Origin: a virus
Strand: one strand, 5' to 3'
Length of the DNA stretch: 55,586 nt
Virus record (IMG/VR): IMGVR_UViG_3300042691_031785
Coordinates: 1-55,586 of that record
This document shows, piece after piece, positions 1-55,586 of this stretch. Made by a program: the position numbers and the translations under genes. The number at the start of each line of letters is the position of its first letter. Position 1 is the first letter of the stretch. The notes beneath the pieces are model-generated. The model had not been told where the DNA came from, ran no database searches, and saw nothing but the letters and a program-made list of their open reading frames with translations.

Positions 1-237
1 AGAATCCGCTTTAAGTTTTAATTGCTGCCACTCATCATCAGTTAAGGAGTCCAATATGATTTCTAACGCAAATTTATCTGCTTTTGATTCTTCTTTTTCA
101 AACATCTCTTCCAGTTCTTCTTTAGATTCCCACTTATAGTCTTTGTTTAAGTATCTATCGTGAGCGCAATGCTCAAGCCAACAGTCACAAATGAGACACT
201 CACCATTATGATCGAACTTACATGGAGCAGGACTCAT
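1..237 (-). CDS. Partial hypothetical protein, Cys-rich N-terminus (C-terminus beyond window)
   Basis: An open frame runs from an ATG at 235-237 to the left edge without a stop, giving 79 codons. The start overlaps the stop of the upstream gene by four bases (ATGA), which supports translational coupling and a real gene. The N-terminus (MSPAPCKFDHNGECLICDCW) has five cysteines in the first 20-25 residues plus histidines, a spacing that suggests metal binding. The rest is charged and probably helical (EELEEMFEKEE). No family recognised; its 3' end is outside the window. Confidence 0.7.
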   Translation of the reverse strand, partial: MSPAPCKFDHNGECLICDCWLEHCAHDRYLNKDYKWESKEELEEMFEKEESKADKFALEIILDSLTDDEWQQLKLKADS

Positions 238-641
238 GACTTCTTCTTTATTAATCGTGGATTCTTTTCTAGTAATTCACAAAGGAGATCTAATACTTCC
301 TCCCAATTAGGGATCTCAACAGTTAAGCTCTCAAACTTATCTCTAAGACCATCTCGATCTATCTCGTATTTCGAACCTATGAAGTCGATTAGTTCATCCC
401 TCTCTACTTTCATTCCCTCTGAGATGCTTGGATAGGTCCATAGCCTTTCTCTAGTGTCCTTTATTGGAAACTTTCCCTCCATCCAATCGAACATATTCTC
501 CTCGGAAAGGATCTCAATGTTTTCTTGATCCTCGTCCACTATGATGAATCTACCATCCTTCTTATACGCAAGTAGGATCGGCCCCTCGCTGTTTACTAAC
601 TCAATGAATTCCAGCTTAAGATTCTTTCTATTCTTTCTCAT
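234..641 (-). CDS. Hypothetical protein, 135 aa
   Basis: Acidic, soluble-looking protein of 135 residues with no membrane segment or recognised motif. It overlaps its upstream neighbour by 14 bases and its downstream neighbour by 4 bases, so it belongs to a tightly packed run of small genes read leftwards. The second half alternates charged and hydrophobic residues and looks helical. Function unknown. Confidence 0.7.
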   Translation of the reverse strand: MRKNRKNLKLEFIELVNSEGPILLAYKKDGRFIIVDEDQENIEILSEENMFDWMEGKFPIKDTRERLWTYPSISEGMKVERDELIDFIGSKYEIDRDGLRDKFESLTVEIPNWEEVLDLLCELLEKNPRLIKKKS

Positions 642-885
642 GCTTGGCTTTTTGAAGTTTATTAATTAACACTTGCACTTCTTCAAACTTGTAGAATCTT
701 ATCGGTTCTTCAGTATTGAATATCTCAACCCACCACTCATCGTTCTTTACTCCATCACTGGCGCAAGAGATGAAGTCGAGGCCGTTAGTGATTCGATACG
801 TATAATAGTAGTATGGTTCCCAATTTTGGTCTCGAGTGACGTCCTGTCTCTTGAAACCCAGTAGTTGTACTTCTTTTTCAGTCAT
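628..885 (-). CDS. Small conserved-looking phage protein, 85 aa
   Basis: 85 residues, rich in aromatics (a YYYYTY run near residues 25-30 and a WWVE stretch near 51). The pattern LGF.R.DV...W..YYYTY...RF.....V..LI..L resembles small accessory proteins seen in T4-like phages, but I cannot name a family. It starts two bases after the stop of the metallophosphoesterase gene, in the same transcription unit. Probably a small cytoplasmic accessory protein. Confidence 0.65.
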   Translation of the reverse strand: MTEKEVQLLGFKRQDVTRDQNWEPYYYYTYRITNGLDFISCASDGVKNDEWWVEIFNTEEPIRFYKFEEVQVLINKLQKAKHEKE

Positions 886-887
886 GG

Positions 888-1409
888 TTATCGAGTTATG
901 CCTAGTTCTTCTAGGGTTTTGGGTGTATAATTGACTTGTTCACATGATACACAGTGATACTTTTCATGAGGCACCTGTATTATAGGCTTACCGGATTCCC
1001 ATTTTTCTCTAGTGACAACATTCTCATGAATGTGACCGTGAATGTTTCTAGGCACCCTATGTTCAAGTTCCATCGGGTGTATAGGAGCATGGGTGAGAAA
1101 GACTCCCTTGTACTTTATCATTCCTGCGACCTTATCCACGTACTTCAAGAGTTCTGGAATATCCTTTGGAATGTCATGGTTTCCAAGCACGACTATCTTG
1201 CGACCGTTTAGCTCGTTCAACCTAAAGTACCACTTACTGGTCTCCATCGTGACATCTCCCAAGACATAGGTCAAGTCCCTTTTGTGCACTACTGAGTTCC
1301 ACATCTTAACGATGTGTTCGTCTTGCTCAAATTCATCCTTGAACCCACGGTGAATTGCCATGTTCTTGTGACCAAAGTGTAAGTCTGCTATGAATCGTAC
1401 TGTTGACAT
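888..1409 (-). CDS. Calcineurin-like metallophosphoesterase
   Basis: Small (173 aa) enzyme of the calcineurin-like phosphoesterase superfamily. All metal-binding blocks are visible in order: DLHFGH at 9-14, GD at 51-52, GNHD at 76-79, H107 in THAP, and GHIH at 125-128. Such two-metal enzymes hydrolyse phosphomono- or phosphodiesters; small phage versions act on nucleotides, cyclic nucleotides or DNA ends, and the substrate cannot be read from sequence. A C-terminal CVSC pair is outside the known core. Its ATG overlaps the upstream stop (TAATG), so the genes are translationally coupled. Fold assignment is strong; substrate unknown. Confidence 0.9.
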   Translation of the reverse strand: MSTVRFIADLHFGHKNMAIHRGFKDEFEQDEHIVKMWNSVVHKRDLTYVLGDVTMETSKWYFRLNELNGRKIVVLGNHDIPKDIPELLKYVDKVAGMIKYKGVFLTHAPIHPMELEHRVPRNIHGHIHENVVTREKWESGKPIIQVPHEKYHCVSCEQVNYTPKTLEELGITR

Positions 1410-1837
1410 TATCTTCTAGTTAGTGAGACTCTTCTCTCAGGCCTAACGGTTTTCTCTACTTTAAAGTTGGGAGATGCGTATGAAGAGACTATCGTTCGTA
1501 CTGCACTCTCTCCAGGAATCCCATTTATTATCTTTCCATGTAAGGATCCCTCCTCAAAGATCACGCTGTTAGGATCGTTTGTTTGGGTTAGCGGAGCATC
1601 GTACTTAAAAACTATTGAGTTCGTCATCTCATTAGATCGTTCTAGGGAAAAACCCTCAAAGTTCCAACCGTTATCTTTGATGAACATTAGTGCCTCTCTT
1701 CCTAAGCTACCGCTAAATATCATCTTTCTAGGAAGCTTTAGGTTTTCTTGAGCAAGGTCCTCAATGTTTTTTGAGATGGTCTCAAAAAGTTCTGATGCGA
1801 ATCTTGCATCCTTTTCTTTAGGTACTAGGAGTCTCAT
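1409..1837 (-). CDS. Hypothetical protein, 142 aa
   Basis: A 142-residue protein with a basic C-terminus (PERRVSLTRR). The central part (SGSLGREALMFI, then GFSLERSNEMTNSIVF) alternates strands and helices. No recognised family. It is coupled to both neighbours: its stop overlaps the phosphoesterase start, and its start overlaps the upstream stop by four bases (ATGA). Confidence 0.65.
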   Translation of the reverse strand: MRLLVPKEKDARFASELFETISKNIEDLAQENLKLPRKMIFSGSLGREALMFIKDNGWNFEGFSLERSNEMTNSIVFKYDAPLTQTNDPNSVIFEEGSLHGKIINGIPGESAVRTIVSSYASPNFKVEKTVRPERRVSLTRR

Positions 1838-2112
1838 TTTTTGGATTCTTTTAGTTCTTCTGAAAGCTTACGAAGTATAGAGTTTACCTGATTGGCAGCG
1901 CTGCCATCCACTCTCATTTCCCCGTCATCAGAGCAGTAAAAGACTCTCTGTGCATCGTCCATGCAAGAGAGCCTATACTCTTCTGGAGTGTTATCCATGA
2001 CACCATAGTGAAAGACAAAGGCTTCCTTTTGATAGTATGACGGCTCGGCTTGTGCAAACTTGCACAGAACATCGTATACCTTCTCAGCAATCTTTGTCGG
2101 CATTCGTTTCAT
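1834..2112 (-). CDS. Hypothetical protein, 92 aa
   Basis: I place the start at the ATG at 2110-2112, which overlaps the upstream TGA (ATGA), rather than at the longer in-frame start at 2166, which would overlap the upstream gene by 58 bases. The product begins MKRMPTKIAEKVYDVL and contains RVFYCSDDGEMRVDGS, followed by a C-terminal helix (NSILRKLSEELKESKK). No family recognised. It sits in the same coupled run of small genes. Confidence 0.6.
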   Translation of the reverse strand: MKRMPTKIAEKVYDVLCKFAQAEPSYYQKEAFVFHYGVMDNTPEEYRLSCMDDAQRVFYCSDDGEMRVDGSAANQVNSILRKLSEELKESKK

Positions 2113-2315
2113 CGACGAGTCACTATGCCCATGATCTTTGATTCTTGAACTGATGCGACCGCACACTCTGCGATTGAGTCCTTAAATCTATCATTAAGAA
2201 TCTCTTCTGCCTCTGAGATGGTCTCAGCGTCAACGATGTACTGTTCGTAGACTTTTTTGATTCTTCCAGTGTTATCGTCTACTGTTTCGAATTTTACTTT
2301 TGCGATGTAATACAT
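2109..2315 (-). CDS. DUF4494-like small protein
   Basis: 68 residues. The layout YYIAKVKFETV..TGRIKKVYEQYIVDAETISEAEEIL matches what I recall of DUF4494, a small family found mainly in Bacteroidota, whose members have a V.KYEK..E.G...KV.E.YLVDA.SFTEAE core. Function is unknown in hosts as well. This is one of the taxonomic hints that the host is a Bacteroidota. It heads the small-gene run downstream of the DNA ligase. Confidence 0.6.
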   Translation of the reverse strand: MYYIAKVKFETVDDNTGRIKKVYEQYIVDAETISEAEEILNDRFKDSIAECAVASVQESKIMGIVTRR

Positions 2316-2359
2316 GATCTTTAGTTTAGTCTTTTATACTTTCTCTAGAGTCTCAAGTT

Positions 2360-3664
2360 TTACACCTCGCGCTTTTTTCCGTGATTTGCTTTAAATACAG
2401 GAAACCTTAGGGAATGATTTCCGTGCTGATCTACTGTTTCTTCAAAGAACTGCACAGTTATCGTCGATTCCAGGATCTCTCCGCTGTTCTCATAATAGTG
2501 GCGACGCTGGTCTAGAGTAAACCCGCTTCCCACTTGTACCTGGGATCCCTTGTGATATATCGTCACCGCACTCAACATCTCTTCCTCTACCTCCTTACCG
2601 TTCACTATTACCCTTTGTGGACCCATGATCGCACCAGTCACAACGTATTCAGCATCAAAGAACTCTTTGATCTTAAGCATGTCCTTAGACCTGCCTGACT
2701 TATATGGAGCGTCCTTTCTAGCAATGAGTCCTTCCCAATTAAAGTCTTTAGACTGGCTCTTCATTTCATCAAAGGAATCCTCATCGATTATCTTGATCTG
2801 TGGAAGTATCTCTAGGATCTCAGAGCCCTTAAGATCATTGAACTCAGAAAGCCTCCACTCGATTCTCATGGAAAAGAGTGCAGATTCTTCCTCGCCTGAA
2901 AACTCTGCGTGTTCAAGAACGTCAAATATCCAGTATTTTGGGTTCTCTATCGTGTGGTCCTTACGCTGTATCTGCTTCAGGATTCCCTGGAAGTCATCTG
3001 AGCCGTCTTCATTAGAGAGACAGATCTCACCATCAAACACGATATCAGTGATTCCCAGATGTCTTATCTCATCTGCAACCTTTCCAAGAGTACGAAACTC
3101 CTTGCCGTTTCTGGAGAAGAACCTTACTGAGTCTCCGTGTACCATGCAGATACATCTAACTCCGTCTAGCTTTCTGGAAAGATACCATGACTTATCGAAG
3201 AGGTCTACGCCTTTTACTTTTGCCGCATCATGAGCCAGTGCTACCTCAAAGGTAGGAATAAAACCTGGATTCACTCGATTGATAAGAGTCACCGTTGCTC
3301 TGGTCTCAAGGTTACGATCGATGATCTGATAGATTAGGTCGCTCCACTCCTCGTAATCCTTGATGAATCGATTCGCTGCCTGAATCGCAGCGTGTCCAGT
3401 CATGTTGCGCTCATTAAAGTCGTCCAGCATCAGGAAGAGATCGTCGTATACCTCTAGAGGAGCCATAAGATCGACTCGCTTTTTAAGGTTAGCGGAGGTG
3501 ACTCCAAAGTTCCAATAGGGCTGATACGTGTAGAATAGTACCTTTTTAATGAACGGATGATATTGATACTTAGTAAGAACCTCTACCTTGTGATTGGTAG
3601 AATTTGACGAGTTCATCTCGTTCACGAACTCTCGGAGCTCTTTAAAGTCTTCTGTGTGTTGCAT
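2360..3664 (-). CDS. ATP-dependent DNA ligase
   Basis: 434-residue nucleotidyltransferase-type ligase that seals nicks in duplex DNA. Motif I is SRKLDGVR, with the adenylated lysine at about residue 165. Motif III/IIIa is seen as VFDGEICL, motif IV as WEGLIARK, and motif V as KSGRSKDMLKIK, followed by an OB-fold region (DAEYVVTGAIMG). An N-terminal helical domain of about 150 residues precedes the core, as in T4 gp30-like ligases. It probably joins Okazaki fragments and repairs nicks during phage replication. RNA ligase is less likely because the motif V and OB-fold layout fits DNA ligases. Confidence 0.9.
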   Translation of the reverse strand: MQHTEDFKELREFVNEMNSSNSTNHKVEVLTKYQYHPFIKKVLFYTYQPYWNFGVTSANLKKRVDLMAPLEVYDDLFLMLDDFNERNMTGHAAIQAANRFIKDYEEWSDLIYQIIDRNLETRATVTLINRVNPGFIPTFEVALAHDAAKVKGVDLFDKSWYLSRKLDGVRCICMVHGDSVRFFSRNGKEFRTLGKVADEIRHLGITDIVFDGEICLSNEDGSDDFQGILKQIQRKDHTIENPKYWIFDVLEHAEFSGEEESALFSMRIEWRLSEFNDLKGSEILEILPQIKIIDEDSFDEMKSQSKDFNWEGLIARKDAPYKSGRSKDMLKIKEFFDAEYVVTGAIMGPQRVIVNGKEVEEEMLSAVTIYHKGSQVQVGSGFTLDQRRHYYENSGEILESTITVQFFEETVDQHGNHSLRFPVFKANHGKKREV

Positions 3665-3692
3665 TATTTTTCCTTTTAGCTAAGATACTAAA

Positions 3693-4130
3693 CTAAAAGG
3701 AAAGTTTACAATTTGGATGCATGTTTTTCTCACACCATCCTGCCTCAAGCTCAACTGCAAATCTTGCAGGTTTCTTGCTATGATATTGCGGAATTTGATC
3801 GTCGTCTACATCGTGAGCCGGGTCCATTGTCTCATGACCCACATAGTTCATAGAATCGTCAAAAAAGATGATGTCTAGCGGAAAATTGACGTGTTTCATC
3901 CAAAAGGAAAGAGGTTGTGGCTGCTCGTAAACGAATAGGATCCCAGAGTTTCCAAGTGGTCCAGTATCATGGTGCATGTAGCCCTTCATCTGGCTCTCAG
4001 GAGTGCTAGCAACCTTGAGTTTTAGCGGAATTCCAGATACGGTAGCCGATATCTCCTTACCGTCTATCTCATTTCTCATGCAATAGGACTCAAATAGAGG
4101 AATATGTTTTATGTGTGGTACCTGACTCAT
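3693..4130 (-). CDS. DUF192-family protein
   Basis: The region from about residue 35 on has the DUF192 hallmarks: P..QMKGYMHHD, then GILFVYEQPQPLSFWMKHV, then PLDIIFFDDSMN. Members are small beta-rich domains, usually secreted in bacteria, of unknown biochemical role; here there is no signal peptide. The first 30 residues contain IPLFESYCMRNE, which weakly resembles the capsid-targeting peptides of the neighbouring genes, although the [IL]xE cleavage pattern is not clean. Located between the ligase and two predicted internal head proteins. Family assignment fairly sure; role unknown. Confidence 0.75.
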   Translation of the reverse strand: MSQVPHIKHIPLFESYCMRNEIDGKEISATVSGIPLKLKVASTPESQMKGYMHHDTGPLGNSGILFVYEQPQPLSFWMKHVNFPLDIIFFDDSMNYVGHETMDPAHDVDDDQIPQYHSKKPARFAVELEAGWCEKNMHPNCKLSF

Positions 4131-4136
4131 CGTTTA

Positions 4137-4520
4137 TCATACTACTGGAGCAACCGGTGCTGCCGCTGCTGGTGCAGCCTCAGCAGGTTCAGTGGCTCCT
4201 TTTTCTTCGGGCTCAATGAGACTTATCCTTTCTTCAAGGTCAGTGATTCTAGCCTTAAGCTCCTCTATCTCTGTCTTCTTTTTCTCCGTGGCCTTCTTTT
4301 TGAGCTCAGCGCCATCGTCCATGATCACAGGATCGTTTTCATCTTCCTCTCCAGTATAGCCAGCAGTATAGTCCATGGGCTCTCCACTAGTTCCTTCAAA
4401 TCCAGAGTTAGGCGGATGGCTGTCCTGGCCAGACTCCCCCCAAGTCTGCATGCTAAAATCCATGTCTGAGTTTTCATGAATCCTTGACTTTAAAAAAGAA
4501 GAAAAATCTTTGATTTTCAC
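4137..4520 (-). CDS. Predicted internal head (prohead core) protein, paralogue 1, GTG start
   Basis: 127 residues starting at GTG (4518-4520). The longer open frame to 4721 would run through the next gene. This start puts the peptide MKIKDFSSFLKSRIHE at the N-terminus, which matches the T4 capsid-targeting pattern and has an IHE cleavage-type site at 14-16. A perfect TATAAATA (4535-4542) lies 14 bases upstream. The rest is acidic, with a Lys/Glu coiled coil (ELKARITDLEERISLIEPEE) and an Ala/Pro tail (APAAAAPVAP). It is paralogous to the next gene upstream (4594-4935), which has the same three-part architecture. Likely packaged in the prohead and cleaved. Confidence 0.75.
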   Translation of the reverse strand: MKIKDFSSFLKSRIHENSDMDFSMQTWGESGQDSHPPNSGFEGTSGEPMDYTAGYTGEEDENDPVIMDDGAELKKKATEKKKTEIEELKARITDLEERISLIEPEEKGATEPAEAAPAAAAPVAPVV

Positions 4521-4534
4521 CCTGATGTTTTTAT

Positions 4535-4542
4535 TATTTATA
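4535..4542 (-). promoter_or_regulatory. Late promoter-like octamer TATAAATA
   Basis: Exact T4 late promoter core, 14 bases before the GTG of 4137-4520. Its position supports the short-start gene model. Confidence 0.6.
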
Positions 4543-4593
4543 CAAAAAAAAGCGAATGTTTCCATCCGCTTTAAGTATTTAGATAGGTCAGTG

Positions 4594-4935
4594 TTATGCT
4601 TTAGCTGGCGCTGCAGCTGGTGCAACTTCACCCTCAGCTCCTTCTTCGCCCTCTTCACCTTCTTCGCCTTCGCCTTCTTCCTCTTCTTCTTCAGGCTCAA
4701 GTTTCTTAACTCTTTCCTCAAGGTCTTCGATCATGGCTTTAAGATCCTCAAGCGTAAGCTCTTCCTCTTCGCCTTCGCCCTCAGCTTCTTCACCTTCGGC
4801 TTCTTTACCTTCGGCTTCTTCGTCTTCTGGATTGGCACCGTACATTCCTGACATATAATCATCTTCGTATCCATCCATTGAGCTCTCGTTAATTCCTCGA
4901 GCTTTCATAAATCCTGCAAAGTTTTTTACTTTCAT
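4594..4935 (-). CDS. Predicted internal head (prohead core) protein, paralogue 2, strongly acidic
   Basis: 113 residues. It begins MKVKNFAGFMKARGINE, a capsid-targeting-like peptide with an INE site at 15-17. A very acidic segment (EEAEGEEAEGEGEEEELT) is followed by a coiled coil (LKAMIEDLEERVKKLEPE), more acidic Gly/Glu sequence and an AAAPAKA tail. The composition resembles T4 gp67, the acidic prohead core protein that is chopped by the prohead protease into internal peptides. GATAAATA lies at 4955-4962. Same architecture as 4137-4520, so the pair is a tandem duplication. The core-protein role is inferred from composition and targeting peptide, not homology. Confidence 0.75.
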   Translation of the reverse strand: MKVKNFAGFMKARGINESSMDGYEDDYMSGMYGANPEDEEAEGKEAEGEEAEGEGEEEELTLEDLKAMIEDLEERVKKLEPEEEEEEGEGEEGEEGEEGAEGEVAPAAAPAKA

Positions 4936-4954
4936 CTTTAATAAACTTTTTTAT

Positions 4955-4962
4955 TATTTATC
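4955..4962 (-). promoter_or_regulatory. Late promoter-like octamer GATAAATA
   Basis: 19 bases before the ATG of 4594-4935; context AGATAAATAATAAAA. Confidence 0.55.
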
Positions 4963-4967
4963 TAATC

Positions 4968-5456
4968 TTACTGATTATTTTCCTCAGATTGAAGTTTTTC
5001 GATAAGTTCGTCTAACTTTTTTATTTCTTCCAGTGCAGGTCGAAGAAGCATGGATACCGAAAACAGTCTGTGTGCTGACTCTTCTCCCTTTCCTGTAACC
5101 TTACTTAAAAAGTAATTGATTGATTCTAAAGCAGTTGAAGGAAGAGAAACGTTTACTCTTTCAGTAGGTGATGACTTTTCAAGAGACTTGAGCTCATTAG
5201 ATAAGATTAATAGGGCCGTCAACATTAAGTATGCCTCATTTGGTCCTTTCCATTCTATCTTGTTGTTAAGAGTGTTCTTAATGTACTTTAGATCAGACGG
5301 AGATACGTTAATCGCAAAATGGCCCATTCTGGCTTGGACTGCTTTATCAAGCTCACTCATTTCAACTTGTGGCTCTTCATTAGCTAAGGTTGGGTCAATT
5401 TGAGTCTCTTCAATAAGAGTCTCTTGTTCTTCAATGTTTTGTGTTTCTTCAGACAT
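4968..5456 (-). CDS. Hypothetical protein, 162 aa
   Basis: N-terminal 40 residues are Glu/Gln/Thr-rich and probably disordered; the remainder is helical (DLKYIKNTLNNKIEWKGPNE, then a C-terminal LEEIKKLDELIEKLQSEENN coiled coil). No signal peptide, membrane segment or known motif. It lies between predicted head-internal proteins, so a structural or assembly role is possible, but this rests on position only. Confidence 0.65.
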   Translation of the reverse strand: MSEETQNIEEQETLIEETQIDPTLANEEPQVEMSELDKAVQARMGHFAINVSPSDLKYIKNTLNNKIEWKGPNEAYLMLTALLILSNELKSLEKSSPTERVNVSLPSTALESINYFLSKVTGKGEESAHRLFSVSMLLRPALEEIKKLDELIEKLQSEENNQ

Positions 5457-5499
5457 AATTTAATCTTTTTAATATTAAACTACTCAAGAATCAAAAGTT

Positions 5500-7071
5500 T
5501 TAAGCTAATCCAACGATGTCTTTTATCTTATCGGCTCCCTTAGCGATTAGGGAATTAGCCGAACTTCCTGCTGAGAGTCCTTCGTTCTCTCTTTTAGCGA
5601 CTATCGAGTTCAATAGAGTGTCCGTGTTCTTTTCACCGGCGGCTACCATCTTATTAAAGTCCTTTGCCCATTTTTCAAACCAGCCAGAACCGTTCCAAGT
5701 AGCATAAATAAAATTGAAAAGCACTCGACCGTCTGAGTTGACTATTCCCTGAGCCTCTTTACTTAGATATTTTGAGAATAGAGAATCGAATTGCTTCTTC
5801 ATTATTCTACCTGCTAGGTAAGTCAATCGAGTCTCAAGAGTTCCTCCACGATAGCCCCACTCCCAAGTGTTCTTAGCGTCTGCTGTGTCTATGGTTTCCC
5901 AGAATTCCTTTGCTTCAGGACTCACGTATTCATATTCACCCGCCTCAATGTGTTTAAGGTTAGTAAGAACGTCCTTGCTTTTTCTATCAGTGGAATAGTA
6001 GAGATCATGGCCAGCATGTCGATCTAGTCCAAACATGGTCTCGCCGGATCGATGATAGGATCCAAACTTACCAGGATTCTTAGTCCGCATGTTAGGATGA
6101 AAATATCCTCCTTCTAGCTTGTCTATCACAGTCGCAACCACCTTGTCAAAATCCTTGTCCTCCTTCTTAATTTCCCCAGTAGAAACAGCGGTAGGTGGCA
6201 CGATATCGCTAGATGTCGCAGAAGAAGCAGTAGACGCTGCTGAAGTAGTCGAACCCGTATCAGAGCTAATGGGATATCCCTCAGAATCTAATCCAAAAGT
6301 ATGAATGAACCACTCCTTGGCTCCAGGTCTTTGTAAAGCGTATTCTACATCCTTTAATTTAAACTGGTCAGGGCTCTCGGAAAAAGTCATCATTACCCAG
6401 CTTTTAAACATAGGATTGTTATAAAGCCTTTCAGCGAATGTACTTCCTGTGATCAACGAATGAGTTGCGGTAGAGGCAGCAGTGGTCGTAGCCGCTGGCG
6501 TGCTTGCCGTGTCAGCTCCTCCAGTCTTTTCCACCCCAACGTGTATGTGGTCATAGTGATTTGCAACAAGCCAACCCACCTGGTATCGATATCCGCCTGT
6601 CGTAAAATTAAACCATGAACCTCCCTTATATTCAGGATGACCGACTAATTCCATTATGTGAGCCAATAGAGCATTGCCGCGAGCCTCTGCTTCAGGGTCC
6701 TTTTGAGCGTCGCCTGCGACCGATAAGTCAACTGCGTATGCTGCTAGGTTACCCTCATAGTGATCCGACATGTTTCCGCTAGCGGTGTCCTTTCTTGTTC
6801 TTTTTTGAGAGGTAACAACCTCACGAGGAGTTTTTGGATTATTAAATATTTGTGGATAGTTTGCTTTCATGAAATCTGTGGCGATTCTTCCGAACCATAA
6901 GGCTCTAGGCATCGATCCTCCCCAGTTTCCTCCCTCTCCTCCAACGTTAGCCTTACCGCTATCGACTGTGCCCATCGCAAAACCGAAGGTCTGATCGGGA
7001 TACTTTGCGTCAGCATCAAACGCGATAGTCTCATTTATTGAGATCCATGAATTAAAATCAAGCAAACTCAC
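5500..7071 (-). CDS. Two-domain peptidoglycan hydrolase with capsid-targeting-like N-terminus (GTG start)
   Basis: 523 residues from a GTG at 7069-7071, with AATAAATA at 7088-7095. The first 14 residues, MSLLDFNSWISINE, match the capsid-targeting pattern with an INE site at 12-14. Residues about 25-185 look like a LAS/M15-type metallopeptidase: SDHYEG (H104), AVDL (D115) and DHIHVGV (H177) supply the usual His, Asp and His ligands. An Ala/Thr/Ser-rich linker follows. The C-terminal half (from about residue 305; KLEGGYFHP, then HRSGETMFGLDRHAGHD) resembles phage muramidase/transglycosylase domains. Likely carried in the virion and used to open the peptidoglycan at entry, or used for lysis. Exact bond specificities are inferred. 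Confidence 0.7.
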   Translation of the reverse strand: MSLLDFNSWISINETIAFDADAKYPDQTFGFAMGTVDSGKANVGGEGGNWGGSMPRALWFGRIATDFMKANYPQIFNNPKTPREVVTSQKRTRKDTASGNMSDHYEGNLAAYAVDLSVAGDAQKDPEAEARGNALLAHIMELVGHPEYKGGSWFNFTTGGYRYQVGWLVANHYDHIHVGVEKTGGADTASTPAATTTAASTATHSLITGSTFAERLYNNPMFKSWVMMTFSESPDQFKLKDVEYALQRPGAKEWFIHTFGLDSEGYPISSDTGSTTSAASTASSATSSDIVPPTAVSTGEIKKEDKDFDKVVATVIDKLEGGYFHPNMRTKNPGKFGSYHRSGETMFGLDRHAGHDLYYSTDRKSKDVLTNLKHIEAGEYEYVSPEAKEFWETIDTADAKNTWEWGYRGGTLETRLTYLAGRIMKKQFDSLFSKYLSKEAQGIVNSDGRVLFNFIYATWNGSGWFEKWAKDFNKMVAAGEKNTDTLLNSIVAKRENEGLSAGSSANSLIAKGADKIKDIVGLA

Positions 7072-7086
7072 TAGTCTTCTTTTTAG

Positions 7087-7575
7087 TTATTTATTTAAGG
7101 AAAGGTGTCTATCTAGTATGATTAACTGTTCTCTACTCATTATTGGATAAGCCTCCTCCGGAGAGACAAACTTTCCCCAATCGACTTCTTCCATTTGCAG
7201 TTGGGTCTTGGGCACCCTTTCGCTAGTTAGTCCTAACTCTGAGAGGTCCCCTATCTCACAAGTAAAATAGAATAGATGACCGTCAACTTCTCCTTTCTTA
7301 TTGTAAAAATTCACTCTTTTTATCTCAGGGTCCAGCATTTGAGGAGATACGGATATTCCAGTTTCCTCGCCGAACTCTCTGATTGCTGCCTCCATTGGAT
7401 CTTCACCGACTTCCATCTTTCCCTTGGGAATCCCGCACGTTGCCTTCTTCCAGGAAGAATTAGTAGGGTGAATGAGCAGAATCTTATTTGCATAGATCGC
7501 GGCTATCCCAGCAGTGTCCCTTCCCTTATCAAGAGTTCTTTCGTTTAAGTAGTTATCGAAGCTTAGTATTCTCAT
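7087..7575 (-). CDS. Nudix hydrolase with capsid-targeting-like N-terminus
   Basis: I choose the ATG at 7573-7575 (162 aa) because it places MRILSFDNYLNE at the N-terminus, a clean match to the capsid-targeting pattern with LNE at 10-12; the longer frame from 7659 would run through most of the bS21 gene. The Nudix box at 52-74 is complete: GKMEVGEDPMEAAIREFGEE, then TGI. Nudix enzymes cleave nucleoside diphosphates linked to another group (NTPs, NAD, ADP-ribose, capped RNA, alarmones); substrate not readable here. The start overlaps the bS21 3' end by 23 bases, so the genes are coupled. A Nudix enzyme delivered from the capsid could act at the first minute of infection. Confidence 0.85.
   Translation of the reverse strand: MRILSFDNYLNERTLDKGRDTAGIAAIYANKILLIHPTNSSWKKATCGIPKGKMEVGEDPMEAAIREFGEETGISVSPQMLDPEIKRVNFYNKKGEVDGHLFYFTCEIGDLSELGLTSERVPKTQLQMEEVDWGKFVSPEEAYPIMSREQLIILDRHLSLNK
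7088..7095 (-). promoter_or_regulatory. Late promoter-like octamer AATAAATA
   Basis: 16 bases before the GTG of the peptidoglycan hydrolase gene; overlaps the Nudix stop codon. Confidence 0.5.
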
Positions 7576-7744
7576 GTTTGGCTCTGTATTCGGCTCTTTG
7601 TTTTGTCTTTCTCTTGATTGAGCTGGGTTTTTCAAACTCGCGTCTATTCTTAAGCTCATTTATCTGTCGACACTTATCCACCTTTTGTCGATACGTCTTA
7701 AGAGCCCACTCAATCTTTCTTCCTGAACAGTTTATTATTAACAT
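7553..7744 (-). CDS. rpsU: Ribosomal protein bS21 homologue
   Basis: 63 residues. The layout is that of bS21: short N-terminal strand (MLIINCSG), ALKTYRQKVDKC, then ELKNRREFEKPSSIKRKTKQ and a basic helical tail (RAEYRAKHENTKLR). E. coli S21 has the corresponding ALRRFKRSCEK and RRREFYEKPTTERKRAK, and Bacteroidota bS21 starts MLII in the same way. bS21 sits on the 30S platform next to the 3' end of 16S rRNA and affects initiation. The ATG overlaps the stop of the ATP-grasp-like gene, and the 3' end overlaps the Nudix start. No Shine-Dalgarno site is seen before it. Phage bS21 genes are known from some large phages; this one appears intact. Confidence 0.85.
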   Translation of the reverse strand: MLIINCSGRKIEWALKTYRQKVDKCRQINELKNRREFEKPSSIKRKTKQRAEYRAKHENTKLR

Positions 7745-8601
7745 CAGTCTAAGTATTTTTCAAATTGTAGGACGCCGCTAGGTTTTAGCAGCAATGAATC
7801 ATAATACCTCTTTTTGTAATAAGGTTTTACGTGAGTATCAAATAACTCTCTTTTAAACCAATTAGGAAGTCGAGTGTCATAATGCTTTTCATAAGCAGAC
7901 TCATAAAGCTTCATTCCTTGGGAAGGAGTAAGCTTGCTGTCTCTAGATATGGACTCAAGATAGACCTTTCCATTGGCTTCCAATAGTGAGATCGTATAGA
8001 AATCAGGAGAATATTTCTCATTTATCTTTTTACAGATCTTAGCAGCCTCATTAGTATACTTAAAACGGGACATATCAACGTCAAATGGAATCTTGTTCAC
8101 CTTCTTATGTACGTGAATCGGAGAATCTCCGCTGACTAGTATCTCGAATCTTGATGTGGGAATCACCTTTTCTTGAAACTCATCAAAACGATCCTCTGAT
8201 TTCTTGAACTTACCGTATGTCTTGAATTCAGTTGAGCCCTTTCCGTTTATTCCAATTATTGGAAACTTCATCTTTTTTACTAATGCACGGTCCTTTACTG
8301 ATTTTGGAACGAACTCCTCATCTCTAAATTCAGAGGAAGCGTTGTGAATCTTGGGTAACTCGTTTCTATTGTAGATAACGTTGTGAAAGTTCTCGTTTAG
8401 TGAACCGATCGAAAATGAAAAGTTATTCCATGGAATGATGGGTAAATCCTCTTCCATCCCAAATGCTTCGTCCACGTTTTTGACCACCTTGAACATCTTA
8501 AGATGGTCTGCATTCGGAGAAGCAATCGCAACTCTCTGCGTAAATCTCTTTGGGTCTCTAGAGTATCCTCTAGCATAACTCTCAAAATTCTTTAACTTCA
8601 C
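7744..8601 (-). CDS. ATP-grasp-like protein with capsid-targeting-like N-terminus
   Basis: 285 residues starting MKLKNFESYARG, which fits the F-x-x-Y part of the capsid-targeting pattern; the first matching cleavage triplet is LNE at 68-70. The middle resembles the ATP-grasp fold of RimK-type ligases: SVKDRALVKKMKFPIIGING, a Gly/Ser turn, then FQEKVIPTSRFEILVSGD (the K....S.+.R.++.. strand) and TISLLEANGKVYLESISRD near the metal-binding end. Known ATP-grasp enzymes join a carboxylate to an amine through an acyl phosphate. The fold call is moderate, the substrate unknown. The stop overlaps the bS21 start (TGATG). Confidence 0.5.
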   Translation of the reverse strand: MKLKNFESYARGYSRDPKRFTQRVAIASPNADHLKMFKVVKNVDEAFGMEEDLPIIPWNNFSFSIGSLNENFHNVIYNRNELPKIHNASSEFRDEEFVPKSVKDRALVKKMKFPIIGINGKGSTEFKTYGKFKKSEDRFDEFQEKVIPTSRFEILVSGDSPIHVHKKVNKIPFDVDMSRFKYTNEAAKICKKINEKYSPDFYTISLLEANGKVYLESISRDSKLTPSQGMKLYESAYEKHYDTRLPNWFKRELFDTHVKPYYKKRYYDSLLLKPSGVLQFEKYLD

Positions 8602-10562
8602 TATTTAAAACTTAAGAAACTTTTAGCTTTACTGAAAATGCTCTTGGATTCCTTCTCAGGTTTCTCTTCAGCTTCCTCCTTGGTCTTTTCTTCAGTCTCG
8701 GCAGACTCTTGCTGTTCCTCCTCATCAGCAAAAACACCTCGTTGTGAATAAGCTTTTATTTTCACCGGCTCTTCCTCTTTAGTCTCTTCCTCCTTTTCAA
8801 GGTAATTTTCTTCCTCCTTATCTAGCTCATCAGCCACGCTGTGATCTACTATGTCTCCTTCTCCACCGGCTTCGACTCCTCCCTTTCCTACTTCTTTCCA
8901 AAATTCCTCAAACTCTTCAAAAACTGCCTTATTTTCATACTTATCATAGATCACTGGAATCACTGAGGGTTGATTTGTTATGGCAGCATAGTGGTTCTGA
9001 TAACCGACGATCTTATCGTATACTTCCTTTTCACTAGAGTCTAGAGTTATAGCCGGAATGTAACTCGCTCCGCTTTCCGCCTTTTCCTTAGCTATCCTAT
9101 CGTCTACCCAAGTGTTCAGAGCAGCGCTTCCATGTGCCTCTAATTCAGGTTCTTCCCAGCCCTTTTCGCTAGACCATTCTTCTTCGTTTACCAGCTTCCA
9201 TACTTGCTTTCCAACAAAGAGAGCTAAGTTTTTAAAGTTAAGGGTTCGATATGCTCCAGCCTTTCTAGCGAGGGTCAAGTAACCTTTCACTCTATTACCA
9301 AGAGAAGCGTTTTTCGATAACTTAGCAGCGGCCTTTTGATATCTTAGGAATTCTTTAGGAGATTTGAAGAGCTCAGTAGCCTTGCCCGATTTTCCATATT
9401 TTATCGTGACAAATTCCGAATCCATTAGCTTGTTTGCAGGCATGCTTCCAACCTTTTTTCCAGCCTTGTCATAGGCGATTAGCGTCTTACCGTCAGCCGT
9501 CATCTTGTAGGTGTTTCCTTCCTTCATTCCTTTGCCCAGCTTTTCAAGGGTCTCCTTGGCTAGAGTTGAATCTGCGGCCTTTAAGCCTGCACAGAAAGAG
9601 GTAGCACCATCACTAAATTTTGTCATGGCTCTACCCATGGATTCAAATAGCGGAGTTATCACGTATTTCATTCCAGGAATGTACGATGCGACTTTACCGA
9701 ATCCAGAAAAGAAGTTACCCATGATCGAGGCAGCTTTAGATACGGCACCGCCGACGTAGCCCGCGATAGTTCTCAAGAATTTTAGAACCGGGCCAGCCTG
9801 CTTTGTTCCCATCTTAGCAACGGCTTCAGTTGCTCCTTTGGTGTTTCCTTTCACGAGTTGTACAAATACTGGATTTGCAGTCTTTGCCACTCCTTTAAAG
9901 GCTTTAAGCGCGTCTCCTGCACCAATCACTACTGCTGCGATGAAGCTGATTGCTGCTAATAAATACTGTCCTCTAATTAGGTATAGGATACCGTTTATCA
10001 CGTCGGCTGCGACTCCTACTCCAGGAAAAATCCAGTCACCGAGTATCCCAATTAGGTCTAGGATAAGGTGAATGATTCCCCAAGCAGAGCCGTCTTCTGT
10101 CAAGGCATTCCAAAGACTCCTTAATGTTCCCCAAAAGCCTCCTCCTGAATCGGCATCGTATTCTCCTCCACTGAGAGCCGCATCAACATCTCCAGTTAAT
10201 TCATCAGAAGGATCTGCTACTGCGACAGTCGCCTCATTTACTAGAGATTTTAAATATATCCTAAATGACTCAATAGATTCGGTGATCTTTGGAGAGTTAG
10301 GAAACACTCTACGTGCTGCTTCAAGTATTGCATTATGGCCTCGTGAGACTCCTTTATAGTAGTCAGTCAACGCGCCTGGTGTAAGTATCAAGTCCATGTG
10401 AAAGTCGAAGAACTTTCCGTTAGGTATGCTTTCTTCAATAGAGTTTAAAACATATCCCTCGTTTACTATTCTATTAGAGTCTAATCTTTCTCTAATTATG
10501 TGTCCATATGAATCGAAAAAGTTATTCGCTATTACGAGCTGATGTCTCTGATAATCAGTCAT
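8601..10562 (-). CDS. Large putative ejected/virion protein with polymorphic-toxin-like hydrophobic module
   Basis: 653 residues. N-terminal 110 residues end in SFRIYLKSLVNE, which looks like a capsid-targeting/cleavage sequence placed internally (VNE at 108-110). Residues about 145-215 are hydrophobic and Gly-rich (ILGDWIFPGVGVAADVING, then YLIRGQYLLAAISFIAAVVI, then GAGDALKAFKG), a layout seen in the pre-toxin/translocation part of polymorphic toxins. A long Ala/Lys helical region follows, then a Glu-rich disordered tail from about residue 570. The preceding gene's stop overlaps the GATAAATA at 10579-10586. Probably a virion protein that enters or crosses the cell envelope; no catalytic motif seen. 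Confidence 0.5.
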   Translation of the reverse strand: MTDYQRHQLVIANNFFDSYGHIIRERLDSNRIVNEGYVLNSIEESIPNGKFFDFHMDLILTPGALTDYYKGVSRGHNAILEAARRVFPNSPKITESIESFRIYLKSLVNEATVAVADPSDELTGDVDAALSGGEYDADSGGGFWGTLRSLWNALTEDGSAWGIIHLILDLIGILGDWIFPGVGVAADVINGILYLIRGQYLLAAISFIAAVVIGAGDALKAFKGVAKTANPVFVQLVKGNTKGATEAVAKMGTKQAGPVLKFLRTIAGYVGGAVSKAASIMGNFFSGFGKVASYIPGMKYVITPLFESMGRAMTKFSDGATSFCAGLKAADSTLAKETLEKLGKGMKEGNTYKMTADGKTLIAYDKAGKKVGSMPANKLMDSEFVTIKYGKSGKATELFKSPKEFLRYQKAAAKLSKNASLGNRVKGYLTLARKAGAYRTLNFKNLALFVGKQVWKLVNEEEWSSEKGWEEPELEAHGSAALNTWVDDRIAKEKAESGASYIPAITLDSSEKEVYDKIVGYQNHYAAITNQPSVIPVIYDKYENKAVFEEFEEFWKEVGKGGVEAGGEGDIVDHSVADELDKEEENYLEKEEETKEEEPVKIKAYSQRGVFADEEEQQESAETEEKTKEEAEEKPEKESKSIFSKAKSFLSFK

Positions 10563-10578
10563 CTTTTTAGTTTTTTAT

Positions 10579-10586
10579 TATTTATC
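10579..10586 (-). promoter_or_regulatory. Late promoter-like octamer GATAAATA
   Basis: 16 bases before the ATG of 8601-10562; overlaps the stop of the T9SS-like gene. Confidence 0.5.
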
Positions 10587-11664
10587 TCCACTTTTTCTTC
10601 ATTGTCCCATCATCATATACTTCTATGTACATTCCAGGAGCTATAAAGTCATTTATGTCTATCTCTTTTCCAGTAATATCGATTATCTTTATCAGCTTTT
10701 TTGAACTGTCACGATTGTCTATTACAATCACATCAAAACTCTCAAAATTACCGTCAAAATCAGTTTGAGTCAGTCGGTAATAATTAAAGGATCCTCTAGC
10801 GTATTCGACATCAGAGTAAAAATAATCTAATCTTTGAGTAGAATTACCCGCAGCTGCGACTATCGCTATCTTTTGCCACTCAGCTCCGTTCAAAGATCTT
10901 TCTAGAGTAAAATAATCATTATTGTGCTCAGAAGCAGTGCTCCATTGAAGAAGATTGCGACCTGAGGTAGATACGCCTGAAAATTCAATTAATTCAATTG
11001 GAAGAGTTATTGGAGCGATCTCTATGAGCTCAATATTATCTATCCACCACTCTTCACCGGCTGAATTTGCTCTGCAATAAAGATCAACTGCGACTTGAGT
11101 TATTCCCATGGGTAGGTTAAGTGTGATTGTTGAAGGACCAGTCGCGTTTGCTCCAGTCGGACTAGTATACACATCTCCAGCAGGTGCAGCAGAATTAGTA
11201 AAGGAGCCGTTTGCAGTATGATTGATCACACCAGTAGCGGTGTACGGCCATGTCGCGTTACTGTTTCCTGTGATCCTAAGTTCATTCACATAGCTGACTC
11301 CACCGTTTGTTGATACCTGAACAGACACATAATCGGCAACGTCTACTCCTCTAGTGGTAGCAGTTGAGTTAGAAAAAGTATAGGATGCTAATTTAAACTT
11401 GAATTGATATTGATACGAAGGATTTAGTCCCGTGACGTTAGGCATGGAATACCAGTCCTGTTCTATCGTTGATGTTCCGCTACCTAATCCATAGAGGACT
11501 GCACTTTCAGTAGGAGTGGCTGAGGCATTTGTGAACCATCCAGCAGTGGCCGCCGGCGTCCACCAAATACCGGCCCAGTCCCAAGTTTCCATGTAATCGT
11601 AACGAATGACAGTTTGTGCAGCAAGGCTTAGGTTCAAGCACAAGAATAGTAGTAAGGTTCGCAT
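10582..11664 (-). CDS. Secreted protein with T9SS-type C-terminal sorting domain
   Basis: 360 residues. Signal peptide MRTLLLFLCLNLSLAA, with cleavage likely before Q17. The middle is beta-rich (about 20-210), ending in EEWWIDNIELIEI, typical of secreted beta-sandwich domains. Residues about 217-315 have the sequence common just before sorting signals in Flavobacteria: LPIELIEFSG, LLQWSTASEHNNDYFTLERS and FNYYRLTQTDFDGNFE. The end (IKIIDITGKEID, then APGMYIEVYDDGTMKKKWR) matches type A T9SS sorting domains. Such proteins are exported by Sec and then by T9SS to the cell surface. GATAAATA at 11703-11710 and a hairpin at 11677-11702 precede it. It may be host-derived. Confidence 0.8.
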   Translation of the reverse strand: MRTLLLFLCLNLSLAAQTVIRYDYMETWDWAGIWWTPAATAGWFTNASATPTESAVLYGLGSGTSTIEQDWYSMPNVTGLNPSYQYQFKFKLASYTFSNSTATTRGVDVADYVSVQVSTNGGVSYVNELRITGNSNATWPYTATGVINHTANGSFTNSAAPAGDVYTSPTGANATGPSTITLNLPMGITQVAVDLYCRANSAGEEWWIDNIELIEIAPITLPIELIEFSGVSTSGRNLLQWSTASEHNNDYFTLERSLNGAEWQKIAIVAAAGNSTQRLDYFYSDVEYARGSFNYYRLTQTDFDGNFESFDVIVIDNRDSSKKLIKIIDITGKEIDINDFIAPGMYIEVYDDGTMKKKWR

Positions 11665-11676
11665 GGCGGGCTAGTT

Positions 11677-11702
11677 ATTTTAAGAGTTGGAGCTCTTAAA
11701 AT
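11677..11702 (-). promoter_or_regulatory. 10-bp hairpin in the leader of the T9SS-like gene
   Basis: ATTTTAAGAG and CTCTTAAAAT form a perfect 10-bp stem with a 6-base loop, between the octamer and the ATG. It could be a terminator for upstream transcripts or a leader element in the mRNA of the secreted protein. Confidence 0.45.
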
Positions 11703-11710
11703 TATTTATC
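11703..11710 (-). promoter_or_regulatory. Late promoter-like octamer GATAAATA
   Basis: 38 bases before the ATG of the T9SS-like gene, the longest spacing in the set; a hairpin lies in between. Confidence 0.45.
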
Positions 11711-11720
11711 GAACCCGATA

Positions 11721-12791
11721 TTAATTTATAACTTTTCTGGGTAAGCTTTCTGCGAAATGAATATAATTATCCACGAAATGAACGTATGCCTGTTTTAGAC
11801 CTGATTCGTCACACTCGTTTAAGTATTTATAGATCTCAATAAAGTCCTCAAGAGTCTCAAAGGAAAAGGTCTTGCATAAGAACTCAAACTTATAGGAGAC
11901 CGGAATCATTCCAAAGATCATTGCTTCAAAGATTCTAGCGGGAATGAATTGAGCAGTATCATACTTGTCCTTGGTCACGTTTATCATTAGGGTTGAGATT
12001 TCAAGCATCTCAAATATGGCCTCTCTATTGTTTCTAGAAACGTGAATCGACTTATCCTCATGTCCTAAATAATCAGATTCCTTGCAGATCAGAGAAAGAG
12101 GTGATCGCTCATCTCGATTTAGTTCGATCCACTCCACTATCTCGCCTAGAATGGGATTCTTTGAATTACCGGCCTTGTACTTAGACGTATCGATGTTTCC
12201 ATAAAAAACGCTGACATGGCTAAAATAATTCTTGCTTGCTAGGTTTATGTCAACGCACCTTCTCAAAAAGTCTTTAGATATTCCTGGAAAGTCTACTGAT
12301 GGAACGGATATTGTGACCTTGCTTGAAAACTTCTCAAAGAAAGAATCCGGCAGAGAAAGGTCCGTGTCTAGAATGATTATTTGCTCTTTAGTATATCCCA
12401 CACTAATCGCCTCTTCAATGATCGTCTCAAAGTCCCTAGCGTCTTTCCATTTCTTAGCGAGAGTGGAAAGATTCCTAAATCTAGCTTTTAGAAAGAGCTT
12501 AGAGTATTCGCGAGCTGAGATCCTCATAAGCAAGTCATCTATCTCATGAATCGGAGAATCAAATAATCCCTTTCGATATTCCGTTAAGAGTCGACCTATT
12601 GGAGTATCGGGAAATCCTTTTACCTCAGCTGACCTGATCACTTCATTTGGATAGTAGCTATAAAAATCAAATTTTTCACAACCGAAACTTTCTCTTATGG
12701 AGTCCACTAGTCCTAGCTGATAGAGACTGTGTCCTGGTGAATCAATATTGTGCAGGTCAAGTAGACCAAAATACGCGTATAATGCTTTCAT
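11721..12791 (-). CDS. Glycosyltransferase-like protein (GT-B type?)
   Basis: 356 residues, no signal peptide. The C-terminal third has the layout of GT-B enzymes: ISTLMINVTKDKYD, then PARIFEAMIFGMIPVSYKFE, resembling the 'E..a.G.pvv' nucleotide-sugar site, and a final ETLEDFIEIYKYLNE helix. Similar proteins in large T4-like phages are annotated as glycosyltransferases, and some modify phage DNA. The target here (DNA base, protein or glycan) is not readable. It lies next to a DNA glycosylase and an FkbM methyltransferase. Moderate confidence in the fold, low in substrate. Confidence 0.5.
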   Translation of the reverse strand: MKALYAYFGLLDLHNIDSPGHSLYQLGLVDSIRESFGCEKFDFYSYYPNEVIRSAEVKGFPDTPIGRLLTEYRKGLFDSPIHEIDDLLMRISAREYSKLFLKARFRNLSTLAKKWKDARDFETIIEEAISVGYTKEQIIILDTDLSLPDSFFEKFSSKVTISVPSVDFPGISKDFLRRCVDINLASKNYFSHVSVFYGNIDTSKYKAGNSKNPILGEIVEWIELNRDERSPLSLICKESDYLGHEDKSIHVSRNNREAIFEMLEISTLMINVTKDKYDTAQFIPARIFEAMIFGMIPVSYKFEFLCKTFSFETLEDFIEIYKYLNECDESGLKQAYVHFVDNYIHFAESLPRKVIN

Positions 12792-12794
12792 GTA

Positions 12795-13220
12795 TTATTT
12801 TACTGGATTTTCAGGTTGGGTTCTAGCCCAGGTCAGGTATTTTTCTAGGACGCCATCGGTAGGTTCCACTTTAAGGTTACCCTTCATAAAGATCTCCCAT
12901 GAATCCTGGGCATACTTTCCTATTCCATATAGTTCTTTAGGCTCTTTCCACTCCAGTGTGGTCCAGTCCCTTGAGAAACGCTTGATGGTGTGGGTACGAC
13001 GATTCCTAAAACCCAATGGAGCCAAGAGCTCTGCCATCTCTTCTGAATCCGCTAGAGAAACGTCAGTCGGAGTAGGATACTTCTTAAAGAATTCATCTCT
13101 CACTCGATCCACCTGCTTTCTAGAAGTACAGTTCAACATGATACAACAAACGAGCACCCTCCATGGGTGCTCGTTGTAGATCTCCTGAAGAAGCAAGTAA
13201 GGGCTTTCCTGCTTAATCAT
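12795..13220 (-). CDS. MBD4-like HhH-GPD DNA glycosylase
   Basis: 141 residues, the size of the bare catalytic domain. It follows the human MBD4 glycosylase domain closely: HPWRVLVCCIMLNCTSRKQV (MBD4: DPWKLLIATIFLNRTSGK), then FFKKYPTPTDV, ELLAPLGFRNRRTHTI, helix-hairpin-helix LYGIGKYAQDSW at 97-108, and catalytic Asp122 in EPTDGVLEKY. There is no Fe-S cluster loop, as in MBD4. MBD4 removes thymine or uracil from G mismatches arising by deamination of (methyl)cytosine. A phage enzyme could protect modified DNA or attack modified host DNA. It overlaps the FkbM gene by 8 bases and abuts the glycosyltransferase-like gene. Confidence 0.8.
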   Translation of the reverse strand: MIKQESPYLLLQEIYNEHPWRVLVCCIMLNCTSRKQVDRVRDEFFKKYPTPTDVSLADSEEMAELLAPLGFRNRRTHTIKRFSRDWTTLEWKEPKELYGIGKYAQDSWEIFMKGNLKVEPTDGVLEKYLTWARTQPENPVK

Positions 13221-14013
13221 TTTTGATCGCTACTACGTGAGTGATAAAATTCTTTCCGTATTCGACCGCTTCAATCTTTCTAACTACATCGAAATTGTTC
13301 TCAAGTATAGAAACTATCTCTTGGAATTTTTGCACTCTATTCGCCTTAAGGGGTTTGTACATGAAATGGTACTCTACTATGAAGACTCTAATATTTGACC
13401 AGTCAGTAACCGCTTTAATCAGTTCGTATTCAGCACCTTCAACATCCATCTTGATTGCAGTTGCTCCATGTTCAGCTATTGCATCATTGATGTTTATCGC
13501 TGGTAAGTGCATCACTTCTCTTCCTCTGATCGGAAGTATAGAGTGTTTTCCTGAATCAGTTGAGATAAAGAAATCGATCGTTTCTTCATTTCCAGGAACG
13601 ATTGCCTTTTGGATCACTTCGCATTCTGCTCCAACTCCATTAATATTGATATTCTCAATAGCAAAGGAAGCGTTGTGAGGCAGTGCCTCGTAAGCCAAGA
13701 TCTTTTTTATCTTGGGAAACTGTTTTGCCATTCTTACAGCAAAGAGTCCTATGTGTCCGCCGACGTCTAACCACGTGTCCTCTTGATTAAAGACAGCGTT
13801 CACGTCCATTTCAGGTCCATATGCTGCTGAGGTTAGTGGTTTAATATATTCTCCACTTTTTGGACTCTTTGAGACGTTTGTACTAACGTTGTACTGTATC
13901 TCATTCAGTCCCTTCCTAATATAGAACTGAAAATCTGCGTATCGTGTCTTCCAATCGATTAGTTCAATCTGATTGAACTTTTGAGCTGTCTTAAAATCTA
14001 TTCGAGTATCCAT
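13213..14013 (-). CDS. FkbM-family methyltransferase
   Basis: 266 residues with a Rossmann methyltransferase core: DVGGHIGLFAVRMA (SAM-binding motif I), YEALPHNASF (acidic motif II), and IKMDVEGAEYELIKA followed by IVEYHF, the typical FkbM signature. FkbM enzymes methylate hydroxyl groups, often on sugars or polyketides. Together with the upstream and downstream genes it may modify a glycan or a modified DNA base. Family assignment is strong, substrate unknown. Confidence 0.85.
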   Translation of the reverse strand: MDTRIDFKTAQKFNQIELIDWKTRYADFQFYIRKGLNEIQYNVSTNVSKSPKSGEYIKPLTSAAYGPEMDVNAVFNQEDTWLDVGGHIGLFAVRMAKQFPKIKKILAYEALPHNASFAIENININGVGAECEVIQKAIVPGNEETIDFFISTDSGKHSILPIRGREVMHLPAININDAIAEHGATAIKMDVEGAEYELIKAVTDWSNIRVFIVEYHFMYKPLKANRVQKFQEIVSILENNFDVVRKIEAVEYGKNFITHVVAIKND

Positions 14014-14025
14014 TAACTAACTTTT

Positions 14026-14310
14026 CTATTTTTGTACTTCGTTAGTCGTTTTAGTTTCGATTCTTCCTTTTTTTACCCTCTCAACTCTAAGAGTGCTTCC
14101 AGTAAGGACCGTCGCTATTTTCACGTTTTCTCTCTTTGAGATGTAACTTAAAGCCGCACGAATGTTAGTAGCTTCTTGCTTACCTGAGATTCCAGAAATC
14201 TCAAAGTAGTTGCCTAATTGCATCTTAGTTAGACGATCTTTTAGGATTCGATGACGAGAATCTGTCCTTTTTGCCTTTTGAATCGGGCCGATCACAATTG
14301 AATTTTTCAT
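14026..14310 (-). CDS. Hypothetical small basic protein, 94 aa
   Basis: 94 residues, basic, with a short beta-start (MKNSIVIGPIQKAK), a central helix (EATNIRAALSYISKRENVKI) and a basic end. The layout suggests a small nucleic-acid-binding or structural protein, but no family was recognised. It is preceded by a 67-base AT-rich spacer, so it may have its own promoter. Confidence 0.65.
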   Translation of the reverse strand: MKNSIVIGPIQKAKRTDSRHRILKDRLTKMQLGNYFEISGISGKQEATNIRAALSYISKRENVKIATVLTGSTLRVERVKKGRIETKTTNEVQK

Positions 14311-14377
14311 AGAAAATAATTTTGTTTTGATTATTATACTATGAAAATATTACAATTAAAAATTTTAGTGTAAATTT
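14311..14377. other. AT-rich spacer
   Basis: 67 bases, strongly A/T-rich, between two minus-strand genes. It contains a weak hairpin next to the upstream stop codon and TATAAT-like strings (TAGTATAATAATC on the minus strand), but no copy of the ATAAATA octamer. It may hold a host-type promoter for 14026-14310. Confidence 0.4.
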
Positions 14378-14379
14378 TT
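14358..14379 (-). terminator. Possible weak AT hairpin at gene end
   Basis: Inverted repeat of 8 bp (AAAAATTT/AAATTTTT) with a 6-base loop, overlapping the stop codon of the gene ending at 14378. All pairs are A-T, so it would be a weak terminator at best. Confidence 0.2.
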
Positions 14380-15103
14380 ATTTTTTAGATATTATAGACT
14401 TAAGATCTTTTTCCAGGAAAGATTGATGGTCTGATCCAATTAAGACTTGATATTTACCTCCCCTATATGATGTGATCTTACCTATCCTAGAACCTGCGCG
14501 TACTGTTTGTCCGACTTTAAACTTGCTCTTCTTCATGTGAGGAGTCAAGGATTCGTTGGCTGGACGATTAAGATGTACTGTTATGGACAAATATCCTCTA
14601 CCGAGTTCTTCTTTAGTGATTCTAGGATTGTCTAGGTGACCTTTTATGTATCGTAAGTAGAGTTTCAGTCTTCTATAATCATCGTAATCTGCCATTGACG
14701 GCACAAATGAAAATGATCCTATTTCAGGATTGCTTGCTAGAAAGTCCTTTACTATTGTGATCACAGTTGACATTACCTTTAATGGGTTTCCCTCATTGGT
14801 GACAGAATCACGATCGCCGTTTGCATAAAACTCAACATCTACGTTTTTGACTCGACTATAGCCTGGAGTCCTAGTTATCTGCACTAGATATTCAGTATCA
14901 CCTAATAAGAACTCGTATTTAGCGACCTTGCCGTTATCATCAACCATTTCCCAATCTATTGGGGAAATTGCATGCTCAGGAGAACCTATCTCAAATATCT
15001 TAGAACCCCAAGATAGATCAAGAGACTCACCAATTTGGGAGCCTCTCGTAAACTGTTTATATGTTAGTATCTTTCTCAATTTTCTCAACCTTGCCGTAGG
15101 CAT
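14378..15103 (-). CDS. Protein with capsid-targeting-like N-terminus and C-terminal SH3/KOW-like domain
   Basis: 241 residues from the ATG at 15101-15103. A TTG at 15077-15079 would give a protein beginning MRKILTYKQFTRGSQIGE, which puts the capsid-targeting pattern (TYKQF, then IGE) in the same position as in the sister proteins and reduces overlap with the small lipoprotein gene; I consider that start at least as likely. The C-terminal 50 residues (KFKVGQTVRAGSRIGKITSY, then GKYQVLI) resemble a small KOW/Tudor-like barrel. Likely virion-internal. Function unknown. Confidence 0.65.
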   Translation of the reverse strand: MPTARLRKLRKILTYKQFTRGSQIGESLDLSWGSKIFEIGSPEHAISPIDWEMVDDNGKVAKYEFLLGDTEYLVQITRTPGYSRVKNVDVEFYANGDRDSVTNEGNPLKVMSTVITIVKDFLASNPEIGSFSFVPSMADYDDYRRLKLYLRYIKGHLDNPRITKEELGRGYLSITVHLNRPANESLTPHMKKSKFKVGQTVRAGSRIGKITSYRGGKYQVLIGSDHQSFLEKDLKSIISKK

Positions 15104-15173
15104 CGCACTGATGTTCTGATGTCTTGCAAGAGAAAAGAATCACGAGCAAGATCAAACTAATGATCATTTTCAT
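15057..15173 (-). CDS. 38-aa putative lipoprotein (short gene)
   Basis: Short frame from ATG at 15171-15173 to TAA at 15057-15059. The ATG overlaps the upstream TGA by four bases (ATGA). The product MKMIISLILLVILFSCKTSE, continuing HQCDAYGKVEKIEKDTNI, is a textbook lipoprotein signal: Lys, a 12-residue hydrophobic core and a lipobox-like LFSC with Cys16 as the lipidated residue. The mature part would be only 23 residues. Its 3' end overlaps the start of 14378-15103. Candidates are an outer-spanin-like lysis lipoprotein or a superinfection-exclusion lipoprotein. It is easily missed because of its length. Confidence 0.6.
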   Translation of the reverse strand: MKMIISLILLVILFSCKTSEHQCDAYGKVEKIEKDTNI

Positions 15174-16774
15174 GCGATGTCTCTTTTAAATAGGTCTAGA
15201 CCAACGTAATCGTTCTTAAGAGAATTGATCGTAGATTCAACTGATTCTCTAATTCCTTCCAATTTCTTGATGGCTTCTGAGTCTAGATCAGGATTAGAGA
15301 TAGCTGCTTGTAATTTCTCCATTACTGTGCTTAGCTTATCAATATCAATATTGATCTCTTTCTTCTTTTCCTCGATCTTCTTAAAGGACTCAACAGTCTG
15401 ATCAATCTTAGTCTTGAAGATATCACTAATGTCATACTGGAATCTATTCATGCAGAACTCATATAGAGCGTATTCATCTACCTTCTTCCATTCTCTCTCA
15501 ACCGCGTTTAGTTTTTCGCAGATGAAATACTCATCATTAAGTTTAAAGATGGTCGCCTCGCTTAAGGTACGATCATTAGTAAGCTCCTTGATGAAATCTA
15601 GGTTGAATAACGCTTTAGAGTTTTCAAAAAGACTTACAACTCTATGCTTGATTGAAGAGTCTTCTAGTGCAAGAGCCTCCATTAGATTTATCTGATCTAA
15701 ATCCTCAATTTTAGACTCATTCAAGTAAAGATCAAGTTCTTTCTCCTCATTCGTCTTGAAGCTAATGTTGAAGTTTCTAATCGATCCTGAATCTACTCCA
15801 GTCCCGTCAATGTTCTTCTTAAAGCCTAACGTAGCGAAAGACTCAGCAACACTGTAGAATTTTGGAAACTTTTCCTTTACGTAATTAGGATCTACTTCAG
15901 CGATCTTGAAATCATCGTCAACCATTACTCTAGTCTCCTTTCCAGTGAGTGCCTTCGACTCACGAATAGAAACGAAACGATCGTCCATATAAAGGATCAA
16001 ACCGTCCTTTGCCTTGGTCGCAGGGGCGATAAGATTAGTCACCTTTGTAAAAGAATCTCCTTCCCCTAAAGTAAAGTATCCCATCTTTTGAGATTCTAAT
16101 ACTCTCAAGTCAGAGATGAGTTGATTTACTAAAGGAACAGAGTTTCCATACTTTAACTTAAGGATGTCTGATGTATAAGATTCATTGATCAAAAGATTCT
16201 TGAGATCTGCACTAACGTTCTCATAAGTCTGGTTAGCCATTGAGTCCATTGTGTAAATAGCGTTCAAGAAAAGAAGCGCTGATCTATTCTCATTCAAGTA
16301 CTTTTGTACCTTGTTCACCTGAGTTCGGACTGTCGAATCGTAATTGTGTTTAGAAAAGGTAGCAATGAAGCTTTCACAAAGAGCAAAATCAGGAGTGCCA
16401 GAATTCAAATAAGATTCAAACATTTCCAAGTTAGTCTTGATTATTGGATTGGACGCTGCGTGTGATTTATTGATCGCTGCGATCTTTCCAGCAAGGTTTA
16501 CCTTCTTTGCTATCTTAGCTACTTGAGAAGTAGGAGTCACCTCAGCTCTTACAAACTGTTCTAGGATAACGTCAAGATTCTTGTTCTTAATCTTAGCGTT
16601 TATCGACGAGATACCAGTCTTCAAGTTATTGTAGATTGCTGTCTCACTCTCACCTAGAGAGATGGACTTATCAATTGATTCGGTCAACATCTTTACAAGC
16701 GGTTCTGACTTAAGCTTAGAGTTAGTCTTGAGTTCAGTAATTATCTTGTCTACGAAGCCTTTCATTTCGTGCAT
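15170..16774 (-). CDS. Large hypothetical (probably virion) protein, 534 aa
   Basis: 534 residues, mostly helical and charged, with a coiled-coil region near the C-terminus (EKKKEINIDIDKLSTVMEKL). No signal peptide or membrane segment. Contains many LNE/INE-type triplets (KYLNENRS, LLINESYT, LYLNESKI) that could be prohead-protease sites. GATAAATA at 16786-16793, 11 bases before the ATG, marks it as a late gene. Possibly a scaffold or internal head protein, but this is inference from composition. Confidence 0.6.
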   Translation of the reverse strand: MHEMKGFVDKIITELKTNSKLKSEPLVKMLTESIDKSISLGESETAIYNNLKTGISSINAKIKNKNLDVILEQFVRAEVTPTSQVAKIAKKVNLAGKIAAINKSHAASNPIIKTNLEMFESYLNSGTPDFALCESFIATFSKHNYDSTVRTQVNKVQKYLNENRSALLFLNAIYTMDSMANQTYENVSADLKNLLINESYTSDILKLKYGNSVPLVNQLISDLRVLESQKMGYFTLGEGDSFTKVTNLIAPATKAKDGLILYMDDRFVSIRESKALTGKETRVMVDDDFKIAEVDPNYVKEKFPKFYSVAESFATLGFKKNIDGTGVDSGSIRNFNISFKTNEEKELDLYLNESKIEDLDQINLMEALALEDSSIKHRVVSLFENSKALFNLDFIKELTNDRTLSEATIFKLNDEYFICEKLNAVEREWKKVDEYALYEFCMNRFQYDISDIFKTKIDQTVESFKKIEEKKKEINIDIDKLSTVMEKLQAAISNPDLDSEAIKKLEGIRESVESTINSLKNDYVGLDLFKRDIA

Positions 16775-16785
16775 ATTATTTTTTT

Positions 16786-16793
16786 TATTTATC
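16786..16793 (-). promoter_or_regulatory. Late promoter-like octamer GATAAATA
   Basis: 11 bases before the ATG of 15170-16774. Confidence 0.5.
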
Positions 16794-16827
16794 TTAATAA
16801 ATTGTCAATTCCTTAACGTTTTCTAAT

Positions 16828-18807
16828 TTACTTTTTAGTGGTACGAGTGTTAGGTTGTATCGATTTTGGATTAGGTGTACCGAATCTATTCACTATTGGA
16901 GTGACTCCTACCTTCTTAACGCTACTAACATCGTCTAATTTATTACTTGTGTTTGATCTAGTTAGCTTACCTATTCGGTCCTTTATATCAGTCAGTATCT
17001 CTTTAATGTCTTTCGAAGATGCTGATTGCCTTCTTGCCTCAGCGATTGCTGCGTCAACATCAGCCTGTTCGCTAGGCTTTCTCCACTCTCCTGTGTACAT
17101 CAAAGTTTCTCTACCGTCCTGTGAGACTGAGATCAAGTAAACTGTCTTATTTTTGGACTGCAATATGGCCTCGCTCTCTTTCTTAGCAACATTAAAGGTT
17201 ATCTGACCGGTCGAAAGGTTCTCTTGCATAGAATCATTAGCATTATCGATTGCAACCTTTCCTGAAGAGGTATCGAATACTATTCTGTACTTTGGAGAGT
17301 TCACATTAAGATCCAATGGAATCAAAGTATTACTATCAGTTGAGCTACTCGCAGTATAGACCTTTAGCTTTATCACATTATCGAATGGAGAGAGTATGAA
17401 TCTTAACTTTCCAGGACCAAATACTACCTCTTGTGTGGTGTCTTTAGTCGTCACTAAAGAGCTTTCATTGGTGACTGCGATGTAATTATTAGTAAAGAAG
17501 ATTGGCACAAATTCAGTCTGAATCACCGTGGTTGGGGTGTTAGGAACAGAAGGCTGGCCCGGAACGATTGGGGGCGGCTCTATGAATAAAGGAGTTGCCT
17601 CAAAGTTCTTTTTGATTATCTTATTGTATATCTTTTGTGACTGCGGTTTATCCAATAAAGGAATGTTGAATAGTTTCTTACCGTATTTCTTAGGTGAATA
17701 TAGGGTATACGAACCTTCTCTAATTATCTGCTCACCGTTTTGGCGATTAGTCAATCTCACCAAATAGTCGATTACCATGCTCACAGCCTCATTAGCATAC
17801 TTAAGAACCGGTCTAAACACGTTAGGCTCGTCGAATGAATCCTCCTGGAAAAATACCTGTCTGGAGGTATTGATGAACGCACTTCCTACCTGCTCAAAGA
17901 CGCTTAATTGGTGAATTATGATCCAATCGTCGGCTGGATTTCTACGATTTAATATAGATATTAACTCTTCAGGAAATCCTCCATTCCAAGTCATGTAGAA
18001 CTCAACAAAGTCACCGGAAATAGCATCATTGATGTAGGTGCCAACGTTGTCAAACTCGTTGCTCTGAGACACAGTTGCCGTGTAGAATTCTGAAACCTCA
18101 TACGAGTCATAATTAGTGGAAGTATTGGTGAAGATAGTCTTCTTCTTACCACACTCAGCAAGCCCAATGCTTATTGGATTATTGTAGATGAAACCGGTCG
18201 ATCCGGTAGGATTTGGAGTGATCGCAGCAACAAAGGTTGTTGCCGGCACTGGAGAAGTCTTGTAGTCTTCGTTTATGTTCTTGATCGATGGAACCAATAT
18301 CTCTATGTATCTATCATAGAGAGCATTTGACAAGAATAACGGTCTAGGATTGAATATTATCAGTTCTGCAATGGTTTCTGGCGCAAGAAGTATGCTCGCG
18401 AACAAGTTATTCTTTCCATCGTTCTCAGTGTGAGAAACGGTCAATATTAACGACACGAAGTTATCGAAATCAAATCCTGCAACAAAGTGAAACTTTACCC
18501 GGTCCATCACAACGTTGTATCCTGTCAAGGTGGTCGAACTCACCTGAGGTTCGTATGCTATGTAATCAGGCAGCTTCTCACTATCTAAATAGGCAAAAGT
18601 ATTGTTGCCTATTGGAGTAACGCTAAGATCCTTAATGTTCTTGGTGGAATTATACGATGCGTCATCATTGAATATCTGACGAGAATCTGTAAATCCGTTC
18701 TCAACTAGGATAAAATCGTCCGTGTAAAAATTACCTGATCCTAGCGGCTCGAACTCATATTCAGCCACGCAGTATCGCGTTAGGTTAACGAATCTACTCT
18801 GTGCCAT
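16828..18807 (-). CDS. Large structural protein, 659 aa
   Basis: 659 residues, beta-rich and aromatic-rich in the N-terminal 350 residues (LTRYCVAEYEFEPLGSG at the start), a Pro-rich hinge (FIEPPPIVPGQPSVPNTP) near 400, then a second beta-rich domain and a basic tail. The style fits tail or baseplate structural proteins. No catalytic motif. It follows the spanin-like gene after two bases. I do not recognise a specific T4 counterpart. Confidence 0.6.
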   Translation of the reverse strand: MAQSRFVNLTRYCVAEYEFEPLGSGNFYTDDFILVENGFTDSRQIFNDDASYNSTKNIKDLSVTPIGNNTFAYLDSEKLPDYIAYEPQVSSTTLTGYNVVMDRVKFHFVAGFDFDNFVSLILTVSHTENDGKNNLFASILLAPETIAELIIFNPRPLFLSNALYDRYIEILVPSIKNINEDYKTSPVPATTFVAAITPNPTGSTGFIYNNPISIGLAECGKKKTIFTNTSTNYDSYEVSEFYTATVSQSNEFDNVGTYINDAISGDFVEFYMTWNGGFPEELISILNRRNPADDWIIIHQLSVFEQVGSAFINTSRQVFFQEDSFDEPNVFRPVLKYANEAVSMVIDYLVRLTNRQNGEQIIREGSYTLYSPKKYGKKLFNIPLLDKPQSQKIYNKIIKKNFEATPLFIEPPPIVPGQPSVPNTPTTVIQTEFVPIFFTNNYIAVTNESSLVTTKDTTQEVVFGPGKLRFILSPFDNVIKLKVYTASSSTDSNTLIPLDLNVNSPKYRIVFDTSSGKVAIDNANDSMQENLSTGQITFNVAKKESEAILQSKNKTVYLISVSQDGRETLMYTGEWRKPSEQADVDAAIAEARRQSASSKDIKEILTDIKDRIGKLTRSNTSNKLDDVSSVKKVGVTPIVNRFGTPNPKSIQPNTRTTKK

Positions 18808-18809
18808 CC

Positions 18810-19604
18810 TTATTTTTTTCTTTTAAAGCTCTTGATCTTGAACATGTAACCAAAACTTACCTGTTGGAAAGTATTTGCTCCTAATACGATATTATGTGAA
18901 TCAAATAAGTTTACTCCAAAATTAACTCCAAACGCGCTAGCTTTGTTATTCAAACCGTAAAAGTAGCTGCCTCCAACCAGCCATTGCACCTTTTTAGCAA
19001 CGGTCGGTACGTAGTCAGTCGGTGGAATGCTATTGATTTGCATAGAGTCAACCTTCAACCATTCTGGACCAATTAGTCTACTCTTCCATAATCCTCTAGA
19101 CTCTTCGGTGAGCACGATCTGAATCGGCAATCTACCGAATGAGAATGTTCCTTTGTATGCAGCAGTGTTCTTGTTTACCCAACCGTCCCAAAAGACAAAT
19201 GGATCCTTTTCACTAGGGTATTTAAGAGAAAGGTTGATCTTATTTGTATCGATCGGATCCTCTTGTCCAAATCCCTCAACCACCTTTTTATCCAAAGTTA
19301 TGATGGCCTTGGATATGCTAAGTAGTCGTTCATCCTGCTTCTTGATAGTAGAATAAAGGTCAGAATTATCCTCCTTCATCTGTTTCATTAAATCCTTTTC
19401 AGTATTGTAATAATTCACAAGTTTTGAATAACGACCGTCAGCTTCCTTCAGAAGCTTATCTGAATTGATGATGGATTTTTTCAACTCATCTGTCTTGTCA
19501 ATAAAAGCATTTTGAACGTTAGCCGTTCGCCAAGCCAAAAAGATCACGACTCCAATCAGAGCAGCGACTATTATCTTGTAAAATCCTGATTCTTTCCTAT
19601 GCAT
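18810..19604 (-). CDS. Membrane-anchored coiled-coil protein with C-terminal beta domain (spanin-like candidate)
   Basis: 264 residues. One N-terminal transmembrane segment (about 10-26, IIVAALIGVVIFLAW), then a coiled coil (about 35-105) and a soluble region ending in amphipathic strands (LVGGSYFYGLNNKASAFGVN, then NIVLGANTFQQVSFGYMFKI) that look like outer-membrane barrel strands. One polypeptide could therefore span from inner to outer membrane, as a spanin must. Rz-like proteins of Bacteroidota phages have a similar layout in part. Alternatives: a tail-associated protein or a host-envelope modifier. Confidence 0.5.
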   Translation of the reverse strand: MHRKESGFYKIIVAALIGVVIFLAWRTANVQNAFIDKTDELKKSIINSDKLLKEADGRYSKLVNYYNTEKDLMKQMKEDNSDLYSTIKKQDERLLSISKAIITLDKKVVEGFGQEDPIDTNKINLSLKYPSEKDPFVFWDGWVNKNTAAYKGTFSFGRLPIQIVLTEESRGLWKSRLIGPEWLKVDSMQINSIPPTDYVPTVAKKVQWLVGGSYFYGLNNKASAFGVNFGVNLFDSHNIVLGANTFQQVSFGYMFKIKSFKRKK

Positions 19605-19833
19605 GTTGTTTAATCATTTCAAGAAGCTCATCGGCTGTTAATTTTATTCCATGATCTTCTTCTATTTTATTTATTAATGAAATCTCTCTTTCTCTATTCT
19701 GATCAAGTATCTCCTTGACCTGCTTTCTCTCTGACTCTAAACGATTTGCTTCAGCCTCTATTCTTTTGTACTCTTCATGTAGTTCTAGATACTTAGAATA
19801 GATCTCGATAAGTTCAGTCATTTCTTTTTCCAT
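19597..19833 (-). CDS. Small coiled-coil protein, 78 aa
   Basis: 78 residues, almost all one charged helix with heptad pattern (ELHEEYKRIEAEANRLESER). Its ATG overlaps the upstream stop (TAATG) and its 3' end overlaps the spanin-like gene by 8 bases. The translational coupling with the large Ser/Thr-rich protein upstream suggests it may be a partner or chaperone of it. Function unknown. Confidence 0.65.
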   Translation of the reverse strand: MEKEMTELIEIYSKYLELHEEYKRIEAEANRLESERKQVKEILDQNREREISLINKIEEDHGIKLTADELLEMIKQHA

Positions 19834-21617
19834 TAGTATGATTGTTTTACTGTTACTTCAATTCCATTTAGTAGGTGAAACTCAATGTTCTTAAGAGTTC
19901 TTTCCATCTCAGAAGTGCTCATTCCAGTCGAAGCTCCTCCTGCAGGAGATGCACCAGCCTCAGTCGAAGACGGGGCAGGCTGTGAAACGGTCGACTGATT
20001 TGTGTTCTGAATGGTTTGCGACGTGCTCCCTCCTTCTTGAGTAGACTGGTTCACTGTACTTGCTGTACTGGTCTGAGTAGACGCATTTTGAGTTGTGTTG
20101 AGCAGGTTTGCAGCAGGTAATGGAGTCACAGAGGGTGCGGTCTTTTCGATGACCTCGGTCTTTTGAGTCTCAGTCAAGGTCTGTGGGCTCTTCTCAAGAA
20201 TAGCTTCTTTTTCTTTATTTGAGAAAATTTCTTTTAGTTTATCCACGGAATTCATAGCGCTCTCAGTCTTGCTTGACTCGCTAATCGCAGTCGCTGATTC
20301 CTTTAGTGATTCTTTAAATTGATTTATTCCACTTGGACTGGACTTGATCTTTTCCAAACTAGGTATGCTTCCTAATACTTGTGACTTTGTCACCTTAGCG
20401 AAGTCCTTGGCAGTCTCAGCCAATCCAGAAAGATTTAGGCTCTGACCTATCTTAGAATCTGTGATTTTCTCTAAAAATTTAGAGAATCCTCCCTTTTTCT
20501 CCTTTACCTCATTCACAGCGGATTTCTCAGACTCAGTCTTAAGAACTGTTTCTGACTTAGAGGTTGATGTGACTGACTCAGTCTTAGCCGGTGAAGCAGT
20601 AGTTGCCTGATTGATAACTGTTGACTTTGAACTAGGAGCAGTAACATTCACTGGAGTTGGCTCCATCTGAACGTTTAATATGTTTTCCCCTCCAGCTGTG
20701 GATGGAGGTGGAACTTCAGTCGCAACCTCAGACGGAGTAGAAGAAGTAGTCGGTGCGGTAGCAGAAGTCTCAGACTTTACTTCAGATCCGACCTCTGCTG
20801 GATTTATTGCACTGGCCTCAGTTTTTGCAACCTCCTTTTTTTCCTCAGCAGTATTTATTGAAGATGCTGCTTTTTCTTCTGTTTTTTGAGTCTCAGGTTG
20901 ATTCAATGGAGATTCTTTAGACGCGGCAGCTCTTTCTTTAAGTTCAGCCAGGTCTCTAGCTGTTTGTTCTTCTTCTGATAATTTGAAAGGTGCACCCTTT
21001 CCTAAGTTACGCTGGACTAAATCAAAAAGATCTTGTTTACCAATTGATTCACTAATTCCTTCAATCTTATACCCAAAACTTTGGATGTATCGTATGTTGA
21101 TTGAATTTCTAATGCTTTCAGCAAGATCAAATGGATTACCGAAAGTTCCTTCCAGACTTGTTCCCTTAGCGGCTTCGTCAGATACTTTTTTCTCTAATCC
21201 TTCAGTCTTGATGATCTTATCAATTTGCGCAAGAGTCATCTCTATCTCAGCAAGTTCACCATCGGCAAATGCTTCAAACTTTGGATTATAATCAGTTCTA
21301 AAAAGCGGCCATAAAGTATCTCGCATTGATACTGGATCAGAGTCAATGTCATTCTTTATCTCAGTGTACTCTTTAGAGACATCGCGCATTAATTCAGTAA
21401 TACCTTCTTCTGTTCTAAGATCGTATTTGGATATTGAGTCAGGGTACGTAAACGCCATCATATCGTTTACTAGTCCAAATCTTCTTAAGGCCCTTCGATA
21501 CGTCTCATAATGAACTAAGTTCGAAGAATCGTAATTAACTTTAGTCTCCTTAAATATTAGATCACGAATCCTAGAAAACTCTGCAGGTCTTTCTGCGTCT
21601 TTAATCTTTTTACCCAA
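19833..21617 (-). CDS. Large Ser/Thr/Glu-rich structural protein (TTG start)
   Basis: 594 residues. The start is a TTG at 21615-21617: it is the only in-frame start before a stop at 21627, and an AATAAATA octamer sits 20 bases upstream. Residues 1-210 are folded and helical (KDAERPAEFSRIRDLIFKET). From about 215 on it is low-complexity Ser/Thr/Ala/Glu with repeated SETV/TSTS strings, ending in a short ordered helix (EMERTLKNIEFHLLNGIEVT). It lies downstream of the baseplate hub gene and could be a tail/hub component; a tape-measure role is possible but not shown. Confidence 0.6.
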   Translation of the reverse strand: MGKKIKDAERPAEFSRIRDLIFKETKVNYDSSNLVHYETYRRALRRFGLVNDMMAFTYPDSISKYDLRTEEGITELMRDVSKEYTEIKNDIDSDPVSMRDTLWPLFRTDYNPKFEAFADGELAEIEMTLAQIDKIIKTEGLEKKVSDEAAKGTSLEGTFGNPFDLAESIRNSINIRYIQSFGYKIEGISESIGKQDLFDLVQRNLGKGAPFKLSEEEQTARDLAELKERAAASKESPLNQPETQKTEEKAASSINTAEEKKEVAKTEASAINPAEVGSEVKSETSATAPTTSSTPSEVATEVPPPSTAGGENILNVQMEPTPVNVTAPSSKSTVINQATTASPAKTESVTSTSKSETVLKTESEKSAVNEVKEKKGGFSKFLEKITDSKIGQSLNLSGLAETAKDFAKVTKSQVLGSIPSLEKIKSSPSGINQFKESLKESATAISESSKTESAMNSVDKLKEIFSNKEKEAILEKSPQTLTETQKTEVIEKTAPSVTPLPAANLLNTTQNASTQTSTASTVNQSTQEGGSTSQTIQNTNQSTVSQPAPSSTEAGASPAGGASTGMSTSEMERTLKNIEFHLLNGIEVTVKQSY

Positions 21618-21637
21618 TTGAGTAGATTATTTTTTAT

Positions 21638-21645
21638 TATTTATT
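21638..21645 (-). promoter_or_regulatory. Late promoter-like octamer AATAAATA
   Basis: 20 bases before the TTG start of 19833-21617; helps justify that start. Confidence 0.5.
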
Positions 21646-21853
21646 TTAATCTCAAGTGTTCCGGTAGATTAACTCTAAATTGAGAAGTCGGCTCAGGTGT
21701 GGAGAACAAGTCAGCCTCCTCATTCTTTGCCTCAGTCTCAGCATTCACGATGTTCAACAGTAGGGAATATTCAGCATATTCCAAGTTATATAGAGTCTCA
21801 AATGATTGGTTAAGCTTCACTGCCATGTCCTTATTGAGCTTAAATAAGCTCAT
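21641..21853 (-). CDS. Small protein downstream of baseplate hub gene, 70 aa
   Basis: I place the start at the ATG at 21851-21853, inside the end of the upstream gene (14-base overlap), giving MSLFKLNKDMAVKLNQ. The longer frame to 21943 would overlap the hub gene by 104 bases. 70 residues with a central helix (ETLYNLEYAEYSLLLNIVNA). In T4, small hub-assembly proteins (such as gp51) are encoded near hub genes; the parallel is positional only. Confidence 0.6.
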   Translation of the reverse strand: MSLFKLNKDMAVKLNQSFETLYNLEYAEYSLLLNIVNAETEAKNEEADLFSTPEPTSQFRVNLPEHLRLK

Positions 21854-22838
21854 CAAGTCCAGCTGAAACAATGAAAAAATCTTTAACAGTGAAGCTTCCT
21901 TCCAAAAAAATGTGGCTCTCCGTGATCTGTTTACACTTTTCACAAAGCGAAGCCGCTCGATTTAAGCTAGCTTTTTTCAACTCGTTTGTGAACTTGTGTA
22001 TGAACATGAACTTATTGTCTGGCCACAGGTTTGACGTAAACTTTAGATCGGTCAGCGTTTGAGGCGTTAACGATCTCCATTCAGGTATCAAGTAGGGTCC
22101 AAAATCATAGAATGATTCGTCGATCTCAGTCCCTTTAGAGATCTCATCAGTCCTCTTTTGTCTAAACTTTGTGTCCACTCCTATTGTTGGCATGTGAAGA
22201 GTAAAGGTCTCATTTAATTTTTCTGAGACTACTACAAAACATCGATGCTCTTCTGAGTACCACTTCATCAAGTCCTTTGGAAGCTCAAATCCTCTAAGAT
22301 TCATGCTTAATACTTGTGTCCTGTTCACGTGTCCACATGTAGTGTTTTCACATTTGATATTTGCCCAAAGCTTGTTTTCCTGATTAGGAAAAGTCAGCTC
22401 ATAGATTCTAAAAAGTATGTGATATCTGTCTATTTCAACAAAGTCGTTAAAGTTTAACGGTCTTCCTCCAGAATTGTGAAACTTTGTACATGAGTTCAGG
22501 ATAAAATTGATCTTTTCCCTAACGTCTATTGGATCATCCTCATCAATGGTTGACCAGTGTCTGATCTCCTTAGTCTTTGCGGATCTTAGGAAAATCTCAG
22601 CTCCCTGAGGATAAAACATTCCTTTTGATGGAAGCGTGTCCAATCTAAGTATTTTCCAAGTAGATTCACTGGCTGGGGAAAGTTCCACTTCGTTGGGATA
22701 ACTTGCAACCTTCCCCAAACTAGGCGGTTCAGGCGTAATTACCTCATCAGTCTTCTCTACTATTGTATTTACTCCATGCAGACGATCCTTTTCTTCTAGG
22801 AATCGAGCTGCCTCTTCGTCATCAATAATTTCTGTCAT
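21840..22838 (-). CDS. T4 gp26-type baseplate hub protein
   Basis: 332 residues. The segment LDTLPSKGMFYPQGAEIFLR, followed by KEIRHWSTIDEDDPIDVREK and a C-x4-C pair in IKCENTTCGHV, then CEKC near the end, resembles the T4 gp26-like baseplate protein family, which builds the central hub; the family's usual marks are the LPS+G..Y strand and a zinc-ribbon-like Cys set. The first 60 residues are an acidic, variable leader. A 14-bp palindrome (22853-22866) lies just upstream of the ATG. The last codons overlap the next gene. Confidence 0.7.
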   Translation of the reverse strand: MTEIIDDEEAARFLEEKDRLHGVNTIVEKTDEVITPEPPSLGKVASYPNEVELSPASESTWKILRLDTLPSKGMFYPQGAEIFLRSAKTKEIRHWSTIDEDDPIDVREKINFILNSCTKFHNSGGRPLNFNDFVEIDRYHILFRIYELTFPNQENKLWANIKCENTTCGHVNRTQVLSMNLRGFELPKDLMKWYSEEHRCFVVVSEKLNETFTLHMPTIGVDTKFRQKRTDEISKGTEIDESFYDFGPYLIPEWRSLTPQTLTDLKFTSNLWPDNKFMFIHKFTNELKKASLNRAASLCEKCKQITESHIFLEGSFTVKDFFIVSAGLDELI

Positions 22839-22852
22839 ACGAATTCTTTTTA

Positions 22853-22866
22853 TTCTTATATAAGAA
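22853..22866. promoter_or_regulatory. 14-bp perfect palindrome before the hub gene
   Basis: TTCTTATATAAGAA, perfectly self-complementary, lies 14 bases upstream of the hub gene ATG. It could be an operator for a dimeric regulator, or a TATATAA-type promoter element. Confidence 0.35.
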
Positions 22867-22909
22867 AATGAACTATAAGTTCTTTGATTTAGATAAAAAT
22901 AAACAAGGA

Positions 22910-23374
22910 TTAAGAGTTGATGAACTTAGCAAAGGACATTGCCCTTCTGCTTGAGCTCTCATAAATCCTTTCGATTGAGTCTGCATAGACTTCAACTACC
23001 TCAAAATTCTTGGGATTTCTGATCCAACATCGGATCGATCCATTAGAATAGTTAGGAACGATTTTGACTATCTTACCTACAGTAACCTTTCCGTTTTCCG
23101 ATCCGATTTGAGAGTTTACTATCACTCCTCTTACCCTGTCTCCAGGCCTAAAGAAGAGCCTAAGCTTACTCATTTCGTTATCTAATTCAGTTGTTCCAGG
23201 ATCTCCCTTTACTGACATGTCAGTGAGAGGAACCTGCTTTACTGAGACGCCTGGAGTGAACTGACTCTTTCCTACTGTGAAATTAAAGTCGCCCTTAGTT
23301 CCATAGAAGGGTAGACCATTTGCAAAGTCGCGGCGAGCCATAGCTCCAAACATATCTTCGTTTAGTTTCTCCAT
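22910..23374 (-). CDS. Hypothetical protein with capsid-targeting-like peptide at its C-terminus
   Basis: 154 residues from the ATG at 23372-23374, which overlaps the upstream stop (TAATG). The middle has a barrel-like section (RPGDRVRGVIVNSQIGSENG, then VTVGKIVKIVPN). The last residues, RRAMSFAKFINS, match the [FY]xx[FYW][LI] targeting pattern but at the C-terminus, like the gene at 44470-45012. Probably a virion component. Function unknown. Confidence 0.6.
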   Translation of the reverse strand: MEKLNEDMFGAMARRDFANGLPFYGTKGDFNFTVGKSQFTPGVSVKQVPLTDMSVKGDPGTTELDNEMSKLRLFFRPGDRVRGVIVNSQIGSENGKVTVGKIVKIVPNYSNGSIRCWIRNPKNFEVVEVYADSIERIYESSSRRAMSFAKFINS

Positions 23375-23793
23375 TACCAAGCTAAAGGAATGACTTTCTT
23401 TTTATAACCTACGATTGTATAATCACCTCCAGCAGCAACGACCGTTCCTACGTTATCACAAAATTCAAACTTTTGAAGATAAACTTCGACTGTTGTTTTC
23501 CAAGGAGCAGTAATATCCGAAAAATAACTTACTGGATAGATTGGAGCATCATCGTCTAAGTTATCCACTCCCCAAATCTTTATGTATTGTGCAGTCACCG
23601 AGGACAAGTCAACAAATTCAACCTTAAATACCGGTCCTCTAGCAAATCCGTGCTGAACTGTGTCGCCGATCTGCCAGTAGCCGATCGTGCTTCTTTCACC
23701 AGTAGGTTTTCTCTTATCTGTGCTAATAAAGGTTGGAGAGTAGTTCTCTCCAGCGATTAGGGTAATCAATTCAGTTCCGCTATTAATCATCAT
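23374..23793 (-). CDS. Hypothetical structural protein, 139 aa
   Basis: 139 residues, beta-rich with many aromatics (IGYWQIGDTVQHGFARGPVF, then VEVYLQKFEFCDN). No signal peptide, membrane segment or known motif. It is translationally coupled to the downstream gene, and lies in the hub/baseplate neighbourhood, so a small tail structural protein is likely. Confidence 0.55.
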   Translation of the reverse strand: MMINSGTELITLIAGENYSPTFISTDKRKPTGERSTIGYWQIGDTVQHGFARGPVFKVEFVDLSSVTAQYIKIWGVDNLDDDAPIYPVSYFSDITAPWKTTVEVYLQKFEFCDNVGTVVAAGGDYTIVGYKKKVIPLAW

Positions 23794-23805
23794 CTTTTAA
23801 GTTTT

Positions 23806-24342
23806 TTATATTGCGTTTCCAAATAGCACTAGAGCACTAATCCTAACTGAATAATTAGGATTTGGATTTGACAATTCTATTTTATTTATTAGGTGAGACG
23901 GCTCGTTAGACTTTGGGTTAGTAAATATCGAAAAGAAGTTGTACAAGGGATAGTCTGTTGAATTCAATCCATCAAAAGTTTCGATAGTAAGAGTGACGTT
24001 TTTGTCCTGAATCAAGATCTCTTCTGAATTGTTGTCCACTGTAGGGTATGTTACCTTTAAGAGTATTCCTCTAGCATAAGCCTTTCCGCTCTCTAAGTTT
24101 GCTAGAGGTGACATCATCAGTAGGTTATTATCAAAAAGTGTGGTAAATCCTCCGTTTGCAGTAAGAGTGACTCCTACACAAGAATAACCGTCTACTGGAA
24201 AAGCAAAATCGTTGAGGCAAAACTCTCCGTGAACGTCCTTCCCCTCAGCGATACTGAAACACTTATTATCAAAGAGCTGAAGTATGGCTTGGCTACCGTA
24301 TCCTCCACAACAGTCGCATATCTCATTTAGGTTAGGAATCAT
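23806..24342 (-). CDS. Hypothetical beta-rich protein, 178 aa
   Basis: 178 residues beginning MIPNLNEICDCCGGYGSQAI, with a CDCC cluster at 9-12 and further cysteines at about 28, 42 and 55. The rest is beta-strand-rich (TLTANGGFTTLFDNNLLMMS). AATAAATA at 24360-24367 marks it as a late gene. The Cys cluster could bind metal. No family recognised; likely structural by context. Confidence 0.6.
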   Translation of the reverse strand: MIPNLNEICDCCGGYGSQAILQLFDNKCFSIAEGKDVHGEFCLNDFAFPVDGYSCVGVTLTANGGFTTLFDNNLLMMSPLANLESGKAYARGILLKVTYPTVDNNSEEILIQDKNVTLTIETFDGLNSTDYPLYNFFSIFTNPKSNEPSHLINKIELSNPNPNYSVRISALVLFGNAI

Positions 24343-24359
24343 CTGATTTCGCTTTATTT

Positions 24360-24367
24360 TATTTATT
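24360..24367 (-). promoter_or_regulatory. Late promoter-like octamer AATAAATA
   Basis: 17 bases before the ATG of 23806-24342. Confidence 0.5.
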
Positions 24368-25019
24368 TAAGAAATCGGAGTCTTCGCATCGTCTTTGGAT
24401 TTAAGTTTTTAGGAGCAGAATCTACTTGCGGTTTTTTATCGGGCTCAGGTTTTGGAACATCACCGACCGTTGGTTCCTCTTTGACAGGTTCCTCAATTGT
24501 CAGCTCCTCTTCAGGCAGTGTAACTATTGGCTCATCCTCACTAGATTCATCATCAGAATCCCCATATTTGATAAAGAAGTGTAGACAAGTTAGAGATATT
24601 AAGGGAAGGAGTCCTCCCTCCAAAAGGGCCAAAAACCTACGCTGAGAGACGATGTCCTCAGTGTCGAATCCCATTCCATCAAAAAGAGGTAGGGTAAGCT
24701 CTGCCCAATCCTTAAATTCCTTAGAGTTAACGTTGATCTCAGTGTAACAAAAGAAGATGTTTCCTATGAATTGTATGAGGGTTACTATTATAAAGACGAA
24801 CCATACTGAGAAACCCTTTACTTTCACTGAAGATGCCGCAATGGCAGACATCGCCGCTATCTCAACTGCGATGGAAAGGTATACTGCCCAGCTCATTGGA
24901 TTAGCAAGATCATACCATGAGACCACGTGGGAAATGGAGATGATCGCGACCGAGAGTATAGGAACAAGAAAGGCTAATCTGATGATCAACCTCTTGTTCT
25001 CATTGAACCAATTAGTCAT
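24363..25019 (-). CDS. Four-helix integral membrane protein with acidic Pro-rich tail
   Basis: 218 residues with four predicted transmembrane segments (about 10-32, 45-66, 70-92 and 129-150) and a cytoplasmic or periplasmic tail rich in Glu and Pro (about 155-215), ending with basic residues (LNPKTMRRLRFLK). It is the last gene of the sigma-factor operon and overlaps the upstream gene by 8 bases. Candidates: a holin-like protein or a superinfection/envelope protein; nothing decides between them. Confidence 0.55.
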   Translation of the reverse strand: MTNWFNENKRLIIRLAFLVPILSVAIISISHVVSWYDLANPMSWAVYLSIAVEIAAMSAIAASSVKVKGFSVWFVFIIVTLIQFIGNIFFCYTEINVNSKEFKDWAELTLPLFDGMGFDTEDIVSQRRFLALLEGGLLPLISLTCLHFFIKYGDSDDESSEDEPIVTLPEEELTIEEPVKEEPTVGDVPKPEPDKKPQVDSAPKNLNPKTMRRLRFLK

Positions 25020-25314
25020 TTGACTCTATCTTATTTTTGATGTCGCTAAGGCTGCTTTTGCCCTTATCTAAGTCATCCTCATAGATGAGATAATTAAACA
25101 TTGTTCTCTCCATCTCATCTCTTACCTGCTTAGATGTTGCGTTCTCTTGTATTCGTAACTCAAGCGAATCTATTTTCTTTCCCAAATCACGAGTTTCCTC
25201 CTGAATGTTTGAGATCTTATTAGACGTGCAGCTCTTTGCTACGTACAAAAGGATCAAGACGACTGTACTTACCTTCCAGCCCTCTCTTTTTAAAAAATCT
25301 GTAAACTTTTTCAT
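25012..25314 (-). CDS. Single-pass membrane coiled-coil protein
   Basis: 100 residues: short amphipathic start (MKKFTDFLKREGWK), one transmembrane helix (about 14-28), then a charged coiled coil (SNIQEETRDLGKKIDSLELR). The layout fits inner-membrane spanins, holin accessory proteins or membrane-tethered structural proteins. GATAAATA at 25323-25330 is only 8 bases before the ATG. It overlaps the four-helix membrane protein gene, suggesting the two act together, possibly in lysis. Confidence 0.55.
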   Translation of the reverse strand: MKKFTDFLKREGWKVSTVVLILLYVAKSCTSNKISNIQEETRDLGKKIDSLELRIQENATSKQVRDEMERTMFNYLIYEDDLDKGKSSLSDIKNKIESND

Positions 25315-25322
25315 AGCTCTAT

Positions 25323-25330
25323 TATTTATC
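25323..25330 (-). promoter_or_regulatory. Late promoter-like octamer GATAAATA
   Basis: 8 bases before the ATG of 25012-25314, so a second promoter inside the sigma operon could serve the last two membrane proteins. Confidence 0.45.
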
Positions 25331-25790
25331 TAAAAATCAAATAGCCGATTCCAACCACAGCTAATGCTAGGGAAGAGAGATACGATATTGAATAGATCAA
25401 ATCTTTCCTTCTATAATTAGAAAAATTAAATCCTATCTGAAGAATATATCCATAAAAATCGTCGTTCTTTACCCTCTCGTAGTCAACTGTGATCGAATCG
25501 AGGATTCCCTCTTTAGTTAGAAAATCATTGTACCGATTCATCTTTTCGGAGATCAACTTGAGTTCTACTGATTCTTGTGACGATTCCGAATAGAGAAGAA
25601 GCTCTGGGTTCAAGTCTATTCCTAAGTAAAGGTTTCCTCCTGCGTCAACCTTGAAGCCTATCTTTTCAAGCTTTCCCATCTCATTGAGCTCAAAGATTAT
25701 CCTTTTGTACCTTTTGTACTTAGCGAGCTCGTCGTAATTACTCCTTAGCTTTTTATAAGCAAATATCGGAGATAAGTAATTTAGATTCAT
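25326..25790 (-). CDS. Tail-anchored membrane protein next to the sigma factor
   Basis: 154 residues, soluble for about 130, ending in a hydrophobic segment ([20 protein letters not shown]) that would anchor the C-terminus in the membrane. The gene overlaps the sigma factor stop by four bases (ATGA), so the two are translated together. A membrane protein coupled to an ECF sigma recalls the sigma/anti-sigma arrangement of bacteria, but no anti-sigma motif (such as a zinc-binding HxxxCxxC) is present. Confidence 0.6.
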
Positions 25791-26413
25791 AGTATCATCT
25801 TGATTTTTTCGATCAGGTGAGGGTTCTTCTTGATGACAGAATTCTTGATGTCCGTCCTGATCTTTCTAAGTTTAGTCTTTACTGTGTTTTCGTTTATCTC
25901 ATAGTCTATCGCTATCTGACGAACCTTTTTGTTCTTGATCATCTTATCGATTGCTATGCTCTTTAGAAGTGGGTCCTCAATCAAGTATATCTCGCCGACC
26001 GTTGTGCTGTATAGGTCGTCGATGTCAGTATGAGAGCTCGTAAAGTCCAATGAGTCGTCTTCACAGTCTACTCTTGTGTACATCGTATCGATGTCATAGT
26101 GACAGTGCTTCTTTTCTGAGTGTAGGTAGTAGAGAGTTTCGTTTCTAGCGATTGTATAGATCCAAGTAGTGAACCTGCCCTTTTCGAAATCGAATTTTTC
26201 TAGGTTCTTAAATATCTTCTTAAGCGTCCACTGTAGTGCCTCTTGAGTGTCTGTCTCGTTCTTACAAAATTTCCAAATGTAGTACTTTAGCTTTGGGTAG
26301 ATAAGTTGAGCTAACTCATTTCGTTCTCTTTCTGAGTTCTTGTTAGTTAGTAGGATTTGTGATATTTCTTGAATTCTTTCATTGATTTTGTTGTTGGTTG
26401 ACTCGTATTTCAT
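25787..26413 (-). CDS. ECF-like RNA polymerase sigma factor
   Basis: 208 residues with sigma region 2 (about 33-100; includes [20 protein letters not shown], then the [12 protein letters not shown] block at 81-92 that contacts core and the -10 element) and region 4 (about 145-195; [20 protein letters not shown] helix-turn-helix). Region 3 is short, as in ECF sigmas. It directs host RNA polymerase to a subset of promoters. It lies just after the terminase genes, in a late region where an ATAAATA octamer precedes many genes, so a late-transcription role parallel to T4 gp55 is the main hypothesis. A host-derived regulator is the alternative. Confidence 0.85.
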
Positions 26414-26417
26414 AATT

Positions 26418-26726
26418 TTAATTTACTTCCATGTGATTATTTTTTAGGGCAGTGATTATCTTTAGACACTCAGCGCATTTTTCGTACTCTTCTTGGGACT
26501 CATAAAAAACGATCGCACCCTCCAATCCGCTAATGAATTTGTCCCTAGAGAGATTGATCGTATACTCTGTTTCGTTGATGGAAATTTTTACGACTGTTAT
26601 CTCTCCTTTCTTCTTATCCAGATAGTTATCACGGATAGATTTGAATAGGTTGTCGTAAATCTCAATCTTGTGGCGATTAAAGACTTCATCGAGTCCTATA
26701 TCACCTTGAAATTTTAACATGTTCAT
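26418..26726 (-). CDS. Hypothetical protein preceding the sigma factor, 102 aa
   Basis: 102 residues, soluble, ending 4 bases before the sigma gene. It has a strand-rich middle ([20 protein letters not shown]) and a helical end with two cysteines ([17 protein letters not shown]). A 12-bp tandem repeat lies upstream of its start. It may be a partner or regulator of the sigma factor. No family recognised. Confidence 0.6.
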
Positions 26727-26732
26727 GATCTT

Positions 26733-26756
26733 GTAATATTAAATGTAATATTAAAT
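26733..26756. repeat. 12-bp tandem direct repeat before the sigma operon
   Basis: GTAATATTAAAT occurs twice in immediate succession (26733-26744 and 26745-26756), 6 bases from the ATG of 26418-26726. Each copy carries the palindrome TAATATTA. It sits where a repressor or activator would control the sigma-factor operon. Confidence 0.5.
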
Positions 26757-26786
26757 AAATTGCTCAAACAAATAATACTAAAAAAA

Positions 26787-28763
26787 TTAGTCTTTGAAAA
26801 ATTTTCCCTTAATATTTTTCATTTTTTGTAGAGCCTCTAGATCAAAGACGTGTGGAGTCCTGTTTAAAGCAGCATCCGCTCCTTTTCCTGAAGCGTTTAT
26901 GTCCTTAAGCGTTGTGTAATCATAGAGAGGCTTACTCTGTCCAGATCTAAAGAGACTAAAGATACGCTCTTCTACCTCTTTATGATACTCAGAAGGCATG
27001 GATTCATAGGTTAGAGTCGCAAGATCCCAGTATTGAGATGAATCAAAGAAAGGAGTAAGGTTCACGCTAGTCATTGCTAAATCGTCGTTTCCGTTCTGTC
27101 CCCTGTATGTTCCTCCCTTGGATTTTCCAAAGGACATGAGCTCCATGATAGTCAGGTAATCCGTAGGTATTATCTTATTGATCGAGATCCAATACTTAAA
27201 CTTTTCACAATATCTTATCTTATTAGTTGGACCGAGCCTAAGTCCGGGTTTCGGCTGCACCGCCATTTCGGTGTGCTTGGTGTGTACAAGCTGAGATGCC
27301 CAATATTCCTCATTATCCATGAGACGGTTGTTGATTATCTCTCCCTTGTGATTCATCTCTAGGACGATACGAACCTTTTCCGAATTGAATATTTGATAAG
27401 TGATGTATTCAACTGCTGACGCGAATTGATTGATATCAATCTCGTTTGATCTCAAGTGACCTATCTGCACTAGTGAGACTGTGTCCAGCTCGCTTCTAAC
27501 AGCGTCCTTCTTTTTTAAGAGTTCCCTTACAGGCATCGCCACCACCTTGTAGATGTTTAGGACTGAATAGTCTCCACCTACTCCGTCCGCCGTGTCTATC
27601 GAAAACACGTAATATGCGGGATCCATCTTAAAATCATATATCGATCTCTTTGCATAGTTTGGATGTAGGGTAAAGTAATCGTTTATGTACGCATGATCCT
27701 CGTCTAGAGTGAACCTTGAGTTCTCGTAATTGCACTTGATGTTATAGAGTCTCTTTAGTTCGTTAGAATTTAAGAGCAACTGATCCGAGGAAAAGAATTG
27801 AAGACCGTATTCCTGGTTAAAGTCTTCGACCGATCCTAAGTTAGCAATCACCTTTTGTTTCCACTCCTCGTCCCTGCCAGCAATCTGCCACCAGTCAACT
27901 CTTAACGGAACATAATCGCTCTGTCCAGAGATAGCGTCTGCCCAAATGTCGTAGAACTTATTCTTGCCGTTTGGCGTGGAGGTGATTATTGCCTTTGCTT
28001 CAGGATCGGCTGTGATCGTTGGAAGTATCGCCTTGTAGAAATCGTTTAGATTCGACTCGTTGATGTGGGCAAACTCATCCATATAGAGTAGGTTTACTGA
28101 GAGACCGATACCTGATTTCTTGGTAGTGGTTCGAGCGACTACTCTACTGTCGTTATCGAACTTGATGTTTCCGCTGTTGATGTGTTTAATTCCTGGTTTC
28201 ATAAAGAATGGTAATCCGTCTAGTCCTATACGAAACTTATCAATAAGTTCTCGAGTCGTGGTAAAATTATCCGCGACGATCAAGGCAGTCTTCTCTGAGT
28301 GGAATAGAAGAAACCAGAGTATGAAGATCGCAGAGGTCACTGACTTTCCAGTCTGACGACTTGCCATTAAAATGTTAAACTTATTCGCTTTAAATGACTG
28401 TAGGATCTCCTCTTGAAAGTCGCGAAGTCCTCCAGCATCCTTTACTAACTGGATACCGTCACTGGTCTGAATGTTACAGTAATTCCAGGCAAAATAGAGC
28501 AGATCTAGCTTGCACGTCTTGAGCTCTTCCCATTCCTCTGGTGTGTACTCAAAGGGTAAGTTTGCCCTTTTTAAATTGATGTCATTATCCTTGAATGGAG
28601 AGTTGTGTAGGCCCTTGATGTCCATTCCATTGTCGATCTCATCTAGCAGCTTATTGATCCGTTCAGTCGTCCATATCGAAGTGTTAGTATCGTCAGCCGC
28701 TCCAGAAAGACCTGAGACTCTTCTAGAAGTAAACGCACCACGATTTGACATAATATCCTTCAT
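26787..28763 (-). CDS. Terminase large subunit (T4 gp17-like)
   Basis: 658 residues; the DNA-packaging motor and nuclease. ATPase Walker A SRQTGKS at 135-141, Walker B LLYMDE at 225-230, and the coupling motif TSTPNG near 261-266. The C-terminal nuclease begins with VFSIDTADGVGGDYS (D390, D393 of the RNase H-like active site), followed by VRIVLEMNHKGE and NDDLAMT acidic motifs. It pairs with the small subunit encoded just upstream. Length fits T4-type large terminases (about 610 residues) with an extended N-terminus. Packaging by a headful mechanism is likely, by family. Confidence 0.95.
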   Translation of the reverse strand: MKDIMSNRGAFTSRRVSGLSGAADDTNTSIWTTERINKLLDEIDNGMDIKGLHNSPFKDNDINLKRANLPFEYTPEEWEELKTCKLDLLYFAWNYCNIQTSDGIQLVKDAGGLRDFQEEILQSFKANKFNILMASRQTGKSVTSAIFILWFLLFHSEKTALIVADNFTTTRELIDKFRIGLDGLPFFMKPGIKHINSGNIKFDNDSRVVARTTTKKSGIGLSVNLLYMDEFAHINESNLNDFYKAILPTITADPEAKAIITSTPNGKNKFYDIWADAISGQSDYVPLRVDWWQIAGRDEEWKQKVIANLGSVEDFNQEYGLQFFSSDQLLLNSNELKRLYNIKCNYENSRFTLDEDHAYINDYFTLHPNYAKRSIYDFKMDPAYYVFSIDTADGVGGDYSVLNIYKVVAMPVRELLKKKDAVRSELDTVSLVQIGHLRSNEIDINQFASAVEYITYQIFNSEKVRIVLEMNHKGEIINNRLMDNEEYWASQLVHTKHTEMAVQPKPGLRLGPTNKIRYCEKFKYWISINKIIPTDYLTIMELMSFGKSKGGTYRGQNGNDDLAMTSVNLTPFFDSSQYWDLATLTYESMPSEYHKEVEERIFSLFRSGQSKPLYDYTTLKDINASGKGADAALNRTPHVFDLEALQKMKNIKGKFFKD

Positions 28764-28767
28764 GCGA

Positions 28768-29499
28768 TTAAATTATTTCAGTTAAGTCAATGAAATCATC
28801 CCCAGTCTCATCGTCGCCAAGGTCGATGTTTCGCTCTCTCATTAGATCTGATTTCTTACTAGGATCAGTAAGTTCTCCAGGTCGGTGAGTCTCTCCCTTA
28901 ACGTTTGCAGGAAGGCTCTTTATCACGTTCTTTGTTCCAACCGTGATGAAGAACTGTCCCTCTTCTGGGCTTGAGTCGACCGTGTCTGACTCTGGATTGA
29001 CTGATGGTTTGGAGTTTAAGGATCGATAAGTGTCCTCTAAAAACAGGACATAGTTTGCTTGCATCTTAGTGATGGACGCCATTTTGTCCTGTAGCTGTCC
29101 CATCACCTCAATTAAACGCGGATGAGTGTTGCCCGAAGTTATCTCCTCCATCACCTTTATGATGGTTATCTTTAGTGTCTTTAATTGAAAGAAGAGATTG
29201 GAAATATTGATCGTATCAAGCTCTTTCTTGTGTCTAGCATAGTCGTTTTCTTCAAAGAGACCTATGTCAACAAAATTCTTAAATAGCGAATCGGTAATCT
29301 CACGAGCCTTTTTAGTGAATTGATTACTCATGTCCTCAAAGTCATAAGGGCTCTCAGGTCTAGTCTTTTCGGAGATCTCATTGTCGACCACCATGTCGTC
29401 GTGAGTCTCAGTGCCTATGCTTTGTAGCAGAGAGCTTATCTCGTCTCTCAAGTGAGCACGATTTTCTCGACTCATGCCGGGTTTCTTACCTGCTGCCAT
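28768..29499 (-). CDS. Terminase small subunit (T4 gp16-like)
   Basis: 243 residues, helical in the middle (FFQLKTLKITIIKVMEEITS, then MASITKMQANYVLFLEDTYR), with disordered acidic ends. The central coiled-coil hairpin and the NYVLFLEDTYR string fit T4-type small terminases, which form rings on DNA and stimulate the large subunit. It is 4 bases upstream of the large subunit gene. Identification rests on synteny and helical layout. Confidence 0.7.
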   Translation of the reverse strand: MAAGKKPGMSRENRAHLRDEISSLLQSIGTETHDDMVVDNEISEKTRPESPYDFEDMSNQFTKKAREITDSLFKNFVDIGLFEENDYARHKKELDTINISNLFFQLKTLKITIIKVMEEITSGNTHPRLIEVMGQLQDKMASITKMQANYVLFLEDTYRSLNSKPSVNPESDTVDSSPEEGQFFITVGTKNVIKSLPANVKGETHRPGELTDPSKKSDLMRERNIDLGDDETGDDFIDLTEII

Positions 29500-29500
29500 C

Positions 29501-29746
29501 TTAGCGAATTTTGTTTTCGTACTTCTCTAACGCGGGGTTAGCGTGAATCTTTATCTGCTTTACTGATTCTACCCACTCATAAACAACCTTTTCAAGCTGT
29601 TCTAGGAAATAGTCTAGGGTAGAATTGGCTCCAAACATCTGAGAGGACAAGCTCCTTTTTAGGATCTGTCCTTTATAATCGAATCCTAAGTTTCTTCTTT
29701 TTTCTCTTCTTTCGTATACCGGTCGATATATGCTATCTTTTACCAT
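29501..29746 (-). CDS. Small hypothetical protein between wedge and terminase genes
   Basis: 81 residues, basic N-terminus (YRPVYERREKRRNLGFDYKG) and a helical second half (LEQLEKVVYEWVESVKQIKI). One base separates it from the terminase small subunit gene and six from the baseplate wedge gene, so it is part of the same late transcript. Function unknown. Confidence 0.6.
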   Translation of the reverse strand: MVKDSIYRPVYERREKRRNLGFDYKGQILKRSLSSQMFGANSTLDYFLEQLEKVVYEWVESVKQIKIHANPALEKYENKIR

Positions 29747-29752
29747 ATTGAG

Positions 29753-31411
29753 TTATTTTTTAGGTCTTGGCACTATTTCTTTTATCTGGATGTTTACAGG
29801 TCCTAAAGCGTCATCAGTTATTCCAGTAGAATAAAAATTTCCATATCGATCGCTAAATCCTCCCCTAATTATTGGGAGTTCCTGAACATCGACTATGATA
29901 TCGTTAAATTCGTCAATACCGACGTCTGCTGAGTTTGGATTGGCGATCTTCGCTACCTCATTCTTTCGGCACACTAGGTTCACTGAGACTGAATCGACTC
30001 CATTTACCTCCTCTATTATCTTTATTAGATCACTCTTTGGAATTCTAGTTAGCCTTGTGTTTTGGATGAAATAGTCTGATATTCCATTAAGGATGTCTCT
30101 CTTGATGATGTCAGTCGACACGTCGTCGAAGACTATTATTGAAGTATTGATCACGTATTCGCTAGGGATGGGATCAACTATTCTAACGTCAGTCGAGATC
30201 AACTTAGACCCGCTCTTTTCAATGTATTTTAAGAGTTGATTTTTCTGATAGTCAGATAGGATGAATCTCTCAAGAGACGCGCTAAAGTAATCCTGAGAAG
30301 TGCTAAATGTCTTTCTGATGTCAGGTATGAGAAAAAGATTCAATATCCTAGTATCAATTTCATCCAAATAAACGTTTATTATGGAGAAAAGCTTTAATTT
30401 TCTAAGCACAGTCTCATAGTGATCAATGTTCACTAGAGCAAAGCTTTTAGACTGTTTTGGCGCTATTAATCGAGTTAGTTTAGAATCTTCCGCATTCGCT
30501 CCAAAGAAAGGAGGGTTTGTTGTGGTGATCTCTATGTACTGGTTCATGTCTATCTCGTCTCCTAGTAAGCTAAACCCAGTGTCGACGAACTCGAAAAGTA
30601 TTGAGGCTTTATCCTCAGTACGAATGTTACCGTTAGAACCTTCAGTTATGAGATACTCAACGTCGATGTCCGATCCTCTAGGAGGAATCTTTCCGTAATT
30701 ACCATTTCCAAAATAGATGTCCAGTCCGCTAGTGATTCCGGTCCTTGCGACAAATCCTTTTTCTCCCCTAGGAATGTCCAACATTGAGTTGTACTTAGTC
30801 CATTTTTCACCGTTTACATAAACGTTCACCAAAAAATTATCCATGTAAAAGTTTTGGGGGCTGCCTATTGAAAAGCTCTCAATCGGTTCTCCCTTGGCCG
30901 TTACTCGCTGACTCTCAATTATTCCTTGACGAATGGCCAGCTTGATCCCGTTATTGCTCCCATTGAAAGAAAACTTGATCTCGTCTTGAGGAAGGTCTAA
31001 CACATAGATGAGACCGTTCCTTTTACATCTAAGCTTGGACAGGTTTGGAATGATGACAAGATCAGTGTCAGGAGGTTCAAGGCCAGCGATAGTTGATAAG
31101 CTGACCTCACCGACCGCCGAGACTGCTCGGCTTGGATTATGGCCGGCAAGTGCCGCTAAAGAGTAGACAGAAGTAAGTCGAGTTGCCTCATTGATGTTTA
31201 GTTCAGTTATAGAATCCTCAATGTAGTAAAAAACAAGTTGAGTCAGGTTTTCAACTACTAGAAGAAGCTGACCAAACGGCGACGCCGACGTGTAAATCCC
31301 ACGACTCTGACCGTATCTATTGGTCAGGTAATTTATCGTGTCTCTTAATATGTCCTCAACGAAAAAACTTAGCGTTTTAAAGACTTTGTAGTTATCGACG
31401 ACTCTTGCCAT
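29753..31411 (-). CDS. Baseplate wedge protein, gp6/J-like
   Basis: 552 residues. The block IYFGNGNYGKIPPRGSDIDV is the signature of the gp6/GpJ baseplate family (T4 gp6, P2 gpJ), whose dimers form the inner ring of the wedge. Before it lies a beta-rich segment, and after it a helical region followed by the repeated alpha/beta J domains (ISDYFIQNTRLTRIPKSDLI, then IIEEVNGVDSVSVNLVC). Two overlapping octamers (AATAAATA at 31421-31428 and 31430-31437) precede its start. Family assignment is firm; subunit equivalence to gp6 is likely by length and context. Confidence 0.85.
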   Translation of the reverse strand: MARVVDNYKVFKTLSFFVEDILRDTINYLTNRYGQSRGIYTSASPFGQLLLVVENLTQLVFYYIEDSITELNINEATRLTSVYSLAALAGHNPSRAVSAVGEVSLSTIAGLEPPDTDLVIIPNLSKLRCKRNGLIYVLDLPQDEIKFSFNGSNNGIKLAIRQGIIESQRVTAKGEPIESFSIGSPQNFYMDNFLVNVYVNGEKWTKYNSMLDIPRGEKGFVARTGITSGLDIYFGNGNYGKIPPRGSDIDVEYLITEGSNGNIRTEDKASILFEFVDTGFSLLGDEIDMNQYIEITTTNPPFFGANAEDSKLTRLIAPKQSKSFALVNIDHYETVLRKLKLFSIINVYLDEIDTRILNLFLIPDIRKTFSTSQDYFSASLERFILSDYQKNQLLKYIEKSGSKLISTDVRIVDPIPSEYVINTSIIVFDDVSTDIIKRDILNGISDYFIQNTRLTRIPKSDLIKIIEEVNGVDSVSVNLVCRKNEVAKIANPNSADVGIDEFNDIIVDVQELPIIRGGFSDRYGNFYSTGITDDALGPVNIQIKEIVPRPKK

Positions 31412-31420
31412 TGTTCGAAC

Positions 31421-31437
31421 TATTTATTTTATTTATT
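31421..31437 (-). promoter_or_regulatory. Two tandem late promoter-like octamers (AATAAATA)
   Basis: Copies at 31421-31428 and 31430-31437, 9 and 18 bases before the ATG of the baseplate wedge gene. Confidence 0.5.
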
Positions 31438-31499
31438 CAATTTTTGTCTAATGCTACCTGATTATCTAATACTTTGCTGTAACCTAAAGGATCTATTAA

Positions 31500-31507
31500 G
31501 ATAAATA
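31500..31507 (+). promoter_or_regulatory. Late promoter-like octamer GATAAATA
   Basis: 17 bases before the ATG of 31525-32844, start of the plus-strand cassette. Confidence 0.55.
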
Positions 31508-31524
31508 GAATAAAGATCGACGAA

Positions 31525-32844
31525 ATGTTTAAGTCCCTGGACAAGAAAGACATATACGATAATGCTAGCATATCATTCTGTTTTGAGTTCTTTTCTCCAA
31601 TGAGAAAGATGGATGCAGCAGCTAAGATTGCTAGGGCTCTTGGTAAAAAAGTAAAGTGGTTTAGCGATATTGATCCAAAGTTTAGTGCCACCAATGAAAC
31701 CTTTTCACTAGCTCCTACCTATTCTAACGGTTACAAGGAGATGAGGCTCTCCACAGGAATGCTTTCTTATCAAGAAGGATTGCACATGTTTCTAAAGATC
31801 TCTAACGTCATAGAGGCGATAGGATTCACGACAGATAGGTGTAAGGTGACGACCAAGATAAAACTAAACGAAACGGCTCTTGGTTTACAGGTGAGGATGG
31901 ATAAATTGAATAAAGTAAAGTACTTATTGAGCCTAAATGAAAAGAAACTGTTTGAACTTTGGCCTCAGCCTGAAAACGACAAAAAACTAGTATATCAAAA
32001 CCAGCTTAATTACATACGACCTAAACGGCTTTATGAGACTATTTTAAGCCCAGCGGTGATTAGACGAGCAAATCCATTAGATCTAAGCATACCTGAATCT
32101 GACTTTTTTGGAAACGATTTTTCAGAGATAGGTAGCGGAAAGTTAACTATAAATTACATAGGAGGAAAGGATTACACTAAAAGGAAAAAGGAAGCGGTTG
32201 AGGCAATAAATCTGGTGATTGATAACCTATATGAGACTCTAAAAAATAATTATGAGTATACTAACCAGGAAGAGGTCAAGATCTCGAACATAGTAAACGA
32301 GTTCAAGACTGCATTAGATTCGACTAGATCTCCTCTGACTTTTGCATCTTCTTATCCTGAAATAAGTCTTTTTGTGGATCTTAGACAGGATCCTTTCTTG
32401 ATCGAAGCAAACTATTCGTTAATACGAGAAAAGATCTTTCAGTTAGTAGTTGGAGGAGGAGTCAGCGAGGGTTATATCAATTATGACACCCACAGAAAGA
32501 CTCTACAGGTAAAAGGAGCAACTCTAAAGCGAAGCATCGTTTTAGAAAGAGTAGAGTTCTTTGATTGCACGATAGAGGGAGACGTTAAGAACTGCTTATT
32601 CGATCACTGCATCATCAGAAACTCAAAATTGACTGAGTGTATCATCAATTCTGCGAATCTCATCAAATTTTCAAAGGTGATAGAGTGTGATTATTTGGGG
32701 GCAGCAAATGAGATATTTTCAAGCTTTTTAGATAACTCTCCAGAAAAGATGATCAGTGCCGATCTTAAGGAATGTCTAATCAATCGGGGCAAGCTGGCTA
32801 GGTCATGTAAGATGGACGATTCCACTAAAATTATTCAGTCGTAA
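31525..32844 (+). CDS. Hypothetical protein, possible amidoligase-like fold with repeat tail
   Basis: 439 residues, first gene of the plus-strand cassette. Parts resemble the amidoligase layout: SISFCFEFFSPMRKMDAAAK near the start, then KWFSDIDPKFSA, NGYKEMRLSTG, GFTTDRCKVTTKIKLNE and KLTINYIGGKDYTKRKKEAV. In amidoligases these would be the glutamate, S/D and H.H blocks, but the catalytic H.H appears replaced (VTTKIKL). The C-terminal 90 residues (VEFFDCTIEGDVKNCLFDHC) form irregular pentapeptide-like coils. GATAAATA lies 17 bases upstream. It may be a degenerate, structural version. Low confidence in the family. Confidence 0.45.
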   Translation: MFKSLDKKDIYDNASISFCFEFFSPMRKMDAAAKIARALGKKVKWFSDIDPKFSATNETFSLAPTYSNGYKEMRLSTGMLSYQEGLHMFLKISNVIEAIGFTTDRCKVTTKIKLNETALGLQVRMDKLNKVKYLLSLNEKKLFELWPQPENDKKLVYQNQLNYIRPKRLYETILSPAVIRRANPLDLSIPESDFFGNDFSEIGSGKLTINYIGGKDYTKRKKEAVEAINLVIDNLYETLKNNYEYTNQEEVKISNIVNEFKTALDSTRSPLTFASSYPEISLFVDLRQDPFLIEANYSLIREKIFQLVVGGGVSEGYINYDTHRKTLQVKGATLKRSIVLERVEFFDCTIEGDVKNCLFDHCIIRNSKLTECIINSANLIKFSKVIECDYLGAANEIFSSFLDNSPEKMISADLKECLINRGKLARSCKMDDSTKIIQS

Positions 32845-32874
32845 CCTAACGTAATATCGGTTGCTTATTTTAAA

Positions 32875-32882
32875 GATAAATA
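32875..32882 (+). promoter_or_regulatory. Late promoter-like octamer GATAAATA
   Basis: 22 bases before the ATG of 32905-34335. Confidence 0.5.
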
Positions 32883-32904
32883 AACAAAATAAGCTAATAA
32901 TAGG

Positions 32905-34335
32905 ATGGCCGTCTATAACAACTTAAAGGCGATACGACGATTAACCAATTCGAGTCTAACCTCAATAATAGACATAACGAACCTAAACTTTAGGAGTCTG
33001 TCAGATGCTAATTTAGAATTTCTGACTAATATAGGATATGATGAGGCCTTGAATTCGTTTACCCTATATCAGGGAACGTTCGACTTTGTAAACATTACCG
33101 ATACTTTAAGTCTTAAGCTAGACGGTATTCCAACATTCACGATAGACTCCTTGGGTAGAGCGGAAGGTCAGGAACTCCTAGTAAAAGTCGCTGAGACTAA
33201 ACGATTAAGGATGACGGATTTTCCGGACTGGCCGAACATCGGCGTTCCTGGAGAAATCATCTACACTGGCATCCAGAATCAAAGACCCGAATTCGGAGAA
33301 GACTTTATCGGTTATTTGCAAGGAAGAGGTTGGGTGAGCTTGACCGATAGCCAGGGCACAGGCTACCTGATCCTTACTCTATTAGAAGGAAGTCCACCGG
33401 TTCCTCCTTGTCCAGGAGTGAATAAAGCAACAATATGGGTGGGACCTCCAGGATATGCTACAGGCTCGGTACCGACCACTCAGACCATCTATTTTACTGA
33501 TGAGAATTGTGACGTGTACGACCTAATGTCTGGAGGAGGCGGCGGTGGTGGTGGAAGCTGCGGATATTTTGTTATTGAGAACTTTACAGCAAACGTTCCT
33601 CAAACAATAAACCATAACCTAAATACTCAAAACGTTCAAGTCCAAACGATAAGGACTGACACTGGAGAATTGGTGGAAGGTTTTGTGAATAATTATCTTA
33701 GTAATAGCGTTGATATCACATTCTCACAAACCATTTCAGCAGTAAGAGTTGTAGTGATTAGCGCTGAATGTGGCGGCGGTGGAGGCGGAGCCATCGAGGT
33801 TCTCCAAGACGGTACGCAAGTAGTCGCAGCAGCGACCGCCATAAACTTTGTTGGTCCAGGAATAACTGCGACAAATGCTGGTTCAGGGCAAGCAAACGTT
33901 TCAATAAATCAGGGTAACAAAAAATACATCTCTCCAACTGAGACTCTAACGATCGATGCGGATTATCAATACACGATATATGGAAACTTCACGGTAGAAG
34001 GGGTCGTGAATAATAGCGGCGAGGTGGTGATCATGAACGGAACTCTTAGCATTCTTCCAGGAGGACAATTCAATAACTTGGGAGCAGGAACTCTTACCAT
34101 CGTTAACTTAGCGACTGGTGATTCTTTCTTAGGAGCAGTTAAAACGTTTACCTCAACCGCACTGGTGCCAGTCAACGTCTCTCACAATCTAGGTACTTCT
34201 GACTTTGTGTTTAACGCATATGATGGAGGAACTTTAATAGACATTGATTACACAATAGTCGACATTAATACTATACAAGTTACGACTACTGGAAACGTTG
34301 GTGGAGGAGCTATAATATTCCAAGCAAAAATATAA
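32905..34335 (+). CDS. Tail fibre / adhesin protein with poly-Gly hinges
   Basis: 476 residues, beta-rich. Two glycine runs (SGGGGGGGGSCGYF near 211 and ECGGGGGGAIEV near 292) act as flexible hinges between domains. The segment after the second (LQDGTQVVAAATAINFVGPG, then TATNAGSGQANVSIN) is the repeating fibre element common in phage tail fibres. The end is a strand-rich domain with repeated 'VNVSHNLGTS' style. GATAAATA at 32875-32882. A distal tail protein or fibre connector in the adhesin cassette. Confidence 0.65.
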   Translation: MAVYNNLKAIRRLTNSSLTSIIDITNLNFRSLSDANLEFLTNIGYDEALNSFTLYQGTFDFVNITDTLSLKLDGIPTFTIDSLGRAEGQELLVKVAETKRLRMTDFPDWPNIGVPGEIIYTGIQNQRPEFGEDFIGYLQGRGWVSLTDSQGTGYLILTLLEGSPPVPPCPGVNKATIWVGPPGYATGSVPTTQTIYFTDENCDVYDLMSGGGGGGGGSCGYFVIENFTANVPQTINHNLNTQNVQVQTIRTDTGELVEGFVNNYLSNSVDITFSQTISAVRVVVISAECGGGGGGAIEVLQDGTQVVAAATAINFVGPGITATNAGSGQANVSINQGNKKYISPTETLTIDADYQYTIYGNFTVEGVVNNSGEVVIMNGTLSILPGGQFNNLGAGTLTIVNLATGDSFLGAVKTFTSTALVPVNVSHNLGTSDFVFNAYDGGTLIDIDYTIVDINTIQVTTTGNVGGGAIIFQAKI

Positions 34336-34342
34336 TTAAGTA

Positions 34343-37009
34343 ATGGCGATAAAAAAGGCTTATTTTGATCTGCAGGTAGACGGAGAAATCTCCGGAAAGA
34401 AGATAATGGTAGAGGGCGAGTATTCGTTACCCCTAACCGACGGTGTCGCAGGTCAACTCATGTCGACTGATGGCGCAGGCAACGTTTCTTTTATTAACAT
34501 CTCAACCTTAGGCTTGCTAAATCCGTCAAGCATAGTGAACGGCACAGGTATTTCCTGGACTCAAATCTCTCCGGGAATATTGCAGGGAGATGTCAATCTA
34601 ACTCCATTCAGCACGACCGATCTTATCGAAGGAACTCGGCTCTATTTTACCAATGAGAGAGTGGACGATCGGGTAAATTCTCTACTACTTGCTGGGACGG
34701 GTATCACTAAAGCTTACAACGACGGCGCAAATAGCTTGACACTAGGAGTTACATTGGCTCCATTTAGTACGACTGACCTCGTTGAAGGAACTCGACTCTA
34801 TTTCACAAACGAAAGAGTCGATGATCGAGTTGCTGCTCTAGTTCAAAACTCAGCTTCTGTTACATGGACATATGATGATTCTCTAAATACTTTGACTGCG
34901 AACGCAGTAACCTCTCCATTACAGATCGAGAAGGACGGTGTGCTAGTTGCAGCCAGAGGAAAAATAGATTTTATAACTGGCTCCAACACGACTCTTACTG
35001 TGCTGGACGATGTAATAAATAGCAAGGTCACTGTACAAATAGATTCAGCGGTTGGTGCCATTGATGATCTTTCTGATGTCGCAGTGAGTTCACCTAACGC
35101 TGGAGAGATCTTAGCATACGTTGGACCAAATTGGCAAAACGTTCCAGACACGGCGGTCATTCAGTTAGGAGCAGGAACGGGTTCAAGTGTTAGAGTAAAC
35201 AATTCTAATACTGCGAGTGGAGACTGTTCTACTGTCAGCGGAGGATACTTAAACATTGCATCTAATTGCGATTCAACTATTGCTGGCGGTTTAGGTAACA
35301 CGTCTAGCGGTTATCAATCAACCATTGCTGGCGGTAACTCTAATTCAGCCAGCGGAAATGAGAGTTTTATAGGAGGAGGATTATGTAATACTGCAAGTAG
35401 CGGTTGCTCAACAGTAGGCGGCGGTGAACGCAATACAGCAAGCGGATCAACGTCAACAGTCAGCGGAGGATATTGTAATATTGCAAGTTGCGTAGGTTCA
35501 ACGGTCAGTGGAGGGTCATTCAATACAGTTAGTGAAATTGCGTCGACTGTTTCTGGAGGAAATAATAATTCAATAACTCAAAGATATTCAACAATCAGCG
35601 GAGGTTGGAATAATAGTGTTTGCGCTTCTTGTTCAACTATTGGAGGAGGACTAGATAATACTGTATCTTCTCAGATAACAATAATTGCAGGCGGAAGATG
35701 CAATATTGCGAGCGGCACTGGCTCGTCAATTAGTGGAGGTGTATGTAATACGTCATCTGGATGTTACTCAATAGTCGGCGGAGGCTTATGTAATACTTCT
35801 TCTGGACTTGCCTCAGTTGTTAGTGGAGGCCAAGGTAATGTCTCTTCTTGTAATCACTCAGTGATAGGAGGAGGGTGTAATAACGCGTCTAGTTATTACG
35901 GCACAGCAGTCGGCGGTGGATACTGTAACACAGCTAGTGGTTTTTATTCAACTGTCAGTGGAGGATACGGTAATGTTTCAAATTGGAATTATTCTACTGT
36001 TTCTGGAGGCTATGCAAATACTGCAAGCTCCCAATTTACGACAGTAGGCGGAGGAATTAATAACATTGCTAATGGAGCCACTTCAACGATAGGAGGAGGA
36101 TACTGTAATACTGCCAGCTGTGGTTACACGACCGTAAGTGGAGGCAAATGTAATGTATCTAGCAACATCTACTCGACAGTCAGCGGAGGATATTGCAACG
36201 TATCTACCTGCAATTTTTCAGTAGTAAGCGGCGGTGCATATAACACAGCTAGCGGTATTTACTCAACAGTCGGAGGCGGCTGTCGTAATACAGCATCTGG
36301 ATGTTGGTCAGCTGTGTTAGGAGGATACTGTAATACTCTTACTCACACCGTTGCTGGAGCATTCGGTTGTAACATCGCATCGGTATGTAATAATACTTTT
36401 CACACGAATTATCTAAACCTATACAACACGCCAGAGTCAGACACGTCAAACACAGCGTCACTAGTAAGAGACACCGCGACAGGTCAAGTAAAGGTTAGAT
36501 ATCAGGGAGGACTCTTTGCACAAAATACTTCAAGCACGCCGATAACGGGCACTGTCACAGAAACCTCTGTGATCTCAACGGGAGTCGGAACTCTTACTGT
36601 GCCTGCGAATGGCTTTACAGTCGGCGACAGTTTTGGTGTTTCAGTCGGGGGAGTGATCTCATCGGCTAACGGTGAGACCGTTCAGATTAGAATAAAATCT
36701 GGAGCAGTTTTACTTGCTGATACTGGAGTGGTATCTCTACCCGCGCTATCCGGTAGGTTCTGGTCCTTACAGGTACAGTTTACCGTAAGAGCCATCGGAG
36801 GGGCAGGAGTTGCTTCAATCGCGGCAAACGGAATGTTTTCATTCTCTTCTTCTGGATTCGACATACTCGGTTCTGACTTGGGAGGAGTAGAATCCACTAA
36901 TTTTAATACTACTGCCTCAAACACGCTATCTGTTACTGCGCAATGGGGATCGACTAACGCGACGAATACCATCTATTCTAACATATTTGTCGTAAATAAA
37001 AACTATTAA
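34343..37009 (+). CDS. Large repeat adhesin / tail fibre, YadA-head-like (about 25 repeats)
   Basis: 888 residues. N-terminal part has two copies of a fibre repeat (FSTTDLIEGTRLYFTNERVD and FSTTDLVEGTRLYFTNERVD). Residues about 290-660 hold about 25 copies of a 15-residue repeat, consensus STVSGGYCNTASGxY, related to the left-handed beta-roll of YadA-type trimeric adhesin heads. Unusually for such heads, many repeats carry Cys at position 8 and sometimes near 14. The C-terminus (FSFSSSGFDILGSDLGGVES) is a separate beta domain, probably the receptor-binding tip. No signal peptide, so a virion fibre and not a cell-surface adhesin. Confidence 0.75.
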   Translation: MAIKKAYFDLQVDGEISGKKIMVEGEYSLPLTDGVAGQLMSTDGAGNVSFINISTLGLLNPSSIVNGTGISWTQISPGILQGDVNLTPFSTTDLIEGTRLYFTNERVDDRVNSLLLAGTGITKAYNDGANSLTLGVTLAPFSTTDLVEGTRLYFTNERVDDRVAALVQNSASVTWTYDDSLNTLTANAVTSPLQIEKDGVLVAARGKIDFITGSNTTLTVLDDVINSKVTVQIDSAVGAIDDLSDVAVSSPNAGEILAYVGPNWQNVPDTAVIQLGAGTGSSVRVNNSNTASGDCSTVSGGYLNIASNCDSTIAGGLGNTSSGYQSTIAGGNSNSASGNESFIGGGLCNTASSGCSTVGGGERNTASGSTSTVSGGYCNIASCVGSTVSGGSFNTVSEIASTVSGGNNNSITQRYSTISGGWNNSVCASCSTIGGGLDNTVSSQITIIAGGRCNIASGTGSSISGGVCNTSSGCYSIVGGGLCNTSSGLASVVSGGQGNVSSCNHSVIGGGCNNASSYYGTAVGGGYCNTASGFYSTVSGGYGNVSNWNYSTVSGGYANTASSQFTTVGGGINNIANGATSTIGGGYCNTASCGYTTVSGGKCNVSSNIYSTVSGGYCNVSTCNFSVVSGGAYNTASGIYSTVGGGCRNTASGCWSAVLGGYCNTLTHTVAGAFGCNIASVCNNTFHTNYLNLYNTPESDTSNTASLVRDTATGQVKVRYQGGLFAQNTSSTPITGTVTETSVISTGVGTLTVPANGFTVGDSFGVSVGGVISSANGETVQIRIKSGAVLLADTGVVSLPALSGRFWSLQVQFTVRAIGGAGVASIAANGMFSFSSSGFDILGSDLGGVESTNFNTTASNTLSVTAQWGSTNATNTIYSNIFVVNKNY
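35208..36340 (+). repeat. 45-bp coding repeats (about 25), adhesin 1
   Basis: Tandem degenerate 45-base units encode the 15-residue YadA-like repeat. Sequence between copies differs mainly at codons for positions 8-9 and 13-15. Reading frame is kept throughout. Confidence 0.7.
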
Positions 37010-37025
37010 AAAGAATACAATTAGA

Positions 37026-38450
37026 ATGGCTAAAAAGATCCTAAATATTCCAGAACACGCTACAGTATCCTTGACTCCTGGGAATCCTGACTCAGGTAAC
37101 ATGAAGATTTATCCAAAAAACGATAATGAATGGTACACATTGGATTCTTCTGGAAACGAGTCTCGTCTAGCAAAGTTTGCTAAGTATGCAAACGTAGTAT
37201 TCGTCGATCAAGCAAATGGAAACAACTCTACTGGAACAATAAACGAACCGAATAAACCTTTTCTTACTGTTTCTGCAGCGAGATCAGCTGCTCTTCTTCT
37301 TCCTGGATTAAGCAGTCAAAATAAAGCACTAGTCTATATCAGACGTGGAGAATACTCAACTGTCACCATGACACTAGCCGATAATCTAGATTTTTATTGT
37401 GAGCCTGGAGTGGTTTTTGTAGGAACGACTCAAATTAGAGACCTAGGTGTGGCCGTCACGTCCAATGTCTATGGATATCTGCAAATCCGTTCAACTGGCA
37501 CAACGATACCTGTAGTGTTTACCGGAGCTTCATCAATAGTCTTTGAATTCGATCAAATATTCGCGAATTCCGCTGCTCTTGAAGTCAATACCGCTAGCTC
37601 AAACAATAAAATAACTATAAAGGGTAATTACATCTACTCTGGAACCTTTGGTCAGGGCTTTGGAATAACTATTCGACAGGCCGCGAACGTTGTGATGAAT
37701 GTCGTCAATTCAATAGAGGCGATTCACTCAGTGTTGGCGTTTAGATTTTACACCGGAACGACTGTGATCAATTGTCCAACCGTTAATCTGCTTGCCGGAA
37801 ATATTTACGGAGGTAATTTTAAGCACGGCATAATAACATACGATGCATCAAGCGTTGGGTCAATAACCCTAAATGGAAATCTAAATAATAAGGATGCAAT
37901 AGACTACGCTGGCTCTAGCTCAATGATAGTGCAATGGGCAGGTGGCCAACCTAAACTCACAGTAAACGGTAACATCTATGGGGGATTGATAAAGGCTCTC
38001 GATGGAAACACCAATACCGTGGGATCGATTGAGATAAACGGTAACATGTCCAGCAGCAAAGACTATACTGTTTGGGCCTATGGTAGTGGTCAGGTGGTAA
38101 TCAAGAATTCGACAATAATAAACACCAATGCAGCAGTCGGTGCGAGCTATGTAGTAGCGATTAACGGTACAGCAAAAGTTTTCTTTAAAGGTTGCTACAT
38201 ATACGGTAATAAGAGTGACTCGGACATCATCGCGATAAATGGAGCGTCGACTAATCTAGTATTGGACGACTGTGCAGTATATTCGTCTGGAGCGCTAGGC
38301 GCTTCGATTCTCTCGACCGCTGGAGCAGTCACAGTACGAGCCCACAATTGCAGGTTCAACAAAGCGGTGACAGTTGACATAACTGACCTATACGTTCCTA
38401 CTGGAATAACGGTTGACGCAAATCTAATAGTACCGACTTCAATCAATTAA
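37026..38450 (+). CDS. Parallel beta-helix fibre / spike protein
   Basis: 474 residues. The N-terminal 60 residues anchor (IYPKNDNEWYTLDSSGNESR). From about residue 55 the pattern VFVDQANGNNSTGTINEPNK, followed by LVYIRRGEYS and many stacked rungs (NKITIKGNYIYSG, VGSITLNGNLNN, QVVIKNSTIINTN), is that of a right-handed parallel beta-helix like tail spikes and pectate-lyase-like proteins. No lyase catalytic residues are recognisable. Likely a tail spike or fibre that binds or cleaves a surface glycan. Confidence 0.7.
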   Translation: MAKKILNIPEHATVSLTPGNPDSGNMKIYPKNDNEWYTLDSSGNESRLAKFAKYANVVFVDQANGNNSTGTINEPNKPFLTVSAARSAALLLPGLSSQNKALVYIRRGEYSTVTMTLADNLDFYCEPGVVFVGTTQIRDLGVAVTSNVYGYLQIRSTGTTIPVVFTGASSIVFEFDQIFANSAALEVNTASSNNKITIKGNYIYSGTFGQGFGITIRQAANVVMNVVNSIEAIHSVLAFRFYTGTTVINCPTVNLLAGNIYGGNFKHGIITYDASSVGSITLNGNLNNKDAIDYAGSSSMIVQWAGGQPKLTVNGNIYGGLIKALDGNTNTVGSIEINGNMSSSKDYTVWAYGSGQVVIKNSTIINTNAAVGASYVVAINGTAKVFFKGCYIYGNKSDSDIIAINGASTNLVLDDCAVYSSGALGASILSTAGAVTVRAHNCRFNKAVTVDITDLYVPTGITVDANLIVPTSIN

Positions 38451-38459
38451 TAAAAGCTT

Positions 38460-38786
38460 ATGACACTATACTGTTCAGTCTCTTCAGCAAGCCCAGCAAC
38501 AACTAACGTTGTGATGGGTTATTTTAATCAAGCTCACTTTCATCTAGATTTAGATGAATCCTCAGTGGCAGAAAAGAATACAGTCGATGACTTTTTAGGA
38601 GTTATCGGAAGTCATTCAATCGTACATGTGACGAACATCCCAAGTCAGGACTTCTTTGAAGCAAACATAGTGATTCCAGGAGAAGCCGATCTTGAAGAAT
38701 CTACACTTGACTACTTATCGTTAAGCACTGAGGATAAAGAAAAGGTGGAATCTTTTATGGCTCTATTAGAAGCCATCGCAGAATAA
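38460..38786 (+). CDS. Small acidic protein between fibre genes, 108 aa
   Basis: 108 residues, strongly acidic (DLDESSVAEKNTVDDFLGVI; DLEESTLDYLSLSTEDKEKV). It lies between the beta-helix and the second repeat adhesin and has a loose partner in size and style at 40397-40708, after that adhesin. Small proteins in such positions can be fibre assembly chaperones or tip caps (T4 gp38, gp57 style), which is inference from position. Confidence 0.6.
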   Translation: MTLYCSVSSASPATTNVVMGYFNQAHFHLDLDESSVAEKNTVDDFLGVIGSHSIVHVTNIPSQDFFEANIVIPGEADLEESTLDYLSLSTEDKEKVESFMALLEAIAE

Positions 38787-38789
38787 ATA
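38782..38789 (+). promoter_or_regulatory. Late promoter-like octamer AATAAATA
   Basis: 17 bases before the ATG of the second repeat adhesin. Confidence 0.5.
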
Positions 38790-38806
38790 AAAATAAAGAA
38801 AAAGAA

Positions 38807-40372
38807 ATGTACGGTTCAGGAATACAATTACCACGCGTTGCCTTTTCTACGGTTGACTTCACACAGATTCCAGCAAACAGCTTTTTCTTTGGTTTTGACC
38901 TAGATAACGGTGGAGCTCTCTCAAAAATGGATAACACTGGTGTGCCAGTTGTAATAGAATACGAAGAGCCGATCATACAGGAAGGAGCAGGATCACCATC
39001 TACGATTAGAATAAACTCATCGAATTCTGCGACAGGTGCTTATTCAGTAGCACTAGGAACCACCAATTCAGCTGGCGGCATCTTTTCAGTTGTTTCAGGA
39101 GGTTGCGGTAACTCGGCATCAGCGTCAGCATCAACAGTTGGCGGAGGATGTAATAACGATTCATTACAAATCGGATCAACTATTTCTGGAGGTAGATGTA
39201 ATACCTCTTCTTCCTATAATTCAACAGTGAGTGGAGGATATTGTAACGCCGCTACTGCTACTGGATCAGTAATAGGTGGAGGAGTAAACAATTCAGCAAG
39301 TGGAGTAATTTCAACAGTCGGCGGAGGAACAGGAAACACTGCAAGTTGCTGTCATTCGACAGTCGGAGGCGGATACTGTAATTCAGCTAGCGCTGAGTGT
39401 TCTACGCTTTCTGGAGGCTACTGTAATGTTGCTAGCGGTAGCTATTCAACAATTGGCGGTGGAGCATTAAATACTGCAAGTTGCGGAAGCACAACTATTG
39501 CTGGAGGATACTGTAACATATCGAGTGGTGTTTATTCAATGATAGGCGGAGGATATACTAATACTTCGTCTGGTTATTATTCAACCGTTGGAGGAGGTTG
39601 TTTCAATACTTCCTCTTCTTATTATTCAACTATTAGCGGAGGTCGACTAAACCTTGCAAGCGGAGACAGCTCAGTGATAGGCGGAGGATACTGTAATACC
39701 GCAAGTTCAAACTTTTCCGCTATCACTGGAGGTTTTTGTAATACTTCTTCTTCTAAGTATTCAACCGTGAGTGGAGGAAAGAATAACACAGCAAGCGGTT
39801 ATTGTTCTACAATAAGCGGAGGATACTCAAATTCATCTTCCGGTTATTATGCATCCACTGTTTCTGGAGGATCACTCAACGCCGCGACTGGTGATTATTC
39901 AATGATAGGTGGAGGAGTATACAATACTTCTTCTGGATACTCATCAACTCTAAGTGGAGGATATTGTAATATAGCAAGCGGAAATTATTCAACCGTTAGT
40001 GGAGGATTCTGTAATATTGCGCAACAACAGTGTGCAACGGTTAGTGGAGGCTGTCAAAACACTGCATCTGGTTGTGCAGCAACAGTCAACGGTGGAATAG
40101 ATAACACTGCATCAGGAAATTGTTCTACAATAGGCGGAGGCTGTCTAAACACTGCATCTGGTTGCTATTCCTCAATAATTGGCGGCAAATCAAACAATAC
40201 TTGCTTATTCAATGATGCGGTGATCGCTGGATCAAACATCTGTGCAGTTGCTGCGTGCACGCTACATGCTAACTGTTTATGGATAGGAAACATTCCTACT
40301 GAATCTGCTCTACCTCTTCCTAATGGAACTGTTTGGAAGTGTAGCTCTACTGGAGTTCTTTACATAGCTTAA
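38807..40372 (+). CDS. Second repeat adhesin / tail fibre, YadA-head-like (about 25 repeats)
   Basis: 521 residues. After an 80-residue N-terminal domain (IPANSFFFGFDLDNGGALSK), it opens with a recognisable YadA-head motif (SATGAYSVALGTTNSAGG) and continues through about 25 units of the same 15-residue repeat as the 888-residue protein (STIGGGYCNTASGxY type), again Cys-rich. The C-terminus is short (WIGNIPTESALPLPNGTVWK). AATAAATA at 38782-38789. It is probably a paralogue of the larger adhesin generated by duplication; it has no separate C-terminal receptor domain. Confidence 0.7.
   Translation: MYGSGIQLPRVAFSTVDFTQIPANSFFFGFDLDNGGALSKMDNTGVPVVIEYEEPIIQEGAGSPSTIRINSSNSATGAYSVALGTTNSAGGIFSVVSGGCGNSASASASTVGGGCNNDSLQIGSTISGGRCNTSSSYNSTVSGGYCNAATATGSVIGGGVNNSASGVISTVGGGTGNTASCCHSTVGGGYCNSASAECSTLSGGYCNVASGSYSTIGGGALNTASCGSTTIAGGYCNISSGVYSMIGGGYTNTSSGYYSTVGGGCFNTSSSYYSTISGGRLNLASGDSSVIGGGYCNTASSNFSAITGGFCNTSSSKYSTVSGGKNNTASGYCSTISGGYSNSSSGYYASTVSGGSLNAATGDYSMIGGGVYNTSSGYSSTLSGGYCNIASGNYSTVSGGFCNIAQQQCATVSGGCQNTASGCAATVNGGIDNTASGNCSTIGGGCLNTASGCYSSIIGGKSNNTCLFNDAVIAGSNICAVAACTLHANCLWIGNIPTESALPLPNGTVWKCSSTGVLYIA
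39022..40200 (+). repeat. 45-bp coding repeats (about 25), adhesin 2
   Basis: Tandem 45-base units encode the same 15-residue YadA-like repeat as at 35208-36340. The two arrays, about 2.7 kb apart and in the same orientation, could recombine. One unit has an extra codon (SGYYAS). Confidence 0.7.
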
Positions 40373-40380
40373 GATAAATA
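40373..40380 (+). promoter_or_regulatory. Late promoter-like octamer GATAAATA
   Basis: 16 bases before the ATG of 40397-40708; context AGATAAATAATAAAAAAC is nearly identical to the minus-strand copies at 4955 and 10579. Confidence 0.55.
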
Positions 40381-40396
40381 ATAAAAAACGACACAC

Positions 40397-40708
40397 ATGT
40401 TTAATACTATTCACATATTTGGATATGGAGAGACTCAAATCATAGGTGAGGACCTAAATGTAAAGGTGGACTCTTCTCTTCTTACGACCCTGACATCTTT
40501 CGTAAATCATGTAAAGAATCTAAGGCCAGAAGACGTTATTGAATCTGAGTATCACGTGATACACGTTTTTAATGGAGCAAACGTAAGATACTTATCTCAT
40601 TCTGATAACAAGGATGAAAAGAAGACTTTCTTTGTTAATTTTGATCAGGTGGATTTAGAGTTATTGAATGCATTGGTTGCTGAGCTAACTTCTTATCAAC
40701 CCGCTTAA
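40397..40708 (+). CDS. Small protein ending the fibre cassette, 103 aa
   Basis: 103 residues, mixed alpha/beta (FNTIHIFGYGETQIIGEDLN, then YHVIHVFNGANVRYLSH). GATAAATA at 40373-40380 gives it its own late promoter. It ends with a 4-base overlap against the convergent sulfotransferase gene. It may assist fibre assembly, like 38460-38786; function unknown. Confidence 0.6.
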   Translation: MFNTIHIFGYGETQIIGEDLNVKVDSSLLTTLTSFVNHVKNLRPEDVIESEYHVIHVFNGANVRYLSHSDNKDEKKTFFVNFDQVDLELLNALVAELTSYQPA

Positions 40709-41520
40709 TAGTATTTAAACTCATCGTAGAACCACTTGTAATTTGTCTTGATCCAATTGCAAGCGTTCACTCCTAGTACTTCTCTATAATCTGATTTTAG
40801 GGGAGATACTTTGGTTCGAATCACATGGTCCCCATAGATTCCATATACTGAGTCGTCCTCTTTAGTTATCTGTTGCACGTTATCAAAGTCATGCTCAAAG
40901 TAGGGCACGTCAAGGTATTCATATACTCTTTGAATCTCTCTTTTTGGATCCTCAGCCAGATCCTCGTACTTGATGAACAGCATTTTTTCGTTGATTCCTT
41001 CTCTAAATATTTGGTATAGCCGCTCGATGGCAAGCCCAACGGGCTGGCCTTGTGCCCAAACGTCTATTCTTTTTTCAGTGGTTGTGCCCACCATATTCGC
41101 ATGATCCACTATTCCAGAATCCATGTACTGGTTCTTACGAAAGTTCTTTTCCATGGAGGCAAAGATTCCTCGAAGGTCCCTGACCATGCATACGATCTTG
41201 GGATCAGGATAAAACTCGTTTAGAAACCCATAATGAATTCCCCAACCCCTACTCTTATCTAATACGTAAGGTTTATCAGTTATTGCGCTAAAGAATCCCT
41301 GTACCCCATCACGACAGAATCTGGTGAATCCAGATCTCATCAGAGATGGGTCCTGAGCCTTGAACTCCGGAGAATTAGTGTAATTGTTTCTGGCCGCATA
41401 CACTAACTCCAGGACTCCCGAAGTGGGCGTCACATAGAAATCTGGGTTCTGGCCCATGATGTTTTGCAAGAGAGTCGATCCTGCTCTAGGAAGCGACGAT
41501 TGAAAGAATATCTTCTTCAT
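40705..41520 (-). CDS. Sulfotransferase-family protein
   Basis: 271 residues. The N-terminus has the PAPS-binding 5'-phosphosulfate loop (SSLPRAGSTLL at 8-18), and the 3'-phosphate site appears as MVRDLRGIFASM with the conserved Arg and Ser. The rest fits soluble sulfotransferases that move sulfate from PAPS to hydroxyl or amine groups. The acceptor is unknown. It shares an operon with two glycosyltransferases and a truncated P-loop kinase, so the target may be a sugar on the virion fibres or on the host surface. Overlaps its upstream neighbour by 4 bases. Confidence 0.75.
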   Translation of the reverse strand: MKKIFFQSSLPRAGSTLLQNIMGQNPDFYVTPTSGVLELVYAARNNYTNSPEFKAQDPSLMRSGFTRFCRDGVQGFFSAITDKPYVLDKSRGWGIHYGFLNEFYPDPKIVCMVRDLRGIFASMEKNFRKNQYMDSGIVDHANMVGTTTEKRIDVWAQGQPVGLAIERLYQIFREGINEKMLFIKYEDLAEDPKREIQRVYEYLDVPYFEHDFDNVQQITKEDDSVYGIYGDHVIRTKVSPLKSDYREVLGVNACNWIKTNYKWFYDEFKYY

Positions 41521-42152
41521 ATTATGTTTGATTCGTAACTCTTATTCTGTACCACCTTATTGAAGGGTTGGATTATTCTAATCCTGTACTTGCCTATGCT
41601 AGTATGATTGTAACTCATGTGTTGGATCACCTTTGCATAGAAATTGTCTATCTCCATACCAGAACGTTCTCCCATCTCTATAATATCATCATATAGGTTT
41701 GCTGAGACTCCATACGCATGGGCACAGACTATCTGATTTCTAAAGAAAGGTTCGATAAGTCCACCAAAGTAGAGCATGTCCCAGTCATTAAGTATCTCTT
41801 GATTTATGGTAAGAAGCTCGCTAGGGTTCATTAAAAACTCTACGTCATCCTCTAGAATCAAGACTCTCTGATATCCTTGCTTCTTAGCATGTCTGATCGC
41901 ACTTATGTGAGCTGATCTACAGCCAAGCTGTCCAAGTATGTATTTTTGATCGTCCTTAATAAAATTACGAAAGTCTTCACGATAAGGTTTATAGAAAAAC
42001 TCTTTTCCTGTAATTCTTTCAAAATTTGTGATTCCAAGCTTCTCAAACTGCTGAAGAAGATTCTCATTTCGATCTTTATCTTTGTCCATATTGATGTATA
42101 GGATCTTGTCGAAATACTCATTGATGTTTACTGGACGATAGGTAAAATCCAT
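41517..42152 (-). CDS. GT25-type glycosyltransferase
   Basis: 211 residues with the GT25 signature of LPS galactosyltransferase-type enzymes: ILYINMDKDKDRNE near 17, GQLGCRSAHISAIRHAKKQG, and the metal-binding VLILEDDVEF (EDD at 101-103), followed by WDMLYFGG. These enzymes transfer sugars to LPS or to collagen hydroxylysine. It overlaps both neighbours by one or a few bases. Substrate unknown. Confidence 0.8.
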   Translation of the reverse strand: MDFTYRPVNINEYFDKILYINMDKDKDRNENLLQQFEKLGITNFERITGKEFFYKPYREDFRNFIKDDQKYILGQLGCRSAHISAIRHAKKQGYQRVLILEDDVEFLMNPSELLTINQEILNDWDMLYFGGLIEPFFRNQIVCAHAYGVSANLYDDIIEMGERSGMEIDNFYAKVIQHMSYNHTSIGKYRIRIIQPFNKVVQNKSYESNII

Positions 42153-43036
42153 TAGGTTAAGGCAATTGAGTTTAATACGTCTGATTCATCAAACACGTTC
42201 AAGTCAAGTAGAGGACACTCATGTAAGGTTCCATGGAAGTTGTAATCGAACAGGTAACTGTCTGGTAGCTTAACCGTGTCCGGCAGTGTTGCTGTTATGT
42301 TGTTATGTAGAGACCAACCAAAGGTCTTAGGACTCGTTCCGACCCAAAGCACAGTAGAAGGTGCTCCCAAAGCAGCAGCTGCGTGCTGAAGGCACGAATC
42401 TATCAAGACTCTCTTTGATGAAAAGAGAAGCATTGAAAGAAATTCCATGTTAGACATAGGTTCAATGACTGCCTCAACTCCTTCGATCGCTTGTTCAGGA
42501 AGACGACACACTTGTAAGATGTGATAATCATTTGAAAAAGTCCTAACTATCTTTTCAGCCATGCTGTGAGGCATGTCTCTAGTCCACGAATAAGGATAAG
42601 GCTGGTCTTTAAGAGGTCCGCCGTTTGTTTGAAGAACCATTATGGGTTTTTGTCTTGACCACTTTCTAAATCCATACTGTTGCTGTCTCACGTTAAATAC
42701 TAGCTCTGGAGTTTCTCCAGAATACTGCAAAGAGTACAGCATACACCAATTTTCCACAAGAGGAAGTTGCTGGTGTATGTGTTCATTCGTAAAGTAGGGC
42801 TCATGTTTGAATATCATAGTATCCTTGTCCTTAACGTAGTCTTGATAAAAGTATGGAGTCATCCCTATTCGATAGACTCTGTCCACGAATGGAAGGTTTA
42901 AGAAGACTTCTGGATACGCACAAACTACGATAAGTTCCCGATCAGGATAGTTATTTTTTATACACTTAGCGACTGCTGTTGCTGCTATGTGTTTTCCTAG
43001 ACCTCCTTCTAGATGAAAGATTGAATACTTTTTCAT
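42152..43036 (-). CDS. GT9-like glycosyltransferase (heptosyltransferase-like)
   Basis: 294 residues. IFHLEGGLGKHIAATAVAK at the start and the acceptor/donor block LIDSCLQHAAAALGAPSTVL near 214, followed by WVGTSPKTFGW, are typical of GT9 ADP-heptose transferases, where the D..xxH.aaalg..t..lfG pattern binds the nucleotide sugar. It starts next to the chimeric P-loop gene. Probably adds a sugar to a glycan; target unknown. Confidence 0.75.
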   Translation of the reverse strand: MKKYSIFHLEGGLGKHIAATAVAKCIKNNYPDRELIVVCAYPEVFLNLPFVDRVYRIGMTPYFYQDYVKDKDTMIFKHEPYFTNEHIHQQLPLVENWCMLYSLQYSGETPELVFNVRQQQYGFRKWSRQKPIMVLQTNGGPLKDQPYPYSWTRDMPHSMAEKIVRTFSNDYHILQVCRLPEQAIEGVEAVIEPMSNMEFLSMLLFSSKRVLIDSCLQHAAAALGAPSTVLWVGTSPKTFGWSLHNNITATLPDTVKLPDSYLFDYNFHGTLHECPLLDLNVFDESDVLNSIALT

Positions 43037-43037
43037 G

Positions 43038-43385
43038 TTATGCTCTATTTTTTATTAATTTTTCAAGAGAATCATGGCCTCTAGAGTCCACTAGTTCTTT
43101 CCAATCGTTCTCGCCAGCAAGTATCTGTCTCCTAATCTCAGTGGCTGAGATGCTCGCAGTGTTTGAGTCTACTTGAATCTCTTTGACTTCATACCCGACT
43201 CCTCTTCCGTAATTTACGCTAGCGATATCGGGTATGATATTGATTTTTACTAGTGGGTTTCCTTTATAGATTTCTAACCAGATCTCATCGCCATTGATTA
43301 TCATGGGATTAGGAACGATTTTTGCGACCTCTGCAGCAAGAGTAGACTTTCCAGCACCAGGCTGACCTATAAAATGAATTATCAT
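43038..43385 (-). CDS. P-loop kinase / nucleotidyltransferase chimera (internal deletion)
   Basis: 115 residues. The N-terminus has a Walker A (GQPGAGKS at 7-14) and an INGDEI stretch as in adenylylsulfate kinase-type enzymes. From about residue 50 the sequence switches to the C-terminal part of an adenylyl/cytidylyl transferase: IPDIASVNYGRGVGYEV and the ISATEIR motif at 79-85. The kinase lid and the transferase HxGH motif are missing, so neither active site is complete. It looks like the two ends of a longer bifunctional kinase-transferase joined in frame. The Walker A suggests it still binds a nucleotide. Upstream of two glycosyltransferase genes and a sulfotransferase gene. Confidence 0.6.
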   Translation of the reverse strand: MIIHFIGQPGAGKSTLAAEVAKIVPNPMIINGDEIWLEIYKGNPLVKINIIPDIASVNYGRGVGYEVKEIQVDSNTASISATEIRRQILAGENDWKELVDSRGHDSLEKLIKNRA

Positions 43386-43431
43386 TTAAGCTTGATTTAT
43401 TAGATTCTACTACTGGGAATCTAAATAGTTC

Positions 43432-43980
43432 TTAGTTAAAATCTAATTCTATGTCAAAATCAAAATAGGAAAACTTCGCGTTAAAGGTTTTAAAGTCTGG
43501 TGTGCTTGAACTATAGGAAAGTTTAAAACCGTCCACGCTCTTTAGGATAGGTCTCTTAAAGATGATTGAACACACCAAGTATCCCTCATTGTCCAGTAAG
43601 GAAAGCCTCATTGGAGAATAGGTTTGCTGAGGATTGCTAAAGTCTAAGAACTTAAGACTGTTCTCAAAAAAGATGAAATAGTTCAAATAGGCGTCAGTCA
43701 TCTTAAAGGTAAGAGTAAACTCCTTGGTAAATAGGTCAACTACTTGAGTAGCATCCTTGAATTCCTGCTTCTTACCTAACAGTCTGGTCTGAGACACAGT
43801 ATTCATGTTAAAGCCTGGAAAGTCGATGCTCTGTATTGTAGCCGACATGAAATCGTCTATCGTATCATAAGGCAGTATTAGACTCTGATAGTACTTCTTG
43901 TACTTTTCCTTGACCTCAGCAGTAAAGTAATCCGGTGGAAAATTGAATATGAATCCGTTCTGTCTTACGTTTAATAGCAT
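43432..43980 (-). CDS. Tail-tube-like structural protein (candidate)
   Basis: 182 residues, beta-rich, no signal peptide. The pattern QSIDFPGFNM, followed by TKEFTLTFKMTDAYLNYFIF and a closing FNAKFSYFDFDIELDFN strand, has the rhythm of tail tube / tube-completion proteins of myoviruses. Its neighbours include the gp15-like gene. T4 gp19, gp54 or gp3 counterparts are possible; sequence alone does not decide. Confidence 0.45.
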   Translation of the reverse strand: MLLNVRQNGFIFNFPPDYFTAEVKEKYKKYYQSLILPYDTIDDFMSATIQSIDFPGFNMNTVSQTRLLGKKQEFKDATQVVDLFTKEFTLTFKMTDAYLNYFIFFENSLKFLDFSNPQQTYSPMRLSLLDNEGYLVCSIIFKRPILKSVDGFKLSYSSSTPDFKTFNAKFSYFDFDIELDFN

Positions 43981-43986
43981 GCTCTA

Positions 43987-44460
43987 TTATTTTTTAGTTG
44001 ATCTCACCTTTGCCCAAGACTTGCTTGGACTTGCTGCATTTACTCTAGCCATTGCCCACTGGTGAGCAGTCATTCCTGGTCTTGAACCTGAAGAATAGAA
44101 AGCACCCAGTCCTTTTTTATATTCTCTTACCAAGTCAGCATAAGAGTATCCCTTTTTCTGAGCGACCTTTCTGATCTTGGCTCTAGTCTCTTTGTTAAGG
44201 GTTTCTCTCTTCTTTGACTCGTTTACTTTAGAGTCCTCCCTAGGAGTGTTTTTCCAGCTTGGCTTATTACGCTCCTTCTTCTCCATCTCGTCTCTAAGTC
44301 GATATGCTTCTTCCTTTTTTCCGGATTTTAATAGCGCTTTAGCCTTGTCTAATTTTTTATCTCTAGCACTTCCTTCTGCCGCTTTGTATTGAGCCGGGTG
44401 AGCCTCGTTCTTTTTGCTCTCGTTGAGCCATTGATCAAATGTAAAAACGTCTCTATTCAT
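43987..44460 (-). CDS. Head-associated protein with capsid-targeting-like N-terminus and DUF5824-type C-terminus
   Basis: 157 residues. The start MNRDVFTFDQWLNE fits the capsid-targeting pattern with LNE at 12-14. The middle is Lys/Glu-rich and helical. The C-terminal motif YKKGLGAFYSSGSRPGMTAH, followed by QWAMARVNA, recalls the small SGSRPG domain seen in T4-like phages and some giant viruses (DUF5824, as I recall). A very basic protein, plausible as DNA-associated cargo of the head. Confidence 0.7.
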   Translation of the reverse strand: MNRDVFTFDQWLNESKKNEAHPAQYKAAEGSARDKKLDKAKALLKSGKKEEAYRLRDEMEKKERNKPSWKNTPREDSKVNESKKRETLNKETRAKIRKVAQKKGYSYADLVREYKKGLGAFYSSGSRPGMTAHQWAMARVNAASPSKSWAKVRSTKK

Positions 44461-44469
44461 CTTTTTTGA

Positions 44470-45012
44470 TTATTTTCTAGTATTCCTTTTTTCATTTATG
44501 AATTGAGCATAAGAGAGAACCTTTGATTCGTTCATCTTTTTTGGTTTACCCTCTTCCTTTATGATAAGTTCGCCTAATACTTCTAATCTTCCCATCTCAG
44601 TCTGAAATTCTATTTGTGACATGGAGGTAGAGATCTTATCATAAGTTCTTTTGAATTCTTTCTTTGCTTCAGCTAAATCAAATTTTCCGGCTGCTGCTTT
44701 CTTGTAGTAAGGAAGCTTGACCTTGAAGTGGTGCCAAGTCAACAGTGCAAACCCGCCCTTTTCTTTAGCGGTATTCACTATCTTCTCAGCTCCTGCTTCT
44801 CTGGCATTAGCAAATTCGGAGAAAGAATCTTTTGCTTTCTTCGACTCATTGGCGGCCTCATCTTTAGACGCTTCGATCGCTTGCAATTGTTTCACTGCTT
44901 TTGAACGACTTGGGTGAGTTCCTAAGAGCTTTCTCTTTCCTCTTACCTTCTTTTTAGAATAGACTTTGTACACCTTTCCGTGCTTCTCTATCGTTTCATT
45001 TATCGAATTCAT
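44470..45012 (-). CDS. Basic protein with capsid-targeting-like peptide at its C-terminus
   Basis: 180 residues. The N-terminal domain (KVYSKKKVRGKRKLLGTHPS, then RSKAVKQLQAIEASK) is a small basic motif seen in other large DNA viruses. The last residues, KVLSYAQFINEKRNTRK, carry the targeting pattern with INE at 172-174, here at the C-terminus instead of the N-terminus. Another candidate head-internal protein. Start overlaps the upstream gene by 17 bases. Confidence 0.65.
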   Translation of the reverse strand: MNSINETIEKHGKVYKVYSKKKVRGKRKLLGTHPSRSKAVKQLQAIEASKDEAANESKKAKDSFSEFANAREAGAEKIVNTAKEKGGFALLTWHHFKVKLPYYKKAAAGKFDLAEAKKEFKRTYDKISTSMSQIEFQTEMGRLEVLGELIIKEEGKPKKMNESKVLSYAQFINEKRNTRK

Positions 45013-45268
45013 AGCTCTTTACTATTTTTACTCTTAACGTGTTCGTTCCTTTTATTACTCGGTGCCACTCTCCTCTAGCTATAAAGACTGACGAATTCAA
45101 GCTTTGAGGTAATCTATTCTCTAACTGTATCTGCCAGTCAGTGGGTTCGATTGCGACCACCATTCTATCCTCATCGTCACGGTGCCACTTAAGGTGGATA
45201 GGATCGATTGAGTCATCGAATGTCCTGATCACATGCTCGCTATTCTCAACCTCCTCGTAGATCATCAC
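44996..45268 (-). CDS. Small conserved phage protein, 90 aa (cupin-like pattern)
   Basis: 90 residues. IHLKWHRDDEDRMVVAIEPT, followed by DWQIQLENRLPQSLN and FIARGEWHRVIKG, is typical of small T4-like phage proteins with a cupin-like strand order and two HxxDxD/WHR histidines. Possible metal or ligand binding; function unknown. It overlaps both neighbours. Confidence 0.6.
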   Translation of the reverse strand: MMIYEEVENSEHVIRTFDDSIDPIHLKWHRDDEDRMVVAIEPTDWQIQLENRLPQSLNSSVFIARGEWHRVIKGTNTLRVKIVKSYEFDK

Positions 45269-45831
45269 CAGAATCCAGGATAAGTTTTACCGCCCCAAAG
45301 GTGAGCGTATCGGTTTATTCTACATGCCCAATAGCCGGCTTTAGTTCTGTCCTTCTTCTCAGCACATCTGTGTCGAGCAGCAAAGGATTTTCTAGCCTTT
45401 GGATTAGAGACCTTTGCGCTAAGTCCAGGATCTCCAAACTGTATCTTTTTAACGTTTCCAGTCTGTGGGTTTCTAACGTAGACTACGTATTTTTTAGAGC
45501 CTCCTCTAGTGGGATAGTTTAATCGTGGTTTCTTCTCCTCATTTAGATCCATCTCTTCTAATGGAAGATCTAGAGGAACCTCTATTCCTAAGTATGAACC
45601 GGTCATGCCAAGATCAGTAGTTTCCAATAGCAGTCGATCAATTCCTTCTAGCAATAGGCGTCCGTTAAAATAAAGATCACGAGCCTCTGCTAGGATCTCA
45701 ACGTGAGCCGAACTTCCTGGACGATAGACTGATTCTGTGATACTGTAACCCTTTTTCACGTGGTACGTTAGACCCTCAGATATTGCTTGAGTGCCTAAAA
45801 ATTGTGAGTAACTCTTTATTCTAGTTTCCAT
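45265..45831 (-). CDS. Head-associated protein with capsid-targeting-like N-terminus and Cys/Arg C-terminal domain
   Basis: 188 residues. The start METRIKSYSQFLGTQAISE fits the targeting pattern with ISE at 17-19. The C-terminal 75 residues (KKYVVYVRNPQTGNVKKIQF, then ARHRCAEKKDRTKAGYWACR) form a conserved-looking basic domain with two cysteines, seen fused or adjacent to head proteins in T4-like and jumbo phages. AATAAATA at 45839-45846 is 7 bases before the ATG. Probably DNA- or capsid-bound inside the head. Confidence 0.7.
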   Translation of the reverse strand: METRIKSYSQFLGTQAISEGLTYHVKKGYSITESVYRPGSSAHVEILAEARDLYFNGRLLLEGIDRLLLETTDLGMTGSYLGIEVPLDLPLEEMDLNEEKKPRLNYPTRGGSKKYVVYVRNPQTGNVKKIQFGDPGLSAKVSNPKARKSFAARHRCAEKKDRTKAGYWACRINRYAHLWGGKTYPGFW

Positions 45832-45838
45832 ACTTTAT

Positions 45839-45846
45839 TATTTATT
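45839..45846 (-). promoter_or_regulatory. Late promoter-like octamer AATAAATA
   Basis: 7 bases before the ATG of 45265-45831. Confidence 0.45.
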
Positions 45847-46627
45847 CGTTTGGAGGAAAGTCCTGGTCAATCCATACGTCATTAAGAGTAGAGCCAGTAA
45901 GTCCGGAGTTTTCTCTTAAGTTTATTTGCTTGATCGTATTACCCTTGTAGAAGGTAGAGTGATCGTCAAAGCTAGGAAAGTAGGTCTCCATTTGAAGATC
46001 AAGAGAGATGGATACAGTATTGGCATCAGTGTAGGTAAAGTTATAATTTTTTTGGAACTGCGCAGTTTCTGGAAAAGTGACCTGTGCAGGGATTCGGATT
46101 CCCCTAAACTGAAAGTATCTTACCTGATTCTTGTAATAAAAATCAAAGATCTTTTCCATGATCTTGAATGTCTTATTGATGTTGTCGCTCTCTATCTTGA
46201 TTGAATAACTCAAAGCCATTGGTAGTGTAAAAAGCCTAGAAGAAAAAGCTTTTAGTTGCTTTTGATCATTCTCGTCCCTTACTTCCTGATTGAAGCTTCC
46301 CCTAACGAACTTGTTAGTAATGTCAGATGTCTTGATCTGAAAGCTACTTAATGTGACTATTCCCCTGGGCATCTGTTCGTAATTCCCTTCAGCATGACTA
46401 GGACACTTACAGTCGTCCGGTATCTCAATGAAAAAGTCTTTCATGAAGCCTTCATCTCCTCCAAAGTTGTAGAAGAAGGGCACCTCGTGATAGGTGATCT
46501 CATCATTTCTTTTTAGGCTGATTACCACCTCCCGATTAAGAAGGTCAAGCAGGGATAGGGTAGCGTTGCGCAGGAATATGTCTTGTACGTTCTCGTTTCT
46601 TATGTTTTCGTTTCTTGAGATCTTCAT
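45842..46627 (-). CDS. Tail sheath stabiliser / completion protein, gp15-like
   Basis: 261 residues. The run of features matches T4 gp15: an opening NATLSLLDLLNREVVISLKR, a central strand PRGIVTLSSFQIKTSD, then TLPMALSYSIKIESDN, KIMEKIFDFYYKN and a strand ending in LQMETYFPSF. In T4, gp15 forms the hexamer that caps the tail tube and sheath and binds the neck. Similarity by eye is clear but low in identity. It is followed by the CTS-bearing genes and the tube-like gene. Confidence 0.7.
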   Translation of the reverse strand: MKISRNENIRNENVQDIFLRNATLSLLDLLNREVVISLKRNDEITYHEVPFFYNFGGDEGFMKDFFIEIPDDCKCPSHAEGNYEQMPRGIVTLSSFQIKTSDITNKFVRGSFNQEVRDENDQKQLKAFSSRLFTLPMALSYSIKIESDNINKTFKIMEKIFDFYYKNQVRYFQFRGIRIPAQVTFPETAQFQKNYNFTYTDANTVSISLDLQMETYFPSFDDHSTFYKGNTIKQINLRENSGLTGSTLNDVWIDQDFPPNE

Positions 46628-46632
46628 GGGGA

Positions 46633-48777
46633 TTATCTGTTTTTAGCGATGTAAGGTAGGTTAGTCTGAGGCCTACAGTTATCGATCAGGATTAACATCG
46701 ATTCGTCCTTTAAGAACTGTTGGCTTAACACAAACTCGTGCTCCTCCTGTCTAAGCATAGTGTTGAATAATCTAAGGTTCGTGATCCAGAGTAGAGAATT
46801 AGGTAACACGTAATTTTGGTCTAATTCAAAGGTCTCCTGGGTAAAGGATCCAGTGGAAGATAAGATTGGTGTAAATGCGTTGTGGTTGATTATGTCACTA
46901 GGATCCTCAACTATTCGATAGACGTATGTACCTATCTGCAAGAACTCATTAGAGATTGAGACAACCATTGCGTGCCACGTACCGCTAACAAAGTTGTTTA
47001 TCGTATAGATCTTATTCTGACCGTTTATTTCCACTAGGATAGTAAGGTCTCCCTCAGGATTAGAAAGATTATATCGACTAAAGCTTGCCGAGACTCTAAG
47101 ACCGGCCTGCAACTCATTATCATATCCGCTAATAAAGCTAACTACGTCAGCGTTTGATGGAACGTTAAAGAGACAAGTAAAGGAAAGGTTCCTTACTGTG
47201 GTCGTGTTGAATGTTGGGCTCGCCTTGTAGATCACAGCAGACTCTCTTACCCTAAAGGTTGCGATAGGATCTCCGTTTAGAGTATCAGTCAACACGTCAC
47301 GTTGATCCGTAAATTTCATGTCTCGATAAGCTTCGATCCTAATGTAACGATTAGGTTCAGACTGGCCGATATTGTTTGGAATGTAATCAAACGGTCCACG
47401 AACTCGACAGTATCTCATGCCGGTGCCTCTGATATTCTTATCATTGGTTAAAAGTCCACCATTTCTCCAAGTAGCATAAAGATCGCTGCCTTCGTAGGCT
47501 AGAATCACATCATTGCTTGGAGGAGGAACTTTGTCTAGACTAGGCAAGCTTATCGGATATTGGCTTACTGACGTGACTGGTGAGGTCGGCGTAAGCAAAA
47601 CAGTGATGTCTGAGCTAGGCACTCCGCCGAGGTCATAATAGTTTTCTATTAGGGGAGCAAAGTTATAGGTGTACTTCAAGGGTCTCAATGTCGTATCAGG
47701 ATGGATTGCTTTACGTGAAGGATCAAAGGTCGTGGTGATCTTTGAATACTGCTCAGGCATGGTGCCGTCCTTGATATCCTTCTCTACCTCAGGCCCAAAG
47801 AGCTGTTCGGCTGAGAGAATGACGTTGTCCAAGAAGGTTCTGGTCTCGTCCTGAAGCAACATGTCGATGTTTGGATTGTACTTCTTAAGCTGAATCTTCC
47901 AATAACTAGGAGTCATCATGAAGCTTCTGAATAGGTATGATCCTTGGATCTCAAACATCCTGTTGAGCAGAGGAAAATAGAGAAAGTCTCTCTTCCTAGG
48001 TTCAGATTCGTTACCGAATATTGATTGAAAGTATCTGTGATCCACGTGAATCTCAAAAGGCATTTGAAAGTCTATTCCAAATTCAGTGTACTTTGGCATG
48101 TTGTCCGGAAACGCATTATTTGGCACTAGCACCTTGATGCACTTACGATCAACATTTTTATAGAGAGTCCATTCCTTAAAAACGTAATCTCCACTATCAG
48201 ACTCAGGCACGGTCCTAAAGTAGACTACCTGATGTCCGTAGAGCTGGTTCGTAAAGAAAGAGAGCTCGTTATAGAGGCCCACCGCACTATCCACATTGTA
48301 GGGTCTAAAACTAGGATCCCTATTCGTGATTATTGAGGTACACTTTTCATCCGAACACTGGGTGACAGGACAGTACGTATTAGCGACTGTCCCAGCCTGT
48401 TTAAACCTAAGCTTGACCTCATTTATTTGGATGACAGTGGCCATCTCATTAGATGTACCGTCATCATACTCGTATTTTACCTCAAAGTAGAATTCATCAT
48501 TTGGATCCAAAAAGATGCTCGCGGCATCTCCAAGATTTCCAGGAGAGACCTCATACCAAAGAGACCAGTCCAGCTTGTTCCTAGAGTATCTAAAGTAACG
48601 CTTTAGATTGGCTAAGTCTATTGCTTCCGGCGAGGTAAACATAAGATCTTCAATAAAGTCTGTGAACTCTGATATTCCTGTCACAGGTTCAGTCGTAGAA
48701 AATATCCTAAAATTTTTACTGAATGTCAGAGAGTTCTTTTGAGGATCTATTAGTAATTTTACGGTAGTCTTAACCAT
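46633..48777 (-). CDS. Large tail/baseplate protein with LamG-like domain
   Basis: 714 residues. Residues about 1-400 are beta-rich structural sequence (cysteines near 145-160: CPVTQCSDEKC). Residues about 535-640 look like a concanavalin A/LamG-type jelly roll: LSFTCLFNVPSNADVVSFIS, ELQAGLRVSASFSRYN and FVSGTWHAMVVSISNEFL. Such domains bind carbohydrate. AATAAATA at 48799-48806. Likely a baseplate or fibre component with a glycan-binding domain. Confidence 0.6.
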   Translation of the reverse strand: MVKTTVKLLIDPQKNSLTFSKNFRIFSTTEPVTGISEFTDFIEDLMFTSPEAIDLANLKRYFRYSRNKLDWSLWYEVSPGNLGDAASIFLDPNDEFYFEVKYEYDDGTSNEMATVIQINEVKLRFKQAGTVANTYCPVTQCSDEKCTSIITNRDPSFRPYNVDSAVGLYNELSFFTNQLYGHQVVYFRTVPESDSGDYVFKEWTLYKNVDRKCIKVLVPNNAFPDNMPKYTEFGIDFQMPFEIHVDHRYFQSIFGNESEPRKRDFLYFPLLNRMFEIQGSYLFRSFMMTPSYWKIQLKKYNPNIDMLLQDETRTFLDNVILSAEQLFGPEVEKDIKDGTMPEQYSKITTTFDPSRKAIHPDTTLRPLKYTYNFAPLIENYYDLGGVPSSDITVLLTPTSPVTSVSQYPISLPSLDKVPPPSNDVILAYEGSDLYATWRNGGLLTNDKNIRGTGMRYCRVRGPFDYIPNNIGQSEPNRYIRIEAYRDMKFTDQRDVLTDTLNGDPIATFRVRESAVIYKASPTFNTTTVRNLSFTCLFNVPSNADVVSFISGYDNELQAGLRVSASFSRYNLSNPEGDLTILVEINGQNKIYTINNFVSGTWHAMVVSISNEFLQIGTYVYRIVEDPSDIINHNAFTPILSSTGSFTQETFELDQNYVLPNSLLWITNLRLFNTMLRQEEHEFVLSQQFLKDESMLILIDNCRPQTNLPYIAKNR

Positions 48778-48798
48778 TGAGAAACTTCTTCTTTAGTT

Positions 48799-48806
48799 TA
48801 TTTATT
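48799..48806 (-). promoter_or_regulatory. Late promoter-like octamer AATAAATA
   Basis: 21 bases before the ATG of 46633-48777. Confidence 0.5.
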
Positions 48807-48844
48807 TAGTTTTTTACACTAAACTTAGAATGTAGATTGATGGA

Positions 48845-48852
48845 AATAAATA
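48845..48852 (+). promoter_or_regulatory. Late promoter-like octamer AATAAATA
   Basis: 12 bases before the ATG of 48865-49671; context AAATAAATAATAAAAAGG. Confidence 0.5.
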
Positions 48853-48864
48853 ATAAAAAGGCCG

Positions 48865-49671
48865 ATGGCTTTGAGAAAAAAACAGATACTAGATCCTTTA
48901 TGGATAACTAAGGGAAGCTTCCTCGATCCTGAGTACTTTAGCTATGTTCTCTTAGCCGCGAGCCAAAAATACAAGAAAGACCTTGAGGAGGGTGACCTAC
49001 GATACTTTTATGAGATCTTTTTCCACAGCTTAAACCTCAACAACCTAGCGATAGACGGCAGCCTTTTTGATTCTAAATTACATCCTATTTGGAATAGCGA
49101 TAGATTAAAAAAGATCAAGCAAGAGCTTCGTAATCTCTTTGAGGGAAAGAATGACGTGGTTGAGATCTTTAGAAACGCTAATTATGTCTTCCTAAATCTC
49201 ATACTCGATTACATGGATCAGCAATTATCTGCGCTTGACTTGATGGAGATCTTCTACCTTAACGAAATGATTCATGAGCAAGAAGAGATCTTTATAGTGA
49301 TGAATAGGATGGGTAGCAAAAAATACTCCATCTGGCAGCTCAATGAGGATCCTCGCAAGGATTATGGCTTTTCGTTCAAGAAGATAAAGACTTTTACCAT
49401 AGAGAACCTAAGGGACAACGCTCTAAAGGATAAGATTAGAGAGGAGGATCATCCTGTCCTAAATAGGATGAAAGAGAACACAAACGTGATGTTTGTGGTG
49501 GCAGAGGAACTTGACCCAGGACTCACAGCAAACGTCATAAAGGACACCATACTACTCAATAAGGGAATCGCTAAAGGAATAAGTTTTGAACCCACGATAG
49601 CTGGAGAGCTTTATGGCCTGCTCTCAATGGAGCGTCTCATGCCATTTACCTTAAACCAGTGGATAGATTAG
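48865..49671 (+). CDS. Hypothetical protein, 268 aa
   Basis: 268 residues, the only plus-strand gene in the right part of the window. Helical and soluble (YVLLAASQKYKKDLEEGDLR; LNEMIHEQEEIFIVMNRMG). AATAAATA at 48845-48852, 12 bases before the ATG. It converges on the giant fibre gene with a 4-base overlap. No family recognised; its own late promoter suggests a virion or assembly role. Confidence 0.6.
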   Translation: MALRKKQILDPLWITKGSFLDPEYFSYVLLAASQKYKKDLEEGDLRYFYEIFFHSLNLNNLAIDGSLFDSKLHPIWNSDRLKKIKQELRNLFEGKNDVVEIFRNANYVFLNLILDYMDQQLSALDLMEIFYLNEMIHEQEEIFIVMNRMGSKKYSIWQLNEDPRKDYGFSFKKIKTFTIENLRDNALKDKIREEDHPVLNRMKENTNVMFVVAEELDPGLTANVIKDTILLNKGIAKGISFEPTIAGELYGLLSMERLMPFTLNQWID

Positions 49672-52600
49672 ACCGCTAGGTAATAGCTAAACGTAAAGTA
49701 TATGTCTGTTATAGGGTTTATAAAACTTCCGGAGACTGCCTCTACTAAGACTTGAGACGAATTAAAAGCTGTTATTCTACTAGGGACCCTATCAGCAACT
49801 GCAGGATTGTCATCGTTTGTGTTTGCAAGTCCGAACGCTCCGTATGTTAAGTTTATTAAGCCTAAAGGTACATTTATTCGAGTGGTCGATAGCCCGCTTC
49901 CATTGATGGCTCTCCCTGTACAGTGAACAATATCTCCGACTCTCATAAAAAACATTGTGGTGTCACCTGAACTATAATGTCCGCTTACGAATTGATTTGT
50001 CCCAGCAGTTTGTCCTGGAGCATTTCCAGTCAATATTAAGGCAGGATGATCATTTACTCTTAATTCTCCATCAAGTCTATTGAAACTTGTATCCTTAGCG
50101 AATATTCCATATTTTTCACCAGTTCCAGTCTTATCGACACCTGCCGCATCAACTCGGAATCCATAAAAATTTCGAGCTCCATCTATGTCTAAGTTGGCAG
50201 TTATTTCATAACCAAAGACATCGCCTCCGATACTACTTGCAGGTATTGATCCAGTTGATATCTTTGATCCATAAACTGATCCAGTCGCTTCAGTATATCT
50301 TCCAATAAACAAATTTGATCCTATGATGTCGCCAGAAACAATAGTTCCAGCACCAGCGATTCCTCCTCCCATAAATACGTCAGAACCGATAAAATCGCCT
50401 GAAATATTTACGTTAGAAGCATTTATTCCAATAATATCACTAGTTACTTTAATTCCTGTGAAATCTCCAGTGATGTTTATATCTGAATTTGAGTTAGAAA
50501 TTGCTGTTACTTGGACTCCTGTAAAATCTCCATTGATGTCTATCTCTGCAGAATCAACATTGGCATGAGCATTCACTTGGACCCCATTAAAATCTCCAGT
50601 ATTTGAACCTTCGGGAACCTCGATCTCAAATCCACTTACTGCGTCTGTTGTATCTAATTCCTTAAAATCAGTAGAGAATCCTGAGATGCTAGAAGTAACG
50701 ATTGGGCTGTCTGTGATTATTCCAACTCCATTGTCCACAAATATTCCACCAGGACCAACGTTCAAGGAGTTCTTGACCTGTAAGTTATTCTTGACGTGAG
50801 CGTTTCCTATAACTTGTAGATCAGTGGTTCGAATCGAGCCGATGTTTGCTCCAGGGGACTCAATTCCGTTTAAGTCTATCGTAAGAATCTTAGCATCGGT
50901 TCCGGCTTGTGAGCTAACAACATACGCGTATTTTCCCTGTACAACGAATCGACTAGAGTTTCGTAGAGCGGCTTCTCTGGTCTCACTAACTAATAGCGGA
51001 GAGGATGTATCGCTTATATCGTATACCTGTAAAGCACCAGTTGAATCTGCATAGTTTACTAGGACGTATGCGTATCGCCCTCTTACTACTATATCATTCG
51101 CATAAACTGTTTCTCCAGAGAGTGAAGTTGAGCCAAGAAAGTTACTTGCTCCAGCCACAACTGCGCCTATTGCTGAATTTAATTGCACCACGTAAAGCTT
51201 ACCCTCCCATGCTATGAACACGTCTCTTCCCTGTACAGAGATTGTTCCATACTCGGTCCTAGTTGTGCCTATTGTGAGAGTTTCTAGGAGTTGAGTGTCC
51301 ATTGGAGCAAAAGGAAGTACTCCCACTCCCATGCCACCAGTCGTTTCAATGGTTAAGGAACCAAATCCAGTCGGATCAAATATATCAAATGTTAGAAGCT
51401 CAAGCTTGTGTGTGCTATTCGCAGGTGTCGCTAAGTCCTGATAGTTAGTATACTTCAAAACTATCGCCTTGTTATCAAATATCTTAAAGTCCAAGTACTT
51501 AGATCCAGGCTGAGTGTCCTCGTATGAATCAACTACTACTGGATTTTCAGGATCAATTAGATCCACGGCAGTCAACCTTGCTCTTAATGGAGGCGGAGGA
51601 ACTGTCGTATTGAACCTAGGTCCAGTCGCAGTCGTAGAATTAGTGATCACCCAAGCGTATCTTCCATTCACATGAACCCTATACGCGGCCTCGAGTTCAG
51701 GTTCCTCAATTCTACTTCGTTCTAGTAATCTATTGAATTGAGAATCTGTCTCATAGATAGCAAAGTCATTATCTGCTCCTGTGCTACTTCTATTTGAAAC
51801 AGTCACCAGGTACTTGCCGTATTCTGCGACATCTCGAATCAGACCTAAAAATTTTGGATATTGTTGATTAATATCATCACGATATAAGTGTCCATGTTGA
51901 TCCTCAGCGTCTGCTATTCCAGCAGTTCCAAAATTTCTAGTGCCAGTCTCAGAAAATATTTGTACAGGATTGACTGGGTTAGTGATGTCGTACCTCGCTA
52001 GGACACCGACTGACGATGCAAGTAATGAATTGGATCCACTGGCCAGCCATAACGTGTTTGAACCAATAAATATTCCCTGATGCATGTAGTGACCAACGAC
52101 TGAACCGGAATAGAAGGACTCGTCCTCTAGTATCTCTAATTCGTTAGTGATTAGCTGAACGATGTTTCCGCTAGATTGAAAAAGGTTATCATTAAAGAAG
52201 AATCCATTTAATCCGCTTGAAACATCAAAGAGCGCAAAGTCAGCGTTGCCAGGAGAATAAGGTAAAGTCAAGTCGTTCTCAAGACCCTCCTTAAGACCAA
52301 GGATCAAGCCATTACTTGCAGAAGAAATACTGATTCCGTCTGGAACTACTGGTGGAACGGCTGACTGTTCGATTAGTGCCTCAGCTGCACCTAAGCTGAT
52401 TGTTACTTCTCCTTGTATTGTGGAAAGACCCTCATCGTTATACTTTGGAACCACGAATTCAAACCTACCGTTCTGATCGATGGTTGCAACAGAAGAGTTC
52501 TCAAGTTTGCCTAGTGAAAACCTTGCGATATTCAACCAATAATTTGTGCTGGTCAAGGGAGTGGTTAGGCTCACGTCCTCTTTTAGGAACTTTGCCTTTA

Positions 52601-53336
52601 GGTTGTGCTTAAGCTCACTCATTTCTACCTGGCTCGGACCTACTTGGGTGTTCTCATAGAGCGATCCCATCTCTAGATGGTATCTTCCTTGAGAGATGGA
52701 TGCCCCTTCGTTATGGTTAGAATAGATTGAAAGAAGAGAGTTGAATAATTCTCCAGGATTTGCAGTAAAAGAAAAATTAGCTAGAGCCGAATTAAGTACG
52801 TCCTCATTAAAATTATTTAGAAATAGAGTATCGCTATTTGCTGGGTTCAAGGTTCCTAGGTTGACGTCTAGTTGTGAATCAAGATACGTCTCTCCTCTAC
52901 GATTAAATGTGATGAATCGATCGTCTTCTGGGCTGCTTAAACCGAGCCCTCTTCTAAAAGGAGAAGGAGTCGATGAAAGATAGTTATTCACTATAGTAGA
53001 TATGCTTGCAACTAGAGTCCACGTATCGGTTGCTAGGTCATACTGCCAAACGTTAAATAGAGCAGTGTCTAGATAGAGATCGTTGTCTAATAAGTCAACA
53101 AATCCAGTCAAAGTGTTGGGATCCCCTGAATCCACAAACCACGTAGAACCTCTAAGTCCGGCTGGCCCGACTAATCCCAGTGGTCCAGCAGGTCCCTGTA
53201 TTCCAGAAAGGCCCTGAATTCCAGGCTCTCCGATTCCTAATTCCAAAAGCTTATTGAAATTGAAATTTACTTTGTCTATCGTGATCTCTTGTGAATCGGC
53301 AGGAAAAAGCTCCTTTAAGTTTACTCTAATTGGCAT
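49668..53336 (-). CDS. Giant tail fibre with collagen-like stalk, LVIVD-type propeller and receptor tip
   Basis: 1222 residues. Order: N-terminal attachment (1-35); a collagen-like Gly-X-Y segment (GEPGIQGLSGIQGPAGPLGL) at about 36-64; a long beta region; then about residues 430-840 with LVIVD-type propeller repeats (VHVNGRYAWVITN, VVRGRYAYVLVNYAD, QVYDISDTSSPLLVSE, VVQGKYAYVVSS); then beta-helical rungs (INGDFTGVQV, INITGDFTGIKV, VNISGDFIGSDV); then a C-terminal tip (HYSSGDTTMFFMRVGDIVHC, ending in TFSYYLAV). Such architecture suits a long fibre that recognises the host. The propeller in a phage fibre is unusual. Confidence 0.75.
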   Translation of the reverse strand: MPIRVNLKELFPADSQEITIDKVNFNFNKLLELGIGEPGIQGLSGIQGPAGPLGLVGPAGLRGSTWFVDSGDPNTLTGFVDLLDNDLYLDTALFNVWQYDLATDTWTLVASISTIVNNYLSSTPSPFRRGLGLSSPEDDRFITFNRRGETYLDSQLDVNLGTLNPANSDTLFLNNFNEDVLNSALANFSFTANPGELFNSLLSIYSNHNEGASISQGRYHLEMGSLYENTQVGPSQVEMSELKHNLKAKFLKEDVSLTTPLTSTNYWLNIARFSLGKLENSSVATIDQNGRFEFVVPKYNDEGLSTIQGEVTISLGAAEALIEQSAVPPVVPDGISISSASNGLILGLKEGLENDLTLPYSPGNADFALFDVSSGLNGFFFNDNLFQSSGNIVQLITNELEILEDESFYSGSVVGHYMHQGIFIGSNTLWLASGSNSLLASSVGVLARYDITNPVNPVQIFSETGTRNFGTAGIADAEDQHGHLYRDDINQQYPKFLGLIRDVAEYGKYLVTVSNRSSTGADNDFAIYETDSQFNRLLERSRIEEPELEAAYRVHVNGRYAWVITNSTTATGPRFNTTVPPPPLRARLTAVDLIDPENPVVVDSYEDTQPGSKYLDFKIFDNKAIVLKYTNYQDLATPANSTHKLELLTFDIFDPTGFGSLTIETTGGMGVGVLPFAPMDTQLLETLTIGTTRTEYGTISVQGRDVFIAWEGKLYVVQLNSAIGAVVAGASNFLGSTSLSGETVYANDIVVRGRYAYVLVNYADSTGALQVYDISDTSSPLLVSETREAALRNSSRFVVQGKYAYVVSSQAGTDAKILTIDLNGIESPGANIGSIRTTDLQVIGNAHVKNNLQVKNSLNVGPGGIFVDNGVGIITDSPIVTSSISGFSTDFKELDTTDAVSGFEIEVPEGSNTGDFNGVQVNAHANVDSAEIDINGDFTGVQVTAISNSNSDINITGDFTGIKVTSDIIGINASNVNISGDFIGSDVFMGGGIAGAGTIVSGDIIGSNLFIGRYTEATGSVYGSKISTGSIPASSIGGDVFGYEITANLDIDGARNFYGFRVDAAGVDKTGTGEKYGIFAKDTSFNRLDGELRVNDHPALILTGNAPGQTAGTNQFVSGHYSSGDTTMFFMRVGDIVHCTGRAINGSGLSTTRINVPLGLINLTYGAFGLANTNDDNPAVADRVPSRITAFNSSQVLVEAVSGSFINPITDIYFTFSYYLAV

Positions 53337-53337
53337 C

Positions 53338-55586
53338 TTAGATGAATTTAATTTTTATCTTTGGACTGATTGATAATCCTTTTCCAGGCTTCTTAGTAAA
53401 GCTGAATTTGAGCACCAATCTCTCTCTTTTATTTATTTGCACTGCCTTTAGTATGTCGTAGCCTTGTGCAAAGCGTTGTTGATCGTTTAGGAACACGAAT
53501 TCTATTGAGTTTGGATTAGTTTGGGCTTGAGTCACAGTTGAGGTAAGTGCTGCGTTCTCTTTAAAATAGAACTCGTTTTGATAAGTCTCATATAGTTTCA
53601 AGATATTGATTGAGATGTATTCTCTCACGTAATCTTCAATTGAATTAAAGTTACCTATGTAATCGTTTGAGTTTATTAAAAACTCGTTGAATTTAGCTGA
53701 GATTCCATCCTCAATGAGGAATCGGCTTAGGGCATTAGCGATGTTAATGTATCCTTCAACCAATACTGGTGTTTCTTTTACTACCATCTCTATCTGAGAG
53801 ATGTCAATTGAGCTAAAGTCCTGATTCTCAGCGAGGTTTACAACTTGAAAGTCCTCAAGTTCTATGAACTCAGGGAGAGTGATTAGTTTTGATACAAAAC
53901 ACTCGTCCTCCTCTACTCTAAGTGCACCGGAAACTGGCGCGAATTGACTCTTATTGGAGTATTTAAAATGGAATCCCCAATCCCAGTTTCCTCTCAATAG
54001 GAAATAATCCGATTGACCTATTGCAATCTCGTCTATCCTCTGATATTTAGCGTCGTACGTATCGTCTGATTCTAGATCAAGCACAGCAGAATCTGCCACC
54101 TTTATGTGATTAAAGTTGTTTAGCGTAAAGGAAGTCTCGATGTTTCCATTCAACTTGACGTTGCTTAGGGAAAGATCGGATATTTGATTCTTAGTAAAGG
54201 TAAAGTTAGATTCAAATTGTACTGTATTTCTGATTACTGGTTCGTATTCTCCTTTATATCGATTCAAAGAATATCTCTTAGGGAGTGGAGCTAACTCATA
54301 ATCAAAACCTATGGATTCTATTTGAGAAAACTGAGTCGGAATCCTATCAGTTGGTATGGAGATGGTTTGACTGGTTTTTTCTATGCTGTTCTGATCCAGG
54401 ATCTCCAAATAAAAGTTAGGATCTGTTGTTAAAACAGAGTTTCCGTTCTGGTCTAGCGCGTATGAAAAATACTCAATAAATGAGTCCAGTGAGTTTATGT
54501 ATTGCTTAAACCTTCCGAATGATATTTTTTCTAATAGTTTTTCAAAGTATTTTTCTCCTCCTGAGACTACTCTAAAAGAGTAATAGTTACTTATTAGAGT
54601 GGTAGAACCAGACGGTAAAACGTTATATAGGGTAGTATACGGCAAGACCGGCGAAGTTATGCTCAACCCGATAGTGTTGTCGTAAAGTAGAAACTGTTCG
54701 GCTGACCCTACAATAGGATTTTCATTCTGTGGAGTGGCTCCAACCAAGACGTCTATGAAAAGATCAAAGTTAGAAAGCGAGTCCTTTATCGTGATAAAGG
54801 TTGATTCGTTAGGCTTGGTGACGTCGTCAGTCAAGAAACCTAAGTAATTTGGTGTATTTACGTTCTGTAATCTCTTTATGGTATTATCACCTGGAATGCC
54901 TGCCGCTAGAGAAAGCTTTGATCCCATCTTAATGGTGGAAAAATTATTTAGGATTACGTTGTATTTTTTGTTCTTTAATGCATAGAGTAAGGTATGCGTC
55001 ACGTTCGACACATCATTCGCATCAAATGAGATCCTATAATCTCCATTTATGCTATCAAAAGGAAGAACTGTTCCTAGTTCAGCAACATAGGTGGGATCAG
55101 CATAATTTTGATTGTTTACTGTGGTTAGGGTTGGGGTAGACTGTACCTCTTTCCAATAGTTTTCGATTTCCGTTATCTGACCTATCGCTATCTCAATCAC
55201 GACTAGGATGAACTTAAAGTCCCTATGCTCAATGACTTTATATTTGATAGGCGGCTGATCCTGATCTAAGATTGATTCCTTTACTGGTTTCAGTAAACAG
55301 CTAAATCGGTAGTCCTCAAATCTAGTCGTGGTGTCCTTAGCTAACGGTTTGCCGTCCGCGCCTAGGACATTGGGATCCGTCACGTCCTTTAGAGTCAACT
55401 TAAATCCCTTGAAGAATGCTTCATACTGTCCTGCTCTATTCTTGAAGACTTCAGAATATCTGAATTGTGTGTCTCCCACCTCCTTTCCAACAAAGTTAGG
55501 AGTATAGGTAAAGTAATTGATGAAATAGTCTGGATCTGAAAGCAATGCAGATTCATCGAATGCATCCTCAAAATAAGTAGTGTTTA
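53338..55586 (-). CDS. Large virion protein (N-terminus beyond window)
   Basis: The frame stays open from the stop at 53338 through the right edge, so the true start is outside; an in-frame TTG at 55543-55545 is only an internal codon candidate, since 14 further in-frame codons (reading NTTYFEDAFDESALLS) follow to the edge. At least 748 residues, beta-rich with many Tyr/Phe, style of a baseplate or tail structural protein (GDTQFRYSEVFKNRAGQYEA; SLNRYKGEYEPVIRNTV). It lies one base upstream of the giant fibre gene and may be the protein that carries it. No family named. Confidence 0.6.
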   Translation of the reverse strand, partial: NTTYFEDAFDESALLSDPDYFINYFTYTPNFVGKEVGDTQFRYSEVFKNRAGQYEAFFKGFKLTLKDVTDPNVLGADGKPLAKDTTTRFEDYRFSCLLKPVKESILDQDQPPIKYKVIEHRDFKFILVVIEIAIGQITEIENYWKEVQSTPTLTTVNNQNYADPTYVAELGTVLPFDSINGDYRISFDANDVSNVTHTLLYALKNKKYNVILNNFSTIKMGSKLSLAAGIPGDNTIKRLQNVNTPNYLGFLTDDVTKPNESTFITIKDSLSNFDLFIDVLVGATPQNENPIVGSAEQFLLYDNTIGLSITSPVLPYTTLYNVLPSGSTTLISNYYSFRVVSGGEKYFEKLLEKISFGRFKQYINSLDSFIEYFSYALDQNGNSVLTTDPNFYLEILDQNSIEKTSQTISIPTDRIPTQFSQIESIGFDYELAPLPKRYSLNRYKGEYEPVIRNTVQFESNFTFTKNQISDLSLSNVKLNGNIETSFTLNNFNHIKVADSAVLDLESDDTYDAKYQRIDEIAIGQSDYFLLRGNWDWGFHFKYSNKSQFAPVSGALRVEEDECFVSKLITLPEFIELEDFQVVNLAENQDFSSIDISQIEMVVKETPVLVEGYINIANALSRFLIEDGISAKFNEFLINSNDYIGNFNSIEDYVREYISINILKLYETYQNEFYFKENAALTSTVTQAQTNPNSIEFVFLNDQQRFAQGYDILKAVQINKRERLVLKFSFTKKPGKGLSISPKIKIKFI

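Follow-up and report, generated by a model that had tools for sequence, protein, structure and literature searches.

Phage-encoded cargo of the type IX secretion system (T9SS) is a known concept, because Cryophage encodes three T9SS-tagged proteins, for which the authors propose a hijack of the host system (PMC7468147), and crAss-like phages carry T9SS sorting domains near BACON ORFs (PMC6949934). The locus described here resembles Cryophage in that a phage encodes secreted proteins bearing T9SS signals, and the crAss-like phages in that T9SS sorting domains are encoded by Bacteroidota phages, near structural genes. The Cryophage cargo, however, varies between variants and comprises annotated enzymes as well as a PA14 protein, with type A domains that are recognised, whereas in the present case many phages share a MAM-like protein that is conserved and has a short tail that is not recognised. 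The crAss-like proteins, in turn, belong to gut phages and have a different passenger (BACON) and a recognised sorting domain. In the literature searched (open-licence PMC), we found no description of the short tail class, of its swaps or of its spread, and the class and its breadth appear to be new.

The described domain to which this tail can best be compared is the T9SS type A sorting domain (PF18962, TIGR04183), a seven-strand 3+4 Ig-like sandwich of 67–100 residues, whose motifs have been named A to E (PMC10202324). The lysines of motif E are required in the type A domains studied, and motifs D and E, as well as B in a model, were assigned to contacts with PorM and PorV (PMC10202324), while Gly699 of RgpB, in motif B (Lb3b4), is functional (PMC11285876). 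The short tail has the same C-terminal position in a protein with a Sec signal peptide, has motif B with the functional Gly, motif D and a basic motif E, and is interchangeable with the canonical domain on two passenger families. In contrast to the canonical domain, it comprises only about 45 residues, has neither motif A nor the b1/b2/b5 sheet, and is not matched by the curated models. We consider it probable that the phage protein is built as cargo of the host T9SS, entering by Sec, exported through the short tail, made late and adhesin-like in nature.

Gene, signal peptide and phage origin

The DNA analysed (the window) is a linear IMG/VR record of 55,586 bases. The initial annotation had placed in it a gene for a 360-residue product, and this ORF is present at 10582–11664, on the minus strand (read from 11664 to 10582). 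The gene and its parts, all on the minus strand, are the following:

10582–11664, minus: putative T9SS cargo gene, phage-encoded (360-aa ORF; 51 homologous viral loci)
11617–11664, minus: Sec/SPI signal peptide, residues 1–16, with Gln17 at +1 (Q-rule; Gln17 invariant in homologues)
11017–11616, minus: passenger, residues 17–216, MAM/carbohydrate-binding-like beta sandwich ending EEWWIDNIEL (alignment and structure model)
10717–11007, minus: fibronectin-like domain, residues 220–316 (LPIEL...TASEHNNDYFTLERS...YYRLTQTDFDG), of a type that most of the bacterial proteins found have ahead of a canonical sorting domain
10585–10716, minus: short C-terminal sorting tail, residues 317–360, about 45 residues (family and bacterial tail alignments, model)
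10660–10686, minus: motif B / Lb3b4 equivalent, IIDITGKEI, with Gly332
10615–10638, minus: motif D equivalent, PGMYIEVY (global profile alignment)
10585–10602, minus: motif E equivalent, basic C-terminus MKKKWR (family alignment and global profile alignment)

The Sec signal peptide that had been claimed for the product is also borne out, with a hydrophobic N-terminus that ends in LAA immediately before Gln17. This Gln at +1 is invariant in 26 of 26 aligned family members, against a background Gln frequency of 2.9%. Signal peptides were judged here by inspection of the sequence. In Bacteroidetes, Gln is the first mature residue of signal peptidase I substrates (the Q-rule, PMC5837995), and the cargo protein follows this pattern of a signal peptide and then Gln at +1, so that Gln would be exposed at the mature N-terminus in the same way; it differs from those substrates in being encoded by a phage.

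That this is a phage gene is confirmed by the terminase, baseplate wedge and head closure genes in the window, which is therefore a tailed phage or a fragment of one. Homologues in other phages, which the annotation had suggested looking for, do exist, since 51 loci in viral contigs encode relatives of the cargo protein. INPHARED contains no close phage, the matches there being distant and confined to four huge uncultured phages, and the first 25 kb of the window gave no megablast match. A Shine-Dalgarno-like sequence lies within 20 nt of the start in one of the 48 window genes examined and is absent from the other 47, as expected for a Bacteroidota host, and we infer that the virus infects a member of this phylum. 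The domain types of the protein are typical of secreted Bacteroidota proteins, as they would be if host DNA had been misassigned to a virus. The probability of such a misassignment is negligible: the structural and packaging genes named above are in the window, the relatives are in 51 viral contigs, three of them with the same gene order, and the passenger was not found in genome_contigs, where two peptide patterns gave 36 matches and none was confirmed. Synteny with other viral contigs already largely refutes this explanation.

Sequence and predicted structure of the short tail

The initial annotation had assigned a T9SS sorting domain to the end of the protein, and had proposed that it would match the curated sorting models (Por_Secre_tail) and fold as a seven-strand Ig-like domain. 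Neither proposal stands. No Pfam or NCBIfam family was found at E ≤ 10, the type B (TIGR04131/PF13585) and type C sorting domains have no match in the cargo protein, and the PF18962 search of the whole window was empty. The structure model gives three to four strands in the tail, at residues 324–329, 334–335, 345–350 and 355–359 in the full-length protein, and three strands plus a short one when the tail is modelled alone (pLDDT 84.6). The four sequence strings on which the assignment relied are all present, but LPIELIEFSG and LLQWSTASEHNNDYFTLERS belong to the fibronectin-like domain and not to a sorting domain.

The short tail corresponds in length to half of a canonical sorting domain. Motifs B, D and E are retained in the tail, while motif A (the YPNP region) is absent from the short-tail alignments, and the tail ends 0–5 residues from the stop in the phage and in nearly all bacterial proteins. 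Comparison of the phage with the bacterial short tails by hhalign gave a probability of 99.5% and an E-value of 1e-22, and by this measure the two are one family. Against 34 canonical domains, the hhalign similarity is local, covering 15–17 columns with E-values of 3e-5 to 1e-4; the scores are 22.5–24.9, compared with a maximum of 16.1 in 60 column shuffles and 7.7 for the reversed profile. The core of this match is motif B, where IIDITGKEI is aligned with IFDMNGRRV of RgpB, and Gly332, the counterpart of Gly699, is invariant in 26 of 26 sequences. A forced global alignment places, with low confidence, the GxY strand and the basic end of the tail on motifs D and E, with a gap at b4–b5. Since motifs B, D and E are kept and are those with published PorM and PorV contacts, the short tail looks like the recognition half of the domain.

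Two independent comparisons with the PDB, each of them weak, point in the same direction at the level of a hint, a T9SS substrate domain being among the first three entries in both. In a profile search, a T9SS substrate domain (8glj_D) ranked third with an E-value of 0.89, which is individually not significant. The fold search with the tail alone returned nothing significant, the second-ranked entry being RemA-CTD in a T9SS complex (8gl6_D, E 1.7). The single cargo protein, compared with the PDB by sequence, gave chance matches only.

Exchange with canonical domains and occurrence in bacteria

Nearly all complete homologues of the cargo protein end in a sorting-type tail, which is short in most of them. 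L046, together with L035, L037 and L039, which are nearly identical to it, has a 71% identical passenger but ends in a canonical type A domain, and the L046 tail scores 41.8 bits with PF18962 (cut-off 27) and 35.2 bits with TIGR04183 (cut-off 23). The same exchange was observed for endonuclease I. With the short-tailed protein of Brumimicrobium mesophilum (L100) as the query, 27 homologues were found, of which 21 have a canonical domain, one a short tail (L126) and five neither; judging from these endings, this is a second, independent swap. Natural interchange with the canonical domain on one passenger is therefore found both in the phage family and in a bacterial enzyme.

The profile of the phage tails matches 22 of the 296 genomes of the class. 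In the Flavobacteriales genome that contains L087 (G001, 1.8 Mb) it finds 28 copies at E ≤ 0.1 and 24 at E ≤ 1e-4, and in five other genomes one to four copies. The bacterial short tail lies at the C-terminus, or within about five residues of it, in unrelated proteins, mostly with a visible signal peptide. These include endonuclease I (L100), a PHA-depolymerase-like esterase (L113), an exo/endonuclease-phosphatase protein (L096) and leucine-rich-repeat proteins. Loci L096, L101, L106, L109 and L111–L114 are among the G001 copies. Sorting-domain models gave no match on the nine bacterial short-tail proteins tested, and the secretome of G001 is for this reason under-annotated. SprA and canonical cargo are present in 26 of 26 short-tail genomes tested; however, SprA is present in 288 of the 296 genomes of the class sample, and being near-universal its co-occurrence with the short tail does not discriminate.

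These data bear on the possibility that the protein is exported by Sec only, to the periplasm or to the inner face of the outer membrane, and that its tail is a decayed, non-working sorting domain. Half of the canonical fold is indeed missing, together with any model match, and canonical domains with single-point or loop mutations no longer support secretion (PMC11285876). Decay, however, would not preserve the Gly of motif B, the D strand and the basic end. Moreover, 26 diverged phage proteins have the conserved tail at their very C-terminus, and unrelated enzymes secreted by bacteria carry it too, with up to 24–28 copies in one genome, and for HBP35 the signal was reported to lie within the last 22 residues (PMC11285876). 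We regard export by Sec only as rather unlikely, and favour a tail that is read by the T9SS.

Short tails in further phages

A profile of the bacterial short tails identified 44 further IMG/VR viral contigs. The proteins of this second phage set (L149–L191) are mostly 620–970 aa long, and GCMD..A.NYNP..DDGSC repeats are present in those whose whole sequence was read. In all 41 proteins with complete N-termini, the N-terminus is hydrophobic and is followed by a pair of a small residue and Gln. One phage protein (L158) has an N-terminal MAM domain (PF00629, E 4.6e-21), and in locus L092 the short tail is joined to GEVED and T9SS-associated galactose-binding domains. A trypsin with a short tail (L192) was found on a 15.8 kb IMG/VR contig, which may be host DNA. 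The match in the marine virus AG-345-P14 was set aside, being weak, located over the repeat region and in a virus that one paper describes as a Prochlorococcus phage.

Passenger and fibronectin-like domain

The passenger is the most conserved part of the protein, with a mean column identity of 64% in the family alignment, compared with 52% for the C-terminal half, which suggests that the body and not the signal is the working part. The modelled protein resembles the MAM-Ig module 2c9a (E 5.6e-7) and also GH2 beta-sandwich enzymes, the TM-scores of this multidomain model being low; the Pfam search of the cargo protein gave no match to the MAM domain (PF00629). The fibronectin-like domain is modelled with pLDDT mostly of 85–95. 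A search of bacterial genomes with the C-terminal half found 37 Bacteroidota loci, in which this domain is mostly followed by a canonical sorting domain, and in L087 by the short tail instead. The conservation and the modelled fold of the passenger suggest that the cargo protein is a binding protein, placed outside the cell late in infection.

The same export signals would be expected of a jamming substrate, which would enter the T9SS late and saturate or block the translocon and the surface apparatus, so that later phages dependent on the T9SS or on gliding could not adsorb. Flavobacterium T9SS and gliding mutants are often phage resistant, which would fit such a role, and for which our literature search brought no confirmation. 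Against it, the passenger is the most conserved part, and there is no sign of a stop-transfer or blocking element in the protein, which makes jamming very unlikely and leaves an exported binding protein as our preferred reading.

Upstream elements and gene neighbourhood

The following elements lie upstream of the cargo gene or repeat its octamer elsewhere in the window:

11703–11710, minus: late-promoter-like octamer GATAAATA, 38 bp upstream of the cargo-gene start
11677–11702, minus: inverted repeat with 10-bp arms and a 6-base loop, separating the octamer from the start codon, with imperfect conservation in L004
4955–4962, 10579–10586, 11703–11710, 16786–16793 and 25323–25330, minus: copies of GATAAATA
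31500–31507, 32875–32882 and 40373–40380, plus: copies of GATAAATA

The late-like octamer reported upstream of the gene was thus found where expected. It occurs eight times in the window, each time on the right strand and within 50 bp upstream of a gene start, and ranks first of 168 letter permutations for this upstream placement. In L004 and L036, two syntenic phages, AATAAATA lies close to the corresponding position. The octamer is a probable late promoter element, and late expression of the cargo gene is plausible. The window also contains a sigma-factor-like gene (25787–26413) and a perfect inverted repeat with 11-bp arms at 13149–13175 (AACGAGCACCC...GGGTGCTCGTT).

Adjoining the cargo gene, 12795–14013 encodes an HhH-GPD base-excision-repair-like protein and an FkbM-type methyltransferase, and the gene order with these two genes is kept in L004, L036 and L038. 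Two window genes at 44470–45831, 33 kb away, have homologues that immediately precede the cargo gene in a different group of phages (L002, L003, L010–L012, L014, L016, L019, L021 and L031–L034), and in L012, L017, L019 and L021 genes for an AAA+ ATPase, a cobalamin-biosynthesis-like protein and GroEL are located downstream of it. Overall, the neighbours vary with the phage group and are an HNH endonuclease, an AAA+ ATPase, a cobalamin-biosynthesis-like protein, GroEL or capsid genes, and no constant partner gene was found among the phage groups compared. Since the passenger is conserved, was not found in bacteria with the two patterns, and is encoded in differing neighbourhoods, selection seems to act on the exported body itself.

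The neighbourhood is also where a virion protein has to be considered, one that decorates the capsid or forms a tail appendage, with Ig-like domains acquired from host proteins and a purely structural C-terminal tail. Ig-like and FnIII domains are common on virions. In the group of L005, L006, L007, L020 and L041 the cargo gene is one or two genes from that of the major capsid protein, and in the window it sits among uncharacterised late-strand genes. However, the Q-rule signal peptide of 26 out of 26 members would export the protein from the cytoplasm, where virions are assembled, the neighbourhood differs between phage groups, and within the family a bona fide sorting domain can take the place of the tail. 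A virion protein is therefore unlikely in our judgement, and we retain secreted cargo as the explanation.

Proposed export route

In the route that we propose, the Q-rule signal peptide would direct passage through Sec and be removed before Gln17. The host T9SS translocon (SprA, PorV) would then read the tail of about 45 residues, as homology and the natural domain swaps suggest, and move the MAM-like and fibronectin-like body across the outer membrane. The tail would act as a minimal type-A-like signal, in which motifs B, D and E are kept and motif A and the b4–b5 stretch have been dropped. With late expression, the protein would reach the cell surface or the medium not long before the cell lyses. 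In the last and least certain step, the beta-sandwich passenger may bind a surface or released ligand, most likely changing the adsorption of virions to the producing cell or its debris. The benefit may be superinfection exclusion, the release of virions from debris or another effect, and the roles put forward in the initial annotation (blocking superinfection, masking receptors, influencing neighbours) are candidates.

The hijack of the host T9SS put forward in the initial annotation is supported in part, on grounds other than those first given. The evidence from sorting models and a seven-strand fold fails, whereas use of the T9SS stands because the tail is exchanged with canonical type A domains in phage and bacterial families, because it recurs at the C-terminus of unrelated secreted Bacteroidota proteins, and because the Q-rule signal peptide is conserved. 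As counterweights at the sequence level, the tail would have to function without a curated-model match, without motif A and half of the Ig fold, and with a similarity to canonical domains that is local.

Implications for T9SS recognition and Bacteroidota phages

We think it likely, on balance, that the tail of about 45 residues represents an undescribed minimal class of T9SS signal, with motifs B, D and E only. This class would exist beside the canonical one in part of the Bacteroidota, with heavy use in some Flavobacteriales that have small genomes, and many phages would have taken it over as a means of delivering adhesin-like proteins to the surface of infected cells or into the medium. It is an open question which portion of the signal the T9SS translocon reads, and structure and recognition are inseparable in canonical domains because these are Ig folds. 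A natural half-size signal that has the PorM/PorV-contact motifs alone, and is swapped with the full domain, offers a direct test of recognition. The short tail would also expose secreted proteins that are missed by present annotation, and it indicates that export via the host secretion machine is widespread among Bacteroidota phages, and not the curiosity of a single phage.
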